Both the position numbers and the translations under genes were made by a program. The notes beneath the pieces were generated by a model that saw only the letters and a list, made by a program, of their open reading frames with translations, made no database searches and was not told where the DNA came from. Below are positions 1 to 64,000 of a stretch of DNA of 64,000 nt, one piece after another (positions within the stretch are counted from its first letter, which is position 1; the number at the start of each line of letters is the position of its first letter). The DNA is from an uncultured Bacteroidia bacterium (GTDB lineage Bacteria > Bacteroidota > Bacteroidia > Bacteroidales > UBA932): the NCBI GenBank assembly GCA_902762655.1, contig CACWOZ010000011.1:29659-93658 (forward strand). Reading direction: 5' to 3'.

Positions 1-433
1 TCTTACGATAGAAGAAGCCATCGCAGGTGGCACAGGCGGAAACCCCCTGCCCACGATACTTGCGCTCAGAAGGAAGACCCAGATATTTTGCGGTGGCGCC
101 GGTCGCGATTATTACGGCATCGGCTTCGATGACTGGCTGTCCGTCTACATCAAAACGGAAGGGGCGTACGGAAAGATCGGCCTTGGTGATTATGCCTCGG
201 CGGATCTGCGTGCCGACATTTACGGCCTGCTCCCGCATTGCACCGGTAAGCGTAAGGGAATCCACGCCCTTTGCAAAACCCGGATAATTCTCCACGAGAG
301 TGGTGGTTGTGAGCTGTCCTCCGGGTTCGGGGCCTTCATAAAGGACTGGTTCCAGACCTGCACGCGAGGCATATATTCCGGCGGTATATCCTGCAGGGCC
401 ACCGCCTATGATGAGTAGTCTTGTTCTTTCCAT
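1..433 (-). CDS. trxB: Thioredoxin-disulfide reductase, N-terminal part (runs off the left edge)
   Basis: FAD/NADPH flavoprotein that reduces oxidised thioredoxin in the cytoplasm. About 144 residues are visible. The start ATG at 433 is followed directly by the FAD-binding GGGPAGYTAGIYASRAG motif, then a GGQL segment, an ATGA-type GATAKYLG segment and the redox-active CATCD disulfide motif just before the edge. The rest of the NADPH domain lies outside the window. A TAACTTTG -7 element on the minus strand at 438-445 ends four bases before the ATG, so the transcript would have almost no leader. It is divergent from the Fur-like gene. Motifs are unambiguous. Confidence 0.93.
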   Translation of the reverse strand, partial: MERTRLLIIGGGPAGYTAGIYASRAGLEPVLYEGPEPGGQLTTTTLVENYPGFAKGVDSLTLTGAMREQAVNVGTQIRRGIITKADLSVRPFRFDVDGQPVIEADAVIIATGATAKYLGLPSERKYRGQGVSACATCDGFFYRK

Positions 434-437
434 ATCG

Positions 438-467
438 CAAAGTTAATCATTATTTTTCTTATATTTG
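438..467. promoter_or_regulatory. Divergent -7 elements for trxB and the Fur-like gene
   Basis: Minus strand TAACTTTG at 438-445 (trxB, start 433) and plus strand TATATTTG at 460-467 (Fur-like gene, start 475). Both match the Bacteroidota TAnnTTTG -7 consensus. Only 4 and 7 bases separate them from the start codons. Confidence 0.65.
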
Positions 468-474
468 TCTGCTT

Positions 475-927
475 ATGAGACGAATGAACTCCGCGCCGGA
501 TATGGAGAGGTTCCGCTCCATCCTCAAGAACAAAGCCCTGAAGGCAACCCCGCAGCGGCTGGCGGTCCATGAGGCCATGCTCGAGCTCGGCCATGCCAGT
601 GCCGACATGGTCTGTGAGCACGTCCTTAAGAGCGGCATCACGACCATAACCGTGGCATCCGTCTACAACATCCTGGCACAACTTGCCGGCCTCGGCCTTT
701 ACCGGAGGATTCCATCCACAGACAACAAAATCTGGTACGATGTAACCACGAAAGCGCACCTTCACGTCTACGACCGCAAGAGGAGCGAATTCAAGGACCA
801 CATCGACGAGCAATTATACTCTATAATCCAGACCTATCTCAAGGAGAACCCTCCCAAGGGCTACAAAGTGGATGACATCGACATACATCTTGTCTGTCAC
901 CGCAGCAGAAACACCAAAAAAGTTTAG
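475..927 (+). CDS. Fur-family-like transcriptional regulator without CxxC zinc motifs
   Basis: About 150 residues with a Fur-type winged helix: LKATPQRLAVHEAML near residues 22-36 and ITVASVYNILAQLAGLGL near 58-75, matching the family's TPQR and ATVY-type recognition helix. The dimerisation half is shorter and lacks both structural CxxC pairs; only Cys47 and Cys141 remain, with His95 and His97 near the usual metal-sensing segment. It may therefore sense a metal or peroxide differently, or not bind structural zinc. I chose ATG 475 because it follows a TATATTTG -7 element by seven bases and precedes the homologous region; ATG 484 is an alternative. Three bases separate it from upp, so the two are probably cotranscribed. 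Confidence 0.8.
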   Translation: MRRMNSAPDMERFRSILKNKALKATPQRLAVHEAMLELGHASADMVCEHVLKSGITTITVASVYNILAQLAGLGLYRRIPSTDNKIWYDVTTKAHLHVYDRKRSEFKDHIDEQLYSIIQTYLKENPPKGYKVDDIDIHLVCHRSRNTKKV

Positions 928-930
928 CAT

Positions 931-1584
931 ATGAAACTTGTCAACCTCGGCGAAACCAATTCGCTGCTCAACTCGTACATCGCACAGGTCCGCGACAAAG
1001 TCGTGCAGAAAGACAGCCAGCGCTTCCGCAGCAACCTGCGCCGCATAGGCCAGGTCTTTGCCTACGAGATCAGCAAGACCCTAGATTACAGCGCAAAAGA
1101 CGTTCAGACTCCGCTCGGCACGGCCCAAGTGAATACCTTTGACACAAAGATTGTACTGGCAACCATCCTGCGCGCAGGGCTACCCCTGCACGAGGGCATG
1201 CTTTCGTATTTCGAGGGTGCCGAGAGTGCTTTCCTCGCAGCCTACCGCAAATACGACGCTGCCGACAAGTTCCACATCAATGCAGAGTACTGTTCGACGC
1301 CGAACCTGAACGGCAAGACACTGATAATCACCGATACACTTATTGCCACGGGATCTTCCATCATCATGGCCTACGAGCGTCTCGTGGACGATGGAGGAGA
1401 GCCGGACCATGCCCATTTCGTATGCCCCATCGTGAGCGCCTACGCAATGGATGCCATGAAGAAAGGGTTGCCATCCACGGCAACGATATGGACAGCGGCA
1501 ATCGACGAGGAACTGACAAGCCACTCGTTCGTAGTGCCCGGACTGGGAGATGCGGGCGATCTCGCTTACGGAGAAAAAGTTTAG
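931..1584 (+). CDS. upp: Uracil phosphoribosyltransferase
   Basis: Salvages uracil to UMP using PRPP in the cytoplasm. The 217-residue protein has the type I phosphoribosyltransferase fold: a PRPP loop LIITDTLIATGSSI near residues 131-144 and a C-terminal PGLGDAGDLAYG segment typical of uracil PRTases. The N-terminus lacks the usual HPL-type opening, and DTLIATG replaces the commoner DPMLATG, so it belongs to a divergent branch. It lies three bases after the Fur-like gene, and its TAG stop overlaps the rpoN stop on the other strand (1581-1584). Uracil rather than hypoxanthine specificity is inferred from the C-terminal motif. Confidence 0.85.
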   Translation: MKLVNLGETNSLLNSYIAQVRDKVVQKDSQRFRSNLRRIGQVFAYEISKTLDYSAKDVQTPLGTAQVNTFDTKIVLATILRAGLPLHEGMLSYFEGAESAFLAAYRKYDAADKFHINAEYCSTPNLNGKTLIITDTLIATGSSIIMAYERLVDDGGEPDHAHFVCPIVSAYAMDAMKKGLPSTATIWTAAIDEELTSHSFVVPGLGDAGDLAYGEKV

Positions 1585-2999
1585 AGTTCCTTGCGCCAGC
1601 GTGCCAGAGGAATGCCCAGTTGACCACGATACTTAGCGATGGTGCGGCGGGCCACCTTGTATCCGCGTTTGCCCATTTCCACTACAAGCTGCTCATCCGT
1701 GAGCGGCTTTTTCTTATCCTCGCTGTCCACGCAATCCTGCAGGGCCTTCTTGAGTTCGCGGGTAGATACGGTCTCCCCTTCCTGATTCTCCATTCCCTCG
1801 GAGAAGAAATACTTAAGCGGGAATATGCCGAAATGTGTCTCGATATACTTGCTGTTGACGACTCGCGAGATGGTGGAGATGTCGAAGCCTGTCTTCTCGG
1901 CTATATCCTTTAGGACCATGGGCTTGAGACGGGCATCATCACCGTCGAGGAAGTAGTCGTGCTGGAAGTCGAGTATGGCCTGCATTGTGCGCTGGAGGGT
2001 GTTCTGGCGCTGCTTGAGGGCCTCGATGAACCATTTGGCGGAATCTATCTTCTGGCGTATGAAAGTGGCCGCTTCCTTCTGGGCACGGTCGCCCGAACCT
2101 TTCGCCTCCACGACCATGTCGGAGTATTTCTTGTTGACGCGGAGTTCCGGGATGTTGAACCGTGGCATGGAAAAGGAGAGCTCTCCGTCATGCTCCTCAA
2201 GCACGAAGTCCGGCACTATCTGCTGGGCCTGCTCCACATAACTGTCTTCCAGTTGTCCGCCTGGGGCGGGATTAAGCCTGGTGATGCACGAAATGGCTGC
2301 CTTGAGACGGGTTTCATCCAGGTTGAGGCGGCTCATCACCTTGCCGAAATGGCGGTTCGTGAATTCCTGGAACTGTTCGTTCAGGATACGGTAGGCATCC
2401 CTAACGTCTTCGTTCTGCTTGCGCGCCTTGAGCTGGAGGAGGAGGCATTCCCGAAGATCACGGGCACCTATGCCAGCCGGATCGAACTCCTGGATGACCG
2501 CAAGCATCTTCTCCACTTCGGACTCCGTCACCTCGAGCCCGGCGCGGAAGGCCATGTCATCTACCAGGGACTCTATGTCGCGGCGCAGATACCCGTCACC
2601 GTCAAGGCTGCCGATGATGAACGTGCCTATCTGGTATTCCCGGTCGCTGAGGTTGCGGTAGCCGAGCTGGTCCATCAGGCTCTCGGTGAAACTCTCGCGA
2701 ACAGAGAAGGTGTTATATTCGGGCCGGGGATCCTTGCCCCAGTTGTTGATGCGGGTCTTGTAGGAAGGGATTTCCCCATCGTCCTTGATCTCGTCGATGG
2801 AGATGTCCTTTGGTTCGTCGTCCTGCTGCTTGTCCGGGTCGGGGCCGTCGTCCAGCACAGGGTTCTCCTCGAGCTCGGAACGTATCTTCTGCTCCAGTTC
2901 CTGCACCGGCAGCTCAATGAGCTTGATGGTCTGGATCTGGAGTGGCGAAAGACGCTGGGTCTGTTTAAGTTCGAGGCTCTGTTTCTGCATTTTAATCAA
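1581..2999 (-). CDS. rpoN: RNA polymerase sigma-54 factor
   Basis: Alternative sigma factor that needs an AAA+ enhancer-binding activator. At 472 residues it has usual family length. Region I (residues about 5-50) carries the Gln/Leu-rich QSLELKQTQRLSPLQIQTIKLIEL segment, an acidic region II follows (ENPVLDDGPDPDKQQDDE), and the C-terminus holds the RpoN box ARRTIAKYRGQLGIP that reads the -24 element. ATG 2999 overlaps the upstream SPOR gene by 8 bases; ATG 2990 (MQKQSLEL) would leave a one-base gap and is equally plausible. Translational coupling to the SPOR gene is likely. No sigma-54 activator is present in the window. Confidence 0.95.
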   Translation of the reverse strand: MIKMQKQSLELKQTQRLSPLQIQTIKLIELPVQELEQKIRSELEENPVLDDGPDPDKQQDDEPKDISIDEIKDDGEIPSYKTRINNWGKDPRPEYNTFSVRESFTESLMDQLGYRNLSDREYQIGTFIIGSLDGDGYLRRDIESLVDDMAFRAGLEVTESEVEKMLAVIQEFDPAGIGARDLRECLLLQLKARKQNEDVRDAYRILNEQFQEFTNRHFGKVMSRLNLDETRLKAAISCITRLNPAPGGQLEDSYVEQAQQIVPDFVLEEHDGELSFSMPRFNIPELRVNKKYSDMVVEAKGSGDRAQKEAATFIRQKIDSAKWFIEALKQRQNTLQRTMQAILDFQHDYFLDGDDARLKPMVLKDIAEKTGFDISTISRVVNSKYIETHFGIFPLKYFFSEGMENQEGETVSTRELKKALQDCVDSEDKKKPLTDEQLVVEMGKRGYKVARRTIAKYRGQLGIPLARWRKEL

Positions 3000-3540
3000 C
3001 CTTCTTCAGCACCTTCAAGGTGTCGACACGGTAAGCACTGCGGTTTTCGACTGCGGGATATTTGAATCGTTCCTGCACGATGAATGCAGATGGAAACTGC
3101 TGCTTGATGGCTCCCAGGGCTGCCAATGCCTCGGATTTGTTGCGGTAGTCCCCTACCGTCACACGGAAATAGGGACTCGAAAAACTCCTGTACGCAGAAA
3201 CTCCGGGATTGAGTACCTTGAATCTGTAAAGAGCAGCCTCGGATGCGCTGCGCGCAGACTGGGAATTGTCGAAGAAGATACGGATGCGGTATCCGTTGAA
3301 CTGCTTGCCGCGGTTGGCACGGATACGGGTTTCAACAGCGTTGCGTATCACTCCGGACTGCCTGACAGTAACTCTGTCCGGGAGAGCGTTGAAGATGGTG
3401 CTGCCCTCAAGGGTTGAGTCCACGGCCGCAAGCGGTGTGAACACCAGAGAGTCCACAAGTACATAGCCCGGAGGCACAACCTGCTGGGCACGTGCCGCAA
3501 AGGGCAGCAGAATGAGTATGGCGATTACCAGTCTTTTCAT
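2992..3540 (-). CDS. Secreted SPOR-domain protein
   Basis: 182 residues. The first about 18 (MKRLVIAILILLPFAARAQ) form a cleavable signal peptide, so the protein is periplasmic. The C-terminal half, residues about 95-170, has the two-repeat SPOR pattern (YRIRIFFDNSQSARSASEAALYRF and FRVTVGDYRNKSEALAALGAIKQQFPSAFIV). SPOR domains bind denuded septal peptidoglycan, so a role at the division site or in the envelope is inferred. The start overlaps the stop of the preceding lipoprotein gene by 4 bases (ATGA type) and the gene overlaps rpoN, suggesting one operon of lipoprotein-SPOR-rpoN. Confidence 0.8.
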   Translation of the reverse strand: MKRLVIAILILLPFAARAQQVVPPGYVLVDSLVFTPLAAVDSTLEGSTIFNALPDRVTVRQSGVIRNAVETRIRANRGKQFNGYRIRIFFDNSQSARSASEAALYRFKVLNPGVSAYRSFSSPYFRVTVGDYRNKSEALAALGAIKQQFPSAFIVQERFKYPAVENRSAYRVDTLKVLKKVD

Positions 3541-4004
3541 TTCTTCATGAATTTTGCGAGTGGCACATCCTTGTAATCAATATCCTTGCCAATCTTTCCG
3601 GCGACGTTCGCCCTGGCGTGCAGGTCCAGGAAGAAATCCTCGGGATCGAAACTCTTGTATGTTGCCAGGAGTTGCATCAGGGAAATGCCGTCGGCAAGCT
3701 GGGCCTGGAGCGGAATACGGTATACCCGGTCGCATTTGCCATCTACCGACACGGGCTCTCCGGTCACGATGCCCATTACCTCCTCGCCGCGCCTGACCGT
3801 GGCCTCGATGTCCCTCACCTGAAATGACGGGGCTGGGTTTTTGATGCCCAGGGCCACCACCACATTGGCGCTCCGCAGGCTTGTCGGCACCACCGACTCA
3901 AGTTCGAAAGAAGATACGGAAATCTTCTTGTATTTACTCACGCAACCGCTCAGCAGCAAACACGTCGCCAGCAGCAGGAAGGATATTCTGAATGCCTTTT
4001 TCAT
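3537..4004 (-). CDS. Small LEA-14-like lipoprotein
   Basis: 155 residues with a lipoprotein signal peptide; the lipobox LLLSGC places the lipidated cysteine near residue 21. The mature part (SSFELESVVPTSLRSANVVVALGIKNPAPSFQVRDIEATVRRGEEVMGIVTGEPV) resembles the LEA-14/WHy beta-sandwich seen in many Bacteroidales lipoproteins. An open frame extends upstream to 4820, but only antisense to miaB; ATG 4004 follows a TATCTTTG -7 element (minus strand, 4019-4026) and starts the signal peptide. Function unknown; it probably sits in the outer membrane facing the periplasm. First gene of the run leading to rpoN. Confidence 0.75.
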   Translation of the reverse strand: MKKAFRISFLLLATCLLLSGCVSKYKKISVSSFELESVVPTSLRSANVVVALGIKNPAPSFQVRDIEATVRRGEEVMGIVTGEPVSVDGKCDRVYRIPLQAQLADGISLMQLLATYKSFDPEDFFLDLHARANVAGKIGKDIDYKDVPLAKFMKK

Positions 4005-4018
4005 ATACTTTATTCTTA

Positions 4019-4048
4019 CAAAGATAACATATTTTTTGCATATCTTTG
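4019..4048. promoter_or_regulatory. Divergent -7 elements for the lipoprotein gene and miaB
   Basis: Minus strand TATCTTTG at 4019-4026 serves the lipoprotein gene (start 4004). Plus strand TATCTTTG at 4041-4048 lies only four bases before the GTG of miaB at 4053, which implies a leaderless or near-leaderless miaB transcript. Confidence 0.65.
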
Positions 4049-4052
4049 CGTC

Positions 4053-5357
4053 GTGAAAAAGCTTTACATCGAAACATATGGTTGCCAGATGAATGTGAAC
4101 GACACAGAGGTGGTGTTCTCGATTCTGGCAAAACACGGATACGAACGCACTGAAGAGATTTCGGAGGCCGACGTGATAATGGCCAATACCTGCTCGATAC
4201 GCGACAACGCCGAGCAGCGCATCTGGGGCCGCATCGATTACTTCAACACTTTTCGCAAGGCAAAGCCGGAACTGGTAGTAGGCATTCTCGGATGTATGGC
4301 GGAGCGCCTGAAAGACGCCCTGCTGGATACCGGCAAAGTGAACATCGTTGCCGGGCCCGACGCCTACAGGAGCCTGCCGAAACTGCTTGAAGCGGTGCAG
4401 GAAGGGCATCCACAGATCAATGTCGAACTCTCCCGCGAGGAGACCTACGGTGACATCTCGCCGGTGCGGATCGACCGCAACGGAGTATCCGCTTTCATAT
4501 CCATCATGCGCGGATGCAACAATGTATGTTCCTACTGTGTAGTGCCTTACACTCGCGGGGCCGAGCGCAGCCGCGACTATCACACTATAATTCGCGAGGC
4601 ATGCGAATGCGTGGAGAAAGGATACAAGGAGGTTACCCTGCTCGGGCAGAACGTGGATTCCTACAAATACGAAGATGTGAACTTCGCCGGGCTGCTCGCA
4701 ATGGTCGCGCAGATATCCCCCGAACTCCGCGTGCGCTTCAGCACCTCGCACCCCAAGGACATCTCGGACGAAGTCATAGACACGATGGCCGCCTGGCCCA
4801 ACATCTGCCATCATATCCACCTGCCCGTGCAGAGCGGCAACGACCGAATACTTGAGAAGATGCGCCGCCGCTATACCCGAGAGTGGTATCTGGAGAGGGT
4901 CGCCCGCATCCGTCAGGCGATGCCCGACTGTGGCATAACCACCGACGCCATCGTGGGATTCTGTTCCGAAACCGAGGAGGAATTCCGCGACACGCTGAGC
5001 ATCTTCGAAGAGGTGGGATACGACGCCGCATTCATGTTCAACTACTCCGAGCGTCCGGGCACTCTGGCATCGCGCAACTACCCGGACGACATCCCCCTGG
5101 AAGTGAAAACGCGCCGCCTCAACGAACTCATTGCCCTGCAGAACTCTCTTTCGCTCGAGAGCAACCGCCGGGATGTAGGCAAAACCTTCGAGGTGCTTGT
5201 GGAAGGTCCTTCAAAAAAAGATCCGTCCGAACTATGCGGCCGGACGGGATCGAATAAGATGTGTGTCTGGAAAGATTCCCGGCACAAGGCCGGTGACTAT
5301 ACAAAAGTGCACGTTCTCGACTGCACTTCCGCCACCTTGCTCTGCGAACTGGCATAA
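4053..5357 (+). CDS. miaB: tRNA (N6-isopentenyl adenosine-37-C2)-methylthiotransferase
   Basis: Radical SAM enzyme that adds a methylthio group to i6A37 of tRNA. 434 residues in the usual order: N-terminal UPF0004 domain with ETYGCQMN, ANTCSIRD and GCMAERLKD cysteines (second Fe-S cluster), radical SAM core with CNNVCSYCVVPYTRGAERSR (CxxxCxxC), GQNVDSY and HIHLPVQSGND, and a C-terminal TRAM domain around VLVEGPSKKDPSELCGRTGSN. It starts with GTG, four bases after a -7 element. The family-specific GQNVD and SGNDRIL motifs favour MiaB over RimO or MtaB. It is followed by a long perfect inverted repeat. Confidence 0.96.
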   Translation: MKKLYIETYGCQMNVNDTEVVFSILAKHGYERTEEISEADVIMANTCSIRDNAEQRIWGRIDYFNTFRKAKPELVVGILGCMAERLKDALLDTGKVNIVAGPDAYRSLPKLLEAVQEGHPQINVELSREETYGDISPVRIDRNGVSAFISIMRGCNNVCSYCVVPYTRGAERSRDYHTIIREACECVEKGYKEVTLLGQNVDSYKYEDVNFAGLLAMVAQISPELRVRFSTSHPKDISDEVIDTMAAWPNICHHIHLPVQSGNDRILEKMRRRYTREWYLERVARIRQAMPDCGITTDAIVGFCSETEEEFRDTLSIFEEVGYDAAFMFNYSERPGTLASRNYPDDIPLEVKTRRLNELIALQNSLSLESNRRDVGKTFEVLVEGPSKKDPSELCGRTGSNKMCVWKDSRHKAGDYTKVHVLDCTSATLLCELA

Positions 5358-5358
5358 C

Positions 5359-5458
5359 AGTTCAAAGGCAGTAGCCTCTGAGACGACCCCCTCCCTGAAG
5401 GGCGCCCTCCCCCTAGCCGGGGGTGGCAGGTCTGCTCAGAGGCTACTGCCTTTGAACT
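5359..5458. repeat. 100-bp element with 24-bp perfect terminal inverted repeats
   Basis: The arms at 5359-5382 and 5435-5458 are exact reverse complements over 24 bp and enclose 52 GC-rich bases that can form smaller stems of their own (CCCTGAAGGG and CCCCTAGCCGGGGG-type). It lies between the convergent stops of miaB (5357) and the esterase gene (whose TAG is inside the right arm, 5457-5459). It could act as a bidirectional terminator, but the very long perfect arms with a large loop also fit a MITE-like or REP-like insertion. Confidence 0.75.
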
Positions 5459-6416
5459 ATTTGACAATCTGGTCTTTCAGGAATTTGGCGAGGTCTGTCT
5501 TGAAGACTTCGCGATAAGATCCAAGACCGTCACCTTTGCGATAAGGCGGATGGTTGAAGCCCCAGCCATGTCCTCCGCCGGGATAGATATGCATCGTGGA
5601 TACAACATCGTATTTGCGAAGGGCATAATAGTAGTCGATACTGTTCTTGATTGGCACACCCCCGTCGTTGCCGCTAAGGCCGAGGAAGGTCACCGGAGTG
5701 CGTCCGTTAACCCTCTTGTGCAGGGAATACCACTCGATATCTTCTTCCGAAGGGGAGGTTCCGATAAGATTGTTGCGCGAGCCCATGTGGGTAACGCCCT
5801 TTTCCATGCTGATGACAGGATAGATGAGCACGGAGAAGTCCGGGCGGGTAATGTCGTCGACATAAAGGGTGGAAGCGCTAGCAGCGAGATGGCCGCCTGC
5901 GCTGAATCCCATAACTCCTATCTTGTCAATCCCCCACTCGGCGGCATGGTAGCGGCAGTAGCGGAAAGCATTCTGCACATCGGTGAGCGGAACCGTCTTG
6001 TGTCCGTAGGGCAGACGGTAGAACATATTGCAGACTGCGATTCCCTGGCTCAGGAGCCACTCTACGGTGCAATATCCTTCATTCACCTCTGACACGAACC
6101 AGTAGGCTCCGCCGGGGCAGTTGATTATCATCAGGCCGTTCGGGTTTTCGGGAAAATAGATCTCCATGCGGGCGCTGTCACCGATGTCATAGACATCTCC
6201 TGACGGCTTCACGGTCTCCGGGCCATGCTTGCCGTTATCCTCTCCGGGACCGAGGGTGATGGCGACACCATCCTCTACTATGCCCTTGTCGACCCCCTGT
6301 CCTTCGGGATAGAGGTAAACGATCTTGTTCTGCTTGATTGGTTTGTCGTCGTTCACGCCGGCAAACATCACCACTGGCATCAGCAGTGCCAAAATAGGTA
6401 ACAGGATTTTTTTCAT
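5457..6416 (-). CDS. Secreted alpha/beta hydrolase (carbohydrate esterase-like)
   Basis: 319 residues with an N-terminal signal peptide (MKKILLPILALLMPVVMFAG). The oxyanion-hole motif is CPGGAY (about residue 100), the nucleophile elbow is GFSAGGH (about 170), and the histidine lies in PGGGHGWGF near the C-terminus, with an Asp candidate in LSGNDGGVP. This is the BD-FAE/Axe-type esterase family that often deacetylates plant polysaccharides in Bacteroidales; that substrate is inference. It ends within the 24-bp inverted repeat and abuts the carboxyltransferase gene upstream (they share base 6416), so the two may be cotranscribed. Confidence 0.82.
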   Translation of the reverse strand: MKKILLPILALLMPVVMFAGVNDDKPIKQNKIVYLYPEGQGVDKGIVEDGVAITLGPGEDNGKHGPETVKPSGDVYDIGDSARMEIYFPENPNGLMIINCPGGAYWFVSEVNEGYCTVEWLLSQGIAVCNMFYRLPYGHKTVPLTDVQNAFRYCRYHAAEWGIDKIGVMGFSAGGHLAASASTLYVDDITRPDFSVLIYPVISMEKGVTHMGSRNNLIGTSPSEEDIEWYSLHKRVNGRTPVTFLGLSGNDGGVPIKNSIDYYYALRKYDVVSTMHIYPGGGHGWGFNHPPYRKGDGLGSYREVFKTDLAKFLKDQIVK

Positions 6417-8197
6417 TATTCTACGAATGCTACGATTTCACCTTTGACTACGTTCTTTCCCTGCTTGGCAGTAACTGCGACAATACGGCCGTCGCGCGCG
6501 GGGATTATCTCTTCGCGGCCATAGTAGGTCTGCACGTATCCCATGGCCTCTCCGGCCTTGACGGCTGTGCCCGCGATAGGAGCGGCGGAGTCGTCGTCCA
6601 CATCCACCTGCCAGAGCAGCTGACCCTTGACCGGAGCCTGCACGGGGACGGCATGGGGGTACTTCTGCGCATATTCCTCAGCACTGAATTCAGGCATCTC
6701 CACCACAGGGCGGACAACCTTGACAGGAGCACCGGCCTTGGCCCGGAAGTCCTCCAGTTCTGCATTGAAGCGCTGCTTGGCGAGGCCGGACTTGAAGTCA
6801 CGGTACTGCCTTTCGTGCATTGCAAACTCGAATAGTTCCTCCTGGTCGGGGCCTTCGTCCCAGCCCTCTTCCTTCATCATCTCGCGGAACTTGGGGAGTT
6901 CGTCGGGATACATGTCCTGAGGGTTGCCGGTGTAGAATTCGTCGCCTTTCTCTTTGACCAGTTGCACGATTTCCGGAGCGAGTTCGCCGGGAAGTCTGCC
7001 CATCTTGCCCAGGATCATTCCCCAGGTATCCTTGTCGATGGTGGTCCAGCGGGGATTGCCCTTCACCACGTTCAGGAGGTTCATGAGGGCGGTGTTCTTG
7101 ACATATTGGCTGAAAGGAGTCACGAGGGGCGGATATCCGAGACGGGGCCAAACGTACTGCACTTCCTCGAAAAGTTTCACCATCAGGGTGTCGAGCGTCA
7201 TGTCCGGACGGCCTGCGGCACGTTCCGCGGCATTGACTGCACCGAGGAATGGTTTGAGATCCGCCATCATCGAACCCATCATTCCTCCGGGGAGGCCGCA
7301 GCCTACCAGCAGGGAGGTCATAACCTTGTTGGCAGGATTGATCCAGTATCCGAGGAAGTCGTCGATGAATTCCTGTGTCAGTGCGCGCACCTGCATATAT
7401 GCGTCCATATTGATATCCTTCACAAGGAATCCGTCTGCCTTGAGCATCTCACGTATGGTAATCACGTCCGGGTGGACCTTGCCCCAGGAGAGGGGTTCTA
7501 CCGCTACGTCGATGTAGTCGGCGCCGGCGCGGGCGACCTCCAGCATGGATGCTGGGCTGAAGCCGGGGCCGCAGTGGCCATGGTACTGGACCTTGATTTG
7601 AGGATACTTTTTCTTGATTTCCGATGTGAGTTGTGCGAGGAAGGTGGGACGGCCGATGCCTGCCATGTCCTTGAGGCAGATCTCATCGGTTCCGTACTCT
7701 ACCAGATGGTCGACTACACCCATGTAATATTCTACGGTATGGACAGGAGAGTATGTGATGGAGAGAGCTGCCTGGGAGATCATCCCGGCCTTCTTGGCAT
7801 ATTCCACGCTGAGTTTGAGGTTGCGGTGGTCGTTGAGGCCGCAGAAAGAACGGGCGATATCTGTGCCCTGTGCCTTCTTCACCTTGAACATGAGTTCGCG
7901 CACGTCTGCAGGCACGGGGTTCATGCGGAGGGCGTTGAGACCGCGCTCCAGCATGTGGGTCTGTATTCCTGCCTTGTGGAAGGGGGCAGTCCATTTGCGT
8001 ACGGCGATGTTCGGATTCTCGCCATAAAGGAGATTGACTTGTTCGAATGCTCCGCCATTGGTTTCCACACGGTCGAAGCATCCCATATCTATTATTGCGG
8101 GTGCAACTCTCACAAGTTGGTCAACTCTGGGCTGATACTTCCCGGATGACTGCCACATGTCCCTGTAGACCAGGGAGAATTTGATTTCTTTTGCCAT
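6416..8197 (-). CDS. OadA/PycB-like carboxyltransferase with a degenerate biotinyl domain
   Basis: 593 residues. Residues about 5-460 are a DRE-TIM-type carboxyltransferase domain as in oxaloacetate decarboxylase alpha or pyruvate carboxylase B: YRDMWQSSG at the start (cf. LRDAHQS), catalytic-lysine motif ICLKDMAGI, metal-binding YHGHCGPG (HxH) and LPGGMMGSMMADL. The C-terminal about 75 residues fold like a biotinyl carrier domain, but where the family has EAMKM the sequence reads VQTYYGREEI (from residue 555), with no acceptor lysine. It therefore cannot be biotinylated in the usual way, or needs a separate carrier. No oadB/oadG or biotin carboxylase gene is nearby. A TATATTTG -7 at 8262-8269 gives a 64-base leader. 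Confidence 0.82.
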   Translation of the reverse strand: MAKEIKFSLVYRDMWQSSGKYQPRVDQLVRVAPAIIDMGCFDRVETNGGAFEQVNLLYGENPNIAVRKWTAPFHKAGIQTHMLERGLNALRMNPVPADVRELMFKVKKAQGTDIARSFCGLNDHRNLKLSVEYAKKAGMISQAALSITYSPVHTVEYYMGVVDHLVEYGTDEICLKDMAGIGRPTFLAQLTSEIKKKYPQIKVQYHGHCGPGFSPASMLEVARAGADYIDVAVEPLSWGKVHPDVITIREMLKADGFLVKDINMDAYMQVRALTQEFIDDFLGYWINPANKVMTSLLVGCGLPGGMMGSMMADLKPFLGAVNAAERAAGRPDMTLDTLMVKLFEEVQYVWPRLGYPPLVTPFSQYVKNTALMNLLNVVKGNPRWTTIDKDTWGMILGKMGRLPGELAPEIVQLVKEKGDEFYTGNPQDMYPDELPKFREMMKEEGWDEGPDQEELFEFAMHERQYRDFKSGLAKQRFNAELEDFRAKAGAPVKVVRPVVEMPEFSAEEYAQKYPHAVPVQAPVKGQLLWQVDVDDDSAAPIAGTAVKAGEAMGYVQTYYGREEIIPARDGRIVAVTAKQGKNVVKGEIVAFVE

Positions 8198-8261
8198 AGT
8201 CCGTTTATATCATTCCCGGCCTTACTGGATTGTCCTTCCCGGCCGACCGGGAAACTATGCA

Positions 8262-8269
8262 CAAATATA
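8262..8269 (-). promoter_or_regulatory. -7 element upstream of the carboxyltransferase gene
   Basis: TATATTTG on the minus strand, 64 bases before ATG 8197. The leader contains a short GC-rich inverted repeat (CCCGGTCGGCCGGG-like, around 8237-8252). Confidence 0.5.
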
Positions 8270-8301
8270 CAAATAAAACTTGCAGGGTTAAAATATTTTT
8301 G

Positions 8302-8309
8302 TACCTTTG
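8302..8309 (+). promoter_or_regulatory. -7 element of the tRNA-His gene
   Basis: TACCTTTG on the plus strand, 13 bases before the tRNA 5' end, with a CTTG -33-like element about 19 bases upstream (8279-8282). Confidence 0.6.
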
Positions 8310-8322
8310 CAATCCCTAACAC

Positions 8323-8396
8323 GGTGCGATTAGTTCAGTTGGTAGAGCACCAGATTGTGGTTCTGGTTGTCGTGGGTTCGAGCCCCACATCGCACC
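8323..8396 (+). tRNA. tRNA-His (anticodon GTG)
   Basis: Acceptor arms GTGCGAT (8324-8330) and ATCGCAC (8389-8395) pair perfectly. The extra G at 8323 pairs with C73 at 8396, the identity element of histidine tRNA. The anticodon stem is CCAGA/TCTGG around the loop TTGTGGT, giving anticodon GTG at 8357-8359. The T arm has the GTTCGAG core. A full CCA is not encoded after C73. The 3' end overlaps a long hairpin. Confidence 0.96.
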
Positions 8397-8445
8397 CAAC
8401 AAGAAAGAGGCTTTCACATTTGAAGGCCTCTTTCTTGTTGGGTGC
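8392..8445 (+). terminator. 20-bp perfect hairpin that includes the 3' end of tRNA-His
   Basis: 8392-8411 and 8426-8445 are perfect reverse complements with a 14-base loop. The left arm begins inside the tRNA acceptor 3' strand (GCACC), so the right arm repeats that sequence in inverted form. No clean T-run follows, although CTCTTTCTT lies inside the stem. Probable terminator or processing hairpin. Confidence 0.55.
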
Positions 8446-8600
8446 AGCGCCCGCGGCTAGCTGCGGGCGCCTTCCTATCTTGTCTTGTCAGGGGCTCTGC
8501 CCCTAACGTACCCCGCGGCTCCCGGGCTTTGTCCTGCGGACCGCCCTCCGCCGTTCGCGCTGAAGCGCTCATTTTTTGTTCCGGATTATGCCGCGTTTTC

Positions 8601-8633
8601 GGAACAAACTCTTCAATTTGAAACGTTTGTTCC
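8601..8633. repeat. 9-bp inverted repeat within the GGAACAAA array
   Basis: GGAACAAAC (8601-8609) and GTTTGTTCC (8625-8633) are exact reverse complements with a 15-base loop. Each also pairs with an outer copy of the same motif (8575-8582 and 8652-8659), so alternative hairpins are possible. Confidence 0.6.
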
Positions 8634-8752
8634 CGTTTCCGGCCTTTTTTCGGAACAAAACTCCATCGAAATCAAGACCGGCCTTCTCTCTCTGCCCCAT
8701 TACCCAACTACTCCATTGTGGCGCTGCAGTTATATGCCTGATAATCAGCCAC

Positions 8753-8797
8753 TTCCTGTAAACAAATCGGCGAAAATGACCGATTTGTTTACAGGAA
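8753..8797. repeat. 18-bp perfect inverted repeat
   Basis: 8753-8770 and 8780-8797 are exact reverse complements with a 9-base loop (CGAAAATGA). There is no gene at its edge and no T-run, so terminator, operator or structured RNA are all open. Confidence 0.65.
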
Positions 8798-8946
8798 AAC
8801 ATTGTAAATCAGAGTGTTAGGTGCACGTGAGTCATTCTTCTGGCAAAAAGTAACAAAAACTGTAGAAAAGGGTTCCCGGTCCTACATAGCCGATAGTGGC
8901 GAAGGATGTTCTCTTCAGCATGGTCCACATTCTCAAAAAGAATCAC

Positions 8947-8954
8947 TACCTTTG
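8947..8954 (+). promoter_or_regulatory. -7 element of the 8979 lipoprotein gene
   Basis: TACCTTTG, 24 bases before ATG 8979. Confidence 0.5.
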
Positions 8955-8978
8955 GATAAGCGATAAATTGTAACTGAG

Positions 8979-9491
8979 ATGAAAAAGTTATTCCTGCTGT
9001 TTACGATAATTGTCCTGGTTTTTGCAGGCTGTAGCATCAGGCCCGCAAAACCAACCCAGGAGTGGTGTAAGTGGGCTTTCAACCAGATCCCCGACCATAA
9101 AGACATCAGCGAAATCGACTCCACGGCCTTCTCGGCGGAGTTCTACGGACTCCTCAAAGATGCCTATAAAGCCATGGACAGGGAAATAGAAATGTATCCG
9201 GGAATGTTAGGAGACTACGAATTCCTGTTCTACTGGTACGACGGCAACGGAGACTCTATCCTCGAACCGGAGGACTCAGAGCTCAAATTCGAGACAACTG
9301 AAGTGGCCGACAGGAAAACGACCGTGAAAGTCAAAGTTTACGCTCCCTCCTTCGCACCCTACAGCCCCACGGATTACGAGTTCGATATGAGTCTGGTTTA
9401 TGAAGATGGCCTCTGGCGCATCGACGACTGGAGTACTCCCACCAGCGAGTCCACCATGAAGGACCAGGTCAAGTCCTACCTGCTCCGATAG
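8979..9491 (+). CDS. Small lipoprotein, DUF3828-like
   Basis: 170 residues with a lipoprotein signal peptide; lipobox VFAGC puts the lipidated Cys at residue 18. The mature part is acidic and soluble-looking ([23 protein letters not shown], then [36 protein letters not shown]). The closing [12 protein letters not shown] pattern is like DUF3828/NTF2-type periplasmic proteins, a match from memory only. It has its own -7 element and overlaps the end of folD by 16 bases on the opposite strand. No function can be assigned. Confidence 0.7.
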
Positions 9492-10318
9492 CAGCGCAGG
9501 GTGTTCTTCATCAGCATCGCGATGGTCATGGGGCCTACTCCTCCGGGAACGGGGGTGATCCAGCCCGCGACCTCCGAGCAAGATGCGAAATCCACATCTC
9601 CGCAGAGGTGGCCGTCCGGCAGGCGGTTGATACCCACGTCGATGATGATTGCGCCAGGCTTCACCATGTCCCCGGTGATAAGGCCGGGTCTGCCCACGGC
9701 TGCGACCAGGATGTCGGCCTGACGGCAGACGGCGCCCAGATCGGCGGTGCGGGAATGGGCTATCACCACAGTGGCGTTGCGGTCGAGAAGCAGTTTAGCG
9801 ACGGGCTTGCCCACTATGTTGCTGCGGCCCACCACCACTGCGGTCTTGCCGCTAAGTTCTACTCCTGTACTATCAATAAGCCTCATCACTCCCGCAGGAG
9901 TGCAGGGAACCACACAATCCTTGCCGAGCCACAGGCCCGCGACGTTGGAAGGATGGAATCCGTCCACATCTTTTTCGGCGGCAATGGCATCGATGACCTT
10001 CTCCTCATCAATATGCCCCGGAAGAGGTAGTTGGACAAGAATCCCGTCTACAGCCGGATCTTCGTTCAGAGATGCTATCCTGGCAAGAAGCTCATCTTCG
10101 GAAACGGAGGCTGGCAGTTCTATCAAAAGAGACTCCATTCCGGTATATGCGGCGGCTTTAACCTTATTCCGCACATACACCTGGCTGGCAGGGTTCTCCC
10201 CCACTATTATCACACAGAGGCAGGGCTTGCGCCTGCCCTCCGCCTCAATTGCGGCGACTTCGGAGTGGACCTCGTCCTTTACGACCTGGCTTATAGCCTT
10301 TCCATCTATTATTTTCAT
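9476..10318 (-). CDS. folD: Bifunctional methylenetetrahydrofolate dehydrogenase/cyclohydrolase
   Basis: Makes 10-formyl-THF, the one-carbon donor used by PurN and PurH encoded upstream. 280 residues with the catalytic-lysine motif [29 protein letters not shown], the NADP-binding GRSNIVGKP and the closing [11 protein letters not shown] start it at ATG 10318 (MKIIDGKAI), not the longer frame to 10363, because the extra residues are encoded by the repeat-like sequence that also makes the tail of purD. Last gene of the purine operon, four bases after the purD stop. It overlaps the lipoprotein gene end by 16 bases. Confidence 0.96.
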
Positions 10319-10322
10319 ACTG

Positions 10323-10381
10323 TTAGATTCCTTCGCTGCGCTCGGAATGACAGTCCAATGCACAGTGCGCTATGTCATTCC
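10323..10381. repeat. Intergenic repeat-like segment at the purD/folD junction
   Basis: 10344-10352 (GGAATGACA) and 10373-10381 (TGTCATTCC) form an inverted repeat, and 10323-10352 reads as the widespread CATTCCGAGCGCAGCGAAGGAATC-type intergenic sequence, whose translation HSERSE is a hallmark of repeat-derived tails. It supplies the last codons of purD and the bases just before folD. Confidence 0.55.
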
Positions 10382-11675
10382 TGTAAAACAAATTATCACA
10401 ATCTATCTTCGCGACCTCGCGATACACGTTCGCACGGGCGTCGGCAACGTCGGAACCGCTTCCGACCACCATCAGCACACGGCCGCCGTTGGTCACCAGA
10501 GCTCCGTCACGGAAAGCAGTCCCCATGTGGTACACCCTGCCATCCACGGCATCCAGGCCGGAAATAACGGCACCTTTCTCGTATTTGCCAGGATAGCCCT
10601 TCGAGGCCAGCACCACTCCGAGAGTGACCTCCGATGCCCACACGGGAGCCGAAACCTCGCGCCCGTCTGCCACGGCATCAAAGATATCAAAAATATCGCT
10701 TTCGAGCAAAGGCAGCACCACCTCGGTTTCGGGATCGCCGAAACGCGCGTTGAACTCGATGACCTTGATGCCCTGCGGGGTCTTCATCAATCCTCCGTAG
10801 AGCACTCCGCTCAGCGGACATCCCTCCGCGACCATAGCAGAAGCAGCCTTGCACATTATTTCCTCGAACGCAAAATCACGGTCTTCGGAAGAAATGAACG
10901 GCAGACCGGTGTACGCGCCCATCCCTCCGGTATTAGGACCCATGTCTCCGTCGAAGGCGCGTTTATGGTCCTGGGAGAGAGGCATGGGATACACACGTTC
11001 CCCATCCACGAAGCAGAGGAAGGAGAATTCGGGGCCGGTGAGATAATCCTCTATCACAACCCTGCCCTTGCCGAAGGCGGCATCCAGCAGCATGTCGGAA
11101 AGGGCGGCCTTCGCCTCGGAAAGATCCTGGGCTATAACCACTCCTTTGCCGGCGGCAAGGCCATCGTACTTGATTACGGCAGGGAATGGTCTCCCGGATA
11201 CATATGCCACGGCCTCTTCATAGGAATCGAAACTCTTGTAGCCAGCGGTGGGAATTCCGTACTTCGCCATCAGTTCTTTGGCGAATTCCTTTGAGCTCTC
11301 GATGCGGGTGGCGGACTTGGTATGCCCGAATATCTTGAGTCCGGCAGCGCGGAAGGCATCCACTATGCCTGCAGCCAGAGATGCCTCTGGGCCTACCACG
11401 GTCAGATCCACCTTATTCTCCAATGCAAAGGCTTTAAGGCCCTCTACATCGGTATCCTTCAGGGGTACATTGAACGCCTGCTCCCCTATGCCGGCATTGC
11501 CGGGGGCACAGTAAATCTTTTCCACCTGCGGACTGCGGCTCAGGGCATCCACTATCGCATGCTCGCGACCGCCGCCGCCGATTACAAGCACGGTTTTTCC
11601 AAGGCAGTCCTCCAAGTTTATTTCCTTGCCTTTAATGGCAGATCTCTGGCTGGGGAGAGGATATGCAAGTCCCAT
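10323..11675 (-). CDS. purD: Phosphoribosylamine-glycine ligase (GAR synthetase)
   Basis: ATP-grasp enzyme joining glycine to phosphoribosylamine, step 2 of purine synthesis. It has the N-terminal [13 protein letters not shown] motif, [19 protein letters not shown], the [25 protein letters not shown] signature and [13 protein letters not shown]. The frame is 450 residues, longer than the usual 420-430 at both ends. The ATG at 11675 adds about 28 residues before the conserved start; an in-frame GTG at 11591 would begin exactly at VLVIGGGG and may be the true start. The tail [12 protein letters not shown] is encoded by an intergenic repeat and is not part of the family. Four bases after purH. 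Confidence 0.95.
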
Positions 11676-11679
11676 ATAA

Positions 11680-13209
11680 TCAATGTTTAAAATGACGTAC
11701 GCCCGTAAAGAGCATCACTATTCCGAGCTCGTCCGCCTTGGCGATGGCTTCTGCATCGCGGATGCTGCCGCCTGGCTGGACGATGGCGGTCACTCCGTAT
11801 TCGGCGGCCAGCGCCACGGTATCATCAAATGGCAGGAAGCCGTCGGAAGCGAGGATGAGTCCGGAAGTGAATCCGGCAGCCTTGGCCTCTTCCAGAGCAA
11901 TATGCGCAGATCCCACGCGGTTGGTCTGGCCTGCCCCGATACCGATGGTATGGTTATCGCGCACGACGGCTATAGCATTGGATTTCACATGCTTGACTAT
12001 CTTCCATCCGAACTCCAGATCTTTCATCATAGAAGCGGAAGGCTTAGCCTTGGTAACGCACATATCTTCTGTAACCTGCTCCACCTGGGTATCAAGCTGC
12101 TGCACGAGAAGTCCGCCGTTCACACCCACATACTGGGGCACGGGAGCGCCGGTACGTGTCATATCGACCTGCAGCACGCGCAGGTTCTTCTTGGCAGAGA
12201 GAATCTCCAGGGCCTCGGGAGTATAGGAAGGAGCGATGACAATCTCGAGGAAGATGGGTTTCATGCCAAGGGCCACCTCTGCGGTGAGTTCCCGGTTCAC
12301 GCCCACGATCCCACCGTAGATGCTGACCTTGTCGGCCTCGTATGCAGCCTGCCAGGCCTGTTCGACGGTCTCCCCCACCGCAGCCCCGCAAGGATTCATG
12401 TGCTTGAGGGCCAGGCAGAAAGGCTCTTCGAAGTCGCGTAGCACGTTCAGGGCCGCATTGGCATCCTGGATATTATTGTAGGAGAGCTCCTTGCCCTGGA
12501 TCTGCTTTGCGAAGGCCAGGGAGAATGGCTGGGGCTGGAGAGCGGAGTAGAAGGCCGCCTCCTGATGAGGATTCTCGCCATAGCGGAGGCCCTGCTTATA
12601 ATCGAATTCCAGAAAAAGTTTCTCGGGCAGTCCTGCCTTCGCACGCATGTAGGTGGCGATGCAGCTGTCGTACTCGGCAGTATGGGTATAGGCCTTCGCT
12701 GACAGTTGCAGGCGGGTTTCCTGGGAGGTTTTTCCATTCTCGCGGAGTTCGGCCAGCACACGGTCATAATCAGCGGGATCGCAGACTATGGTCACATCCT
12801 TCCAGTTCTTGGCGGCGCTGCGCACCATGGAAGGACCGCCTATGTCGATATTCTCGATGGCCTCCTCCAGGGTAACCCCCTCTTTAGCAATGGTCTGACG
12901 GAAAGGGTAGAGATTCACGCACACGAGGTCGATGGTCTCGATGCCCTGATCGGCAAGAGTCTCCATGTGTGCGGGGATGTCGCGGCGTGCCAGGATTCCA
13001 CCGTGCACCTTGGGATGCAGGGTCTTCACCCTTCCGTCCAGAATCTCCGGAAATCCCGTAACTTCGCTGATACCGATAGTGCGGACGCCCTCGCTCTCGA
13101 GGAGTTTCTGCGTGCCGCCCGTAGCAATGATTTCCCATCCAAGATCTACCAGACCCTGCACGAAGGCAACCAGGCCGGTCTTATCGCTGACGCTTACTAA
13201 TGCTCTCAT
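11680..13209 (-). CDS. purH: Bifunctional AICAR formyltransferase/IMP cyclohydrolase
   Basis: Catalyses the last two steps to IMP. 509 residues. The N-terminal IMP cyclohydrolase (MGS-like) part shows SVSDKTGL, ATGGTQKLL, EVTGFPEILDGRVKTLHPKVHGGIL and the NLYPF motif; the C-terminal formyltransferase shows RYGENPHQ, LSYNNIQDANAA, the catalytic LKHMNPCG, GIGAGQTNRVGS and SDGFLPFDD. All expected catalytic regions are intact. Its ATG overlaps the purN stop by four bases (13206-13209), indicating translational coupling. It uses 10-formyl-THF supplied by FolD at the end of the same operon. Confidence 0.97.
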   Translation of the reverse strand: MRALVSVSDKTGLVAFVQGLVDLGWEIIATGGTQKLLESEGVRTIGISEVTGFPEILDGRVKTLHPKVHGGILARRDIPAHMETLADQGIETIDLVCVNLYPFRQTIAKEGVTLEEAIENIDIGGPSMVRSAAKNWKDVTIVCDPADYDRVLAELRENGKTSQETRLQLSAKAYTHTAEYDSCIATYMRAKAGLPEKLFLEFDYKQGLRYGENPHQEAAFYSALQPQPFSLAFAKQIQGKELSYNNIQDANAALNVLRDFEEPFCLALKHMNPCGAAVGETVEQAWQAAYEADKVSIYGGIVGVNRELTAEVALGMKPIFLEIVIAPSYTPEALEILSAKKNLRVLQVDMTRTGAPVPQYVGVNGGLLVQQLDTQVEQVTEDMCVTKAKPSASMMKDLEFGWKIVKHVKSNAIAVVRDNHTIGIGAGQTNRVGSAHIALEEAKAAGFTSGLILASDGFLPFDDTVALAAEYGVTAIVQPGGSIRDAEAIAKADELGIVMLFTGVRHFKH

Positions 13210-13775
13210 TTCAAAAGTTTTGCTATTGTTTCGACGTATAATGCATGTTCTATTTTCTGACCTATACGATGCACCTCTGCCGGATCGTTCCCGTCATACT
13301 CGAAGGCCCTCTGAGCGATGATGCGCCCGCCGTCCAGGTCGGAGTTCACCCAGTGTATGCTGATGCCGTATACCTTCACTCCGTAGGCCACCGCCTGCTC
13401 CACGGCATGTGCGCCCTTGAATGCCGGCAGAAGCGAAGGATGTATGTTGATGATACGGCCTTCATATGCCTTAAGCAGCACATCTCCCACTATGCGCATA
13501 TATCCCGCAAGGCAGACAAGGTCCACTCCCGCAGCATCCAGAAGGGAAACAATCTCGGTCTCGAAAGCCGCTTTGGACGGATACTCCTTCGGCGAAAACA
13601 CGAAACAAGGGATACCCCTGGCCTCGGCTTTTCCTATCACCGGAGCCCCCGGCTTGTCGCAGACCATAAGCACAACGCCCGCATCCAGACGTCCGTCTGC
13701 GCAGGCATCGGCTATCGCCTCGAAATTACTGCCCGTTCCGCTCGCAAATACTGCCAGTTTCTTCACCGTTTCCAT
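13206..13775 (-). CDS. purN: Phosphoribosylglycinamide formyltransferase
   Basis: Transfers a formyl group from 10-formyl-THF to GAR. 189 residues, usual length. Motifs: VFASGTGSNFEAI at the N-terminus, VDLVCLAGYMRIVG, the catalytic INIHPSLLPAFKGAHA (Asn and His), and IHWVNSDLDGGRIIAQ, where the family usually has HFV-x-E/T-x-D-x-GPII; the catalytic Asp and Gly are kept. The ATG shares one base with the purM stop (TAATG) and the stop overlaps purH, so translation is tightly coupled. Confidence 0.95.
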   Translation of the reverse strand: METVKKLAVFASGTGSNFEAIADACADGRLDAGVVLMVCDKPGAPVIGKAEARGIPCFVFSPKEYPSKAAFETEIVSLLDAAGVDLVCLAGYMRIVGDVLLKAYEGRIINIHPSLLPAFKGAHAVEQAVAYGVKVYGISIHWVNSDLDGGRIIAQRAFEYDGNDPAEVHRIGQKIEHALYVETIAKLLK

Positions 13776-14887
13776 TAGCGTTGGCTTTTAGCGGACGGGG
13801 AATGCTGGTACTGGGCCCCTTTTTCCGGGGCACAGACCAGCCCTTTCCCCGTCGCGGTTGGGATAATGGAAACGGTACCTGGCCTGTCAGTGACTTTACC
13901 GATTACGGCAGCCTTTTCCCCACAGGCCTCAAGGATGCTGATCGCCTTAGGTGCATCCGCGGCATCGAGAACCGCAATCATACCGATACCCATATTGAAG
14001 ATATTGAACATCTCCCGGTGAGGCACCCCGCCCCACTTCTCCAGCATCTTGAACACCGGAAGAATATCCCAAGACCCCTCCTCTATCTCGAGCCCCTGGC
14101 CGGGCTGCAGCACACGCGGAATGTTCTCATCGAAACCGCCTCCGGTAATATGGCAGATTCCGTGCACATCGCAATTGCGTATCACCTCCAGCATCTGCTT
14201 CACATATATCTTAGTAGGGGTAAGCAGGACATCACCTAGCTTGCGCCCGCCGAATTCAGGTATGGCATCCTCATAATGCAGGCCGGCATCGGCTACTATC
14301 TTCCGCACCAGACTGAAACCGTTGGAATGGACACCGCTCGAAGCTACACCGACAAGCACATCACCAACCTTCACCTTCGAGCCATCAATCAATTTCGACT
14401 TCTCCACAACGCCCGTAGTAAAGCCGGCAATGTCATATTCACCGTCGGAATACATCCCCGGCATCTCAGCGGTCTCGCCGCCCACCAGGGCACATCCGGC
14501 CTGACGACATCCTTCGGCGACACCCGCGACTATGGCTTCTACCTTGGCGGGAACATTGTGCCCCAAGGCAACGTAATCCAGGAAAATCAGCGGCTCGGCA
14601 CCCTGGGCGAGGACGTCGTTCACGCACATGGCGACAGCATCTATTCCTATGGTGTCGTGCTTGTCCATGGCAAAGGCAATCTTCAACTTGGTGCCCACAC
14701 CATCGGTGCCGCTTACCAGAACCGGTTCCTTCACTCCCAGGGCGGAAAGGTCGAACATCCCTCCGAACGAACCTATATTGCCCATCGAACCCGTACGGGC
14801 GGTCGATGCCACATGCTGTTTTATTCTTCTGACAACCTCATAACCGGCTTCGAGGTTAACGCCGGCTTTTTCATAAGATTCTGCCAT
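13775..14887 (-). CDS. purM: Phosphoribosylformylglycinamidine cyclo-ligase (AIR synthetase)
   Basis: ATP-dependent ring closure of FGAM to AIR. 370 residues, slightly longer than the usual about 345 because of a polar C-terminal tail ([14 protein letters not shown]). Recognised by [87 protein letters not shown] and [12 protein letters not shown]. The gene lies between purF (two-base gap) and purN (one-base overlap). Catalytic motifs are complete. Confidence 0.96.
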
Positions 14888-14889
14888 AT

Positions 14890-16248
14890 TTATTCGCTGG
14901 TAATATTATCGTCGTAAAGCAAGGTGGGATATTCTCCCGTGAAGCAGGCCTGACAGGGATCTGCACAGCCGAAACATGAGTCGCGGGTGGATTCAGGGCT
15001 GAGATAGCCGAGGGAATCAGCCTCAATCGCCGCACAAGCCTCCTCCAGGCTGCGGTGGGAGCAAAGAAGTTCTTCCGGGGTGGAAGTATCCACACCATAG
15101 TGGCATGTGAAGCGCATCATAGGGCTCGCGATACGCACGTGCACCTCGGAGGCGCCGGCGTCGCGCAGGAGTTTCACTATCTTCAGGCAGGTCGTACCTC
15201 GCACTATGGAATCGTCCACCAGCACGATGCGCTTGCCTCCGACTATGCTGCGGACGGGTGAGAGTTTCATCTTCACGCCAAGTTCACGCATGCTCTGCAC
15301 CGGCTGGATAAATGTGCGGCCGACATATTTATGCTTGACCAGCCCCATCTCGAAGGGGATTCCGCTCTCTTCGGCATAACCGATGGCCGCACTCAGGCCG
15401 GACTCCGGCACACCTACAACCACATCGGCATCTGCAGGGCACTCCCTGAAAAGCCTTCGGCCGGCCTCCTTGCGATATGCATGCACATTGCAGCCGTCAA
15501 TATCGCTGTCGGGGCGCGCAAAATAAATATAATCCATTGCGCACATGCGATGACGCGAGAAACGCGACCACAGAGTGCTGCGCATGCCGTTGGCATCAAA
15601 GGAAACAATCTCGCCAGGATTTACGTCGCGAATGAACTCAGCCCCCATGATTCCGAAGGCGCAGGACTCGCTGCTCACCACATAACCGTCGTTCAACTTT
15701 CCTATGCAAAGAGGCTTGATGCCGTATTTGTCGCGGCAGGCGTACACGCGGCTACGGGTCATGACCACGAAGGCAAAACCGCCCTCCATCATGTTCAGAG
15801 CCTTGACTATACGGTCCATCCGATCCTCGTTATAATTCTTCTTGATAAGATGCGCGAGCAATTCGCTGTCGGTATCGGTCTGGAAGATGGTACCGTGTTT
15901 CTCGAGATAGTCTGCAATCTGCCTGGCATTTACCAGATTACCTTCGCCTGCCACCACGAAGTTCCCGCTCTTGTGGCGGAAGAACAGGGGTTCCACATTC
16001 TCTGGGGCACCTTTAGATGCGTTGGCATACTTGACACTCCCGACACCCATCGAGCCCTTGAGTTCCCCTATTTCTCCATTTGTAAATATCTCGCTCAAAA
16101 GCCCCTGCCCGCGATGTCGGTATGATTTTCCATTCTCGTCGAAAGTTGCTATGCCGCCTCCTTCCTGTCCGCGGTGCTGGAGGTTGTGCAGACCATAGTA
16201 AATATAGGTCGATGCATTCTGCACGCCATAAACTGCAAGTACACCCAT
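14890..16248 (-). CDS. purF: Amidophosphoribosyltransferase with a degenerate glutaminase domain
   Basis: First committed enzyme of purine synthesis, 452 residues. The C-terminal PRTase domain is intact ([12 protein letters not shown] at 342-353, [12 protein letters not shown]) and the Fe-S cysteines of the Bacillus-type enzyme are kept (Cys236, Cys382, Cys432, Cys435). The N-terminal Ntn glutaminase is not: the protein begins MGVLAVYG where the family has a processed CGVFGIYG, so the nucleophile Cys is absent; the RYAT arginine is Lys73, and AHNGN reads AGEGN (Asn to Glu102). Asp127 remains. An in-frame TAA lies three codons upstream, so no longer start can restore the Cys. It may use free ammonia or need another PurF. 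Confidence 0.9.
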
Positions 16249-16250
16249 GG

Positions 16251-16973
16251 CTATTTAAGGTTAAGGTTTTCGAGTCTGTCAAGTACGCTTTGGTAGGAGG
16301 CCACAACGTCGCTGAGGTCCAGGCGGAAGCGGTCTTTGTCGAGTCTCTCCCCTGTCGCCTCATCCCAAAGGCGGCAAGTGTCAGGACTGATTTCGTCGGA
16401 GATGATGATTTCTCCGTTATCGGATGCCCTGCCGAACTCCAGTCTCATATCCACAAGTTCGATCCCGGCCTTGTGGAAGAGTTCCTGAAGAAGAGCGCCG
16501 GAGCGCCTTGCAACATCGAACATTCCTTCTATCTCTTCATATGTAGCGAGCCCCAGGGCCACAGCGTGATGTTTGTTGATGAACGGGTCTTCCAAAGAAT
16601 CGTTGTTGTAGCGCAAGTCCACGATCGTATTGGGTGCAGGAGTTCCATCCTCCACGCCGAGAAGCAGGGCAAGATCACCTGCGATACGCTTGCGCCAAAC
16701 GACCTGCAAGGGTATGATTTCAATCTTGCGGCAGAGTTGCTCGCGGTCGCCGGTCTGCTCGATGAAGTGGGTTTTAACCCCGTGAGAGTTGAGATATCCC
16801 AGCAGAATCGCCGAGATATGGTTGTCCAACATCCCCTTCCCGTCGAAACGGGCGCGTTTGATGCTGTTGTAAGCCAGGGTCACATCCTTGTATCGGAAAA
16901 TGACCTTATCGGGATCGTCGGTTGCAAAAACCTGTTTCTCGTTCCCGTCGAACAGTAGTTCTTTCTTTATCAT
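16251..16973 (-). CDS. purC: SAICAR synthetase
   Basis: Joins aspartate to CAIR with ATP. 240 residues, typical of the short bacterial type. Motifs: DGNEKQVFAT at the N-terminus (cf. EGKAKxxY), IKRARFDGKGMLDNHIS, HFIEQTGDREQLCRKIEIIPLQVVWRKRIAG (cf. PLEVVVRNxxAG), DPFINKHHAVALGL, LVDMRLEFG and SDEISPDTCRLWD. The start overlaps the purL stop by four bases (ATGA) and a two-base gap leads to purF. The position in the cluster fits the pathway. Confidence 0.95.
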   Translation of the reverse strand: MIKKELLFDGNEKQVFATDDPDKVIFRYKDVTLAYNSIKRARFDGKGMLDNHISAILLGYLNSHGVKTHFIEQTGDREQLCRKIEIIPLQVVWRKRIAGDLALLLGVEDGTPAPNTIVDLRYNNDSLEDPFINKHHAVALGLATYEEIEGMFDVARRSGALLQELFHKAGIELVDMRLEFGRASDNGEIIISDEISPDTCRLWDEATGERLDKDRFRLDLSDVVASYQSVLDRLENLNLK

Positions 16974-19900
16974 CTGTTTCTGAAATAGTTGACTGCGTTT
17001 TCAAAAATAGGCTGGCGGCAATTGCCGCTGATGTTCTTGAAGAGATTCTCCTCGTAGCGTTCGCTATGCCCCATCTTGCCGAGTATGTGCCCGTCCGGGC
17101 TGAGTATGCCCTCGATGCCATAGGATGAGCCATTGGGGTTGTCTACATAGCAGAATGCCACTTGACCGTTCTCGAAGAGTTTGCGCGCAAGTTCCTCACC
17201 TGCTACGAATTTGCCTTCCCCATGGCTGAAAGCTATGGAATGCCTTTCGCCAAGTTTGAACGAAGACAACCAGGGAGAGTTCACTGATGCCACTTCCGTC
17301 GTGGCTATCAGGGAAACATGGCGATTGATGTCGTTGCGGAAGAGGGTTGGAGAATCGGGAGTGACGCATCCCAGCTTGCCATAGGGTAGGAGGCCGCTCT
17401 TCACCAGAGCCTGGAATCCGTTGCAGATGCCCAGGATCAGTCCTCCTCTTGCCTGGAGTGCAGTAATTGCGGAACCGACCTTGGCATTGTTGATGACATC
17501 TGCGATGAATTTGCCGCTGCCGTCCGGTTCGTCACCGGAGGAGAAGCCACCGCAGAATGCAAGGATGTGCGCGTCGTCTATGCGGGCGGCAAGTTCATCT
17601 ATTGAGCGGAGGACATCTTCCGGGGTAAGGTTACGGAAGATGAAGGGGCGTACATCTGCGCCTGCTTTGCGGAAGGCTTTGGCGGTGTCGTAGTCGCAGT
17701 TCGTTCCTGGGAATACAGGCAAACAAACCACAGGATGCTCCACAGGCGACGTGCAAGACGCCGCTGCAAGGCTTTCCGCGTCGGGCAAAGGGCCCGTCTG
17801 TGTCCCGCAAGGGGACCCCAGTACGGGCATTGCCCTTCCGTCGGAGCAATGCGTCTTGCCCGCGCCCGCTGCCGCTACTCGCGGAGGATACAGCTTGAAG
17901 TAGCGTCCTTCGTATGCCTCCTCCAGAGCCTCAAGGGCCATATTCTCGCCATTGATACAGATGCCACCATCCGTCACTTCACCGAGCAGCACAGCCGCAG
18001 GATAATCAAGTTCTCCGGCAGCCTCGACGACAGCCGAACCATATCCCAGCGAGAAGAGTTCATCTTCCGGAAGATTGACGCGCACTCCCAGGGCATTGCC
18101 GAAAGCCATCTTCACCAGAGCCTCGGCAACGCCGCCATAACTCAGCGACCAGGCCGACACAATGGCACCGGCACAAACCTGCTCCCGGACAAAGGCCCAA
18201 TTGGATTTCAGTGCGTCCGTATCCGGAATGTAATTGGCAAGCGGAGTATGCCTGATGAGATATATCCTGTTCCCGGCCTTCTTGAATTCAGGAGAAATCA
18301 CCTTGCGCGCGTCCACGGTAGTGATGCCGAAAGCCACGAGAGTGGGAGGCACGTGGATATGCTCGAATGTACCGCTCATGGAATCCTTGCCTCCGATGGA
18401 AGGCAGGCCCAGTTCCGCCTGCATCTTGAGGGCGCCCAGCAAGGCACTGAGAGGCTTGCCCCAGGTATGGGGATCGTGTGTCATCCTCTCGAAATATTCC
18501 TGATATGAGAAACGCATCCCGGACCATTCCGCACCGGAGCACGCCACCTTCGTGCATGCCTCGACAACAGCGTATGCTGCAGCATGATAAGGGCTCCACA
18601 GGGCGATGTCGGGGTTGTATCCGAAGGCCATCACGCTCGCGGTATCGGTATATCCGCCGACAGGAATCTTCTGCACGGATACCTGGGTTTCTGTCATCTG
18701 CCGCCTGCCACCATAAGGCATCAGTACCGTGGAGCGGCCGATAGTGGAATCGAACATCTCCACAAGACCCTTCTGGGACGCGACATTCGCAGAGGACATC
18801 ACCTTCAACATTCTCTCGGAAAGATTGGCACCCTCCGGCCTGAGCACGAAGGGATTCCTGTCCTCAACCGCCGCAATTGTGGCCTTTGCATAATGTTTAG
18901 CACCCGCACTGTCGATGAAACTGCGGGCGAGGTCGCATACCTTCACATCACCATACCACATGCGCATGCGGCCGCTATCGGTCACATCCGCTACATGGGT
19001 GACTTCTATATTGTCCGCAGCGCAGAGCCTGCGGAACTCATCTACCGAAGATGCCTCGACCACCACGGCCATGCGTTCCTGAGATTCACTGATGGCGAGT
19101 TCGGTGGCATTCAGGCCGGCATATTTGGTGGGCACACGGTCGAGGTAGATATCCAGGCCGTCTGCAAGTTCACCTATGGCCACGCTCACTCCGCCGGCGC
19201 CGAAATCGTTGCTCTTCTTGATCAGCCTGGTTACTTCCGGCCTGCGGAAAAGCCTCTGCAGTTGGCGCTCCTCGGGAGCATTACCCTTCTGGACCTCACT
19301 GCCGCAGGTTTCAAGGGAAGCTTCGGTGTGTTCCTTGGAAGATCCGGTGGCGCCTCCGATACCGTCACGGCCGGTGCGACCGCCCAGCATCAGAACCACG
19401 TCACCTGGAGCCGGGCTTTCGCGACGCACGTCAGAGGCCTTCACGGCTCCAACCACCGCGCCTATCTCCATACGCTTGGCGGTATATCCTTCGGAATAGA
19501 TCTCGCGCACATGGGTTGTGGCGAGGCCTATCTGGTTGCCATAACTGGAATACCCTCCGGCCGCCTTGCGGCTGATCATGCGCTGGGGCAGTTTCCCGGG
19601 GATGGTATCTGCCACGCTCGCACAGATGTCTCCTGCGCCTGTCACGCGCATCGCCTGATAGACATATGCCCGGCCGGAAAGAGGGTCGCGAATGGCTCCG
19701 CCGAGACAGGTTGCAGCCCCGCCGAACGGTTCGATTTCGGTCGGATGGTTATGAGTTTCGTTCTTGAACTGCAGAAGCCACTTCTGAGGTTCGCCATCCA
19801 CATCTACATTTATGAATATACTGCACGCATTGTTTTCTTCGCTCTGCTCGAGATCTTCCAGCCTGCCTCTGGCCTTCAGCCAGCGTGCTCCGATGGTAGC

Positions 19901-20293
19901 GAGTTCCATAAGGCAAAGTGGCTTGCCTTCGCGCCCGAGTTCGCTACGCATGTCCGCGAAGAGGCGCAGGGAATCCTCAAGTTCAGCTTTCAGGAAAGAA
20001 TCGTCGATGCTGATTTCCTCTATCTCGGATGTAAAAGTCGTGTGGCGGCAGTGGTCGCTCCAGTAAGTATCCAGGATGCGGAGTTCGGTTTCGGATGGGT
20101 CCCTCCCCTCCTTGACGAAATAGTTCACGACCTCACGGAGGTCATCGGTGTTCATCGCCAGCCCGTGCGACTTGCAGAAGGCGGCGTATCCGCTCTCCGG
20201 CATGGAGGTAAAGCCTGTGAGGTCCTCAAGCGGCTTTATGTCCGCCTGCTCATTGAGAGTCAGCACGGAAAGGTCCTTGCGGCGACATTCCAC
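16970..20293 (-). CDS. purL: FGAM synthase, main body of a frameshifted purL
   Basis: FGAR amidotransferase of the long single-chain type (PurL plus PurQ). 1,107 residues are in this frame; the N-terminal about 130 residues are in another frame (20260-20709) because of a 47-bp tandem duplication. Motifs here: TYWSDHCRHTTF, KNETHNHPTEIEPFGGAATCLGGAIRD, KSNDFGAGGVSVAIGELADGL, SIGGKDSMSGTF, and the C-terminal class I glutaminase with LPVFPGTNCD, GICNGFQAL (catalytic Cys) and MGHSER (His/Glu), all intact. The listed start is a GTG inside the conserved INPVE segment, so it is a frame opening, not a natural start. Removing one 47-bp copy gives a single 1,230-residue frame from 20709. The architecture resembles clostridial PurL. 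Confidence 0.9.
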   Translation of the reverse strand: MECRRKDLSVLTLNEQADIKPLEDLTGFTSMPESGYAAFCKSHGLAMNTDDLREVVNYFVKEGRDPSETELRILDTYWSDHCRHTTFTSEIEEISIDDSFLKAELEDSLRLFADMRSELGREGKPLCLMELATIGARWLKARGRLEDLEQSEENNACSIFINVDVDGEPQKWLLQFKNETHNHPTEIEPFGGAATCLGGAIRDPLSGRAYVYQAMRVTGAGDICASVADTIPGKLPQRMISRKAAGGYSSYGNQIGLATTHVREIYSEGYTAKRMEIGAVVGAVKASDVRRESPAPGDVVLMLGGRTGRDGIGGATGSSKEHTEASLETCGSEVQKGNAPEERQLQRLFRRPEVTRLIKKSNDFGAGGVSVAIGELADGLDIYLDRVPTKYAGLNATELAISESQERMAVVVEASSVDEFRRLCAADNIEVTHVADVTDSGRMRMWYGDVKVCDLARSFIDSAGAKHYAKATIAAVEDRNPFVLRPEGANLSERMLKVMSSANVASQKGLVEMFDSTIGRSTVLMPYGGRRQMTETQVSVQKIPVGGYTDTASVMAFGYNPDIALWSPYHAAAYAVVEACTKVACSGAEWSGMRFSYQEYFERMTHDPHTWGKPLSALLGALKMQAELGLPSIGGKDSMSGTFEHIHVPPTLVAFGITTVDARKVISPEFKKAGNRIYLIRHTPLANYIPDTDALKSNWAFVREQVCAGAIVSAWSLSYGGVAEALVKMAFGNALGVRVNLPEDELFSLGYGSAVVEAAGELDYPAAVLLGEVTDGGICINGENMALEALEEAYEGRYFKLYPPRVAAAGAGKTHCSDGRAMPVLGSPCGTQTGPLPDAESLAAASCTSPVEHPVVCLPVFPGTNCDYDTAKAFRKAGADVRPFIFRNLTPEDVLRSIDELAARIDDAHILAFCGGFSSGDEPDGSGKFIADVINNAKVGSAITALQARGGLILGICNGFQALVKSGLLPYGKLGCVTPDSPTLFRNDINRHVSLIATTEVASVNSPWLSSFKLGERHSIAFSHGEGKFVAGEELARKLFENGQVAFCYVDNPNGSSYGIEGILSPDGHILGKMGHSERYEENLFKNISGNCRQPIFENAVNYFRNR

Positions 20294-20709
20294 AGGGTTG
20301 ATGAAGTAATGGGCAATGCGGTCGAGAGCGTCCTGCGGGAGACTGTCATCGAAAACCAGCAGACGGGCACTCTTGATGCGTATGGGAGACTGTCATCGAA
20401 AACCAGCAGACGGGCACTCTTGATGCGTATATCTGCGGCAGGATCGATCAGATGCACACAGTCCACCGCGGAGGAAGCCCTTTGATCGAACTGGCCGGGG
20501 ATATACTCCACGGCAAGATATTTCTTCCCTGTAAGGTCTATGCTGTCGGTCACCGTATCCGTGACGGTTTCTCCAAACACGCTGTACCGGCATTTCTCTA
20601 CAAGTTCATCAGAAAAGCCGAATAAGTCATACACATTGATCAGACGCAGCTTGTCCAGAGAGAGCGAAAGGTTCTCGTTGAACTCGGAGCGCAGGCTTTC
20701 CGCCTCCAC
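20260..20709 (-). pseudogene. purL: Detached N-terminal fragment of purL
   Basis: Residues 1 to about 105 (ESLRSEFNENLSLSLDKLRL, INVYDLFGFSDELVEK, KYLAVEYIPGQFDQRASSAVDCVHLI, RIKSARLLVFDDSLP) match the N-terminal PurS-like domain of long clostridial-type PurL. After the 47-bp duplication the frame reads unrelated sequence (YASRVPVCWF...) and stops at 20260. The only standard start is GTG 20709; the family-like [18 protein letters not shown] extends upstream into purE, and a TAA closes that frame before any ATG or GTG, so the true N-terminus is uncertain. Confidence 0.88.
20337..20430. repeat. Perfect 47-bp tandem duplication inside purL
   Basis: Copies at 20337-20383 and 20384-20430 are identical over 47 bases. 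47 is not a multiple of three, so the second copy shifts the purL frame. Deleting either copy joins DDSLP to QDALDRIAHYFINPVE without a stop. Confidence 0.95.
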
Positions 20710-20729
20710 GCCGAACTGCTTTTTCTTCT

Positions 20730-21212
20730 CTACGAATAATCGTTTGTTGTTGTATTCAAGACTTTATCACTTTGCTGCTTGCGGAATTCCTGCAGTTTCT
20801 CTGAAAGGCCGCTGTCCTTCAGCGCCAGTATGGCTACGGCGTATAGGGCTGCATTCCTGGCTCCGTCTATCGCCATTGTTGCTACCGGAATCCCTGAAGG
20901 CATCTGGACAATCGAGAGCAGGGAGTCCAGCCCGTTCAGAGCCTTGGATTTCACCGGCACACCGATGACGGGCAGAGTAGTGAGTGCTGCAATCACCCCG
21001 GGAAGATGAGCGGCACCGCCGGCACCAGCTATGATTACCTCGGTGCCATTGCCGGGGGCCGCCTTGACATATTCGGCAAGGGGGCCGGGATTGCGATGGG
21101 CGCTTAGCACTTTCTTTTCGTAGGAAATGCCGAAATCGTCGAGCGTGGCGCATGCGGCGGACATTACATCCCAATCACTTGCGCTGCCCATTATAACTGC
21201 AACTTTGCTCAT
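20730..21212 (-). CDS. purE: N5-carboxyaminoimidazole ribonucleotide mutase
   Basis: Isomerises N5-CAIR to CAIR (class I PurE) or carboxylates AIR (class II). 160 residues from ATG 21212 ([17 protein letters not shown]); the longer frame to 21287 adds residues upstream of the conserved start and was not used. Motifs: [20 protein letters not shown] (HRTP-type), [49 protein letters not shown]. No purK is adjacent. It is the first gene of the operon; its end overlaps the family-like N-terminal coding region of purL. No purine riboswitch is apparent upstream. Confidence 0.95.
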
Positions 21213-21250
21213 TTTGATATTAGAATATACTACTTGCCAACAACAGGATA

Positions 21251-21278
21251 CAAATTTACGGAAATAATTGTAACTTTG
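21251..21278. promoter_or_regulatory. Divergent -7 elements for the purine operon and the WG-repeat gene
   Basis: Minus strand TAAATTTG at 21251-21258 lies 38 bases before purE ATG 21212. Plus strand TAACTTTG at 21271-21278 lies 35 bases before ATG 21314. The whole nine-gene purine operon could be read from the first one. Confidence 0.6.
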
Positions 21279-21313
21279 AAAGGACATTTTTTGCGACTTA
21301 TCAACAAAACGAC

Positions 21314-23314
21314 ATGAGTTATCAACATCTGCTCTCCTTGCTCTGCTGTGTATTCATCGCTTCCGGAGCATATGCCCAGAATCTCAAACCTGTAAAAGAC
21401 AAAACCACCAAAAAGTATGGCTACCAGGTAAAAGGAAACAAAACGTGGGTGATAGCCCCGAGTTTCGACAATGCCAAGAAGTTCACCGACGGATATGCAG
21501 AAGTTGAAATCGGAGGATATACCGGTCTGATCGACCAGGACGGCGCATTTCTCTTTGCACCGGAATACGACAAGATAGGCAAGTTCGACAAGTTCGGCTA
21601 CTGTGAACTCATGCGCAAGACAGACGGAGTAAAACTGCACGGTGTAGCCGATCGCAGCGGACGCATCATAATCCCTTTGGAATGCCGTTCCGTCAGTGTT
21701 GACAGTTATGGCCGCTTCATCTATGCAAAATACGATACCGCCCTGCCAGGATTCAGATCCGACCAGCTCTGGGGTGTCTATGACACAGAAGGCCGGAGAG
21801 TCTTTTCTCCCCAGTTTTCAGTAACTCCCTCCTTCAGGGACGGCATTGGCATTGCCAAATCTGCTCGCACAGGTCTCTATGGCATGATTTCCGGTGACGG
21901 CAGAGTGCTCAAAGACTTCAAATATCTCACGATAACGCGCTTTTCCGGAGGCTATAAAGCCCTCGGAACAGATTTATCGCATACCATATGGAGCGAAGAC
22001 CTGTTGAGCAGCCAGGTACTTCCTCATCCGGGAGCGGTCATCCCCTATGATCCGCAGGGAGATCCCGTCCGTGCCGCCGCATGGCATAAGGGTCCTGTAG
22101 GCATCAGACTGCACAGGAACACTCTTAAGAGAGCGGAAATCCGCATGGGATATATGGGAGCCCAGGCTTGGTGCAGCGAACTTCCCATTGATTGGGGATA
22201 CGGACGTTTCGTCCGGCTGGAGCCCTGCGAGGTGCCCGCCGGAACACCGGATGCCATGTACTACGGCTCAGCCAGGCGCTACTACACCCTGAAGGCTCTT
22301 CTATATGAAGCCGACGGACGTTTCGTACGAGAAATCTGCAACCGCGGATGGATAGAGGCAGACTGCAGCGAAGGAGCGTTCTACAATGCCGGGGGGAAGG
22401 AGATGTGGCTGATTCTGGCGAATCCCAATGCCCTTGGCATGCCCATGTTCACGATGGACGTGCATGACTACCGGCCTCTCCAACACACCGACATCTTTAC
22501 CGGACTCGGCCTGACCATACAGGAGATGAGTGACCTTACACGACTTTATAACTTCACCGAACTATGCCGCGATATATATGAAGGAGAGAATGTAGGGGTT
22601 TGCACATACATTCCCCGCATACCCAGCCTGACACATGCGCGCATAGAGAGGGATGCCAGCCGTGCGCAGATATTCCACTATCCCCTGCGCATGGGCGAAG
22701 TCGTCAACTGCAAAATCAACAGGAAGAACGGAATCCCTGAACTTGAACTGTCGGACGACCTGGTCTGCCGCTATAAGGATAAATTCGAAGACCCCTACTA
22801 CTCCATGAGGGGCGGAGATGAACTGATTTACTGGGGCCCCAATAATGCCCGCACGGTAGTACTTCGTCTGGAAGCGGCTTCCCGTTCCGGCAATTTCACC
22901 CGTGACGACATTCACGGCACCGATTACTCATACAGGTTCGTGCTGGATATGTTCGAAGAAGACGGCACCTGGCTCCGGACGCTTGCAGAGGCTCCCTGGA
23001 TCGATTATGTAATCGACGGGGTAATAGTTTTCGAGCCCCTTGGCCTGGCACTTATCACTCCTTTCACCGGGCGCAGCCAGCAACAGCCACAGGCGCAAAA
23101 CCCACCTCAGGGGCACGGCCATGTGGTGCAGAATCGTAACGGCAAGCCCGCACGAAGCGCTGCTACGGAAGTACATGGTGGAAGCAGGTCCAGCATAGGC
23201 AATGCCGATGCGTACAAACCTGCTTCCACAAAACCATCTGCCGGCCCGGCTCCCCTTCCTGCAGAGCCTCTGCCCCACACCCTATCGGCACTGGAGCATG
23301 CTCTGGGTTATTAG
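21314..23314 (+). CDS. Secreted WG-repeat protein
   Basis: 666 residues. A signal peptide ([22 protein letters not shown]) is followed by WG/KWG-type beta repeats in residues about 35-240, e.g. [54 protein letters not shown] and [17 protein letters not shown]. Residues about 260-570 are a beta-rich region I do not recognise, and the last about 80 residues are Gln/Pro/Ser-rich and probably disordered ([15 protein letters not shown]). WG repeats are thought to form propeller-like binding surfaces; the ligand is unknown. It has its own -7 element and is convergent with dnaK across a hairpin terminator. Confidence 0.78.
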
Positions 23315-23348
23315 CCGTGATCGGTAAACTGTATTTACCAATCACGGC
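23314..23348. terminator. Bidirectional hairpin between the WG-repeat gene and dnaK
   Basis: GCCGTGATCGGTAAA (23314-23328) pairs with TTTACCAATCACGGC (23334-23348): a 15-bp stem with one G-T-type mismatch and a five-base loop. It begins at the last base of the WG-gene stop and ends nine bases before the dnaK stop. Confidence 0.7.
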
Positions 23349-23356
23349 ATTGGGAA

Positions 23357-25267
23357 CTATTGTTCATCGGGGCCGTTGTTGCCGCCGTAGTCGGGGCCGG
23401 GGCCTTGAGGACCACCCTGAGGGCCGCCCTGATTGGGATCGAAGCCGCCCTGAGGGCCAGCCTGTCCGGCCTGTGCTCCAGCCTGGTACATCTTCTCGAA
23501 AGCCTTGCTCAGGGCTTCGGAGTAGCGGTCGATATCAGCGATATTCTGATTCTTGACAGCTTCCTTCAGAGGATTCAGGTTGCTTTCCACCTCCGCCTTG
23601 ACATCAGCGGGAACTTTGTCGCCATTATCCTTGAGGAACTTCTCGGCCTGGAAGCAGAGGGCGTCGGCATTGTTGATCTTGTCTACGCGCTCCTTGGCAG
23701 CCTTGTCGGCATCTTCGTTAGCCTTGGCCTCGTCGCGCATACGCTTGATCTCGTCTTCGCTCAGACCGCTGGATGCCTCGATGCGGATATGCTGCTCCTT
23801 GCCGGTGCTCTTGTCCTTTGCGGATACGCTCAGGATACCATTGGTATCGATATCGAAGGATACTTCAATCTGAGGGATTCCGCGGGGTGCGGGAGCGATG
23901 CCGTCGAGGTGGAAGATACCGATCTGCTTGTTGTCCTTTGCCATCGGACGCTCGCCCTGGAGGACGCGGATCTCGACGGAAGGCTGGTTGTCTGCAGCGG
24001 TGCTGAACACCTGCTCCTTATGTACAGGGATGGTGGTATTGCTTTCGATAAGTTTGGTCATCACGCCGCCGAGGGTTTCGATACCCAGCGAAAGAGGTGT
24101 GACGTCGAGAAGGAGGACATCCTTCACATCGCCTGCGAGCACGCCGCCCTGGATAGATGCGCCGATTGCGACGACCTCGTCGGGATTGACGCTCTTGTTG
24201 GGTTCCTTGCCGAAGAAGTTCTTAACCAGTTCCTGAATCTTGGGGATACGGGTGGAACCGCCTACGAGCAGGACTTCGTCGATGTCGGAAGTGCTCAGGT
24301 GCGCATCCTGCAAAGCCTTGCGGCAAGGCTCGATGCTACGCTGGAACAGGTTGTCGCAGAGTGCTTCGAACTTGGCACGGGTAAGACTCTTGACGAGGTG
24401 GCGGGGAACGCCGTCAACTGCGGTGATGTAAGGCAGGTTGATCTCTGTGCTGGTCTGGTTGGAGAGTTCGATCTTAGCCTTCTCGGCAGCCTCTTTCAGA
24501 CGCTGGAGGGCCATAGGGTCTTTCTTGAGGTCCAGGCCGCTGTTCTCGGATGCGAACTCGCTTGCGAGCCAGTCGATGATTACCTGGTCGAAGTCGTCAC
24601 CACCGAGGTGGGTGTCACCGTTGGTGGACTTCACCTCGAACACGCCGTCGCCGAGTTCCAGTATGGAGATATCGAAGGTGCCGCCGCCGAGGTCGTAGAC
24701 TGCGACTTTCATGTTCTTGTTCTTCTTGTCGAGACCGTAGGCAAGTGCTGCCGCGGTAGGCTCGTTGATGATACGTTTGACATCAAGACCAGCGATCTTG
24801 CCGGCTTCCTTGGTAGCCTGCCTCTGGGAGTCGGAGAAGTATGCAGGCACGGTGATGACAGCCTCCGTGACGGGCTGGCGGAGATAATCCTCAGCCGTCT
24901 TCTTCATCTTCTGAAGGATGATTGCGCTGATCTCCTGGGGAGAATAAAGACGTCCGTTGATATCTACACGGGGGGTATTGTTCTCACCCTTGACAACGCT
25001 GTAGGGCACACGGGCGGTTTCCCTGCCCACCTGATCGTAGGTTTCACCCATGAAGCGCTTGATGCTGAATACAGTGTTCTTCGGATTGGTGATTGCCTGA
25101 CGCTTGGCAGGGTTGCCCACCTTGCGCTCGCCGTCGTCTGTAAATGCGACCACCGAAGGAGTGGTGCGCTGGCCTTCGTTATTGATGATTACGGTAGGCT
25201 GGTTGCCTTCCATGACCGCCACGCAACTGTTCGTGGTTCCAAGGTCGATTCCAATGATTTTTCCCAT
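23357..25267 (-). CDS. dnaK: Molecular chaperone DnaK (Hsp70)
   Basis: ATP-dependent cytoplasmic chaperone. 636 residues, usual length. N-terminal ATPase signatures [35 protein letters not shown] and [17 protein letters not shown] are intact; the substrate-binding domain ([35 protein letters not shown]) and helical lid follow. The C-terminal tail is Gly/Pro/Gln-rich ([16 protein letters not shown]) and ends in DEQ. No grpE or dnaJ lies next to it, so it is a single-gene unit. The upstream region lacks an obvious TAnnTTTG and has no CIRCE-type repeat. Confidence 0.98.
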
Positions 25268-25371
25268 AATATCTGTCTTTTTCTTGTTTTTCTATTATTC
25301 TGTCACCTTGCAGCGACGCTTTTCTTTATAACGAAAGCTGTGCCACCGGCAGTTTTCTGACAAATTGTCAT

Positions 25372-25379
25372 TATCTTTG
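25372..25379 (+). promoter_or_regulatory. -7 element of the pseudouridine synthase gene
   Basis: TATCTTTG, eight bases before ATG 25388, implying a very short leader. Confidence 0.6.
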
Positions 25380-25387
25380 CCCCAGAT

Positions 25388-26116
25388 ATGGAATACCGTA
25401 CTCTGGACAAGGCTGAATACGACGATCTGGCATCCCGGATCGTATACGAAGACAATCACCTGCTTGTGTTCGACAAGAAGGCCGGAGAAATAGTGCAGGG
25501 CGACAAGACCGGGGACGAAGCCCTCTGCGAAACCTTAAAGGCGTTCATAGCCATGCGGGACCGTAAACCCGGGAAAGTGTTCATGGGTGTCCCCCACCGC
25601 CTGGACAGGCCCGTATGCGGGCTCTGCATCTTCGCAAAAACATCCAAGGCCCTGGAAAGGCTGAACGCCATGTTCAGGGACGGAGAAGTGCACAAGACCT
25701 ACCTTGCACTGTGCTGCGCCGCACCTTCGCAGCCAGAAGGGCTGCTGGAAGACTGGATGGAACGGAATGAACGCCTCAACAAGAGTTTCATCACCCGAAA
25801 ACCCGGGGCAAATGCAAAGCTGGCCAGACTGCGCTACAGGCACGTTGCCGACACCGAACGCTATCACCTGCTCGAAGTCGAATTGCTTACCGGCCGGCAC
25901 CATCAGATACGCTGCCAACTATCCCACATGGGATGCCCTATCAAAGGAGATCTCAAGTATGGAGCACCCCGTTCCAATCCAGACGGAGGAATATGCCTGC
26001 AAGCCCACAGTATCGCTCTGATTCATCCTGTCAGGAAGGATGAACTTCGGCTTGTGGCAACTTTACCTCTATCCTGGAAACTTCCGGCCGGGGTGTCTGA
26101 AGCCTTAGGCGGGTGA
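25388..26116 (+). CDS. RluA-family RNA pseudouridine synthase
   Basis: 242 residues. The catalytic motif HRLDRPVCGLCIFAKTSKAL (Asp in HRLD) is near residues 71-90, followed by KTYLALC and LLTGRHHQIRCQLSHMGCPIKGDLKYG, diagnostic of RluA-type enzymes. There is no S4 domain, so it is the short single-domain form that modifies rRNA or tRNA uridines; the target cannot be read from sequence. The 3' end overlaps the AraC-type regulator on the other strand by 86 bases, which is long for two real genes, but both C-termini look authentic. Confidence 0.9.
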   Translation: MEYRTLDKAEYDDLASRIVYEDNHLLVFDKKAGEIVQGDKTGDEALCETLKAFIAMRDRKPGKVFMGVPHRLDRPVCGLCIFAKTSKALERLNAMFRDGEVHKTYLALCCAAPSQPEGLLEDWMERNERLNKSFITRKPGANAKLARLRYRHVADTERYHLLEVELLTGRHHQIRCQLSHMGCPIKGDLKYGAPRSNPDGGICLQAHSIALIHPVRKDELRLVATLPLSWKLPAGVSEALGG

Positions 26117-27074
26117 GCATGTCGGACGGTGTCTCGTTCATGAACATCTTGAAACACATGTTATAGGTAACCTGTGAGTGGAATCCGCACATGAAGGCGA
26201 GTTCTATTACTTTCAGCCACGGGTCAGACCTCATCAGCTCCACGGAATACAGCACACGATGCCAGTTGACATACTGGCGGAAATTCCTGTCGGTATATTT
26301 GTTTACCGCGCGGCTGACATATACTTTGTTGATTTTCAGCAGCTCCGACACCCTTTCCAGTGTCAGTTTGTCGTCGAGATAAGGTTTATGGTCCTGCATG
26401 AACTGCTCGATACGCTTGTAGGCTTTGGCCAGAATCGCGTTTTCCACCTCAGGAATAACCTCCGCCATATTTCCTCCGGAAAGGAGTATGGTCTGTATGC
26501 GGCGTTCTTTTTTGCGGTTAAGAATCATGGTCCTTCCGCTTCTGGCACGCAGGAAAAGTACAATATTCAAGACAACCAAGGCTATCGCGACATATTCATA
26601 AACCAAGGAAGGGGCATTTTCGTTTCGCATTGTCACCAGACCGAATATAAACGCCAGTGTCACGAATGAGTAAACCATTCTGGAATCCTCCTCGGCGCAG
26701 CACCATGCCGCATCTTTTCGGAACAGTTCTGTGGGGTTTTTGTATTTAGAGGCCGTGGCTGAAAACTGGAGCAGGATGATGAATGCCACCGAAGGATACA
26801 ATAAAAGGTAGGTGGAGATGGCCGGTGCCTTGTCCTGCAGACTCGCGCACAGGAAAAAGAGCGATGCCGGAGCAATGAGATGCAGATTGACAGAACTATC
26901 TTCGCGGGTAAGCGGATATGCAATGAATATGACGGATGTGACTATCAGGTAACAGCATACCCGGAAGGCCCTGTCCTCTATGTCATGAAGCAGGAATTCC
27001 TGGAGGATGAAAAGAATGATAAGGATGAATGGGAGAACCCTGAGGAAGAGATGTAAGGTAAGAAAACGTTTCAT
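26031..27074 (-). CDS. Membrane-bound AraC-family transcriptional regulator
   Basis: 347 residues. Residues about 8-180 contain five or six hydrophobic segments (FLRVLPFILIILFILQEFLL, CYLIVTSVIFIAYPL, LIAPASLFFLCASL, YLLLYPSVAFIILLQF, SFVTLAFIFGLVTM, YVAIALVVLNIVLFL). Residues about 240-330 are an AraC-type double helix-turn-helix (LTLERVSELLKINKVYVSRAVNKYTDRNFRQYVNWHRVLYSVELM, then VIELAFMCGFHSQVTYNMCFKMFMNETPSDML). This looks like a membrane sensor with a cytoplasmic DNA-binding domain. Ligand and targets unknown. It is monocistronic and convergent with the pseudouridine synthase. Confidence 0.82.
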   Translation of the reverse strand: MKRFLTLHLFLRVLPFILIILFILQEFLLHDIEDRAFRVCCYLIVTSVIFIAYPLTREDSSVNLHLIAPASLFFLCASLQDKAPAISTYLLLYPSVAFIILLQFSATASKYKNPTELFRKDAAWCCAEEDSRMVYSFVTLAFIFGLVTMRNENAPSLVYEYVAIALVVLNIVLFLRARSGRTMILNRKKERRIQTILLSGGNMAEVIPEVENAILAKAYKRIEQFMQDHKPYLDDKLTLERVSELLKINKVYVSRAVNKYTDRNFRQYVNWHRVLYSVELMRSDPWLKVIELAFMCGFHSQVTYNMCFKMFMNETPSDMLTRLRLQTPRPEVSRIEVKLPQAEVHPS

Positions 27075-27105
27075 TGTCGTTTTTTTTCGGCAAGATACGA
27101 CAAAA

Positions 27106-27134
27106 CCCCGTGCAGGTGGTAGGTCTGAACGGGG
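27106..27134 (-). terminator. Probable terminator of the gyrA-yitT leftward run
   Basis: On the minus strand CCCCGT (27129-27134) and ACGGGG (27106-27111) can pair and are followed by TTTTG. The loop is long (17 bases), so support is moderate. The stretch 27075-27192 holds nothing else I recognise. Confidence 0.4.
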
Positions 27135-27192
27135 GTAAAAACTAAAAATTTATGTTTGCGTATCGAAAAGACTTTTTACCTACACTTCTTAC

Positions 27193-28122
27193 CTACTTTT
27201 TCTTTATCGCTTCGAAGCCCTTTCCATAAACTCCGGTGACAGACGTGACCGAGAGGAAGGCATCCGGGTCGATTGCCTTGATATAACGCAAAAGGATATT
27301 CAGGTCCGTCTTGCGGGTAAGGACCATGAGAACCTCGGTATTCTCCTTTGTATACCATCCTTTGCCGTCAAGCACGGTAACGCCCCTGTGCAGGTCCTTG
27401 GTTATGGAATCCGCAATATCGGCATAGTGCTTGGACAAGATGAATAATTGCACACTCTGGCGCGAACCTGATATGACCAGATCCAGTACCGTGCTGTTGA
27501 TGGTGATAAGTATGAAACCATACACCACATTGGTAAGCTTCTCTACGAAAGGCAACAATTCTCCATCCGGGGTAAAAGAAGGCACCAGCAGCGAAGACAG
27601 GATGATTACGACATCCATATAGAGTATGAGCCTGCCCGGGGAGACATTGCGGTATTTGTTTACCATCAATGCGATTATGTCCGTGCCACCGGTACTCCCT
27701 CCGGCAATCATGGTGAATCCTATGCCGATGCCTACCATGATGCCGCCCATGATCGTGCTCATCAGTTTGCCGTTGTCCAAAGCAATTGCCTGGATGAAAT
27801 CGGCAGGTATGATATCCTGGAAAAGATTGAGTCCGATTGAAGCGAGCAATGTAGCGTAGATGGTCTTCCAGCCGAAACCAAAACCAAGTACGAACATCGC
27901 GGCAACGATGAGCGCAGCGTTCACCACGAAATAGGAATAACCTATCTTGATTACCCCGTGTGTAGCGTACTGCAGGATAGCCGAGACACCGGTGACTCCC
28001 CCTCCGACGAGATTGTTCGGCACCAGGAAAATGCTCCATCCCAGCACGAAAAGCAGGATACCGAAGGTCACCATCGCATAATCGCGTATGGTATGGCCGA
28101 TTGTTGTTTTAAGCTTTGCCAT
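27193..28122 (-). CDS. YitT family membrane protein (second of a tandem pair)
   Basis: 309 residues from ATG 28122 ([18 protein letters not shown]); the longer frame to 28185 only extends into the upstream homologue. Five or six transmembrane segments in residues about 15-200 include the family's VPNNLVGGGVTGVSAIL and [17 protein letters not shown] motifs. The C-terminal DUF2179 domain reads GVTVLDGKGWYTKENTEVLMVLTRK and ends SVTGVYGKGF. Function is unknown in the family. It starts inside the last codons of the upstream YitT gene (14-base overlap), and the two are paralogues. Confidence 0.88.
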   Translation of the reverse strand: MAKLKTTIGHTIRDYAMVTFGILLFVLGWSIFLVPNNLVGGGVTGVSAILQYATHGVIKIGYSYFVVNAALIVAAMFVLGFGFGWKTIYATLLASIGLNLFQDIIPADFIQAIALDNGKLMSTIMGGIMVGIGIGFTMIAGGSTGGTDIIALMVNKYRNVSPGRLILYMDVVIILSSLLVPSFTPDGELLPFVEKLTNVVYGFILITINSTVLDLVISGSRQSVQLFILSKHYADIADSITKDLHRGVTVLDGKGWYTKENTEVLMVLTRKTDLNILLRYIKAIDPDAFLSVTSVTGVYGKGFEAIKKK

Positions 28123-29041
28123 CTTTCTTTTTCTTTTTTCCGGTGAGACCGGCCTTGATTTCTTCGAAACCTTCACCGTATACACTTCCGACAGGGTTGA
28201 CGGTCATGAAGGCATGGTCGTCCAGTTCCTTGATCTTTTTGGAGAGTTCCGGAACCTCGTTACGGCGCATGAGCAGAAGGAGCACATCCTTCTCTTTCTT
28301 GGTATACCATCCGGTAGCCTTCAGCACCGTGACTCCGCGCTCCATCTTGTGGATGATAAAGTCCGCTATCTCGCTGTGCCTGGAAGAGAACACAAGCAGC
28401 TGCACGGCTCCCCTGTCACCGACCACGACATAATCGATTACGAGTGCATATGCCGCCATCATTATGTAGCCGTATACCATGTCTCCGAACATCCTTCCGG
28501 GAAGGAACAGGATGGAGGTGATGATGAAGAAGTCCGTTATCAGGAACATCTTGCTGAGCGATACAGGCCAGTACTTGTTGACTATCAGCGCAATAATATC
28601 GGTACCACCGGTACTTCCGCCCTTGCGTATAGTAAGGCCGATGCCCACTGCTTCAAGCACACCGGCTATCACAGGTATCATGACCTTCTCCGGAATATAA
28701 AAGAAATTTCCGGGGACAGCCTGCATCCACTGCATTCCAGGAAGCGCGAATAGTTTCAGCAACAGGGTCTGTAGCAAAATACAATAGAGTGTACGGAAAC
28801 CGAAACCTATTCCGAATGCTATGACGGCAAGCCCGATAAGCAGGAGATTGATGACAAAGTAGGAATAAGATGCAATTATTACCCCGTTGGTAGCGTACTC
28901 AATGACGGCACAGAGACCCATGAGCCCGCCTGCGGACATGCCGTTGGGAATCATGAAACACTCCCATGCTATCGTCACGATAAGCACGGCAACAGTCATG
29001 TCAAGATAGTCCTTGATTGCGGATAATGCTTTGTTTTTCAT
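28109..29041 (-). CDS. YitT family membrane protein (first of a tandem pair)
   Basis: 310 residues with the same layout as its neighbour: transmembrane segments with [17 protein letters not shown] and [19 protein letters not shown], then a DUF2179 domain ([25 protein letters not shown]) ending VGSVYGEGF. The C-terminal tail is lysine-rich ([11 protein letters not shown]). The start overlaps the leuS stop by four bases and the end overlaps the second YitT gene by 14, so the three are translationally coupled. The tandem copies have diverged clearly, so the duplication is old. Confidence 0.88.
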
Positions 29042-31770
29042 TTCAGAACAATGTTGACGATACGTCCGGGCACCACGATCACCTTTACTATATTCTGTTC
29101 TCCCACATACTTGGCCGTCTGATCCATGACGCGTATCTGAGCCTCGACTTCAGCTGGTGTTGCGCTCTTCGGCATATCCACCATGAACCTTGTCCTTCCG
29201 TTGAAGGATACCGGATATGTCACGCTGTCTTCGACGGTGAGGGACTCGTTATACTCGGGGAACGAAGCGCATGTAACGCTTTGATCATGCCCCAGACGCT
29301 CCCAAAGTTCCTCAGCCATGTGGGGTGCAAACGGGGAAAGCAGGATCACGAGAGGTTCGAGAACCTCGCGGGAACTGCATTTAAGTTCGGTCAGTTCATT
29401 CACGGCGATCATGAAGGCACTGATGGTTGTATTATAGGAGAATGCCTCTATATCATCCTGTTCCTTGCCAATCAACTTGTGCAAGGCCTTGAGTTCCTTT
29501 GCGGAGGCCCTGGTGTCGGTCACGAGGAATTTGTCCCTGTCGTAGAACAGGCGCCAGAACTTGCGAAGGAAGCGGTTCACACCGTCGATGCCCTTGGTAT
29601 CCCATGGCTTGCTCTGCTCTACAGGGCCGAGGAACATCTCATAGAGACGGAGGGTGTCTGCGCCGTAACTGTCGCAGATATCATCCGGATTCACGACGTT
29701 GTACATACTCTTGCTCATCTTCTCGACAGCCCATCCACAGATGTACTCGCCGTTCTCAAGGATGAACTCGGCATCCTTGTACTCCGGCCTCCAGGCCTTG
29801 AAGGCTTCGAGATCGAGGCGGTCGTTCCTGACTATATTGATGTCGACATGGATTTCAGTGGTTTCGTACTGATCCTTTAGCCCGAACGAGACGAACTTGT
29901 TAGTGCCTACGATCCTGTATACGAAATTGGAACGACCCTGTATCATGCCCTGATTGACCAGTTTGCGGAAAGGTTCATCTTCGCAGACATAACCGAGGTC
30001 ATAGAGGAATTTGTTCCAGAAACGGGAATAGATAAGGTGCCCGGTGGCATGCTCGGTGCCTCCAACGTACAAATCCACGTTCCTCCAGTACTTGTCAGCT
30101 TCGGCGCTTACAAGAGCCTGGTCGTTATGAGGATCCATGTAGCGGAGATAATATGCACTGGACCCCGCAAAGCCAGGCATGGTGCTGGTTTCAAGAGGAT
30201 GTCCCTTGTAGTTCCAGTCCTTTGCACGGGCGAGAGGAGGTTCACCGTTCTTCGACTTGTAGGATTCGATTTCAGGCAGCAGCAGAGGCAGTTCCTCATC
30301 GGGAACAGGGGTTGCGATACCATCTTTGTAGTAGATAGGGAAAGGCTCTCCCCAGTAGCGCTGGCGGCTGAAAATGGCATCGCGCAGGCGAAAGTTGGTC
30401 TTCCTGTGTCCAAGTCCGTGAGCCTCAACATAATCCTTGGCCGCCTCGATGGCGTCTTTCACATCCATTCCATTCAGGAATCCGGAGTTGATCATTATGC
30501 CTTCCTTGGCGTCGAAACTCTGTTCGCTAACATCCGCCCCTTCGATGAGCGGGATTATGGGAAGGCCGAATTTCTTCGCGAAGGCATAGTCCCGGCTGTC
30601 GTGCGCCGGAACGGCCATTATCGCACCGGTGCCATAGCCTGCAAGCACATACTCGGAAATCCAGATGGGCACCTTCTCTCCGGTGAGAGGATTGATGCCA
30701 TAGGATCCGGAGAACACGCCGGTTACGGTCTTCGTCTCTGCAATGCGCTCACGCTCAGTCTTTTTCTTAACTTCCTTTATATATGCTGCCACCGCTTCCT
30801 TCTGTTCGGGAGTGGTAAGCTCGTCTACCAGTTCACTTTCGGGAGCGAGCACCATGAAGGTGACTCCGAAAACGGTGTCGGCACGGGTGGTGAAGATGGT
30901 TATGGGCTTGTGGACATCGCCACAGACGGTGTCGAAAACCATTTCCGTTCCCTCGCTCTTGCCAATCCAGTTGCGCTGCATTTCCTTGAGGGAATCGGAC
31001 CAGTCCAGATTGTCGAGACTGTCCAGGAGGCGGCCGGCGTATGCCGACACACGGAGTTGCCACTGTGTCATCTTCTTCTGCTCGACAGGGAAGCCGCCAC
31101 GCACGGAAAGCCCGTCCTTTACTTCGTCGTTAGCCAGGACGGTGCCCAGTCCCTCGCACCAGTTGACCGATGTTTCTCCCTGATATGCAATGCGATAACG
31201 CATCAGGATATCGGATTTCTCCTTGGCGGAAGCCTGCTGCCAGATCTTGGGTGTGATGTCATCGTAGCCTGTACTCTCGAACTTGGAAATCAGTTCGGTT
31301 ATGGGGCGCGCCTTGTTCATCTGCGGATCGTACCAACTCTTGAACATGCGGAGGAATGCCCACTGCGTCCATTTATAGTAATCGGGGTCGCAGGTGCGGA
31401 AAGAACGATCCCAGTCGAATGAGAAACCGATGCGGTCCAGCTGTTCGCGATAACGGGCCACGTTCACCGTGGTCGTCTTTTCGGGATGCTGGCCGGTCTG
31501 GATGGCATACTGCTCTGCGGGCAGGCCGAAGGCATCGTAACCCATCGGATGAAGGACATTGAAGCCTTTCAAACGCTTGTAGCGCGCATAAATGTCACTT
31601 GCTATATATCCGAGAGGATGCCCAACATGCAATCCTGCCCCGGATGGGTACGGAAACATGTCCAACACATAGAATTTGGGTTTCGACGGATCTTCCTCTG
31701 TCTTGTAAGTCTTCTGCTCAGCCCAACGCTGCTGCCATTTTTTCTCGATACTTCTGAAATCGTAATCCAT
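29038..31770 (-). CDS. leuS: Leucyl-tRNA synthetase
   Basis: Charges tRNA-Leu. 910 residues, a usual length. The class I signature [17 protein letters not shown] (HIGH) is near residue 48, the CP1 editing domain includes [16 protein letters not shown], and the KMSKS loop reads [15 protein letters not shown]. The anticodon-binding and C-terminal domains follow. Three bases after the M28/TonB gene and four-base overlap with the first YitT gene. Highly conserved; no anomaly seen. Confidence 0.98.
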
Positions 31771-31773
31771 ATA

Positions 31774-32994
31774 TCAGTGTTTCTTTGCTTTTCTCAATTT
31801 GAATTCTACGTAGAGCGACAGCCTGGTGCGTACCGGCTTGCCGTCCACCATTCCCGGTTTCCAATCCGGAGATGCTTCGATCACTCGCACCGCCTCGGCA
31901 TCAAGCGAAGGGTGCACACCTTTCTCGACGCGGACATTCCCCACCTTGCCTTTCTCATCTACCACCAGGCTCACCTGCACACGGCCCTTTATGCCGTTCT
32001 CAAGTGCATATTCAGGATATTTCAAATATGTGTATACCCATCTGCCAAGGAACACGGACGGATCGGAAGAGCCCAGGAACCTTGGTTTGACATCGCAATC
32101 GCCGAAGGCCACGAGGGGGACCTTGGCATTACCCGAAGATGCATGGAAGGAAGGGGTATTGCCATTGCACAGGGCCAGGGTAAAGTTATAAAGATACTCG
32201 CACTGGCGCGCCATCTCTTCGTATTCCAGAGGATCCGTCCCCGGACGGTAAATCTTCCCGGGCTCCGCGGTGGTAAAAAGAACCGCCGGAATCTCCCTGG
32301 CATAAAAAGACCGGTGATCCGATACGGCAGGCTCCGAAGCGGTCAGCACAGGCCTGGCCGGCTGGAGAGTTTCTGAGATGGAGCGCAGGGCCTGGTTCAG
32401 GTCGCCGTTCGAGGCAGTAAATGCATACAGTCCGCGGCCGGGATTGTCGAAGAGGTCCAGGCCCTCATATGCGTCTATCTTGTCGACTTCCGGGAAACAA
32501 CGGTTCAGGAAGTACCAGGAACCGGCATTATTCTCTTCTGCCCCTCCGAAGGCTGCGATTATCACCGAACGGCGAAGCAGTACCTTGTTGGTGTTTAATT
32601 TGTCTGCGAGCCTGAGCAGCAGGGAGAGTCCGGATCCGTTGGAAGCTGCGAGGCGTGTGCCGATTACGATGTATTTGCCGCGTATCTGCTTGTCGTAGCC
32701 CGGAATCCAGGCAATTACATTATGGAATGTCGCAGTGTCCCCGTTCTCGCGGCGAATGCCGAAAGAAGTGTAGTCCGAACTTTCGAAGAGTTCGATGCCG
32801 GATGACGAAAGACGGTGCGAAACAAAGTCCGCGAGGGCCTCTTCGGTCTTGAGGGAAGACAGGGAATCAGCAGTAAAACGCAGGGAGGATGCCTCCTCTC
32901 CGGCAAAAAGTTCTGCATAGCCCTGGGCATGAGCCGTGACGGCGAGGAAAAAAGTGCATACAATAAGAACAAAATGCTTCATGGCGTCAGTCAT
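31774..32994 (-). CDS. M28 peptidase-like protein with a C-terminal TonB domain, probably inactive
   Basis: 406 residues; ATG 32982 (MKHFVLI) is an alternative start that gives a cleaner signal peptide ending AHAQ. Residues about 50-290 are an M28-type aminopeptidase fold: IAWIPGYDKQIRGKYIVIGTRL, SVIIAAFGGAEENNAGSWYF (EE at 153-154) and PAVSDHRSFYAREIPAVLFTT. The loop that normally holds the first zinc His and the bridging Asp (HxD...DNxSG) is shortened to GTRLAASNGSG and lacks both, so peptidase activity is doubtful. Residues about 315-400 are a TonB C-terminal domain (YPEYALENGIKGRVQVSLVVDEKG, WKPGMVDGKPVRTRLSL). The fusion suggests a periplasmic binding or scaffold role. Overlaps the SPOR gene by eight bases. 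Confidence 0.8.
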   Translation of the reverse strand: MTDAMKHFVLIVCTFFLAVTAHAQGYAELFAGEEASSLRFTADSLSSLKTEEALADFVSHRLSSSGIELFESSDYTSFGIRRENGDTATFHNVIAWIPGYDKQIRGKYIVIGTRLAASNGSGLSLLLRLADKLNTNKVLLRRSVIIAAFGGAEENNAGSWYFLNRCFPEVDKIDAYEGLDLFDNPGRGLYAFTASNGDLNQALRSISETLQPARPVLTASEPAVSDHRSFYAREIPAVLFTTAEPGKIYRPGTDPLEYEEMARQCEYLYNFTLALCNGNTPSFHASSGNAKVPLVAFGDCDVKPRFLGSSDPSVFLGRWVYTYLKYPEYALENGIKGRVQVSLVVDEKGKVGNVRVEKGVHPSLDAEAVRVIEASPDWKPGMVDGKPVRTRLSLYVEFKLRKAKKH

Positions 32995-33511
32995 TTACAA
33001 GAATCCATACATCCTTTGGGCAGAACGATTCGGTCCTGACCTTCTGGAGATTATCCCATAAATGTGCCAAAGCATCGGTTCCTGCGACACCTACCGCCGT
33101 AAAACCGTTACCGTAAGGAATCTTTTCAACCTCATATCCGGCAGCTTCTATCTTGGACGCGAGCCAACCGGCATTGGCGGCATTGGAAAAGGCGCCCACG
33201 ATGATGTAATAGCGTTTGCCGAGTCTGAGTGCGTCCACTCCTCGCAGGCTTGCCACCGAAAGGAACATCTCACCGGAATTCCTGATCTTGTCGAGAATGG
33301 CAAGAGAATCCGCCTTAGCCTTTTCCAGACGGCTCAAGGAGTCCATCCGGGCCTTGTGCGCGGCTTCCTCGCGGAGTATAATCTCGCGTTTGGCAGCAAT
33401 TTCATCGGATGTAGGCCTCCCGGCCAGACGGCGGAAAGAGTCGCAGCCCTGAAGCGCCGTGACCGCGAAAAACACCAGCAGGACACCGGATATGAGTCTT
33501 CCTTTTGTCAT
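32987..33511 (-). CDS. SPOR-domain lipoprotein
   Basis: 174 residues. The lipoprotein signal ends in ALQGC (Cys at about 23). A charged coiled-coil-like stretch follows (AAKREIILREEAAHKARMDSLSRLEKAKADSLAIL, residues about 39-73) and then a SPOR domain from about 95 (KRYYIIVGAFSNAANAGWLASKIEAAGYEVEKIPYG). A peptidoglycan-binding envelope protein is inferred. A TATATTTG -7 element (minus, 33518-33525) six bases before the ATG gives it an internal promoter within the long leftward run. It overlaps the next gene by eight bases. Confidence 0.82.
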   Translation of the reverse strand: MTKGRLISGVLLVFFAVTALQGCDSFRRLAGRPTSDEIAAKREIILREEAAHKARMDSLSRLEKAKADSLAILDKIRNSGEMFLSVASLRGVDALRLGKRYYIIVGAFSNAANAGWLASKIEAAGYEVEKIPYGNGFTAVGVAGTDALAHLWDNLQKVRTESFCPKDVWILVND

Positions 33512-33517
33512 AGTTTA

Positions 33518-33525
33518 CAAATATA
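33518..33525 (-). promoter_or_regulatory. Internal -7 element before the SPOR lipoprotein gene
   Basis: TATATTTG on the minus strand, six bases before ATG 33511. The same TATATTTG with a six- or seven-base gap occurs before the Fur-like and acetyltransferase genes. Confidence 0.55.
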
Positions 33526-33535
33526 GAAAAAAGAA

Positions 33536-34474
33536 TCAGTCCTCTGCATCGAAAGCTTTCACAATTTTGCTTACGAGAGGGTGACGCACGATGTCGCGGT
33601 CGTCAAAAAAAATCGCGGACACGCCCTTGAGATCCTTTACAAGTTCTATCCCGCGCAGCAGGCCTGAATCTTCCTTATGGGGAAGGTCTACCTGGGTGGC
33701 ATCGCCTGTGACGATGAACTTGGCATTGGTACCCATGCGTGTCAGGAACATCTTGAGTTGCCCCATGTTGGTGTTCTGGGCTTCGTCGAGTATGACGCAT
33801 GCGCCGTCAAGAGTGCGGCCACGCATATAGGCGAGGGGCGCTATCTGGATTGTGCCTCCGCTGATGAATTCCTGAAGTTTGCGGGAAGGGATCATATCCC
33901 CAAGCGCATCATACAGGGGCTGGAGATAGGGGTCGAGTTTGTCTTTGAGATCTCCGGGCAGGAAGCCCAGCCTCTCCCCCGCTTCGACCGCTGGACGGGT
34001 GAGGATAATACGGCGGACTTCCCTGTTCTTGAGGGCACGAACGGCGAGAGCGATGGCGATATAGGTCTTTCCGGTACCGGCAGGGCCTACTGCAAAAACC
34101 AGGTCGTTGCTGAAATATGCCTTTACCATCTTCTCCTGATTGGCATTGCGGGCACGTATCGCCTTGCCTTCATTTGTATAAACGATAACGGCGTTCCCGT
34201 GTTCGGCCAGAACCGAAGACGACGGGTGGCCTGCAAAAAGGTCCTCTACGTCGTAGATAGTCAGATTGAGTTTGTGTTTACGCACGGAAACCAGCTGAGC
34301 TAGTTTTTCCTCGAAATCAGCAATCTTGTCCCCGGGGCCGTCAATTTGTATCTCGTTCCCCTTCCCCGATACTTCCAGGCTGGGATAATAAGTGCAAAAT
34401 TCATTCAGGATGCGATTTCCGGGGCCCAGTATGCTAACGGGGTCGGCTGTGTCCAGCGTAATGGTTTTCTTCAT
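33536..34474 (-). CDS. phoH: PhoH family ATPase
   Basis: 312 residues from ATG 34474 (MKKTITLDTADPVSILG); the longer frame to 34624 is antisense read-through inside the CapA gene. An N-terminal KH-like region is followed by the PhoH ATPase domain with Walker A GPAGTGKTYIAI, ILTRPAVEAGERLGFLPGD, Walker B CVILDEAQN and GDATQVDLP. PhoH-like proteins are linked to RNA metabolism and ribosome maturation. The start overlaps the CapA stop by four bases. Confidence 0.93.
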   Translation of the reverse strand: MKKTITLDTADPVSILGPGNRILNEFCTYYPSLEVSGKGNEIQIDGPGDKIADFEEKLAQLVSVRKHKLNLTIYDVEDLFAGHPSSSVLAEHGNAVIVYTNEGKAIRARNANQEKMVKAYFSNDLVFAVGPAGTGKTYIAIALAVRALKNREVRRIILTRPAVEAGERLGFLPGDLKDKLDPYLQPLYDALGDMIPSRKLQEFISGGTIQIAPLAYMRGRTLDGACVILDEAQNTNMGQLKMFLTRMGTNAKFIVTGDATQVDLPHKEDSGLLRGIELVKDLKGVSAIFFDDRDIVRHPLVSKIVKAFDAED

Positions 34475-35412
34475 TCTATACCTGTCGTTTTCTTGACTCT
34501 TTCGAGAGTCTGCATCATATTGTCGTAATCGGAAGGGTCGATCCAGTCGGCGCGCTTTCCGATCTGTTCTTCCACCACTACTGTCCGGAAACTGTCTGTT
34601 TTCTTTCCGGGCAGGGAACACCACAGGAATTTCAGTTCAGGCCCGCGGAGTACTGTCTCCTTGCTGCCCTTCCTGTGTATCAGAGTGAGCACGGCGGCAA
34701 GTTCCAGCCTGGTATTCACCGCACTCATGTTCGACACCGCATTGCCGAGCGAATAGACCACGGGCACACCCTTTATGAAAGTGGTGTCCTGGACCACATG
34801 CGGATGGGCGCCTATGATTGCATCCGCTCCCTGTCCGACAAGCCATTCAGCCCATTCCTGCTGCTCTCTGTTGTGCCTGAGCACATATTCCTCTCCCCAA
34901 TGCGGCAGTACTATGACAAAATCGGCCATATTCCTGGCACGCTTCATCTGCCGCGCTATTTCCTCCCTGTTCATCCTGCTCACCTTCGGATACTCTTCCG
35001 TAGCTCCAAGGTTGGTGCCGTAAGTGAAGTTCACCAGAGCAATCCTTATCCCCTTTACTGTAACCAGGAGCGGATTATTCCTGAAGTACTGTTCCTCGTC
35101 CAATCCGGATCCTGTGAAGGCATCGTACTGCTTCAAAGTGCGTTCCAGGCCCTTCGAGCCTTTGTCCAGAATGTGGTTATTTGCCGTGAGGAGCACATCC
35201 ACACCGGCATCCAGAATGCTGGAAAGGTACCCGTCGGGAGCGCTGAATGCGGGGTACCCGGTGTAGGGTGGCCCCGCAAGCGTAAATTCAGCGTTCGCTA
35301 TGGAGAGATCCGCTTCTGACAGAAGCGGTCTCAAATCGTCCAGAAAATGAGAGTGGTCGAACTGCAGTTGCCTGGCGTGCATCATCACATCGCCTATGAT
35401 GCAGATGCTCAC
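34471..35412 (-). CDS. CapA-like metallophosphatase family protein
   Basis: 313 residues of the PGA_cap (CapA/metallophosphatase) fold: ICIIGDVMMHARQ at the N-terminus, LSIANAEFTLAG, VLLTANNHILDKG, VLPHWGEEYVLRHN and IGAHPHVVQDT. The family is linked to poly-gamma-glutamate capsule synthesis, but this gene stands alone, so the role is unclear. The only available start is GTG 35412, right at the domain edge, so no signal peptide is encoded. The codons before it (SAAPADT) are in frame with the stop of the upstream TPR gene. Four-base overlap with phoH. Confidence 0.85.
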   Translation of the reverse strand: MSICIIGDVMMHARQLQFDHSHFLDDLRPLLSEADLSIANAEFTLAGPPYTGYPAFSAPDGYLSSILDAGVDVLLTANNHILDKGSKGLERTLKQYDAFTGSGLDEEQYFRNNPLLVTVKGIRIALVNFTYGTNLGATEEYPKVSRMNREEIARQMKRARNMADFVIVLPHWGEEYVLRHNREQQEWAEWLVGQGADAIIGAHPHVVQDTTFIKGVPVVYSLGNAVSNMSAVNTRLELAAVLTLIHRKGSKETVLRGPELKFLWCSLPGKKTDSFRTVVVEEQIGKRADWIDPSDYDNMMQTLERVKKTTGIE

Positions 35413-35433
35413 CGTATCGGCAGGAGCGGCACT

Positions 35434-36753
35434 TCATTTGCCGGCAGCGACGATAGCGTCGTATTTCTCGTAACGAGCCTGATACTCGGGATCATCGCGG
35501 AAACGGAAGCATGCGTTCTTGATGTATTCTGCGATGGTGGTCTGTATCTCCTTGTCCTTGGTTACGGCAAAGCCCTTCTCGAAAGGCTCGATGGCAGCCT
35601 TCAAAGTCTTGTCGTATTCCTCGACCAGAGCAGCATATTTGGCATCGTCCATCTCGAAGGAAGCCTTCTCCTGCACCTCGACGGCATGGTTGTAGAGATA
35701 TACGCCCTTGCCGATGTATCCGAACTCATAATTGGGATCGATCTCGCCGCACTTGTCGTAAGCCTCGAAAGCCTTTTCAACCTGCGGAGGATCCATTTTG
35801 AGGCGGATATTGCCTTCTACATACCAAAGGGATGCATTGCCGGGCTCGTTGGCCTTGGCGACATCGAGAAGTTCGAAAAGACGGTCGGTACTGCCACCGT
35901 TGGTGGTGTAGTAGTTGATGAGACCGATGAGAATGCTCTGGCTCTTGGGATAGTTCACGAAACCTTCCTCGAGATACTTGACGGAAAGTTCCTGGTCGCC
36001 TTCTTTCTCTGCGATGGTGGAAAGACGGGCATAGACGTCGCCTTCGTCACCGTAATATTTATGATCTACGCACTGGAGGAAGAAAACCTTTGCACGCGCT
36101 ACGTCGTTGGCAATCCATGCAGTAAGACCGGCATTGTAGATTGCGTTTGTATCGACCTGGTTGTAAGGCTCGGTCATCGAGGCGTTTGCGGCAGCTTCGA
36201 AAAGCTTGGACGAACCGACATAATCCTGAAGCTGGTATGCAGTGACAGCCTCATTCGAAAGTTTGTCGTGAATAATGCCTATAGCCTCGGAGATATCTTT
36301 GGTCTTCTTGGCCTTGACATCGAGTTCGTACGCTTTCTTGTATGCAGCCATGGCATTCATAAGGGGATCTTCGACAGCCGGCTTTGTGGTAACGATTGTG
36401 AAAAGCTGGCCGTTAGAGAAATAATAATCGGCGGTTTCATAGTGCTGCACCGTCATAGGCTGGCCCTGAACCTCCACCTGCTCGGTGCTGACAGGTTTCA
36501 CACCAGTCATGAGAAGTTGAAGCTCTGCTTCGGGAGCACCTACATATCCATTGCCCTGAACTGCGTTGTATGCATCCAGATAAGTTTGTCCGAGTTTGAT
36601 CCAGGTCGCCATATTGGCCGCCTTCTTCTCGTTGAGAGTAGCAGCCTTGGCAGCCTCGACTTTCTTGGCTGCAGCCTCGGCGTCCTTTAATTGCTGGGCG
36701 TTTGCGATCTGGAACGACGCCAGAAGAGCAAGTGCGAAAATAATCTTTTTCAT
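35434..36753 (-). CDS. Secreted TPR-repeat protein
   Basis: 439 residues. A signal peptide (MKKIIFALALLASFQIANAQ) is followed by an Ala/Lys-rich helix (LKDAEAAAKKVEAAKAATLNEKKAAN) and TPR-like helical repeats over residues about 130-400 (YKKAYELDVKAKKTKDISEAIGIIHDKL, AIYNAGLTAWIANDVARAKVFFLQCVDHKYYG, ASLWYVEGNIRLKMDPPQVEKAFEAYDKCGEIDPN). Such periplasmic TPR proteins serve as protein-protein scaffolds in Bacteroidales. It lies 18 bases after gyrA, and its stop is 21 bases before the CapA GTG in the same frame. Confidence 0.85.
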   Translation of the reverse strand: MKKIIFALALLASFQIANAQQLKDAEAAAKKVEAAKAATLNEKKAANMATWIKLGQTYLDAYNAVQGNGYVGAPEAELQLLMTGVKPVSTEQVEVQGQPMTVQHYETADYYFSNGQLFTIVTTKPAVEDPLMNAMAAYKKAYELDVKAKKTKDISEAIGIIHDKLSNEAVTAYQLQDYVGSSKLFEAAANASMTEPYNQVDTNAIYNAGLTAWIANDVARAKVFFLQCVDHKYYGDEGDVYARLSTIAEKEGDQELSVKYLEEGFVNYPKSQSILIGLINYYTTNGGSTDRLFELLDVAKANEPGNASLWYVEGNIRLKMDPPQVEKAFEAYDKCGEIDPNYEFGYIGKGVYLYNHAVEVQEKASFEMDDAKYAALVEEYDKTLKAAIEPFEKGFAVTKDKEIQTTIAEYIKNACFRFRDDPEYQARYEKYDAIVAAGK

Positions 36754-36771
36754 ATCAGTTACAGTTAGTTA

Positions 36772-39318
36772 TTATTCATTTTCATTGGTTGCTTCTGCAG
36801 TTTCCGTGCCAAATGCTTCCCCGGGGGTTTCCTCGTCGCTCTTGGCAACGACGGAAACAGCCGCTATGGAATCGCCTTCGCGTAGGCTGATAAGCTTCAC
36901 TCCCTGGGTGGCACGTCCCGCGACACGGGTATCGGAGACAGCCAGGCGGATGGTAAGGCCGGAACGGTTGATGATCATGAGATCGTCGTTCTCGGTGACA
37001 TTCTTGATTGCCACCAGATTGCCGGTCTTATCGGTGATATTCAAGGTCTTGACTCCCTTGGTGCCACGCGAGGTGAGGCGGTAATCTTCGGGGTCGGAAC
37101 GCTTGCCGAAGCCGTTTTCGCTGACAACCATGATGGTCTGCTCGGAAGCATTTTCGCGCTGGGGATCATAAGTCAGCACTCCGATTACCTCATCACCTTC
37201 CCTGAGGCTGATTCCACGCACGCCGGATGCACCGCGGCCCATGTCGCGGAGTGCGCTCTCGTTGAAACGTACGCAATAACCGTTGCGGCCCGCAATCATG
37301 ATATCCTCGTGACCGTTGGTGAGCACGGCATCGAGCAGGGCGTCTCCTTCACGAATGGTCAGGGCCTTGATACCCTTGTTGCGGCTGCGCTTGTTGGAGT
37401 AATCCTCGAGGCTGGTCTTCTTGATAACGCCCTTCTTGGTCACGAGGGTGACAAAGTGGTTCTGCACGTATTCGGAGTCCTCGATCCTGGCGGCATTAAG
37501 ATAGGTGCGGATGCTGTCGTCGGATTCGATGGCAAGCAGGTTCTGCACTGCGCGGCCCTTGGATGCACGCACGCCTTCGGGAAGTTCGTAGACCTTGAGG
37601 CGGTAGCACATGCCCTTTTCGGTAAAGAAGAGCATGGTAGAGTGCATGTTAGCCACATAGATATGCTCGATGAAATCTTCATCGCGGGTGGATCCGCCCT
37701 TCTTGCCGACTCCGCCGCGGGCCTGCGTACGGAATTCGGTGAGCGGGGTACGCTTGATATATCCAAGATGGGAGATGGTGATGACCACATCCTCATCGGC
37801 GTAGAAGTCTTCGGGATTGAACTCGTCGGCGCTCATGGTAATTTCGCTGCGGCGGGCATCTCCATACTTCGCCTTCATCTCGGCGCACTCGTCTTTCACG
37901 ATCTGGAGTTGGAGAGTCTCGCTGCCGAGAATCTCGATGCAGTGGGCGATGAACTTCTCGAGTTCGTCGAACTCGGCCTGCAGTTTCTCGCGCTCGAGTC
38001 CTGTGAGCTGGCGGAGACGCATCTCGACGATGGCCTGGGCCTGGGCCTCGGTGAAACCGAACTTGCTGATCAGCCCCTCGCGGGCCTCGTCCACGCTCTT
38101 GGATGCACGGATGTGGGCGATTATCTCATCGATAATGTCAATGGCTTTGAGAAGGCCTTCCAGGATGTGGGCGCGCTTCTGGGCCTTGTCGAGGTCGAAT
38201 TTAGTGCGGCGCACAACCACCTCGTGACGGAAGTCTACGAAGTTGGCGATAATCTCCTTGAGAGAGAGCGTGCGCGGACGGCCCTTTACCAGAGCGACGT
38301 TGTTGATGGCGAAACTGCTCTGGAGAGGAGTGTATTTGAAAAGGGTATTGAGCACCACGTTGGTATTGGCGCCCTGCTTGACGCGGAAGATGACGCGGAC
38401 GCCCTCGCGGGAAGTCTCGTCGTTCATGTAGGTGATACCCTCTATCTTCTTGTCTTCCACCATGGAGGCGATGCGTTCGAGCATTTCCTTCTTGTTCACC
38501 ATGTATGGAATCTCGGTGACCACGATGGTCTCCTGTCCGCGGTCGTTGACTTCGATATCGGTCTTTGCGCGGATGACCACGCGGCCGCGGCCGGTGGTAT
38601 AGGCATCGATGATGCCCTGGCGGCCCATGATCAGGCCTCCTGTCGGGAAGTCAGGACCCTTGATATGCTGCATGAGGCCTTCGACGTCGATGTCGGGGTT
38701 GTCAATGTATGCGCAGATGGCATCGCAGCATTCACCAAGGTTGTGGGGAGCCATGTTGGTGGCCATACCCACGGCGATGCCGGAAGAACCGTTCAGCAGC
38801 AAAAGAGGAAGTTTGGTGGGCAGGACAGTAGGCTCTTCGATGGAATCGTCGAAGTTCAGGGTCATGTCAACCGTATTCTTATCGATATCGGAGATTACAT
38901 CTTCCGACATTTTTTCCAATTTGGCTTCGGTATATCGCATTGCAGCGACAGGGTCGCCGTCCATGCTTCCGAAGTTGCCCTGGCCGTACACAAGCGGATA
39001 ACGCTGGTTCCACCCCTGGGCAAGGCGCGCCATGGCATCGTACACGGAACTGTCTCCATGCGGATGGAACTTACCCAGCACTTCACCTACGATACGGGCG
39101 GATTTCTTGGTCTGCCCTCCGTATGAAAGGCCAAGGCCGTCCATTCCGAAGAGAACCCTGCGCTGAACGGGCTTGAGACCATCCCTCACATCCGGGAGAG
39201 CGCGAGAAACAATCACCGACATCGAATAGTCGATATATGCGCTGCGCATCTCATGGTCTATCTCCACAGGCTCGATATAACCGTGATTCACTTCATTGAT
39301 ATTTTCCTCACTGTCCAT
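36772..39318 (-). CDS. gyrA: DNA gyrase subunit A
   Basis: Breaks and reseals DNA in negative supercoiling. 848 residues. The breakage-reunion domain carries [58 protein letters not shown] (quinolone-resistance region with the wild-type-like Ser and Asp) and the active-site tyrosine in AMRYTEAKL. The C-terminal pinwheel has a GyrA-box-like [11 protein letters not shown], which favours gyrase over topoisomerase IV. The last about 25 residues are acidic. Promoter TAAATTTG at 39357-39364. First gene of the long leftward run. Confidence 0.97.
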
Positions 39319-39356
39319 ATTTTTCTTCTATAATTTTATGCTTGTTTATAAACACG

Positions 39357-39395
39357 CAAATTTAACAAAAATATTCGATTAAATTGTTATTTTTG
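39357..39395. promoter_or_regulatory. Divergent -7 elements for gyrA and the Clp N-domain gene
   Basis: Minus strand TAAATTTG at 39357-39364, 38 bases before gyrA ATG 39318. Plus strand TATTTTTG at 39388-39395, 22 bases before ATG 39418. Confidence 0.6.
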
Positions 39396-39417
39396 CAAGC
39401 AAATATACCCGCTTGAA

Positions 39418-39933
39418 ATGAAGATTTCCGAAGAATTCGACGCCATTGTTGGCTTCGCCCGCGAAGAGGCTATGCGCACCGGCAGCTACAGCATCGATGC
39501 CGACCACCTCTTCCTCGGGATTCTGCGTCACGGCAACAACCCCGCAGTCGAGGCCTTGCGCTCGCTTGGCGTCGACACCGCAGGGTGCAAGTCAGAAATC
39601 GATTCACTGATTTTCCACGAGCACAGCATCCCCTACAGTTCCGAAGATGACATACGTCTGGGACGCGAGGGAAGCAACACCGTGAGCCTGGCCATTGCCG
39701 AGGCGATTGCGGATGGTGCGGAAGAGGCAGGTGCCATGCATATACTAAAGGCCGTTTGCAAGCAGGAGAAAAGCCGCAGCAGCGAATATATGCGCCGCAG
39801 GGGGCTTTGCAGCAGCATATTCTCGAAAGACCGGGCCAATCGCAGCAAAAGCAGCAGCGAAATCAGCCCGAAAGAACTCAGAATACTCATATCCACTTTG
39901 AAGCTGAATTCGGATAAAACCATAGTAAGTTGA
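39418..39933 (+). CDS. Stand-alone Clp N-terminal domain protein
   Basis: 171 residues. Residues about 4-125 match the double-repeat N-terminal domain of ClpA/ClpC ATPases (FDAIVGFAREEAMRTGSYSIDADHLFLGILRHGNNPAVEALRSLGV and LGREGSNTVSLAIAEAIADGAEEAGAMHILKAV), but no AAA+ module follows. The last about 45 residues are Ser/Lys/Arg-rich. Such proteins may act as adaptor-like or substrate-capturing factors for Clp proteases; this is inference. The stop overlaps the following esterase ATG by four bases. Confidence 0.75.
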   Translation: MKISEEFDAIVGFAREEAMRTGSYSIDADHLFLGILRHGNNPAVEALRSLGVDTAGCKSEIDSLIFHEHSIPYSSEDDIRLGREGSNTVSLAIAEAIADGAEEAGAMHILKAVCKQEKSRSSEYMRRRGLCSSIFSKDRANRSKSSSEISPKELRILISTLKLNSDKTIVS

Positions 39934-40883
39934 TGAAACACATTTCCGCCATCCTGCTAATCTTCCTGGCAACAGCTACGGCGTCGGCGCAACGGGTGCG
40001 CATCGACATTTCCCCTTCCGGCGAATACATGTTTGCACAGCGCGACACATGCCAGCTCTTCATGTCGGTCTATGATCCCGCCCCGGAAAGCGACACTCGT
40101 TTCGAAGAGAAGGCAAAACCTGCCATCCTCTTCGTTTTCGGCGGAGGATTCATCACGGGAGAACGCAATGCCAAGGTCTATCTCCCCTGGTTCCGCCTTT
40201 ATACACAGAATGGCTATAAAGTAATCACTATCGACTACCGTCTTGGTCTCAAGGGTGCCGGCAATGTCGGTGTAACCAATGTAGGAGTCCTCTACAATGC
40301 CATTGAACTCGGGGTCGAAGATCTCTTCAGTGCCACATCATTCATCATAGAGAATGCCGAAGCCCTGGAGGTAGACCCGTCGAACATCGTCGTCAGCGGA
40401 TCCTCTGCCGGAGCCATTATCGCCATGCAGGCAGAATGGCACTTATGCAACCGCAGCGGCCATGCCGGGATGCTCCCCGAAGGATTCAACTATGCCGGCG
40501 TAATGCTCTTCTCCGGCGCGATCCTGTCCCGCGAAGGCAGGATCAGATACGCACATGAGCCCGCCCCGACCCTTTTCTTCCACGGGACCGCAGACAGGAT
40601 AGTCACCTATAGGAGTATCAAGCTCTTTAAGGACCGCTTCATGGGTGCCGATCCCCTTTCAAAGTTATTCGCGAAGAACGGCTACAACTACAGCATCTAC
40701 CGCTTCGACGGAAACCAGCATGAGATTGCCAGCGCCTTCCTTGCCACCTTCCCCGAGCAGATACGCTTTATCGAGACAAATGTGATCAAGAGAGAAAAAA
40801 GAGTCGTCGACGCAACCGTCAACGACCCTTCAATCAAGGTTTGGGAGGTTAACTCCACAAAGGAGATCTACAAAAACAACTAG
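39930..40883 (+). CDS. Secreted alpha/beta hydrolase
   Basis: 317 residues with a signal peptide (ISAILLIFLATATASAQ). Features: oxyanion-type VFGGGFITG (about residue 67), nucleophile elbow VSGSSAGAI (about 155), acid in FHGTADRIV and histidine in NQHEIA near residue 270, a complete Ser-Asp-His set for a carboxylesterase-like enzyme. Substrate unknown. The pairing with a Clp N-domain protein by a four-base overlap is unusual. The 3' end overlaps the nucleoside phosphorylase stop on the other strand by four bases. Confidence 0.83.
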   Translation: MMKHISAILLIFLATATASAQRVRIDISPSGEYMFAQRDTCQLFMSVYDPAPESDTRFEEKAKPAILFVFGGGFITGERNAKVYLPWFRLYTQNGYKVITIDYRLGLKGAGNVGVTNVGVLYNAIELGVEDLFSATSFIIENAEALEVDPSNIVVSGSSAGAIIAMQAEWHLCNRSGHAGMLPEGFNYAGVMLFSGAILSREGRIRYAHEPAPTLFFHGTADRIVTYRSIKLFKDRFMGADPLSKLFAKNGYNYSIYRFDGNQHEIASAFLATFPEQIRFIETNVIKREKRVVDATVNDPSIKVWEVNSTKEIYKNN

Positions 40884-41749
40884 GCTGTCAGTTTGTCCAG
40901 CACCAGTTTTACAAGTTCGTTCACACGCGGCTTGTAGTCGGTGTTTGCATCCTTGAGGTAACGATGCGCAATTGCGGCGCACACCGTGATGGCATCATGG
41001 CCGAGTTTACGGGCCATGCCGGCGAGTGCGGAGCCTTCCATCTCGAAGTTTGTAATCTTGTATCCCTTATATTCGAACTTCTCGAAATCCTCGAGCATGT
41101 CGGGCATGGCGAGACCCTGACGCACGATGCGTCCCTGGGGGCCGTAGAAGCCTGATGCCGAAATCGTCATACCCTTTACGGTGCAGTCTTCGAAAAGTTT
41201 GATAAGCCTCTCGGATCCACGCACGAAATAAGGATCCGGAAGATGCTTGTTCCATTTCACCGCCTTCTTGAAGGCTTCTTCGAAGTCGAGAAGCGCAATC
41301 TCGTCGCGGCCATCGTACCAGTTCATCAGACCGTCGCAACCGACGGAGATGTGGCTGAGGATAAAAGATCCCAGAGGAATATCCGGCTGGATGGCTCCGC
41401 ACGTACCTATTCGCACAATCGTTAAAGTCCGGTGCTCAGGTTTGACCTCTCGTGTCTTGAAATCCACGTTGGCCAAAGCATCGAGTTCAGTCATCACTAT
41501 ATCGATATTGTCGCAGCCGATGCCATGGGAAAGGGCTGTGATCCTCTTGCCATTGTACATTCCCGTAGCAAATGCAAATTCGCGGGACTGGCCTCTGGCT
41601 TCGATGCTGTCGAACAGTGGCTCGAACATTTTCACCCTGTCGGGATCGCCGAATACGATGACAGTATCTGCAAGTTCTTCGGGCTTGATGTGAATGTGGA
41701 ATGCCGAACCATCGGCATTGATAATGAGTTCAGATTCTGGTATTCTCAT
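40880..41749 (-). CDS. Nucleoside phosphorylase (uridine phosphorylase-like)
   Basis: 289 residues of the PNP/UDP family: phosphate-binding FGDPDRVKMF, RIGTCGAIQPDIPLGSFILS, ISASGFYGPQGR and the family signature NFEMEGSALAGMARKLG. Cleaves a nucleoside with phosphate to free base and ribose-1-phosphate; uridine is likely from the overall pattern but not certain. Last gene of a leftward run with DUF4293, LytTR, prfA, acetyltransferase and CoA-transferase genes (gaps of 3-22 bases). It complements upp in pyrimidine salvage. Confidence 0.87.
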   Translation of the reverse strand: MRIPESELIINADGSAFHIHIKPEELADTVIVFGDPDRVKMFEPLFDSIEARGQSREFAFATGMYNGKRITALSHGIGCDNIDIVMTELDALANVDFKTREVKPEHRTLTIVRIGTCGAIQPDIPLGSFILSHISVGCDGLMNWYDGRDEIALLDFEEAFKKAVKWNKHLPDPYFVRGSERLIKLFEDCTVKGMTISASGFYGPQGRIVRQGLAMPDMLEDFEKFEYKGYKITNFEMEGSALAGMARKLGHDAITVCAAIAHRYLKDANTDYKPRVNELVKLVLDKLTA

Positions 41750-41758
41750 GATTCAGTG

Positions 41759-42133
41759 TTATTTACGTTTGGAGGCACGCAGGCGTGAAGCACTGCGGAC
41801 CAGAAGTTCATCTCTGAGTATGGCCCGGGCGGCCAGAAAATCAAGGATCGCGGCGACTATGGGAAAGACAGCCGTAAAACTGAGTACAGGACGGGGCTCC
41901 GTCCCAAAATATGCGATGCACATCCAAGCCTGCAAGCCCACGAGCAGCAGCCCTGCCAGATTGGAGAGCCGCATCTGCAAAGTGCGGGATTTGAGTGCCA
42001 CGATGGCCAGCACCTGGCACGCAAGAGCCAGGCTGAACAGCACAATAAACCAAGTGCCGTAGGGCTGGAAATACATTGCGACGAGCAGTCCCGACGCAAT
42101 GAGAAGGTAAAGAGTCTGTATTCTCTGCCACAT
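41759..42133 (-). CDS. DUF4293 family membrane protein
   Basis: 124 residues with four hydrophobic helices (LYLLIASGLLVAMYF, WFIVLFSLALACQVLAIVAL, NLAGLLLVGLQAWMCIAYF, FPIVAAILDFLAARAIL), starting MWQRIQTLYLL as in the Bacteroidota DUF4293 family, and ending in a basic tail (RLRASKRK). Function unknown. Three bases after the LytTR gene and nine bases before the nucleoside phosphorylase. Confidence 0.75.
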   Translation of the reverse strand: MWQRIQTLYLLIASGLLVAMYFQPYGTWFIVLFSLALACQVLAIVALKSRTLQMRLSNLAGLLLVGLQAWMCIAYFGTEPRPVLSFTAVFPIVAAILDFLAARAILRDELLVRSASRLRASKRK

Positions 42134-42136
42134 AAT

Positions 42137-42640
42137 CTATCTTGAATTGAATCTGCCGAGCACGGCCGGCTCATATGTTTTGGAAACCGGGACGTCTCCG
42201 GCACCTTCTCCAAGGTCCAGATAATATCCGTCCTTTTCCCTGTGAAGGACCTGCACTTTGGAGATATTCACTATATACTGCCTGTGGCAGCGCACCAGAT
42301 CGCTGTTCGTAAAACTCTCCTCGACAGTCTTGAGTCGGCAGCGGAGCATGTACTGCTTCATGCTGCCGACATGGTCTTCGTACCAAACCTTGATGTAGTT
42401 GTCGTCCGATTCGATGTAGTAGATGTTCTTCAACCGCACGCTGAGTTTCATCGAGCCCTCATTGTCGAAGAGGGTGATAATCTGTTCGTCGGAGGCAGAA
42501 GGCACCTGGTCGCTCACGACATTCCCAAGATTTGTCAGCCGGAAGATGTCCCCGCGCTTGTGTATCCGCAGCAGCATGACGAGCACAAAGCTTGAAACTG
42601 CAAGGGATGCCAACGACACGATCAGGGACAATTCCTCCAT
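42137..42640 (-). CDS. Membrane-anchored LytTR DNA-binding protein without receiver domain
   Basis: 167 residues. One N-terminal transmembrane helix (SLIVSLASLAVSSFVLVMLL, about 5-24) and a LytTR domain at about 60-160 (LKNIYYIESDDNYIKVWYEDH, RCRLKTVEESF, LVRCHRQYIVNISKVQ). No phosphoacceptor domain is present, so it probably acts as a membrane-tethered one-component regulator, as in other short TM-LytTR proteins. Ten bases after prfA and three before the DUF4293 gene. Target sites are unknown. Confidence 0.85.
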   Translation of the reverse strand: MEELSLIVSLASLAVSSFVLVMLLRIHKRGDIFRLTNLGNVVSDQVPSASDEQIITLFDNEGSMKLSVRLKNIYYIESDDNYIKVWYEDHVGSMKQYMLRCRLKTVEESFTNSDLVRCHRQYIVNISKVQVLHREKDGYYLDLGEGAGDVPVSKTYEPAVLGRFNSR

Positions 42641-42650
42641 GGCGCAGTAG

Positions 42651-43739
42651 TTATTCTCCCGCTTCCTTCAGGCGTTCCGCGTTCTCGGCAACCTGCAGTT
42701 GGTCGATGCATTCGCGGATGTCGCCGTCCATGAAGGCGGGAAGGTTATACATGGTCCAGTTGATGCGGTGGTCGGTCACGCGCGACTGGGGATAGTTGTA
42801 GGTGCGGATCTTGGCGGAACGGTCGCCGGTGGAAACCATGGTCTTGCGCTTGGCGGCGATTCCGTCCAGATACTTCTGGTGCTCCATGTTGTAGAGACGC
42901 GTGCGAAGTTCCTCCATAGCGCGCTCAGCGTTCTTGATCTGGGAACGCTCCTCCTGGCACTGGACTACGATTCCGGAAGGGATGTGGGTAAGGCGGACGG
43001 CGGAGTAGGTGGTATTGACGCCCTGTCCACCCGGGCCGGAAGCACAGAAGAGATCCTTGCGGATGTCAGCGGGATTGATCTCAATATCGAACTCCCCTGC
43101 CTCGGGGAAAACGGCCACGGAAGCGGCTGATGTCTGGATGCGGCCCTGGGTTTCGGTCTGGGGGACACGCTGCACGCGGTGCACTCCGGACTCATACTTC
43201 ATGATGCCATACACGCCATCTGCACCGGAGAGTTTAAATACCACCTGTTTGAAGCCGCCCGAAGTTCCAGGGGCCTGGTCGGTGATCTCCAGTTTCCATC
43301 CCATGCTTTCAGCGAAGTGCTGATACATGCGGAAAAGGTCGCCGGCAAAGATAGCAGCTTCGTCGCCACCGGTGCCGCCGCGGATCTCGACAAGGGCGTT
43401 CTTGCTGTCGTCGGGATCTGCAGGGATCAGCAGAAGCTTGATATTCTGCTCGATATCGGGAATCTGCGCCTCTATCTCGTTTATTTCTTCACGGGCCATC
43501 TCCTTCAGTTCCGGGTCGTTCTCATTCATGAAAACGTCCTTAGCCGAAGCGAGATTGTCCATCTTTTTCTTATAGTCAAGCCCCGCCTTGATGATGGGCT
43601 CGAGTTCCTTGTAATCTTTGTTGAGTTGGACGTACTTCTTCATATCCGACATCACGTCGGGACTGGACAACTGCTCCTGGAGGGAAGCAAACTTGTCCTG
43701 CAGAGAAAGAACCTTCTCAAGTAATTTAGTATCAGCCAT
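42651..43739 (-). CDS. prfA: Peptide chain release factor 1
   Basis: Terminates translation at UAA and UAG. 362 residues, normal length. It carries the GGQ motif in [23 protein letters not shown] and the domain entry [20 protein letters not shown]. The C-terminal RVTDHRIN-type signature ([16 protein letters not shown]) is typical of RF1. Part of a leftward run with eight- and ten-base gaps to its neighbours. Confidence 0.97.
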
Positions 43740-43747
43740 AAAATGAA

Positions 43748-44872
43748 TTATTCTCCTATCTTCTTGATGTAGCAGCGCCGGCGCATGAATGGTTCATGCT
43801 CGTAGCTGTTCCATATATTCACCGCACTGTTGCTTTCTATCTGGGGATTGGAAATCGCCCAGCGCATGCCTACGTGTATGGCCTTGTCCGCCATCTCTTT
43901 ATAATACACCGCTGACACGCCCTTGTTCTGCCATTCCGGAACGGCCCCGTTGATCATGAGGTCCGTAGTCTCGAAATTGTGCATTGCCTTGAGCAGATGG
44001 AACCAGCCGAATGGGAAGAGTTTGCCCTTTGCCTTCTGGAGAGCCTTGGAAATCGTAGGGAAGGAAATGCCGAAGGCGACTATCTCGTCGTGCTCGTCGA
44101 GCAGCAGGCAACTGGCCTTGTCGTTGATGTAAGGCATGGAATCTTTCGCTTCCTGCTCAATTTCAGCGTCCGTGAACGGGATGAAGTTGTAGACCGTCTC
44201 CGCGAAACTGTCGCTGTAGAGACGGAAGAACTTGTGGACCATCACGGGATCTTTCTTCAACTTGTCCAGACTTCCGAAATGCAGGTTGTAACGATCTTCG
44301 ACTATTTTGGCAACACGGCGGGCCTTCTCGGGCACTCCGTGATTGGCCACCATCTTGTACTGCACCCAGTCACACTCCTTCTCGAAGCCCAACTGATCCA
44401 TGAAGTCGTTGTAGTAAGGGAAATTATAGAGACAGTTGAACGGAGGGATGTTCTCGTATCCCTCCACCAGCATGCCCTGCTTGCCGAGCGTATTGTAATA
44501 GAGAGGGCCGTGGATGGTATCCATCCCCTGTTCTTTAGCCCATGTTTCAGCAGTACTGATAAGCAAACGGGCAACCTTGATATCCTTGATAGTATCGAAC
44601 CATCCGAAGCGGACGCACTTCTTGCCGTAGCGCTCGTTGTAGCGAGGATTGATCATCGCACAGATGCGCCCCACCACCTTGTTTCCGTTGAGCACCATCC
44701 ACATCTTGTGCACGCAATACTCCAAAGCGGCATCCTTCGTTAGATTTCGGACCTCATGGGTATGAAGAGCGGGCACGTACTGGGGGCAGCCTTTATAGAG
44801 GTTGTCCGGAAAACGCACGAAACGGATAATATCCTTCGCATCGTTAACTTCGATTATTCTGTATTCTGCCAT
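43748..44872 (-). CDS. GNAT-like acyltransferase family protein
   Basis: 374 residues. The pattern ([37 protein letters not shown], then [44 protein letters not shown]) is of a long GNAT-fold family common in Bacteroidales; a second GNAT-like half follows with [26 protein letters not shown]. Substrate unknown. A TATATTTG -7 element six bases before the ATG gives it its own promoter, although the CoA-transferase gene ends only 22 bases upstream. Confidence 0.75.
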
Positions 44873-44878
44873 AGCCTA

Positions 44879-44886
44879 CAAATATA
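44879..44886 (-). promoter_or_regulatory. -7 element of the acetyltransferase gene
   Basis: TATATTTG on the minus strand, six bases before ATG 44872, lying between two closely spaced genes. Confidence 0.55.
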
Positions 44887-44894
44887 ACTCTTTT

Positions 44895-46193
44895 TTATTT
44901 TACACTATGCCAGTGCGGGCCGAAGCGCTCGAAAGCGGCACGGTCGAGAGCCTCACGGTCATCCGGATGGGCGATGCTGATCATCAATTTCGCCCTCTCC
45001 TGGAGCGACTTGCCGTAAAGATCCACGGCTCCATATTCAGTCACGATCCAGTGAGCGTCCGCACGCGGAGTCACAACTCCGGCACCGGGGTTGAGCTGTG
45101 CAACTATCTTGTTCTTGCCCTTATTGGTACGGGATGCGAATGCCGTTATGCTCTTGCCTCCCTCACTCATGGACGCCCCACGCACGAATTCCACCTGGCC
45201 ACCCGTGCCGGAGAAGATGCGGGTGCCTATGCTGTCGGCGCTGATCTGTCCTGTGATATCGACCTCCGTAGCGGAGTTTATGGCCTTCATGTGTGGATTC
45301 TGGCGGATTACGAAAGGATCGTTAACATACTTGATATCGCGCATCAGTACGTCCGGATTATGGTCGATGAATGAATATACCTCATTGCTGCCGAGCAGGA
45401 AGGAAGCCACGACCTTGCCCTTGTCAATAGCCTTGTTAGAGCCATTGATAACCCCCTTCTTGATCAAGCGCAGAAGCCCGTCGGCGAACATCTCGGTGTG
45501 AAGGCCGAGATTCTTGTGATCCACAAGCTGAGCCGCCAGGGCATTCGGAAGGGCGCCTATACCCATCTGGATGCAGTCACCGTCTTCCACAAGGGCGGCG
45601 CAGTTCTTACCTATCAGCACTTCCGTAGGGGTAGGTTCAGCAAATGCGGCAGTCACCAACGGGGTGTCGTCCTGCACCAGATAATCAAACTGGTCGAGGC
45701 TGAGGAGATCGCCGTAGGCATAAGGCACATTGGGGTTCACCACGCCAATCACCAGATCCGCACTTTCAACGGCTGCAACCGAGCAATCTACCGAAGTGCC
45801 CAGCGAAACCCTTCCCTGCTCATCCGGCAAGGATACCTGCACGAGGGCGGCGCCGAGTTTGATGTGCCCTTCGCGGTAGAGTTTCTGGCTCTCCCCGAGG
45901 TGAACGGGCAGATAGTCGGCATATCCTGCATTCACGTTCGCACGCACGTTGGGCCCGAGGAAGAAGCCCTGGTCGAAGAAGATTCCTTCGTAGCGGGGTT
46001 CACTGTAGGGAGCGGGGCCTTCGGTGTGGAAGTGATGGAAATGAAGGTCGCGCACATCTCCGGCATCGGCCCGGCGGCAGAGGGCGCTGATCAGGCAATG
46101 CGGCACGCTTGCAACACTGCTGAGGTGGATGTGACTGCCGGAGGGGATGTGGCTCACAGCCTCATCTGCAGATACATATTTGATTGCTTTCAT
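44895..46193 (-). CDS. Acetyl-CoA hydrolase/CoA-transferase family protein
   Basis: 432 residues of the 4-hydroxybutyrate/butyrate:acetate CoA-transferase family. Motifs: HIHLSSVASVPHCL, FHHFHTEGPAPY, QMGIGALPNALAAQL, the catalytic Glu in LGLHTEMFADG, and FSGTGGQVEFVRGASMSEGGKSI. It moves CoA between acetate and a short acyl group; candidate roles are butyrate, succinate or 4-hydroxybutyrate metabolism. Promoter TATCTTTG (minus, 46225-46232). It fits a fermentative anaerobe that also has pta-ackA in this window. Confidence 0.9.
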   Translation of the reverse strand: MKAIKYVSADEAVSHIPSGSHIHLSSVASVPHCLISALCRRADAGDVRDLHFHHFHTEGPAPYSEPRYEGIFFDQGFFLGPNVRANVNAGYADYLPVHLGESQKLYREGHIKLGAALVQVSLPDEQGRVSLGTSVDCSVAAVESADLVIGVVNPNVPYAYGDLLSLDQFDYLVQDDTPLVTAAFAEPTPTEVLIGKNCAALVEDGDCIQMGIGALPNALAAQLVDHKNLGLHTEMFADGLLRLIKKGVINGSNKAIDKGKVVASFLLGSNEVYSFIDHNPDVLMRDIKYVNDPFVIRQNPHMKAINSATEVDITGQISADSIGTRIFSGTGGQVEFVRGASMSEGGKSITAFASRTNKGKNKIVAQLNPGAGVVTPRADAHWIVTEYGAVDLYGKSLQERAKLMISIAHPDDREALDRAAFERFGPHWHSVK

Positions 46194-46206
46194 TGGTTAT
46201 ATTTCT

Positions 46207-46232
46207 TACTTTTGCAATAATTTACAAAGATA
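46207..46232. promoter_or_regulatory. Divergent -7 elements for mazG and the CoA-transferase gene
   Basis: Plus strand TACTTTTG at 46207-46214 (mazG, ATG 46245) and minus strand TATCTTTG at 46225-46232 (CoA-transferase, ATG 46193). Confidence 0.6.
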
Positions 46233-46244
46233 AGAATTATTCTG

Positions 46245-47036
46245 ATGCACACAAAAGAAGAAAAGCTGGCAGTTTTTGCCGAAGCCTTGGATATTATGGA
46301 GACCCTTAGGGCGAAGTGCCCCTGGAACGCAGCCCAGACAACACAGAGTCTGCGGCCCATGACAATAGAAGAAGTGTACGAATTGAGCGACGCAGTGCTT
46401 CGTGGCGATGACAAAGATCTTCGCAAAGAACTTGGGGATGTACTCCTACATATAATATTTTACGCGCGAATTGCCGAAGAGGAAGGACGATGGGACATTG
46501 CCGATGTTATTCGCGGCCTGTGCGACAAGATGATTTTCCGCCACCCTCACGTATTCGGAGGCGGTCCCTCGGAAGGCATGACCGAGGAAGAAGTAGCCAA
46601 GAACTGGGAACTTATCAAGACCAAAGAAAAAGGTGGGAACCACACCATTCTGGGAGGAGTTCCAAAGAGTTTTCCTCCAGTGCTCAAAGCATACGCAATG
46701 CAGGACAAGGCCCGCAGCGTAGGATTCGACTGGGAAGAGCCGCAGCAGGTATGGGACAAAGTCATGGAAGAATACAGAGAGGCCCGCGAGGCGGTAGAAG
46801 AGCCGGATTACGCACATAAGGAAGAGGAATTCGGCGACCTGCTTTTCGCAGTAGTGAACGCCGCACGCCTCTACGACGTCGACCCGTCCGTAGCGTTGGA
46901 CAAGGCCTGCGAAAAATTCCGCCGCCGCTTCACCTACCTTGAGCAGCAGACCATCGCACAGGGGCGGGACCTGAAGCAGATGACCCTTGCCGAAATGGAT
47001 GCCATCTGGGACGAAGGCAAAGCTAAAGGGCTCTGA
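46245..47036 (+). CDS. mazG: Nucleoside triphosphate pyrophosphohydrolase
   Basis: Hydrolyses NTPs or dNTPs to monophosphates, a house-cleaning enzyme. 263 residues with two MazG domains: CPWNAAQTTQSLRPMTIEEVYELSDAV and the metal-binding KELGDVLLHIIFYARIAEEEGRW in the first, then VWDKVMEEYREAREAVE and EEEFGDLLFAVVNAARLYDVDPSVAL in the second. RHPHVFGG is the usual inter-domain motif. Monocistronic, followed by a hairpin terminator. Confidence 0.94.
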   Translation: MHTKEEKLAVFAEALDIMETLRAKCPWNAAQTTQSLRPMTIEEVYELSDAVLRGDDKDLRKELGDVLLHIIFYARIAEEEGRWDIADVIRGLCDKMIFRHPHVFGGGPSEGMTEEEVAKNWELIKTKEKGGNHTILGGVPKSFPPVLKAYAMQDKARSVGFDWEEPQQVWDKVMEEYREAREAVEEPDYAHKEEEFGDLLFAVVNAARLYDVDPSVALDKACEKFRRRFTYLEQQTIAQGRDLKQMTLAEMDAIWDEGKAKGL

Positions 47037-47097
47037 AAAGCGTTTAGCAAGATTGTCGGAAAAATGAAAACACAAATCGCCTTCTGAGAGGGGTTTT

Positions 47098-47134
47098 TGT
47101 AAAAAAGTTGACTAAAAAGCGCAACTTTTTTACA
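47098..47134. terminator. 13-bp hairpin terminator after mazG
   Basis: TGTAAAAAAGTTG (47098-47110) and CAACTTTTTTACA (47122-47134) are exact reverse complements with an 11-base loop; T-runs follow. It lies 62 bases after the mazG stop and can serve both strands. Confidence 0.7.
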
Positions 47135-47172
47135 CTTTTGGCCCTCTATCGCCGTTTTTTGTTTCAACTTTT

Positions 47173-47280
47173 TTAATCGTTTTGACCGGCAGCCCAGTTG
47201 TTACGCGCTTCGATGCCCGTGGTCCAGCCGTGGAGGTCGTAGCTGAAGGCGTTGTACCCGATGTTGTCCGGGCCGTCGCC
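47173..47280 (-). pseudogene. 36-codon open remnant of an unknown coding sequence
   Basis: Reading the minus strand from after TAG (47281-47283) to TAA (47173-47175) gives 35 residues: GDGPDNIGYNAFSYDL, then HGWTTGIEARNNWAAGQND. The sequence looks protein-like (aromatic and Gly-rich), but has no start codon. YDLHGWTTGI recalls YD/RHS-type repeats of Bacteroidales, from memory only. It lies between mazG and rsmD and may be a remnant of a lost gene. Confidence 0.35.
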
Positions 47281-47309
47281 CTATTCCGCAGCCCATTTAC
47301 AAAAGGCCC

Positions 47310-47846
47310 CTAAAGGGCTGTAAAGAACGAGAAGTGGACGCGGCCGTAGATTTTCTCCTTTACGAAGCGGGGGTGGGCGGTGAATGAGTGTTCGTCGCCG
47401 TGCTCGAGGATGAAGTAGCAGTCCGGGTGTAGAATGTTCTGGCCGAGGACCTTGTCGGGAAGGGTTTCGAGGCCTTCGAGGGCATAGGGGGGATCGGCGA
47501 AAACAAGGTCGAACTTTTCGGTGCAGATAGGCAGGAAGTCGAAGACATTGTCCCGCACCATTGTCACGTTGTCCAGCCCGAGACGGGCCGCTTCCTTCTT
47601 TATGAAAGATGCATTCTCGCGAGCCATCTCCACGCAATACACACGGGAAGCGCCACGAGACGCGAACTCGAAACTGATGGCCCCCGTTCCGCCGAAAAGG
47701 TCGAGCACCTTCAGGTCCTCGAATTCATATTCGTTGTTCAGGACATTGAAAAGGCCCTCCTTGGCGAAATCCGTGGTGGGCCGTGCCGAGTAACGCTGAG
47801 GCAACTCGATAGTCTTTCCCTTGAGGGATCCTCCGATTATCCTCAT
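47310..47846 (-). CDS. rsmD: 16S rRNA (guanine966-N2)-methyltransferase
   Basis: 178 residues from ATG 47846 (MRIIGGSLKGKTIELP); the longer frame to 48125 runs antisense-like through the neighbouring gene and was not used. The Rossmann SAM-binding motif is VLDLFGGTGAISFEFASRG and the N6/N2-methyltransferase motif is DLVFADPPYALEG. RPTTDFAKEGLFNVL is characteristic of RsmD. The start overlaps the upstream DUF3822-like gene by four bases. Confidence 0.93.
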   Translation of the reverse strand: MRIIGGSLKGKTIELPQRYSARPTTDFAKEGLFNVLNNEYEFEDLKVLDLFGGTGAISFEFASRGASRVYCVEMARENASFIKKEAARLGLDNVTMVRDNVFDFLPICTEKFDLVFADPPYALEGLETLPDKVLGQNILHPDCYFILEHGDEHSFTAHPRFVKEKIYGRVHFSFFTAL

Positions 47847-48322
47847 ATCTGCTCCACAGATTTGAAATAGCGGTACAGGCTCATCTCCTCTTCTGGGCCG
47901 ATGAGGCTGCGCATACAGATTGAGGATATCTCGGGATTGAGTTGAAGCTGCTTCATGGCAAGGAAGAGATAGTACTCTGCCGTGGTGAAATCCTGTGCCT
48001 CGAACACATTTGCCAGAAGCAGGCTGCCACCCTGGGCGATGGCAAGATACAGGTGGTTTTCTTTGTAGGACGCCACTATCTTGTTGTAATCCCGGCATTT
48101 GGGCAGGTCCTGCAACACATACCATAGTTCCGGAAGAGCCTCTACCCTTTCATTATCAACGGCATACACCAAAACAGCGTCGTACTGGGGCACATCCGCC
48201 CATTTAACGACATCGCTCTCCTTCAAACAGGCGACTTCTGCAAGAGTTTCCCTTGCAGAAGTCGTGTTAAAGAAGTGCGTTGGCACAAGCGTGCACGCAG
48301 GTGTGAGAATGGAGACGTCCAC
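47843..48322 (-). CDS. DUF3822-like protein
   Basis: 159 residues, soluble, no signal peptide. MDVSILTPACTLVPTHFFNTTSA at the N-terminus and ENHLYLAIAQGGSLLLANVFEAQDFTTAEYYLFLAMKQLQLNPE further on match the Bacteroidota DUF3822 family, which commonly sits next to rsmD; that neighbourhood is the best support. The family is proposed to have an actin-like ATPase fold. This copy appears shorter than usual. Function unknown. Four-base overlap with rsmD and two bases after the next gene upstream. Confidence 0.65.
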   Translation of the reverse strand: MDVSILTPACTLVPTHFFNTTSARETLAEVACLKESDVVKWADVPQYDAVLVYAVDNERVEALPELWYVLQDLPKCRDYNKIVASYKENHLYLAIAQGGSLLLANVFEAQDFTTAEYYLFLAMKQLQLNPEISSICMRSLIGPEEEMSLYRYFKSVEQI

Positions 48323-48324
48323 CT

Positions 48325-49020
48325 CTACTCCCAGTTACCGGCGTTGTTGTTAGGCGCGGTGACGGAACCGACCTGCAGGCCCTCGTAACGGTTCTGATCC
48401 TTCTTTTCGGCATCGAGATTGATACGGAGCTGGTTGTCCATGCCCTTGAGGAGTGCCTTGTAAGGCATCTTGGCCTCGAACAGAGGAACGGGAACACCGG
48501 AAACGGTCTTCACGACAGCCTCCATGAGCACTTCCTGACCGCCGGAGAAGGGGATGTATTTGAGAGAGTCCACGATGAAATTGTCGCGGCCCGTAAAGAG
48601 GGTGTCTTTCACGGGGATCTTGGTCTCTACGGAGAAGACGAGGTCTTTGTCGCCGGCTTCATAAAGCTTGAGGAAATCTTCGCCGGTCATCTTCTTGCGG
48701 GAAGCCTTCTTGACCTTCTCGGTATGTGCGACTGCAAGGGAGTCGTCCATGGAACCGACCTGCATCACGATGCCCATCTTGCCATTGTTGTAGAAGTCTG
48801 CGAGAGAATCAACGGTGGAGGTAAACTTGCCGTTCACGCTCTTGAACGCAACCTGAAGGGTACGGATGTCTTTCAGGCGCTGGATGGCCACGGATTCACG
48901 ATAAGCCTTCTGCTTGTTGAAGTTCACAGGTTTCATGATGCTCTTGACGATAAGGTCGACAAGAAGGATGCAGAGGAGGAACAGGACGATCTCAAGAATG
49001 ATCTTTACTGACTTTTTCAT
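48325..49020 (-). CDS. Conserved hypothetical protein with N-terminal membrane anchor
   Basis: 231 residues. One transmembrane helix (IILEIVLFLLCILLVDLIV, about 7-25), then a soluble domain (VAIQRLKDIRTLQVAFKSVNGKFTSTVDSLADFYNN). That segment resembles the alpha-helix of pseudopilin-like proteins used in Bacteroidota, but the match is not firm. The C-terminus is Asn/Gly-rich. Two bases before the DUF3822-like gene, with rsmD following, so a three-gene unit is likely. The region upstream is divergent with nrnA. Confidence 0.65.
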   Translation of the reverse strand: MKKSVKIILEIVLFLLCILLVDLIVKSIMKPVNFNKQKAYRESVAIQRLKDIRTLQVAFKSVNGKFTSTVDSLADFYNNGKMGIVMQVGSMDDSLAVAHTEKVKKASRKKMTGEDFLKLYEAGDKDLVFSVETKIPVKDTLFTGRDNFIVDSLKYIPFSGGQEVLMEAVVKTVSGVPVPLFEAKMPYKALLKGMDNQLRINLDAEKKDQNRYEGLQVGSVTAPNNNAGNWE

Positions 49021-49092
49021 ATTTCGTTTCTATAATTTCAAGTATATCCGCACAAAGTTAGAAAATTCATTTTTCAAATGCAATATTCTTAT

Positions 49093-49100
49093 TAAATTTG
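49093..49100 (+). promoter_or_regulatory. -7 element of nrnA
   Basis: TAAATTTG, 11 bases before ATG 49112. Confidence 0.5.
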
Positions 49101-49111
49101 CTCGCGAAAAA

Positions 49112-50143
49112 ATGGAAAACATCTCTGTACTAAAGCAATTGTTCAGCAGAGCCTCGAAAGTTTCGGTTGTGGTTCATACCCACCCGGACGGAGATGCGCT
49201 GGGAAGCGGAGCCGCCCTTGTCACCTACCTGTCACAAAGGCTCGGCAAAGACGCCATGCTGATTATCCCGGACAGTGCCCCCGACACGATATCATTCATT
49301 ACCGAGGGTATGGACGTGCTGGATGCATCACTGCTCCCGGAAGAAGCCGCGGAACGCATTTCGCAGTCCGACCTCCTGGTCATCCTTGACCTCAACGAGC
49401 TGCACCGCACAGAACAACTTGCCCCCATTATTTCTTCTTCATCCGCCCGGAAGATCCTTGTCGACCACCACCTCCGTCCACAACTCGACGGATTCTCCCT
49501 CGCCTTCTCCGAGCCATGGAGATCATCTACCTGCGAACTGCTTTTTTTCATCCTGAAAGAACTTGAAGACGGGCAGGTCCGGAACATTCCCGCCCCCAGC
49601 CTTACAGCCCTCATGGCAGGCATGACCACCGACACCAACAACTTCGCCAACTCGGTAATACCAAGCACATTGCAGATGGCGGCCGAATTGCTTCAGGCAG
49701 GTGTCGACAGGGACGGCATCATAGACAAACTCTACCATAGCGACAGGCAGCAGCGCCTGATGGCTTTCGCCGACATGGTAGCGAACCACCTCACCATCCT
49801 CCCCTCCGGAATATCCTATATGATAATGACTTCGGAGATGCAGGATGCCTATGGCACGGATGCCGGGGAAACAGAAGGCCTGGTGAACGTGCCTCTGACG
49901 ATGCAAAAGGTCCGTATGAGCATCTTCCTGCGCGAAGAAGGAGGGCTGTTCCGTGTGAGCATCCGCTCCAAGCGCGGAATATCCGCCCGCAACATGGCTG
50001 CAGAGTATTTCCACGGAGGAGGACATGAACTTGCTGCGGGAGGCAAAATCTTCTGGCCGCAGGACATTCCATCGAAAGAAGCCGCATCCTCCTATCTCGA
50101 AGAGATTGCGGCACGATTTCTGCGAAACGAAACGACGAATTGA
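49112..50143 (+). CDS. nrnA: DHH-family phosphoesterase (NrnA-like oligoribonuclease/pAp phosphatase)
   Basis: 343 residues. DHH motifs: VVHTHPDGDALGSG (residues about 19-32), LLVILDLNELHR, ILVDHHLRPQ and GMTTDTNNFANS, then a DHHA1 domain ending YFHGGGHELAAGG. It degrades nano-RNA and/or 3'-phosphoadenosine phosphate. The listed start ATG 49112 follows TAAATTTG by 11 bases; the longer frame from 48914 is antisense to the neighbouring gene. First gene of a rightward run with FKBP, MATE and serine hydrolase genes. Confidence 0.93.
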   Translation: MENISVLKQLFSRASKVSVVVHTHPDGDALGSGAALVTYLSQRLGKDAMLIIPDSAPDTISFITEGMDVLDASLLPEEAAERISQSDLLVILDLNELHRTEQLAPIISSSSARKILVDHHLRPQLDGFSLAFSEPWRSSTCELLFFILKELEDGQVRNIPAPSLTALMAGMTTDTNNFANSVIPSTLQMAAELLQAGVDRDGIIDKLYHSDRQQRLMAFADMVANHLTILPSGISYMIMTSEMQDAYGTDAGETEGLVNVPLTMQKVRMSIFLREEGGLFRVSIRSKRGISARNMAAEYFHGGGHELAAGGKIFWPQDIPSKEAASSYLEEIAARFLRNETTN

Positions 50144-50153
50144 AAGACTAAGT

Positions 50154-51167
50154 ATGAAACTAAAATATATTACAATTGGCCTTTCCCTGCTTCTTCTGGC
50201 GTCCTGCGCCAGGGAGAAGACCGCCGGCCTGAACGACGATGCCAAACGCTATTTCGATGCATGGATTTCCCGGAACCATCCCGGTGCAGTACGCACACCT
50301 CTCGGAGCATATGTGCTTAGCGAGACTCCCGGGACAGGCACCGAAGCCGCGAGCCTGGCATACGTCCGCGTCAACTATACCACCCATACTCTCAAAGGTC
50401 AGATGCAGACCACGACTGTCGAAAAAGTTGCAAGGCAGAACGGAAACTACGACCAGACCAAGTACTACGGTCCCATCGTCGGCTACCGCGGAGAAGGTCT
50501 GGAAGTCATGGCAGCCGGCCTGGAAGAAGCAATCTCCACGATGAAGACAGGAGGCCGTAAGACCGTTGCGGTTCCCGGATGGCTCAGCAAAGCGGAAAGA
50601 TATTACACCGAAGAAGAATACCTTAAGAATTGCTCGGGAACCGACCTCATCTATGATCTCGAACTGGTCGACGCCTTCGATGACATCGAGGCCTGGGAAC
50701 TCGATTCCCTGCGCCGTTTCATGACCAAGAACTACCCGGCCGCCGTTGAAGACTCCGAACAGGAAGGATTCTTCTATGTGAAAACCCGGGACGGGCTCGA
50801 CAAAGAGTTCGCAGCGGACACTACCATCTACATCAACTACACCGGAAGACTCCTTAACGGACGCGCATTCGACACCACCATTGCGGATACCGCGAAGGTA
50901 TGGGGATTGTATTCCAGTTCCAAGACCTATAAACAACAGCAGGTCAAATGGTTCTCCTCCGACAAAGACTACACGTCGATAACTCTTGGAGAAGATGAAA
51001 CCAGCGTCATATCCGGTTTCGCCTACGGCCTGAGCCTGATGCATCCAGGAGAGGCCGGCAAGTGCTTCTTCGTGTCGAAATACGGTTACAGCGGTTCCGG
51101 ATCCGGCAATTCCATTCCTTCCTTCTCCCCTCTTTGTTTCGAACTGGAAATAACCGAAAAGCCATAA
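50154..51167 (+). CDS. FKBP-type peptidyl-prolyl isomerase lipoprotein
   Basis: 337 residues from ATG 50154; the frame upstream belongs to nrnA. The lipobox LLASC places the lipid Cys at residue 18. Two FKBP-like domains: residues about 100-190 (GLEVMAAGLEEAISTMKTGGRKTVAVPGWLSKAERY) and 235-335 (TTIYINYTGRLLNGRAFDTT, ISGFAYGLSLMHPGEAGKCFFVSKYGYSGSGSG). The first is degenerate. Such proteins assist folding of outer-membrane and periplasmic proteins. Ten bases after nrnA and one base before the MATE gene. Confidence 0.85.
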   Translation: MKLKYITIGLSLLLLASCAREKTAGLNDDAKRYFDAWISRNHPGAVRTPLGAYVLSETPGTGTEAASLAYVRVNYTTHTLKGQMQTTTVEKVARQNGNYDQTKYYGPIVGYRGEGLEVMAAGLEEAISTMKTGGRKTVAVPGWLSKAERYYTEEEYLKNCSGTDLIYDLELVDAFDDIEAWELDSLRRFMTKNYPAAVEDSEQEGFFYVKTRDGLDKEFAADTTIYINYTGRLLNGRAFDTTIADTAKVWGLYSSSKTYKQQQVKWFSSDKDYTSITLGEDETSVISGFAYGLSLMHPGEAGKCFFVSKYGYSGSGSGNSIPSFSPLCFELEITEKP

Positions 51168-51168
51168 T

Positions 51169-52542
51169 ATGAGCACTGCTGCACAAGGGAAGGCTCCTCT
51201 GGAGTTGGAAACCAAGAAAATAAGCACATTGCTCAAAGAATACGCGGTCCCTGGCATCATTGCCATGACCGCGAGTTCTTTGTACAATATGGTGGACAGC
51301 ATCTACATCGGGCACATCAAGGATGTGGGCGCGCTGGCCATCTCCGGCCTTGCCGTAACCTTCCCCGTAATGAATCTGGGCACGGCCATAGGCACGCTGG
51401 TCGGTGTCGGAGCATCCACCCTCACCTCAATGCTGCTGGGGCAGAAGAACTACGTTACCGCCAACAAGGTACTGCCCAACGTGGTCACCCTCAACGTTGT
51501 GCTCGGAGCCCTGTTCTCCATCCTGGTACTGGCATTCCTCAAGCCGGTGCTCTACTTCTTCGGAGCAAGCGACGCCATCTACCCTTTCGCCAGGGACTAT
51601 ATGGTAATCATCCTCGCCGGGTTCATAATCTCTCATCTGTATTTCGGCCTGAACGCCCTGATACGCGCTACCGGTAATCCACGGCTGGCCATGGGACTGA
51701 CGCTGTTCACGGTCATCAGCAATGCGATACTGGATCCGATATTCATCTTCGGGCTGGGGCTCGGGGTCAAGGGCGCGGCCATCGCCACGGTGCTCTGCCA
51801 GACCATATCACTTGTCTACAGTCTGGTATACTTCTCTTCCGGCAAGAATGTCATCCACTTCGGCAAGCGCATCTTCGGGTTCAGTTCCAAGATTGCCCGC
51901 ACTTCGCTCGGAATAGGGCTGGGGCCCTTCCTCATGAATGCCGCGGCATGTCTGGTTTCGATGTTCATCAACCAGCAGCTCCGCAAATATGGAGGCGACC
52001 TCGCTATCGGCGCCTACGGCATCATCAACCGGGTCTCCTTCCTCTTCCTCATGGTCGTGATGGGCATCAACCAGGGAATGCAGCCCATCGCCAGTTACAA
52101 TTTCGGAGCAGGCAAAGGCCAGAGAGTCAAGGAGGTATACTGGTTGAGCGTTTTCTGGGCCACCCTCGTGACCACCGTGGGCTTCCTGGTATTCGAACTC
52201 TTCCCGGGAGCCGCAGTGTCGATGTTCACCAACGACGCCGAACTCAAGGGGCTGGCGGTGCATGGCATGCGCCTGATGAACTTCACCTTCCCCATTATCG
52301 GTTTCCAGATCATAAGTACCAACCTCTTCCAGTGCCTCGGAATGGTAAAGAAGAGCGTGTTCCTTTCTCTCAGCAGGCAACTCATCTTCCTGTTGCCCGC
52401 CCTCTACCTGCTGCCCCTCACCTTTGGCATCGAAGGCGTATGGCTCAGTTATCCTGCATCTGACGTGCTGGCCTTTACCTGCACGGTAATACTCATTATC
52501 CGTCTCATACGGCAACTCGAAAGAAGTGAAAAACCCCAATAA
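51169..52542 (+). CDS. MATE family efflux transporter
   Basis: 457 residues with twelve hydrophobic helices. The entry segment VPGIIAMTASSLYNMVDSIYIGHIKDVGALAISGLAVTFPVMNLG and RATGNPRLAMGLTLFTVISNAILDPIFIFGLGLGVKGAAIATVLCQ are typical of the DinF/NorM-like MATE family, as is NQGMQPIASYNFGAG. It exports cationic drugs or metabolites with Na+ or H+. The end overlaps the next gene's GTG by 17 bases. Confidence 0.94.
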   Translation: MSTAAQGKAPLELETKKISTLLKEYAVPGIIAMTASSLYNMVDSIYIGHIKDVGALAISGLAVTFPVMNLGTAIGTLVGVGASTLTSMLLGQKNYVTANKVLPNVVTLNVVLGALFSILVLAFLKPVLYFFGASDAIYPFARDYMVIILAGFIISHLYFGLNALIRATGNPRLAMGLTLFTVISNAILDPIFIFGLGLGVKGAAIATVLCQTISLVYSLVYFSSGKNVIHFGKRIFGFSSKIARTSLGIGLGPFLMNAAACLVSMFINQQLRKYGGDLAIGAYGIINRVSFLFLMVVMGINQGMQPIASYNFGAGKGQRVKEVYWLSVFWATLVTTVGFLVFELFPGAAVSMFTNDAELKGLAVHGMRLMNFTFPIIGFQIISTNLFQCLGMVKKSVFLSLSRQLIFLLPALYLLPLTFGIEGVWLSYPASDVLAFTCTVILIIRLIRQLERSEKPQ

Positions 52543-53821
52543 GAAATACGTTTACTCCGCCCTTGCGGTTCTCCTGGTCCTGATTGCTGTCATTCTCGCC
52601 ATTCCTTCCGGCAAAGGAGAGAACAGGAAAAATGCATCCATCAAGGGAATCAACGCGGTGCTTACAAACGAAATGTCCGACTGCGAAGACCTGGCGAAGA
52701 TGGAAAAGGACCTGCGCATTTTCATGCAGCGCTGGCAGATACGTGGTTTGGAGCTGGCCGTGATGCGTAACGATTCCCTGCTGTATTCCAAGGGATTCGG
52801 CTGGGCGGATCAGGAGAAGGAAGAAGCGATGCGCCCCGGCACAATCATGCGCGTGGCATCCGTGAGCAAGCTGGTTACCGCAGCCGGAATAATGAAACTG
52901 GCGGAAGATGGCAGACTGCGCCTGACAGACAAGGTTTTCGGGCCGGGCGGAATACTCAAAGACACGGTCTACACCAATCATATAAAGGACAAAGGCTATT
53001 ACGATATCACCGTGGAGCAACTCCTGCGCCACGAGGGAGGCCTGACCATACGCCGCGGGGATCCGATGTTCCGCACGCGCGACCTTATGAACATCTACCA
53101 TCTAGACGAAGTTCCCGACCAGAACACCCTGACTTCCATTGCGGTCCGAAAGCGCCTCGACTACACTCCCGGCAAGAGCCACGAGTATTCGAATTTCGGC
53201 TATCTGCTGCTGAGTATGGTAATCGAGCAGAAGACCGGGAAAGGCTATGAGGAGTGGATGCAACAGAATGTGCTGGAGCCGGCCGGATGCCAGGACTTCC
53301 ACCTCGCATACAATTCATATGAAGAAAGGCATCCAGGCGAGAGCCGTTACCATATGCAGGACAATGACCCCAAAGTGCCCAAATACGACAACAGCGCCGA
53401 TTCTGTGGCACGCTGCTACGGCGGCAACGACATCCGCGCTCTCAAAGGCGCAGGAGCCTGGGTATGCTCGGCACCTGAACTTGCACGTTTCGTGGCCTCT
53501 ATCGACGGCAAACCCGGAGTTCCCGACATCTTGAGCCGAAAGAGTGTGCAGGAGATGACTGCCTATAGCAAAGATCACAAGTTCAGCCTCGGTTGGAACA
53601 GTACCGATCCTAAGAAAGGCTGGCTGCGCACCGGGTCTCTTTCCGGCACCAGCGCATACCTTATGAACTTCCCGGATGGCGAGTGCTGGATCCTGCTCTC
53701 GAACACCCATGCATGGAAAGGTCCGAGATTCTCCCGGACCGTCCATAATTTTATTCAGCAGTGCAGACTGCGCTATAGCATAAAGATGCCTTCACGCGAT
53801 TTGTTTACATCGATTCAATGA
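52526..53821 (+). CDS. Serine hydrolase, class C beta-lactamase/penicillin-binding-like
   Basis: 431 residues. Starts with GTG 52526 inside the end of the MATE gene. One N-terminal transmembrane or signal helix (YSALAVLLVLIAVILAI) is followed by the beta-lactamase domain with SVSK (SxxK, residues about 109-112), YSNFGYLLLSMVIEQKTG (YxN), and a C-terminal RTGSLSGTSAYL that takes the KTG/HTG role. It is more likely a D,D-carboxypeptidase or esterase-type enzyme than a true beta-lactamase. The 3' end overlaps the GH2 gene by 17 bases on the other strand. Confidence 0.86.
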   Translation: MKNPNKKYVYSALAVLLVLIAVILAIPSGKGENRKNASIKGINAVLTNEMSDCEDLAKMEKDLRIFMQRWQIRGLELAVMRNDSLLYSKGFGWADQEKEEAMRPGTIMRVASVSKLVTAAGIMKLAEDGRLRLTDKVFGPGGILKDTVYTNHIKDKGYYDITVEQLLRHEGGLTIRRGDPMFRTRDLMNIYHLDEVPDQNTLTSIAVRKRLDYTPGKSHEYSNFGYLLLSMVIEQKTGKGYEEWMQQNVLEPAGCQDFHLAYNSYEERHPGESRYHMQDNDPKVPKYDNSADSVARCYGGNDIRALKGAGAWVCSAPELARFVASIDGKPGVPDILSRKSVQEMTAYSKDHKFSLGWNSTDPKKGWLRTGSLSGTSAYLMNFPDGECWILLSNTHAWKGPRFSRTVHNFIQQCRLRYSIKMPSRDLFTSIQ

Positions 53822-55670
53822 CCTCGCGGTTGGCTGCCGCCACGCGGGCGGGGATGAGTTTGTCCACCTTGCGGTCGTAGGTCATAAGACCGTTCACTTC
53901 CCTCTCGACATCGGTAGTCTGGGTATAAACTGCCGCTGAACATCCTTCCTTTACAAGCGGGATGAGGAGTTTCGCGAATTCCTCATACTTGGCAGTGGTT
54001 TCCTCGATGTTGGACATTTTTACATAGCCCCAGTTGCGCTGGTCCATCCATGTATGGCCTTCCACGGGCAGGCCTATTCCGCCGAATTCGCCAAGGACAT
54101 TGACCATCTCGGGATCCCATATACGCATTGCAGGCTCGGGATAATGGTGGGAATCGAGAATATCCCCAACCCCGCCAGAAATCCAGTTGCCGCCGGAAGC
54201 CATATTCACCAGGCGGGAGGGATCCAGGGTCTTTGCCATTTCCACTATCTGCGGAGTGTCAAACTGTCCCCAGGCTTCATTGAAAGGCACCCAGGCGACG
54301 ACACAAGGGAATTTCTTGTGCTGGTTTATGATATTCTTCCATTCCCTGCGGAAATTCTCCCGAGCCTCCTCGCTTAACTGGTCGGAGTTACCAACGTCGT
54401 ACTTGTCTATCCCCTGGGCCCACTCTTCGTGGGCGCAGCGGCGCATACTCGGCATATCCTGCCATACCAGGATTCCAAGCTGGTCGCAATGGAAATACCA
54501 GCGGTCCGGCTCAACCTTCACGTGCTTGCGTATCATATTGAAGCCGTATTCCTTGGTGCGCTCCACATCGAAGCGGAGAGCCTCGTCGCAGGGTGCGGTG
54601 TAGAGGCCGTCCGGCCACCAGCCCTGGTCGAGGGGACCGAACTGGAACAAGGGTTTTCCATTCAGAGCCATACGCTTGTGGGCGTCGGCATCCTTCACCA
54701 CCGAGATCTCACGCAGGGCAGTGTATGCATTCACGTCATCGATGGTCTTTCCATCATGCTGAAGCCTGATGCGCAGCCCGTAGAGATAAGGGCTGTCGGG
54801 GCTCCAGTAATGAGGGTCATCTACTTTGAGAACGGCCTTGCCGTCTTCGGCCGCAGCCGTGCAGAGCACCTTGCTGCCGGGATGCTCTGGATCGTACCCT
54901 ATGCTGCCTTCCAGCAGTTCGACAACGGCTTTACCCTCTCCGCAGATTTCGGGATAGACGCTGATAGTGCCGTCTTCGATCGAGCATTCCACCTGATAGT
55001 CAGCAATGTGGCCGGTTTTTTCCACTGCCTCGGCCCAGACAGTCTGCCAGATGCCGGAAACAGGCTGATACCAGATGCTGCCCCTGTCAGGGCTGAAAAC
55101 CTGCTTTCCACGGGGCTGCAATTCGCCAACCTCGGTAGCGTCCGTTACCTTAAGCACGATTTCATTCTCCCCTTTTGTGAGGTAAGGGCTGATATAGAAT
55201 TCAAAAGAATCGTAGCCTCCCTTGTGATCTCCGGCCTTGTTGCCGTTAACCCACACTTCGCTGGACCAGTCTACTGCGCCAAAGTGGAGGATCACGTCCT
55301 TTTTCTTCCATTTCGCAGGAAGCTTGAAAGTGCGTCGATACCATAGAGCGTGCTCGTTGTCCAGGCTGCCGGCAACACCGGAGAGCGAAGATTCTATGCA
55401 GAAAGGCACAAGTATATTGCCTTCCGCTTCGGGCATTGTTTCATCTTCCGCTGCAGCGATGGCATATTCCCAGAAGCCGTTCAGGTTCAGGTAGGTATTT
55501 CTGACAAGTTGCGGCCTGGGATACTCCTGATGTACGTTTGCAGGGTCTACTTTTTCGGCCCATATGGTTTTGATGCGGTCGCCGGCAGGAGCCCAGGCGG
55601 GAATGACTGTCTTTGCAGTGCAGGCGCAGAGCATGGCTGCGCATAAAAATAAGGGAATCCGATTATTCAT
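53805..55670 (-). CDS. Glycoside hydrolase family 2 lipoprotein
   Basis: 621 residues with a lipoprotein signal (LCAAMLCAC, Cys about 17). Domains in order: N-terminal jelly-roll sugar-binding domain (LNLNGFWEYAIA, ALWYRRTFKLPAKWKKKDVILHFGAVDWSSEVWVNG), Ig-like domain, and the TIM barrel with RKHVKVEPDRWYFHCDQLGILVWQDMP, the acid/base Glu in VPFNEAWGQ and the nucleophile Glu in VLGEFGGIG. Likely a beta-galactosidase, glucuronidase or mannosidase. Promoter TAAATTTG at 55690-55697. Surface-exposed or periplasmic polysaccharide use is inferred; no SusC/D pair is nearby. Confidence 0.9.
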   Translation of the reverse strand: MNNRIPLFLCAAMLCACTAKTVIPAWAPAGDRIKTIWAEKVDPANVHQEYPRPQLVRNTYLNLNGFWEYAIAAAEDETMPEAEGNILVPFCIESSLSGVAGSLDNEHALWYRRTFKLPAKWKKKDVILHFGAVDWSSEVWVNGNKAGDHKGGYDSFEFYISPYLTKGENEIVLKVTDATEVGELQPRGKQVFSPDRGSIWYQPVSGIWQTVWAEAVEKTGHIADYQVECSIEDGTISVYPEICGEGKAVVELLEGSIGYDPEHPGSKVLCTAAAEDGKAVLKVDDPHYWSPDSPYLYGLRIRLQHDGKTIDDVNAYTALREISVVKDADAHKRMALNGKPLFQFGPLDQGWWPDGLYTAPCDEALRFDVERTKEYGFNMIRKHVKVEPDRWYFHCDQLGILVWQDMPSMRRCAHEEWAQGIDKYDVGNSDQLSEEARENFRREWKNIINQHKKFPCVVAWVPFNEAWGQFDTPQIVEMAKTLDPSRLVNMASGGNWISGGVGDILDSHHYPEPAMRIWDPEMVNVLGEFGGIGLPVEGHTWMDQRNWGYVKMSNIEETTAKYEEFAKLLIPLVKEGCSAAVYTQTTDVEREVNGLMTYDRKVDKLIPARVAAANREVIESM

Positions 55671-55689
55671 ATTTTTAGTGTAGTTTGCA

Positions 55690-55715
55690 CAAATTTACGA
55701 AAAATATTATCTTTA
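55690..55715. promoter_or_regulatory. Divergent promoter region between the GH2 and GHL10 genes
   Basis: Minus strand TAAATTTG at 55690-55697 for the GH2 gene, 19 bases before ATG 55670. Plus strand TATCTTTA at 55708-55715 (one mismatch) lies six bases before GTG 55722. Confidence 0.5.
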
Positions 55716-55721
55716 CGAACT

Positions 55722-56864
55722 GTGAAAACCAAACTGCTGTTTTTTTTCTTGATGCTTGGCCTGATGAATGCCAGGCTTTCCGCCCAGAGCGAAAACCTTC
55801 TTCCACGGAACGAAGAATTCCGTGGGGCCTGGCTCGCCACTGTCGCCGGCCTTGATTGGCCGGATGCCGATGAGCCTGCAATCATACAGCAGATTCACTT
55901 GATCGAGCAGATCAAAGGTCTGCGCGAACTTGGGTGCAATACAGTTATCTTCCAGGTTGTCAGCAATATGGACGCCCTTTACCGGTCCGATTATCTGCCC
56001 TGGAGCGCCGTTCTGACCGGCACCGAAGGGCAGGACCCGTACTATGATCCCCTCGCCCTGGCAGTGCAGGCCGCCCACGACTGCGGGATGCAGATCCATG
56101 CCTGGATCAATCCCCTGCGCGTCAGCAGGGACGATGTCACCCCCCACTGCGACATGCATGTCAGCAAATCCCATCCAGAATGGGTCCAGACATACCAGAA
56201 CAAGCTTTTTCTGGATGCAGGTAACCCTGAGGTGGTAGAATTCCTGCGAAGCATCGCATGCGAGATTGTAGGCAGGTATGATGTGGACGGCCTCCACATC
56301 GATGATTATTTCTATCCGGATGGCCTCCAGAAAGACGGACGAGGATGGAGGAACGATATGTACGAACGTTACGGCAAAGGCAAGAAGCTGGACGACTGGC
56401 GCTTCGGCACCATCAACAATGTTGTCCGCACCCTGTACGACGCCACCCACGAAACCAGAAAGGATGTCGTTTTCGGGGTCTCCCCTTCCGGACGCCTGGC
56501 CAATACCTGCCGGCTCTATGCAGATCCACGCATGTGGGTAAGCGGAGGCTATGTCGATTACCTCGCTCCGCAGATTTACTGGGCAATAGGCAGGGGCGAT
56601 GCAGCCGCTTTCGAGCAAGTTCTGGAAAGCTGGCGTTTCGTGTCCAAAGGCGTTCCTGTTTATGTCGGACTGGCCGCCTATAAGTATGCGCAAGGCTACA
56701 CGAAAGGGCTCGACGCTCCATACCTTTCTCTGGGTGAGTTCAAGAAAGAACTTGACCTCTGCCGTGCTGCCTGGTATATAAAGGGACACATCTGGTTCCG
56801 CACCAAGGATGTGTTGCAGGACGATTTCCGTTCTTACATCTTGTCTGAATTGTATGAACAATAA
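55722..56864 (+). CDS. Family 10-like glycoside hydrolase (GHL10/YngK-type)
   Basis: 380 residues. A signal peptide (LLFFFLMLGLMNARLSAQ) follows a GTG start. The domain opens with EFRGAWLATVAGLDWP and contains GCNTVIFQVVSNMDALYRSDYLPWSAVLTG, MQIHAWINPLRVS, VDGLHIDDYFYP and VDYLAPQIYWAIGRG, the diagnostic pattern of GHL10 (DUF187) TIM-barrel proteins. Substrate is unknown; a cell-wall or glycan substrate is suspected. It lies 21 bases before the cysteine-rich lipoprotein gene, which is probably cotranscribed. Confidence 0.9.
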   Translation: MKTKLLFFFLMLGLMNARLSAQSENLLPRNEEFRGAWLATVAGLDWPDADEPAIIQQIHLIEQIKGLRELGCNTVIFQVVSNMDALYRSDYLPWSAVLTGTEGQDPYYDPLALAVQAAHDCGMQIHAWINPLRVSRDDVTPHCDMHVSKSHPEWVQTYQNKLFLDAGNPEVVEFLRSIACEIVGRYDVDGLHIDDYFYPDGLQKDGRGWRNDMYERYGKGKKLDDWRFGTINNVVRTLYDATHETRKDVVFGVSPSGRLANTCRLYADPRMWVSGGYVDYLAPQIYWAIGRGDAAAFEQVLESWRFVSKGVPVYVGLAAYKYAQGYTKGLDAPYLSLGEFKKELDLCRAAWYIKGHIWFRTKDVLQDDFRSYILSELYEQ

Positions 56865-56885
56865 TCATTTTAAAACCAACACATT

Positions 56886-57554
56886 ATGAAAAAATCACTC
56901 TTTATTTGCGCTGTTTGTGCAGCCCTCGTTGCCACCGCCTGCTGCGGCGGCAAGCAGAAAGTAAGTGCAATCGTTGCCGGCCCCGATAAAGTCGCCGCCC
57001 TGGTTGTCGAGTATCCCCAGGCTCTGGATGCAGAGTCTGTATGCCCCGAGGCCTTTGTTGTCGAAGGCGAGGAGGTTGTCTGCGCCAAGTTGGTGGAGCC
57101 CACCAAGGTGCTGGTTGCCCTGAAGAAGTCCTGCTGCGGAAAGCATCAGGAGAAAGCCGAGTGCGGTGAGGCTAAGCCGGAGTGCGGCGAGAAGCACGAG
57201 TGCGGAGAGGCTGAGCCGGAGTGCGGCGAGAAGCACGAATGCGGCGAAAAGCCCTGCCCTGAAGAAGCAGAAGAGAAGGATTGCTGCAAGGAAAAGTGCG
57301 AGATTCCCGTTCCCGATGTAGCAGTCCAGCAGGTAGTCGACCTCAAGACCGCCGAAGGCAAGACCGTAAAGGCTTGGAAGAAGGCCGTCAAGGCCACCGA
57401 AGCTTGCCCCGCTCCCCATCACGGCAAGCACCACGGCAAGCCCGGCTGCGGCGAGAAGCCTGAATGCGGACAGCAGCACGAATGCGGCGCCCAGCCCTGC
57501 GACAAGCCTGCAGAAGAGCAGTGCGACAAGTGCAAAGAGGCTGCCGCCAAATAA
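56886..57554 (+). CDS. Cysteine-rich lipoprotein with CGE repeats
   Basis: 222 residues, not recognised. The lipoprotein signal ends VATAC (Cys19). Residues 30-80 look like a folded beta domain (VSAIVAGPDKVAALVVEYPQ). Residues 83-140 are Cys/Glu/Lys-rich with two copies of a 13-residue unit ECGEAxPECGEKH (92-104, 105-117) and a third partial copy. A mid segment (DVAVQQVVDLKTAEGKTVKAWKK) is followed by HHGKHHGK and a second CGE-type tail with a QCDKC end. There are 24 cysteines in all and nearly none near aromatic residues, which suggests metal (for example Cu, Zn or Cd) or redox binding at the envelope. Its stop is immediately followed by the first 119-bp repeat. Confidence 0.8.
   Translation: MKKSLFICAVCAALVATACCGGKQKVSAIVAGPDKVAALVVEYPQALDAESVCPEAFVVEGEEVVCAKLVEPTKVLVALKKSCCGKHQEKAECGEAKPECGEKHECGEAEPECGEKHECGEKPCPEEAEEKDCCKEKCEIPVPDVAVQQVVDLKTAEGKTVKAWKKAVKATEACPAPHHGKHHGKPGCGEKPECGQQHECGAQPCDKPAEEQCDKCKEAAAK
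57159..57236 (+). repeat. Two tandem 39-bp units in the cysteine-rich gene
   Basis: Encodes residues 92-104 and 105-117 (ECGEAKPECGEKH and ECGEAEPECGEKH), differing by one residue. Likely grown by slippage; length variation between strains would be expected. Confidence 0.75.
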
Positions 57555-57672
57555 GCGTGCCCAGCAACTGCCTGAGCAGCAGCACTTTAGCCAAAATGGC
57601 CTGGTTGATTTCAACCAGGCCATTTTGCTTATATCGCTGAGCCATAGCAACTTACATGGCACGCAACAAAAC
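57554..57672. repeat. 119-bp direct repeat, copy A
   Basis: Matches copy B (60395-60513) at 116 of 119 positions. It starts at the last base of the cysteine-rich gene's stop. It has GCGTGCC (57555-57561) and GGCACGC (57658-57664) as inverted ends and a central perfect 17-bp hairpin with a two-base loop (57592-57608, 57611-57627), which may also terminate transcription. Confidence 0.9.
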
Positions 57673-57676
57673 GCAT

Positions 57677-57700
57677 AATCCGACGAACAGCCGGATTTTT
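57677..57700 (+). terminator. Short hairpin with T-run after copy A
   Basis: AATCCG (57677-57682) pairs with CGGATT (57692-57697), followed by TTT. It separates the repeat from the kinase promoter region. Confidence 0.5.
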
Positions 57701-57702
57701 AC

Positions 57703-57749
57703 GTTCAACCTTAAAAATGTCGGGTTCATGGTGTGAATTGTCTGATTTA
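57703..57749 (+). promoter_or_regulatory. Three 21-bp-spaced LytTR-type boxes upstream of the kinase gene
   Basis: GTTCA at 57703-57707 and 57724-57728 and a weaker ATTTA at 57745-57749 start exactly 21 bp apart, the last two preceded by TGTCGG or TGTCTG. The same pattern precedes the outer-membrane protein gene. Two-helical-turn direct repeats are the known binding mode of LytTR regulators. The last box starts 39 bp before the -7 element. Confidence 0.75.
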
Positions 57750-57783
57750 CGGACTTCGGCTTTTCCATTAAAGACAAAATGAC

Positions 57784-57791
57784 TACTTTTG
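57784..57791 (+). promoter_or_regulatory. -7 element of the two-component operon
   Basis: TACTTTTG, 27 bases before ATG 57819 and 39 bases after the start of the last box. Confidence 0.65.
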
Positions 57792-57818
57792 CCGCATAAT
57801 TTATCAGGAACCCGGGTT

Positions 57819-58940
57819 ATGAGTTATTTCAGCATATTCGACACATCTTCAACTTCCGAACAGGACCGTAAAAGGCGTTACTTCTTCCTGCTTGTCAACG
57901 CCATCGTCCTGAGCTGGGTTGTCTGGTCCATCGTGAATTTCAGGAACTATGCGGCGTTGCCCCAGGATGAAGTCCTCAAGGAAATCCTGACGGATATGCT
58001 CGAAAACGTAATCGAGGCCGCGGTTCTTGTGACATTGTCCATTTTGTACTGCAAGATCATCTTCCGTATCTTCTGGGGGAATAAAAGGACATTGAACAAA
58101 CTGTTTTTCCAGGTCATCACCTTGGCAGTTTTCAATGTTTTGACCTCTTTGGCAATCGGATGGCTGTACAGCGTGATATATCCGGGTGACGAGGGTATCA
58201 TGCTCCGGATATTCATTTCCGATTTTACGGTCGTGTCCATCCTTTCAACGACCTATTTCGTATCCTTCCTGATCAGCCGGCACCGCGATGAAAAGGATGC
58301 CAGGCTGCTTGCCGAGAAGAAGGCAGCGGAAGAAAAACTGACGGCGGCACAGGCGAAGCTGGACAAACTCGCCCTGCAGACAAACAATCATTTCATATTC
58401 AATAGTTTCAGCACATTGGGAGGAATGATCAAGACTCAGCCGGACGATGCGGAGAAATTCCTCCAGGGGCTTTCTGCCATGTACCGGTATCTTGTCCGCA
58501 ACGCCGACAGGCACCTGATCCCTCTCAAGGACGAAATACGTTTTACGGATAATTACGCCACGCTCGTCCACTACCGTTACGACGGCGTCAGGATTGAGAT
58601 CGACGACTCTCTGCGGAAAACGGATGCGTTAGTGACGCCTGTCTCCATTCAGCAGCTTGTGGAGAATGCCGTGAAGCACAATCGGCACGGCGACGAAGAA
58701 CAACTCCTTGTGGAAGTGTTTCGAATCGAAGACTACATCGTGGTCAGGAACAATATCCTGGAGCTTTCCGGCAAAGATGCTGGGAGCACCGGATCCGGAC
58801 TCAAAAATCTCGCGGACAGGATCCGTTTGATTGCAGGAAAGGATATAATCGCAGATAACGACGGGACGACATTCACCGTGCGCATCCCGCTGATTTATGA
58901 AGAGGATCTGAAAGATGAAAGTATGGATTATCGAAGATGA
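57819..58940 (+). CDS. LytS-type sensor histidine kinase
   Basis: 373 residues from ATG 57819 (MSYFSIFDTS); an upstream TTG frame opening at 57789 overlaps the -7 element. Four transmembrane helices (about 21-39, 64-84, 95-121, 132-153) with little periplasmic loop, a short coiled coil (155-186), the His_kinase motif QTNNHFIFNSF (phosphoacceptor His191), and the ATPase N-box QQLVENAVKHN with a GSTGSGLKNLADRIRL G-box. Signal unknown; a membrane-embedded stimulus is likely. It overlaps the response regulator gene by 26 bases. Confidence 0.92.
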   Translation: MSYFSIFDTSSTSEQDRKRRYFFLLVNAIVLSWVVWSIVNFRNYAALPQDEVLKEILTDMLENVIEAAVLVTLSILYCKIIFRIFWGNKRTLNKLFFQVITLAVFNVLTSLAIGWLYSVIYPGDEGIMLRIFISDFTVVSILSTTYFVSFLISRHRDEKDARLLAEKKAAEEKLTAAQAKLDKLALQTNNHFIFNSFSTLGGMIKTQPDDAEKFLQGLSAMYRYLVRNADRHLIPLKDEIRFTDNYATLVHYRYDGVRIEIDDSLRKTDALVTPVSIQQLVENAVKHNRHGDEEQLLVEVFRIEDYIVVRNNILELSGKDAGSTGSGLKNLADRIRLIAGKDIIADNDGTTFTVRIPLIYEEDLKDESMDYRR

Positions 58941-59673
58941 AAGGGCGCTTTCCAAGGCGCTCTCGCAGCAGCTGAAACGGCTCCGGCCGGAAATCGAAAT
59001 CGCAGGAATATCGACAGGGGTAAAGAATACTCTTGCGGCTCTGCGGGGCCATGATGACTTGGACATCATTTTTGCCGATATCAAGATTGACGACGGGCTG
59101 TCGTTCTCCATTTTCGACAAATTGGAGACCGGAGCCATGGTGGTGTTCACAACGGCCTATGACGAATATGCGCTGAAGGCTTTCGACTACAACTGCGCCG
59201 ATTACCTGCTGAAGCCAATCAGCGACGAGGCTCTGGAAAAAGCGCTCATCCGTTGTGAAAAGCACCTTTCCCGAATGAGCGGGGCCCAGGTCCGGGAGAT
59301 GTCCGGAGAGATTGTCCGCCGCGAAGTCAAATTCAGGAAACGTCTCTTTCTTGATTATGGTCAGGGAACGTTGATATGCCCCGTATCCAAACTGGCCTAT
59401 GTCTTTACCGAGAGGGGTTATACCCGCGTTTTCATGGACGACGGGAGATTCGGATCGACGGACAACTCTCTCAGCGAGCTTACGGAAAGTCTTGATCCGA
59501 CTCAGTTTTTCCGTGTGAACCGCCAGGCCATAGTCAATATCGACTTTGTGGATGCAATCGAACATGGGCCGGGACGGGATTTCATCGCGAAACTGCGGGC
59601 TCCCTTCCAGAAAATCGGCCTCGAAATAACTGCCGAGAAGATGAAGCAGTTGAAGATTCTTCTGGATGAATAA
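58915..59673 (+). CDS. LytTR response regulator
   Basis: 252 residues. The receiver domain has the acidic pair IIEDE (Glu7, Asp8), phosphoacceptor Asp55 in FADIKID, the Thr in VVFTTAYDE and Lys100 in YLLKP. The LytTR DNA-binding domain is at about 140-250 (KLAYVFTERGYTRVFMDDGRFGSTDNSLSELTE, FFRVNRQAIVNIDFVDAIEH). Partner of the overlapping kinase. It is the obvious candidate to bind the 21-bp-phased GTTCA boxes before its own operon and before the outer-membrane protein gene. A hairpin terminator follows. Confidence 0.94.
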   Translation: MKVWIIEDERALSKALSQQLKRLRPEIEIAGISTGVKNTLAALRGHDDLDIIFADIKIDDGLSFSIFDKLETGAMVVFTTAYDEYALKAFDYNCADYLLKPISDEALEKALIRCEKHLSRMSGAQVREMSGEIVRREVKFRKRLFLDYGQGTLICPVSKLAYVFTERGYTRVFMDDGRFGSTDNSLSELTESLDPTQFFRVNRQAIVNIDFVDAIEHGPGRDFIAKLRAPFQKIGLEITAEKMKQLKILLDE

Positions 59674-59681
59674 AGGCACTA

Positions 59682-59706
59682 AAGCCCGGCCAAATCGGTC
59701 GGGCTT
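59682..59706 (+). terminator. Hairpin terminator after the response regulator gene
   Basis: AAGCCCGGCC (59682-59691) pairs with GGTCGGGCTT (59697-59706) with one mismatch and a five-base loop, nine bases after the stop. Confidence 0.65.
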
Positions 59707-59712
59707 CATTAT

Positions 59713-59759
59713 GTTCAACCCGTAATATGTCGGGTTCAAGGTTCCTATTGTCAGGTTCA
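59713..59759 (+). promoter_or_regulatory. Three 21-bp-spaced GTTCA boxes upstream of the outer-membrane protein gene
   Basis: Perfect GTTCA at 59713-59717, 59734-59738 and 59755-59759, each 21 bp apart, the last two preceded by TGTCGG and TGTCAG. The last box starts 39 bp before the -7 element, exactly as in the kinase operon. Confidence 0.8.
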
Positions 59760-59793
59760 CCATATTTGATTTTGCAAATCAAATTACACTATA

Positions 59794-59801
59794 TACTTTT
59801 G
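59794..59801 (+). promoter_or_regulatory. -7 element of the outer-membrane protein gene
   Basis: TACTTTTG, identical to the one before the kinase gene, 45 bases before ATG 59847. Confidence 0.65.
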
Positions 59802-59846
59802 CGACCCGGATTGAAATCATAGAAGTATCTTCAAACTAAGATTACA

Positions 59847-60374
59847 ATGAAAACAAAGTACTTTACATTAACATTAGCACTTGCTGTTGTGAGTATTTGC
59901 TCCGTTTCCGCTTATGCACAAAACAATAACGGCAGGGCACCTGGATACCATGGCAACCTGGCCATTACCGACCACCTCGGAGTTTTCATAGGAGCCGAAA
60001 CTTCGCATGGATATATGTTCGACAGTCACAACTATCTTGGCTTGGGCATTGGAGGATTTGTGCTTCCCAATGATAGCCACCCTACTTATATGAATGCGTT
60101 CATTGATTATCACAACTATTTGAGAGATAAAAATACGCTGGTTCTAGGGGTAAAAGCAGGCTGGTCTCACGCCTTTAATTACCAAAAAGACAGCGGGATA
60201 CAATTTGAGAATGGTATTTTGTGCGAGCCGAATATCGGTTGGTTCTGGTGCTTCAACTCCGGCTATGGACTATATCTTGGTCTTGGGGCATCCCTCATCT
60301 TCCCCTTGGGTGAATCCAGAACGGAAAAAACAGTCCTGCCGATGCCTAAAATCACTTTTGGCTTCGAGTTTTAA
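59847..60374 (+). CDS. Small predicted outer-membrane beta-barrel protein
   Basis: 175 residues. A signal peptide (LTLALAVVSICSVSAYAQ) is followed by alternating hydrophobic, Gly- and aromatic-rich strands (HNYLGLGIGGFVLPN, NTLVLGVKAGWSHAFNY, NSGYGLYLGLGASLIFPLG) ending in FGFEF, a typical C-terminal barrel signature with a terminal Phe. I do not recognise a specific family; the first part (LAITDHLGVFIGAETSHGY) resembles small OmpW/outer-membrane-beta-barrel proteins. It is the likely target of the adjacent two-component system, given its box array. The gene is followed by repeat copy B. Confidence 0.75.
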   Translation: MKTKYFTLTLALAVVSICSVSAYAQNNNGRAPGYHGNLAITDHLGVFIGAETSHGYMFDSHNYLGLGIGGFVLPNDSHPTYMNAFIDYHNYLRDKNTLVLGVKAGWSHAFNYQKDSGIQFENGILCEPNIGWFWCFNSGYGLYLGLGASLIFPLGESRTEKTVLPMPKITFGFEF

Positions 60375-60394
60375 TCTATAAAAAGATGGCATTC

Positions 60395-60513
60395 AGCGTG
60401 CCCGGCAACTGCCTGAGCAGCAGCACTTTAGCCAAAATGGCCTGGTTGAAATCAACCAGGCCATTTTGCTTATATCGCTGAGCCATAGCAACTTACATGG
60501 CACGCAACAAAAC
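60395..60513. repeat. 119-bp direct repeat, copy B
   Basis: Same orientation as copy A, 116/119 identical; it ends two bases before the pta stop. The 17-bp stem arms (60433-60449, 60452-60468) match copy A, but the two-base loop is AA instead of TT, so the hairpin as a whole equals the reverse complement of that in copy A. The third difference is G for A near the left end. Confidence 0.9.
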
Positions 60514-60514
60514 C

Positions 60515-61522
60515 CTACTTCGCATCCATTGCCTGGCAGGCGGTGATGGCGATGAGGTTGTAGACGTCTTCCACAGAGCAGCCGCGGCTGAGGTCGTTGA
60601 CCGGCTTGGCGATGCCCTGGAGGATGGGGCCGATAGCTTCGGCGTGGCCGAGGCGCTGGATCAGTTTGTAGGCGATGTTGCCGACTTCCAGGTTGGGGAA
60701 TACCAGCACGTTGGCATTGCCCGCGATTTCGGAACCGGGAGCCTTCTTCTTTCCAACTGAAGGAACGAGGGCGGCATCTGCCTGAAGTTCACCGTCGATC
60801 TTGAGGGCGGGATCGAGTTCCTTTGCGAGGGCAGTAGCCTCTACTACCTTGTCCACAACTTCGTGCTTGGCAGAGCCTTTGGTGGAGAATGAAAGCATTG
60901 CGACGCGGGGATCTGCAAAGCCGGCCACGCTCTTGGCGGTGCGGGCTGTGCAGACGGCGATCTGCGCAAGCTGGCCTGCATCGGGAGCCGGGGTGACTGC
61001 GACGTCGCCAATCACGAGCACGCCGTTCTCGCCGTATTCGGGGGCCTGGGTGAGCATCAGCATCGCACCGCTCACGCAGGTAATGCCGGGAGAGCACTTG
61101 ATGATCTGCAGGGCGGGGCGCAGAGTCTCTCCGGTCGTGGAGAGGGCGCCGCTGATCTGTCCGTCGGCATCTCCGCTCTTGATGATGAGGCAACCGAAGT
61201 AGAGGGGATCCAGGACAGTCTTGGCGGCCAGTTCGGGGGTCATCCCCTTGTTCTTGCGGAGCTCATAGAGCAGATTTGCATATTCTGCGGTCTTCTCGCT
61301 GGTGGCAGGGTCGATGATGGTCGCCTTGCCTATGTTCTTGAGGCCGAGCTTTTCGGCATAGGCGAGAATCTCTTCTTTGTTGCCGATGAGAATGATCTCG
61401 GCGAGGCCGTCGGCCAGGGCGCGGTCTGCTGCCGTGATGGTGCGCTCCTCAAGCGATTCGGGGAGCACGATGCGCTGCTTGTTGGATTTAGCACGCGCTA
61501 CGATTTGTTCGATAAGGCTCAT
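60515..61522 (-). CDS. pta: Phosphate acetyltransferase
   Basis: Converts acetyl-CoA to acetyl phosphate. 335 residues, the short form without the N-terminal DRTGG part. Motifs: RIVLPESLEERTITAADR at the N-terminus, VSGAMLMLTQ, VLVIGDVAVTPAPDAGQLAQIA, LKIDGELQADAALVPSVG and NVLVFPNLEVGNIAYKLIQR. Lies three bases after ackA, an acetate-forming, ATP-yielding pair. The stop sits two bases after repeat copy B. Confidence 0.96.
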   Translation of the reverse strand: MSLIEQIVARAKSNKQRIVLPESLEERTITAADRALADGLAEIILIGNKEEILAYAEKLGLKNIGKATIIDPATSEKTAEYANLLYELRKNKGMTPELAAKTVLDPLYFGCLIIKSGDADGQISGALSTTGETLRPALQIIKCSPGITCVSGAMLMLTQAPEYGENGVLVIGDVAVTPAPDAGQLAQIAVCTARTAKSVAGFADPRVAMLSFSTKGSAKHEVVDKVVEATALAKELDPALKIDGELQADAALVPSVGKKKAPGSEIAGNANVLVFPNLEVGNIAYKLIQRLGHAEAIGPILQGIAKPVNDLSRGCSVEDVYNLIAITACQAMDAK

Positions 61523-61525
61523 ATC

Positions 61526-62734
61526 TTATTTCTTTACCAGATTCATAGTATCGAGGGCGATCATAAGTTCCTCTTCCGTAGGGATGAGGGCAACCTTGAC
61601 CTTGGAGTCGGGAGCGCTGATGAGGGCTTCTTCGCCGAAGGCCTTCTCGTTTGCGGCATAGTCGAGTTTGACTCCGATGGAACCGAGTTTCTCGCATACG
61701 CGGCGGCGCACCTTGTGATTGTGCTCGCCTATGCCGGCCGTCCAGACTATGAGGTCCACTCCGTCGAGCACCACGCTGTAGGCGCCGATGAGCTTTACGA
61801 TATCGTAGGTGAGCTTGTTGATGGCGAGGCGTGCGCGGGCGTCGCCGGCAGCGGCCGCTTCTTCGGTTTCACGCATATCAGAACTGACTCCGCCGAGGCC
61901 GATAAGACCGCTCTTCTTGTTCATTATGGTGGTCATCTCGTCCGGGGAGATATTCTTTTTCTTCATCATATAAGGGATGACGTTGCAGTCCACGTTGCCG
62001 CAGCGGGTTCCCATTATCATGCCCTCGAGCGGGGTGAATCCCATCGAGGTATCAATGCACTTGCCGTCCTTGATGGCGGTTACGGACGAGCCGTTGCCAA
62101 TGTGGCAGGTGATGATCTTGGAGTGATTGATATCGATGCCTGTGAATTCGGCGCCCCTGCGGGACACATACTGATGAGAGGTGCCGTGAGCGCCGTAGCG
62201 GCGGACGTGGTAGTCGGTATAATAGTCATAAGGGAGCGCATACATATATGCATAGTCCGGCATGGTCTGATGGAAAGCCGTGTCGAACACTACCACCTGC
62301 GGAGTCTTGGGGAGAACCTGGGTGATGGCGTGGATGCCAAGCAGGTGGGCGGGATTGTGGAGAGGTGCGAAGTCGCAGCAGATTTCAATCTTCTTCAGCA
62401 CATCGTCATTGACAAGGCAACTTCCGTCGAAGAAATCGGCACCCTGCACGATGCGGTGACCCACTGCATCTACATCATCGAAAGAATTGAGTACGCCATG
62501 CACGGGGTCGACAAGGGCGTCCATCACAAGTTTCATTCCGAGTTTGTGGTCCGGAATGGGCAGTGCCTTTTCGAAAGGCTGCTTGCCCGTAGGCTTGTGA
62601 GTGATGTTTCCTTCGGGGAGACCGATTTTCTCCACCAGACCCTTTGCCTTGACGGCATAGTCGTTGGCGCTCTTCATATCGAACAACTGGTATTTGATAG
62701 AAGAACTGCCGCAGTTGATAACAAGTATGATCAT
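61526..62734 (-). CDS. ackA: Acetate kinase
   Basis: Makes ATP and acetate from acetyl phosphate. 402 residues, usual length. ASKHA-fold motifs: ILVINCGSSSIKYQLFD at the N-terminus, VFDTAFHQTMPDYAYMYALPYDYY, HIGNGSSVTAIKDGKCIDTSMGFTPLEGMIMGTR and WTAGIGEHN. Promoter TAAATTTG (minus, 62765-62772). First gene of ackA-pta. Confidence 0.97.
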   Translation of the reverse strand: MIILVINCGSSSIKYQLFDMKSANDYAVKAKGLVEKIGLPEGNITHKPTGKQPFEKALPIPDHKLGMKLVMDALVDPVHGVLNSFDDVDAVGHRIVQGADFFDGSCLVNDDVLKKIEICCDFAPLHNPAHLLGIHAITQVLPKTPQVVVFDTAFHQTMPDYAYMYALPYDYYTDYHVRRYGAHGTSHQYVSRRGAEFTGIDINHSKIITCHIGNGSSVTAIKDGKCIDTSMGFTPLEGMIMGTRCGNVDCNVIPYMMKKKNISPDEMTTIMNKKSGLIGLGGVSSDMRETEEAAAAGDARARLAINKLTYDIVKLIGAYSVVLDGVDLIVWTAGIGEHNHKVRRRVCEKLGSIGVKLDYAANEKAFGEEALISAPDSKVKVALIPTEEELMIALDTMNLVKK

Positions 62735-62764
62735 ATTCTGGAATTATGTGTTTTCAAAAACTCA

Positions 62765-62792
62765 CAAATTTAAGAAATAATGCTTATTTTCG
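62765..62792. promoter_or_regulatory. Divergent -7 elements for ackA and comEC
   Basis: Minus strand TAAATTTG at 62765-62772 for ackA (ATG 62734). Plus strand TATTTTCG at 62785-62792 (one mismatch) for comEC (ATG 62814). Confidence 0.5.
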
Positions 62793-62813
62793 CAAAGTTA
62801 AAAGTGAATCGTT

Positions 62814-63878
62814 ATGGATGAGGCGAGGGATGCCGTGATGATATCGTTTCCTTTTGCCGCGGGGGTGGCCCTCGCGCAGTTCTGTCCATTCTCCCTTTTC
62901 CACTATTCGCTGGCACTGACCGCTGTGCTTATGCTGCTGATGCTCGGTGGCAGATTGTCCGGCAGGGTGTGGTTTGCGCTTCTATTTGCGGCCATTGGGC
63001 TTTTGTGCGGAGAGGTGCGGGGGGATTCCTTCGCTTCGCCCGGAATTGCAGGAGGGCTCCCGGGCCGGGCGCTGGCGCGTACCAATGCGCTGATACGGGG
63101 CATACCGTTCGCGCACGGCAGCACGAATGAACTCCTCCGGGCCCTGCTGACCGGGCAGAGGGACGGCCTTTCCCGCGAGACCGTGGCAGCGTTCCGCGCC
63201 GCCGGTGCTTCCCATATACTCGCGCTGAGCGGCCTGCATCTCGGCATCATCTATCTGATTATAGGCAAGATACTTTCTCTTCTGGGGAACGGACGCATAA
63301 TGGCTCCGGTGCGTAGCGGCCTCATCATTGCCGCCTGCGCCTTCTATGCACTGATGACCGGAGCGGCACCTTCGATAGTGCGGGCGCTGCTGTTCATCAC
63401 CCTCAACGAAGTCCTGCGCCACTTCCCGGGAAGGCGGAAAAGCCCTCTCGCCATCTGGTGCTGCGCCCTGCTCATGCAGCTGGCCGCCTGCCCCTGGGTG
63501 ATATCGTCCTTGGGATTCCAGCTGAGCTATCTGGCGATGCTGGGGATCTTCGTGTTCTTCCCCCGCCTGGACGCATTCTACCCGCGCCCGGAAAAAGGAT
63601 GGAGCCTTATGAAATGGACTTGGTCGTCGATGGCGCTGAGCATCTCCTGCCAGGTTTTTACTGCGCCTCTGGTATGGCTGCGTTTCAGAACCTTCCCACA
63701 GCACTTCCTGCTTACGAACCTGATTGCCTTGCCGCTGACATCCATTCTGATGTTCAGCGCCGTCGCCTGCATGGCACTCTCCGCCATTGACATCTGCCCC
63801 GGCTGGATGGTCCGGGCGGTGGACACCCTTGCCTGCGCATTGCAGGATTGCCTTTCGATTATTGCAGATTTGGCCTGA
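62814..63878 (+). CDS. comEC: Short ComEC/Rec2-type competence membrane protein
   Basis: 354 residues, all membrane-spanning. The Competence domain core is clear: LLRALLTGQRDGLSRETVAAFRAAGASHILALSGLHLGIIYLIIG, GAAPSIVRALLFITLNE and SSLGFQLSYLAMLGIF. The N-terminal OB-fold/DUF4131 part is abbreviated, and the chain stops after DCLSIIADLA with no metallo-beta-lactamase domain. Thirty-one bases after the stop begins repeat-rich DNA that may be an insertion-sequence edge, so a C-terminal truncation is possible, although some Bacteroidota versions are naturally short. DNA-uptake role is by family only. Confidence 0.8.
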   Translation: MDEARDAVMISFPFAAGVALAQFCPFSLFHYSLALTAVLMLLMLGGRLSGRVWFALLFAAIGLLCGEVRGDSFASPGIAGGLPGRALARTNALIRGIPFAHGSTNELLRALLTGQRDGLSRETVAAFRAAGASHILALSGLHLGIIYLIIGKILSLLGNGRIMAPVRSGLIIAACAFYALMTGAAPSIVRALLFITLNEVLRHFPGRRKSPLAIWCCALLMQLAACPWVISSLGFQLSYLAMLGIFVFFPRLDAFYPRPEKGWSLMKWTWSSMALSISCQVFTAPLVWLRFRTFPQHFLLTNLIALPLTSILMFSAVACMALSAIDICPGWMVRAVDTLACALQDCLSIIADLA

Positions 63879-63909
63879 TTCATCCGGGAAGTCCCGGGGC
63901 AATTGTCTA

Positions 63910-64000
63910 GTCCTGATATAAGTTTACCGATGTTGAACAATAGGTAGTTAGGACGCAGACGTCCTGATATCGGTTTACATTGATGTCGCGAAGATACAGC
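63910..64000. mobile_element. Possible insertion-sequence edge with subterminal repeats
   Basis: GTCCTGATAT at 63910-63919 and 63961-63970, each followed within two bases by GTTTAC and then by a GATGT, form a pair of about 28-bp imperfect direct repeats 51 bp apart. Repeated transposase-binding sites at an end are typical of IS21-like elements. No transposase is visible before the right edge. Confidence 0.35.

Follow-up and report, generated by a model that had tools for sequence, protein, structure and literature searches.

Within the window, that is, the whole stretch of 64,000 nucleotides analyzed here, three short boxes in direct repeat precede each of two promoters, one upstream of a two-component operon and the other upstream of the gene for a small exported protein. 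Are these arrays operators of the adjacent LytTR response regulator, how many regulator units would each of them hold, and which genes would they control? The features concerned, all on the plus strand, are the following.

57703..57749, +, array 1: GTTCA at 57703, GTTCA at 57724 and ATTTA at 57745, with a 21-bp period
57784..57791, +, -7 element TACTTTTG for the operon of kinase and regulator, 39 bp after the third box of array 1
57819..58940, +, sensor histidine kinase, 373 aa, with a His_kinase domain (PF06580, E 2.2e-17)
58915..59673, +, response regulator, 252 aa, with a receiver and a LytTR DNA-binding domain by Pfam; its gene overlaps the kinase gene
59682..59706, +, hairpin of 10 pairs 3' of the regulator gene, -18.7 kcal/mol, z -4.9
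59713..59759, +, array 2: GTTCA at 59713, 59734 and 59755, with a 21-bp period
59771..59774, +, -33-like TTTG, 11 bp after box 3 of array 2 and 19 bp before the -7 element
59794..59801, +, -7 element TACTTTTG for the gene of the outer-membrane protein, 39 bp after the third box of array 2
59847..60374, +, small exported protein, 175 aa, with a signal peptide and a C-terminal F

The original prediction attributed a LytTR domain to the adjacent regulator. The results of the Pfam scan agreed with this, since both Response_reg (1.8e-9) and LytTR (1.8e-12) scored above the cutoff, and the partner kinase is encoded in the same operon. The name LytS given to this kinase holds only in the broad sense of a His_kinase protein: LytS-type sensors are defined by a 5TM-LYT sensor domain, and no Pfam match to this domain was obtained in the kinase at E<=0.01. 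The hairpin 3' of the regulator gene is likely its intrinsic terminator, and array 2 starts 6 bp past it. The 175-aa protein is probably an outer-membrane beta-barrel, judging from its signal peptide, its length and its C-terminal phenylalanine. It gave no match in Pfam or NCBIfam, and no relative of its family was found in the PDB by sequence. Upstream of the operon, positions 56886-57554 encode a 222-aa protein with Cys/His-rich repeats of the CGEKHECGE type, perhaps metal binding, and a very strong hairpin lies after its gene (57589-57630, -28.3 kcal/mol).

Direct reading of the window confirmed all coordinates predicted for the two arrays: in both, the boxes are spaced by 21 and 21 bp, and the last box lies 39 bp before a -7 element of the form TAnnTTTG. 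The array pattern was defined as three GTTCA boxes in 21-bp steps, the last one 39 bp before TAnnTTTG, with the reversed pattern as a control. Array 2 fits it without a mismatch. Array 1 fits it with 2 mismatches, and its box 3, ATTTA, is a poor box that agrees with GTTCA at only 3 of 5 letters. Box 2 is preceded by TGTCGG in both arrays, and box 3 is preceded by TGTCTG in array 1 and by TGTCAG in array 2. Arrays resembling array 1 are also found before the kinase in two other genomes, G199 and G200. At the promoter of the kinase-regulator operon, a clear -33 TTTG was not found. Between box 3 and the -7 element of the barrel gene lies a perfect inverted repeat, ATTTGATTT-TGC-AAATCAAAT (59764-59784), which overlaps the -33-like TTTG. 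Among the fetched loci, it occurs only in this genome and in a near-identical relative (L067), and it is a possible second operator.

The arrays were then sought in relatives. A search of genome contigs returned 13 related loci, 44-97% identical and titled Bacteroidales or Bacteroidia; by their record titles, several named relatives came from rumen or omasum samples. Of 398 genomes of the family, 63 had a match to the regulator at E<=1e-35. We took as close orthologues the 13 genomes with E<=1e-70, a cutoff set after the list had been seen (the next match was at 4.9e-61), and genomes with double handles were merged by identical coordinates (G203=G114, G204=G352, G205=G398, G206=G363, G201=G309 and G211=G307). 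If the prediction was right, arrays should not be absent from orthologous loci, and they were present in 12 of these 13 genomes, 8 of them clear and 4 with box 1 altered or boxes degraded. The regulators of the relatives sharing the layout are 47-70% identical. Eight genomes had an array at <=2 mismatches (G000, G309, G407, G102, G363, G352, G398 and G307). In both arrays of G114, box 1 (GTTCA and ATTCA) precedes box 2 by 18 bp rather than 21 bp. G316 has an array with 3 mismatches; downstream of its regulator lies another one, degraded and with a first step of 18 bp. In G225 and G359, the loci of which are near-identical, the array has 5 mismatches; box 1 is lost, and boxes 2 and 3 are kept. 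In G255, whose regulator is 52% identical, no array was found by the strict pattern genome-wide or within 5 kb around the regulator, where the contig ends 393 bp away. The next tier comprised five genomes with regulator E values of 4.9e-61 to 1e-50. G368 has an array with 2 mismatches plus one with 4 near the regulator, G165 has an array with 4 mismatches, and G285 has only a degraded array with 5. By a relaxed rule, no array was found in G258 and none in G144, where a two-box remnant could be read by eye. The 21/39-bp geometry also appeared with other spacer letters in L103, L105, L106, L133, L134, L140 and L141. These stretches hold other kinase or LytTR genes, and four of them belong to other families of the order; the geometry may be general for Bacteroidales LytTR promoters.

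To describe the site itself, a consensus was made from 22 arrays, the near-identical ones having been dropped from 26. Matches with 3 mismatches judged to be chance or coding (G165:C82, G204:C2, G208, G144 and G000:C2) had been dropped by hand before the consensus and the target survey below. The consensus reads gTTCAacCc..AAAATGtCg.GTTCA.ggtc.AAAATGtc.gGTTCAC..A.TtT.ATTTt, then TAc.TTTGC at -7. Its ATTTt stands at the position expected for a -33 TTTG, about 20 bp before the -7 element, and this T-rich element is at about the same position as the TTTG of array 2. Because the search itself used the GTTCA/-7 pattern, the arrays are biased toward it, and the independent evidence is that of the spacer letters. 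Here the stretch AAAATGtCg, which lies outside the search pattern, is conserved before boxes 2 and 3. The information content per 10-bp stretch is about 11 bits before box 2 and before box 3 and about 2 bits before box 1. The consensus has three GTTCA cores, with extended sites at only two of them.

The original prediction counted three regulator units per promoter, which now appears doubtful. Because AAAATGtCg precedes boxes 2 and 3 and not box 1, we read boxes 2 and 3 as two putative extended sites, each some 15 bp long and at a distance of 21 bp, which is what one would expect for a LytTR pair, and box 1 looks like a GTTCA half-site. The shift or loss of box 1 in relatives in which boxes 2 and 3 keep their register with the -7 element fits two sites plus a half-site. 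The alternative is that three equal LytTR units bind and that box 1 is a full third site. Triplet LytTR operators have already been described for RcoM and CoxC, which likewise have three evenly spaced repeats for a LytTR domain, and CoxC requires all three (PMC11347149, available part). Those systems differ in their boxes (TTCNNGCA / TTNNNGCN), and their regulators are single-component, CO-responsive proteins of Proteobacteria (PMC11347149, same part). In favor of three units, the GTTCA of box 1 is itself conserved in the 22-array consensus and lies at 21 bp in most arrays. In addition, G201 (L071) has a fourth GTTCA 21 bp further upstream, and box 1 there has the full AAAATG stretch, which speaks for more units in that genome. 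However, the letters before box 1 are not conserved in the 22-array consensus, box 1 is at 18 bp in both arrays of G203/G114 and in the second array of G316, and it is lost in G225/G359. We therefore regard three equal units as possible but rather unlikely, and two extended sites plus a half-site as the preferred reading.

The position of the boxes bears on the direction of control. According to the available parts of the published descriptions, LytTR sites consist of two repeats of 9-11 nucleotides with 11-13 between them (PMC4847170), with a bias toward 10 bp upstream of the -35 element. The arrays have this repeat format and lie upstream of the -35/-33 position. Their 21-bp period and the 11 bp to the TTTG in array 2 match the published operators (PMC4847170 and PMC6193735, as far as available), in line with the LytTR-type direct repeats originally proposed. 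In YpdAB-type LytTR systems, too, a protein with a receiver and LytTR domain has a His_kinase partner and direct repeats spaced by two turns in front of the promoter; the present system differs in its box (AAAATGtCgGGTTCA), the extra upstream half-site, the Bacteroidota -33/-7 promoter and the exported-lipoprotein targets. Two LRS-like operons of Bacteroides have 11-bp repeats with an 11-bp gap, 11 bp before TGTA/TGTG-19 bp-TATCTTTG (PMC6193735, available part), which by our arithmetic gives the same 39 bp from the last repeat core to TATCTTTG. LRS, including these operons, share direct repeats before their own operon. In contrast to the arrays, the Bacteroides repeats are two in number with a 22-bp period, and LRS regulators are not response regulators and are paired with a membrane protein (PMC6193735, same part). 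Membership in the LRS class is ruled out for the present system by its receiver domain and kinase.

Activation is favored by the position of the boxes, upstream of the -33 element and not on top of it. If the regulator instead repressed these promoters, there would be a precedent in CoxC, which represses from three repeats overlapping the -35 element (PMC11347149, available part). However, the last box of array 2 ends 11 bp upstream of the -33-like TTTG, without overlap, and upstream-binding LytTR regulators mostly activate, as stated in the available parts of PMC11347149 and PMC6193735. Repression is therefore improbable.

Taken together, the locus reads as a well-supported LytTR regulon, predicted from sequence. 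With a rough probability of 0.85, each array serves the adjacent LytTR regulator as its operator, and this regulator would activate its own operon and the small outer-membrane protein. Upon a presumed signal, the kinase would phosphorylate the regulator, which would then bind, as a pair and on the same face of the DNA, to the extended sites AAAATGtCg-G/GTTCA at boxes 2 and 3, assisted by the upstream GTTCA half-site of box 1. From this position, about 11 bp before the -33 element, it would activate the promoter, which is of the Bacteroidota type. The targets in this genome would be the regulator's own operon and the small outer-membrane protein, and in relatives the same layout would serve exported lipoproteins and small barrels that vary from one relative to the next.

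The spacers of the arrays were compared within and between genomes. The identity of the spacers before boxes 2 and 3 averaged 0.83 within genomes (17 pairs) versus 0.71 between genomes, a likeness that 0 of 2000 label shuffles reached (26 arrays in 13 genomes) and that held without G102 and G199. In G201, TGTA is found at all four sites of two promoters on separate contigs. We take this likeness as evidence that a single regulator would read the arrays of a genome, with the confound that it may come partly from the copying of promoters. The boxes could also belong to another factor, such as one of the other LytTR proteins, with the adjacency being incidental, since four further LytTR domains are encoded in the genome. 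However, no array was found in the stretches of about 3.3 kb around these four or elsewhere in the genome at <=2 mismatches. Moreover, arrays occur together with orthologues of this regulator in 12 of 13 genomes and persist where the gene order differs (L003). Another factor is thus very improbable.

The genome-wide scan asked for in the original prediction yielded the same two arrays only. In the 2.18-Mb genome, the pattern occurred at <=2 mismatches in two places, both flanking this regulator, and the reversed control in 0; the random expectation is estimated at about 0.002 per genome. At 3 mismatches, one further place appeared (C2:193501), and a two-box variant with up to 3 mismatches added C6:4573 and C14:171; all three places are inside long open frames. 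The register was examined in 12 regulator loci totaling 80,342 bases, the window's own included (L015, L003-L010, L012, L017 and L018). Pairs of GTTCA numbered 18 at a distance of 21, 6 at 42 and <=2 at any other distance, and the distance from GTTCA to TAnnTTTG was 39 in 11 cases, 60 in 9 and 81 in 7, with <=1 elsewhere. None of the control permutations of GTTCA peaked at 21, and TTGAC gave 7 pairs at 52.

The control was not silent in wider searches: the forward pattern was found in 27 of 398 genomes of the family versus 8 of 398 for the reversed pattern and in 49 versus 23 of 393 genomes of the order, and much of both kinds of matches was repeat DNA. Order-wide matches were not counted toward this regulon. 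Two-box matches at 3 mismatches were also left uncounted; the reversed control there had 4 matches in 20 genomes. Several simpler searches were rejected. When the -7 element was left out of the pattern, three exact GTTCA in 21-bp steps occurred in 31 of 199 genomes, and most of the matches listed were tandem-repeat or coding, making this search useless by itself. A single-box scan with TGTCNGGTTCA at 2 mismatches was unspecific (891+847 matches versus 611+603 for the reversed control). A tandem-repeat filter was unusable for counts: the AAAATG common to their spacers caused true arrays to be flagged as well. The boxes were missed by a repeat-finding program. An origin by chance or as a simple tandem repeat, for which one could cite that triplets of GTTCA at 21 bp also turn up in repeats and coding sequence of other genomes and that the reversed pattern scores there too, can practically be dismissed given the distance peaks, the -7 register, the silent control in this genome and the spacer conservation, and in our view it is refuted by the conservation in orthologues.

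Next, the genes behind the arrays were surveyed (28 arrays in 14 genomes). Six arrays face a kinase gene, 1 runs into a contig end, and 21 precede other genes, one of which (G199) is a near-copy of the window's own barrel gene, leaving 20 distinct targets. A signal-peptide-like start was present in 20 of these 20, one of which (L010) was read from an internal start. A lipobox was found in 17 of 20 by a crude, loose rule that was widened to allow Q after the targets had been seen; the first rule gave 15 of 21. Among background frames behind TAnnTTTG elements without an array, 6 of 35 had a signal-peptide-like start and 3 of 35 had a lipobox by the widened rule. A Pfam scan of 10 targets identified one C10 peptidase with an inhibitor domain, and the rest had no match above the family cutoff.

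The original prediction spoke of a kinase-regulator-barrel set. The survey does not support the barrel as the defining partner, since other exported genes stand behind arrays and the barrel is one of many exported cargos: proteins related to the window's barrel make up 3 of the 21 nonkinase targets. Its family is found in 18 of 299 family genomes. Where no kinase or regulator hit lies beside the barrel homologue, an array was found in 0 of 14 loci (L153-L164, L166 and L167), the closest match having 9 or more mismatches within 300 bp upstream, or what the contig holds of it, and 6 or more anywhere in the stretch; these stretches were about 2 to 3.5 kb, and a regulator further off is possible. 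In L165 and L168, the barrel gene lies beside a kinase/regulator hit and has diverged arrays (4 mismatches) of the same geometry. In G225, the orthologous regulator is on a different contig from its array-less barrel homologue. In L003, one barrel gene with its own array lies upstream of the kinase on the opposite strand, and another, array-less one directly follows the regulator; L010 has a barrel homologue near the regulator without an array.

Self-regulation, also part of the original prediction, would apply here, where an array precedes the regulator's own operon, but it is not general. A kinase-directed array is present in 6 of the 19 genomes whose sequence upstream of the kinase could be read (G000, G199, G200, G206, G209 and G211), in G209 at 140 bp before the start, and an array upstream of the kinase was not found in 12 of 19. 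In G102, the kinase promoter has three diverged boxes, with the -7 element 50 instead of 39 bp after the last one. Three diverged boxes with this 50-bp distance from box 3 to the -7 element, longer than 39 bp by one helical turn, stand at the kinase promoter in L017 (L017:290-405). At another locus, the regulator tail, the terminator and the first boxes are duplicated (L012:4749-4790 and L012:6475-6516), the second copy lying before the C10 peptidase gene. This repeat likely reflects the copying of an array by duplication.

More tentatively, and with less than even odds, the array and its promoter may form a portable cassette placed before unrelated exported genes, through which one kinase/LytTR pair would govern the fast-changing surface lipoproteins or barrels of each species, with a two-site-plus-half-site operator coevolving with the regulator. 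In the open-access literature searched, no described regulon was found for a Bacteroidales LytTR two-component system. The arrays provide a concrete, testable putative operator for such a system, the targets of which can be predicted from the sequence by itself. The association with exported lipoproteins suggests surface remodeling as the response in these bacteria. If the cassette reading is true, one kinase-regulator pair would govern a species-specific, fast-changing set of surface proteins.
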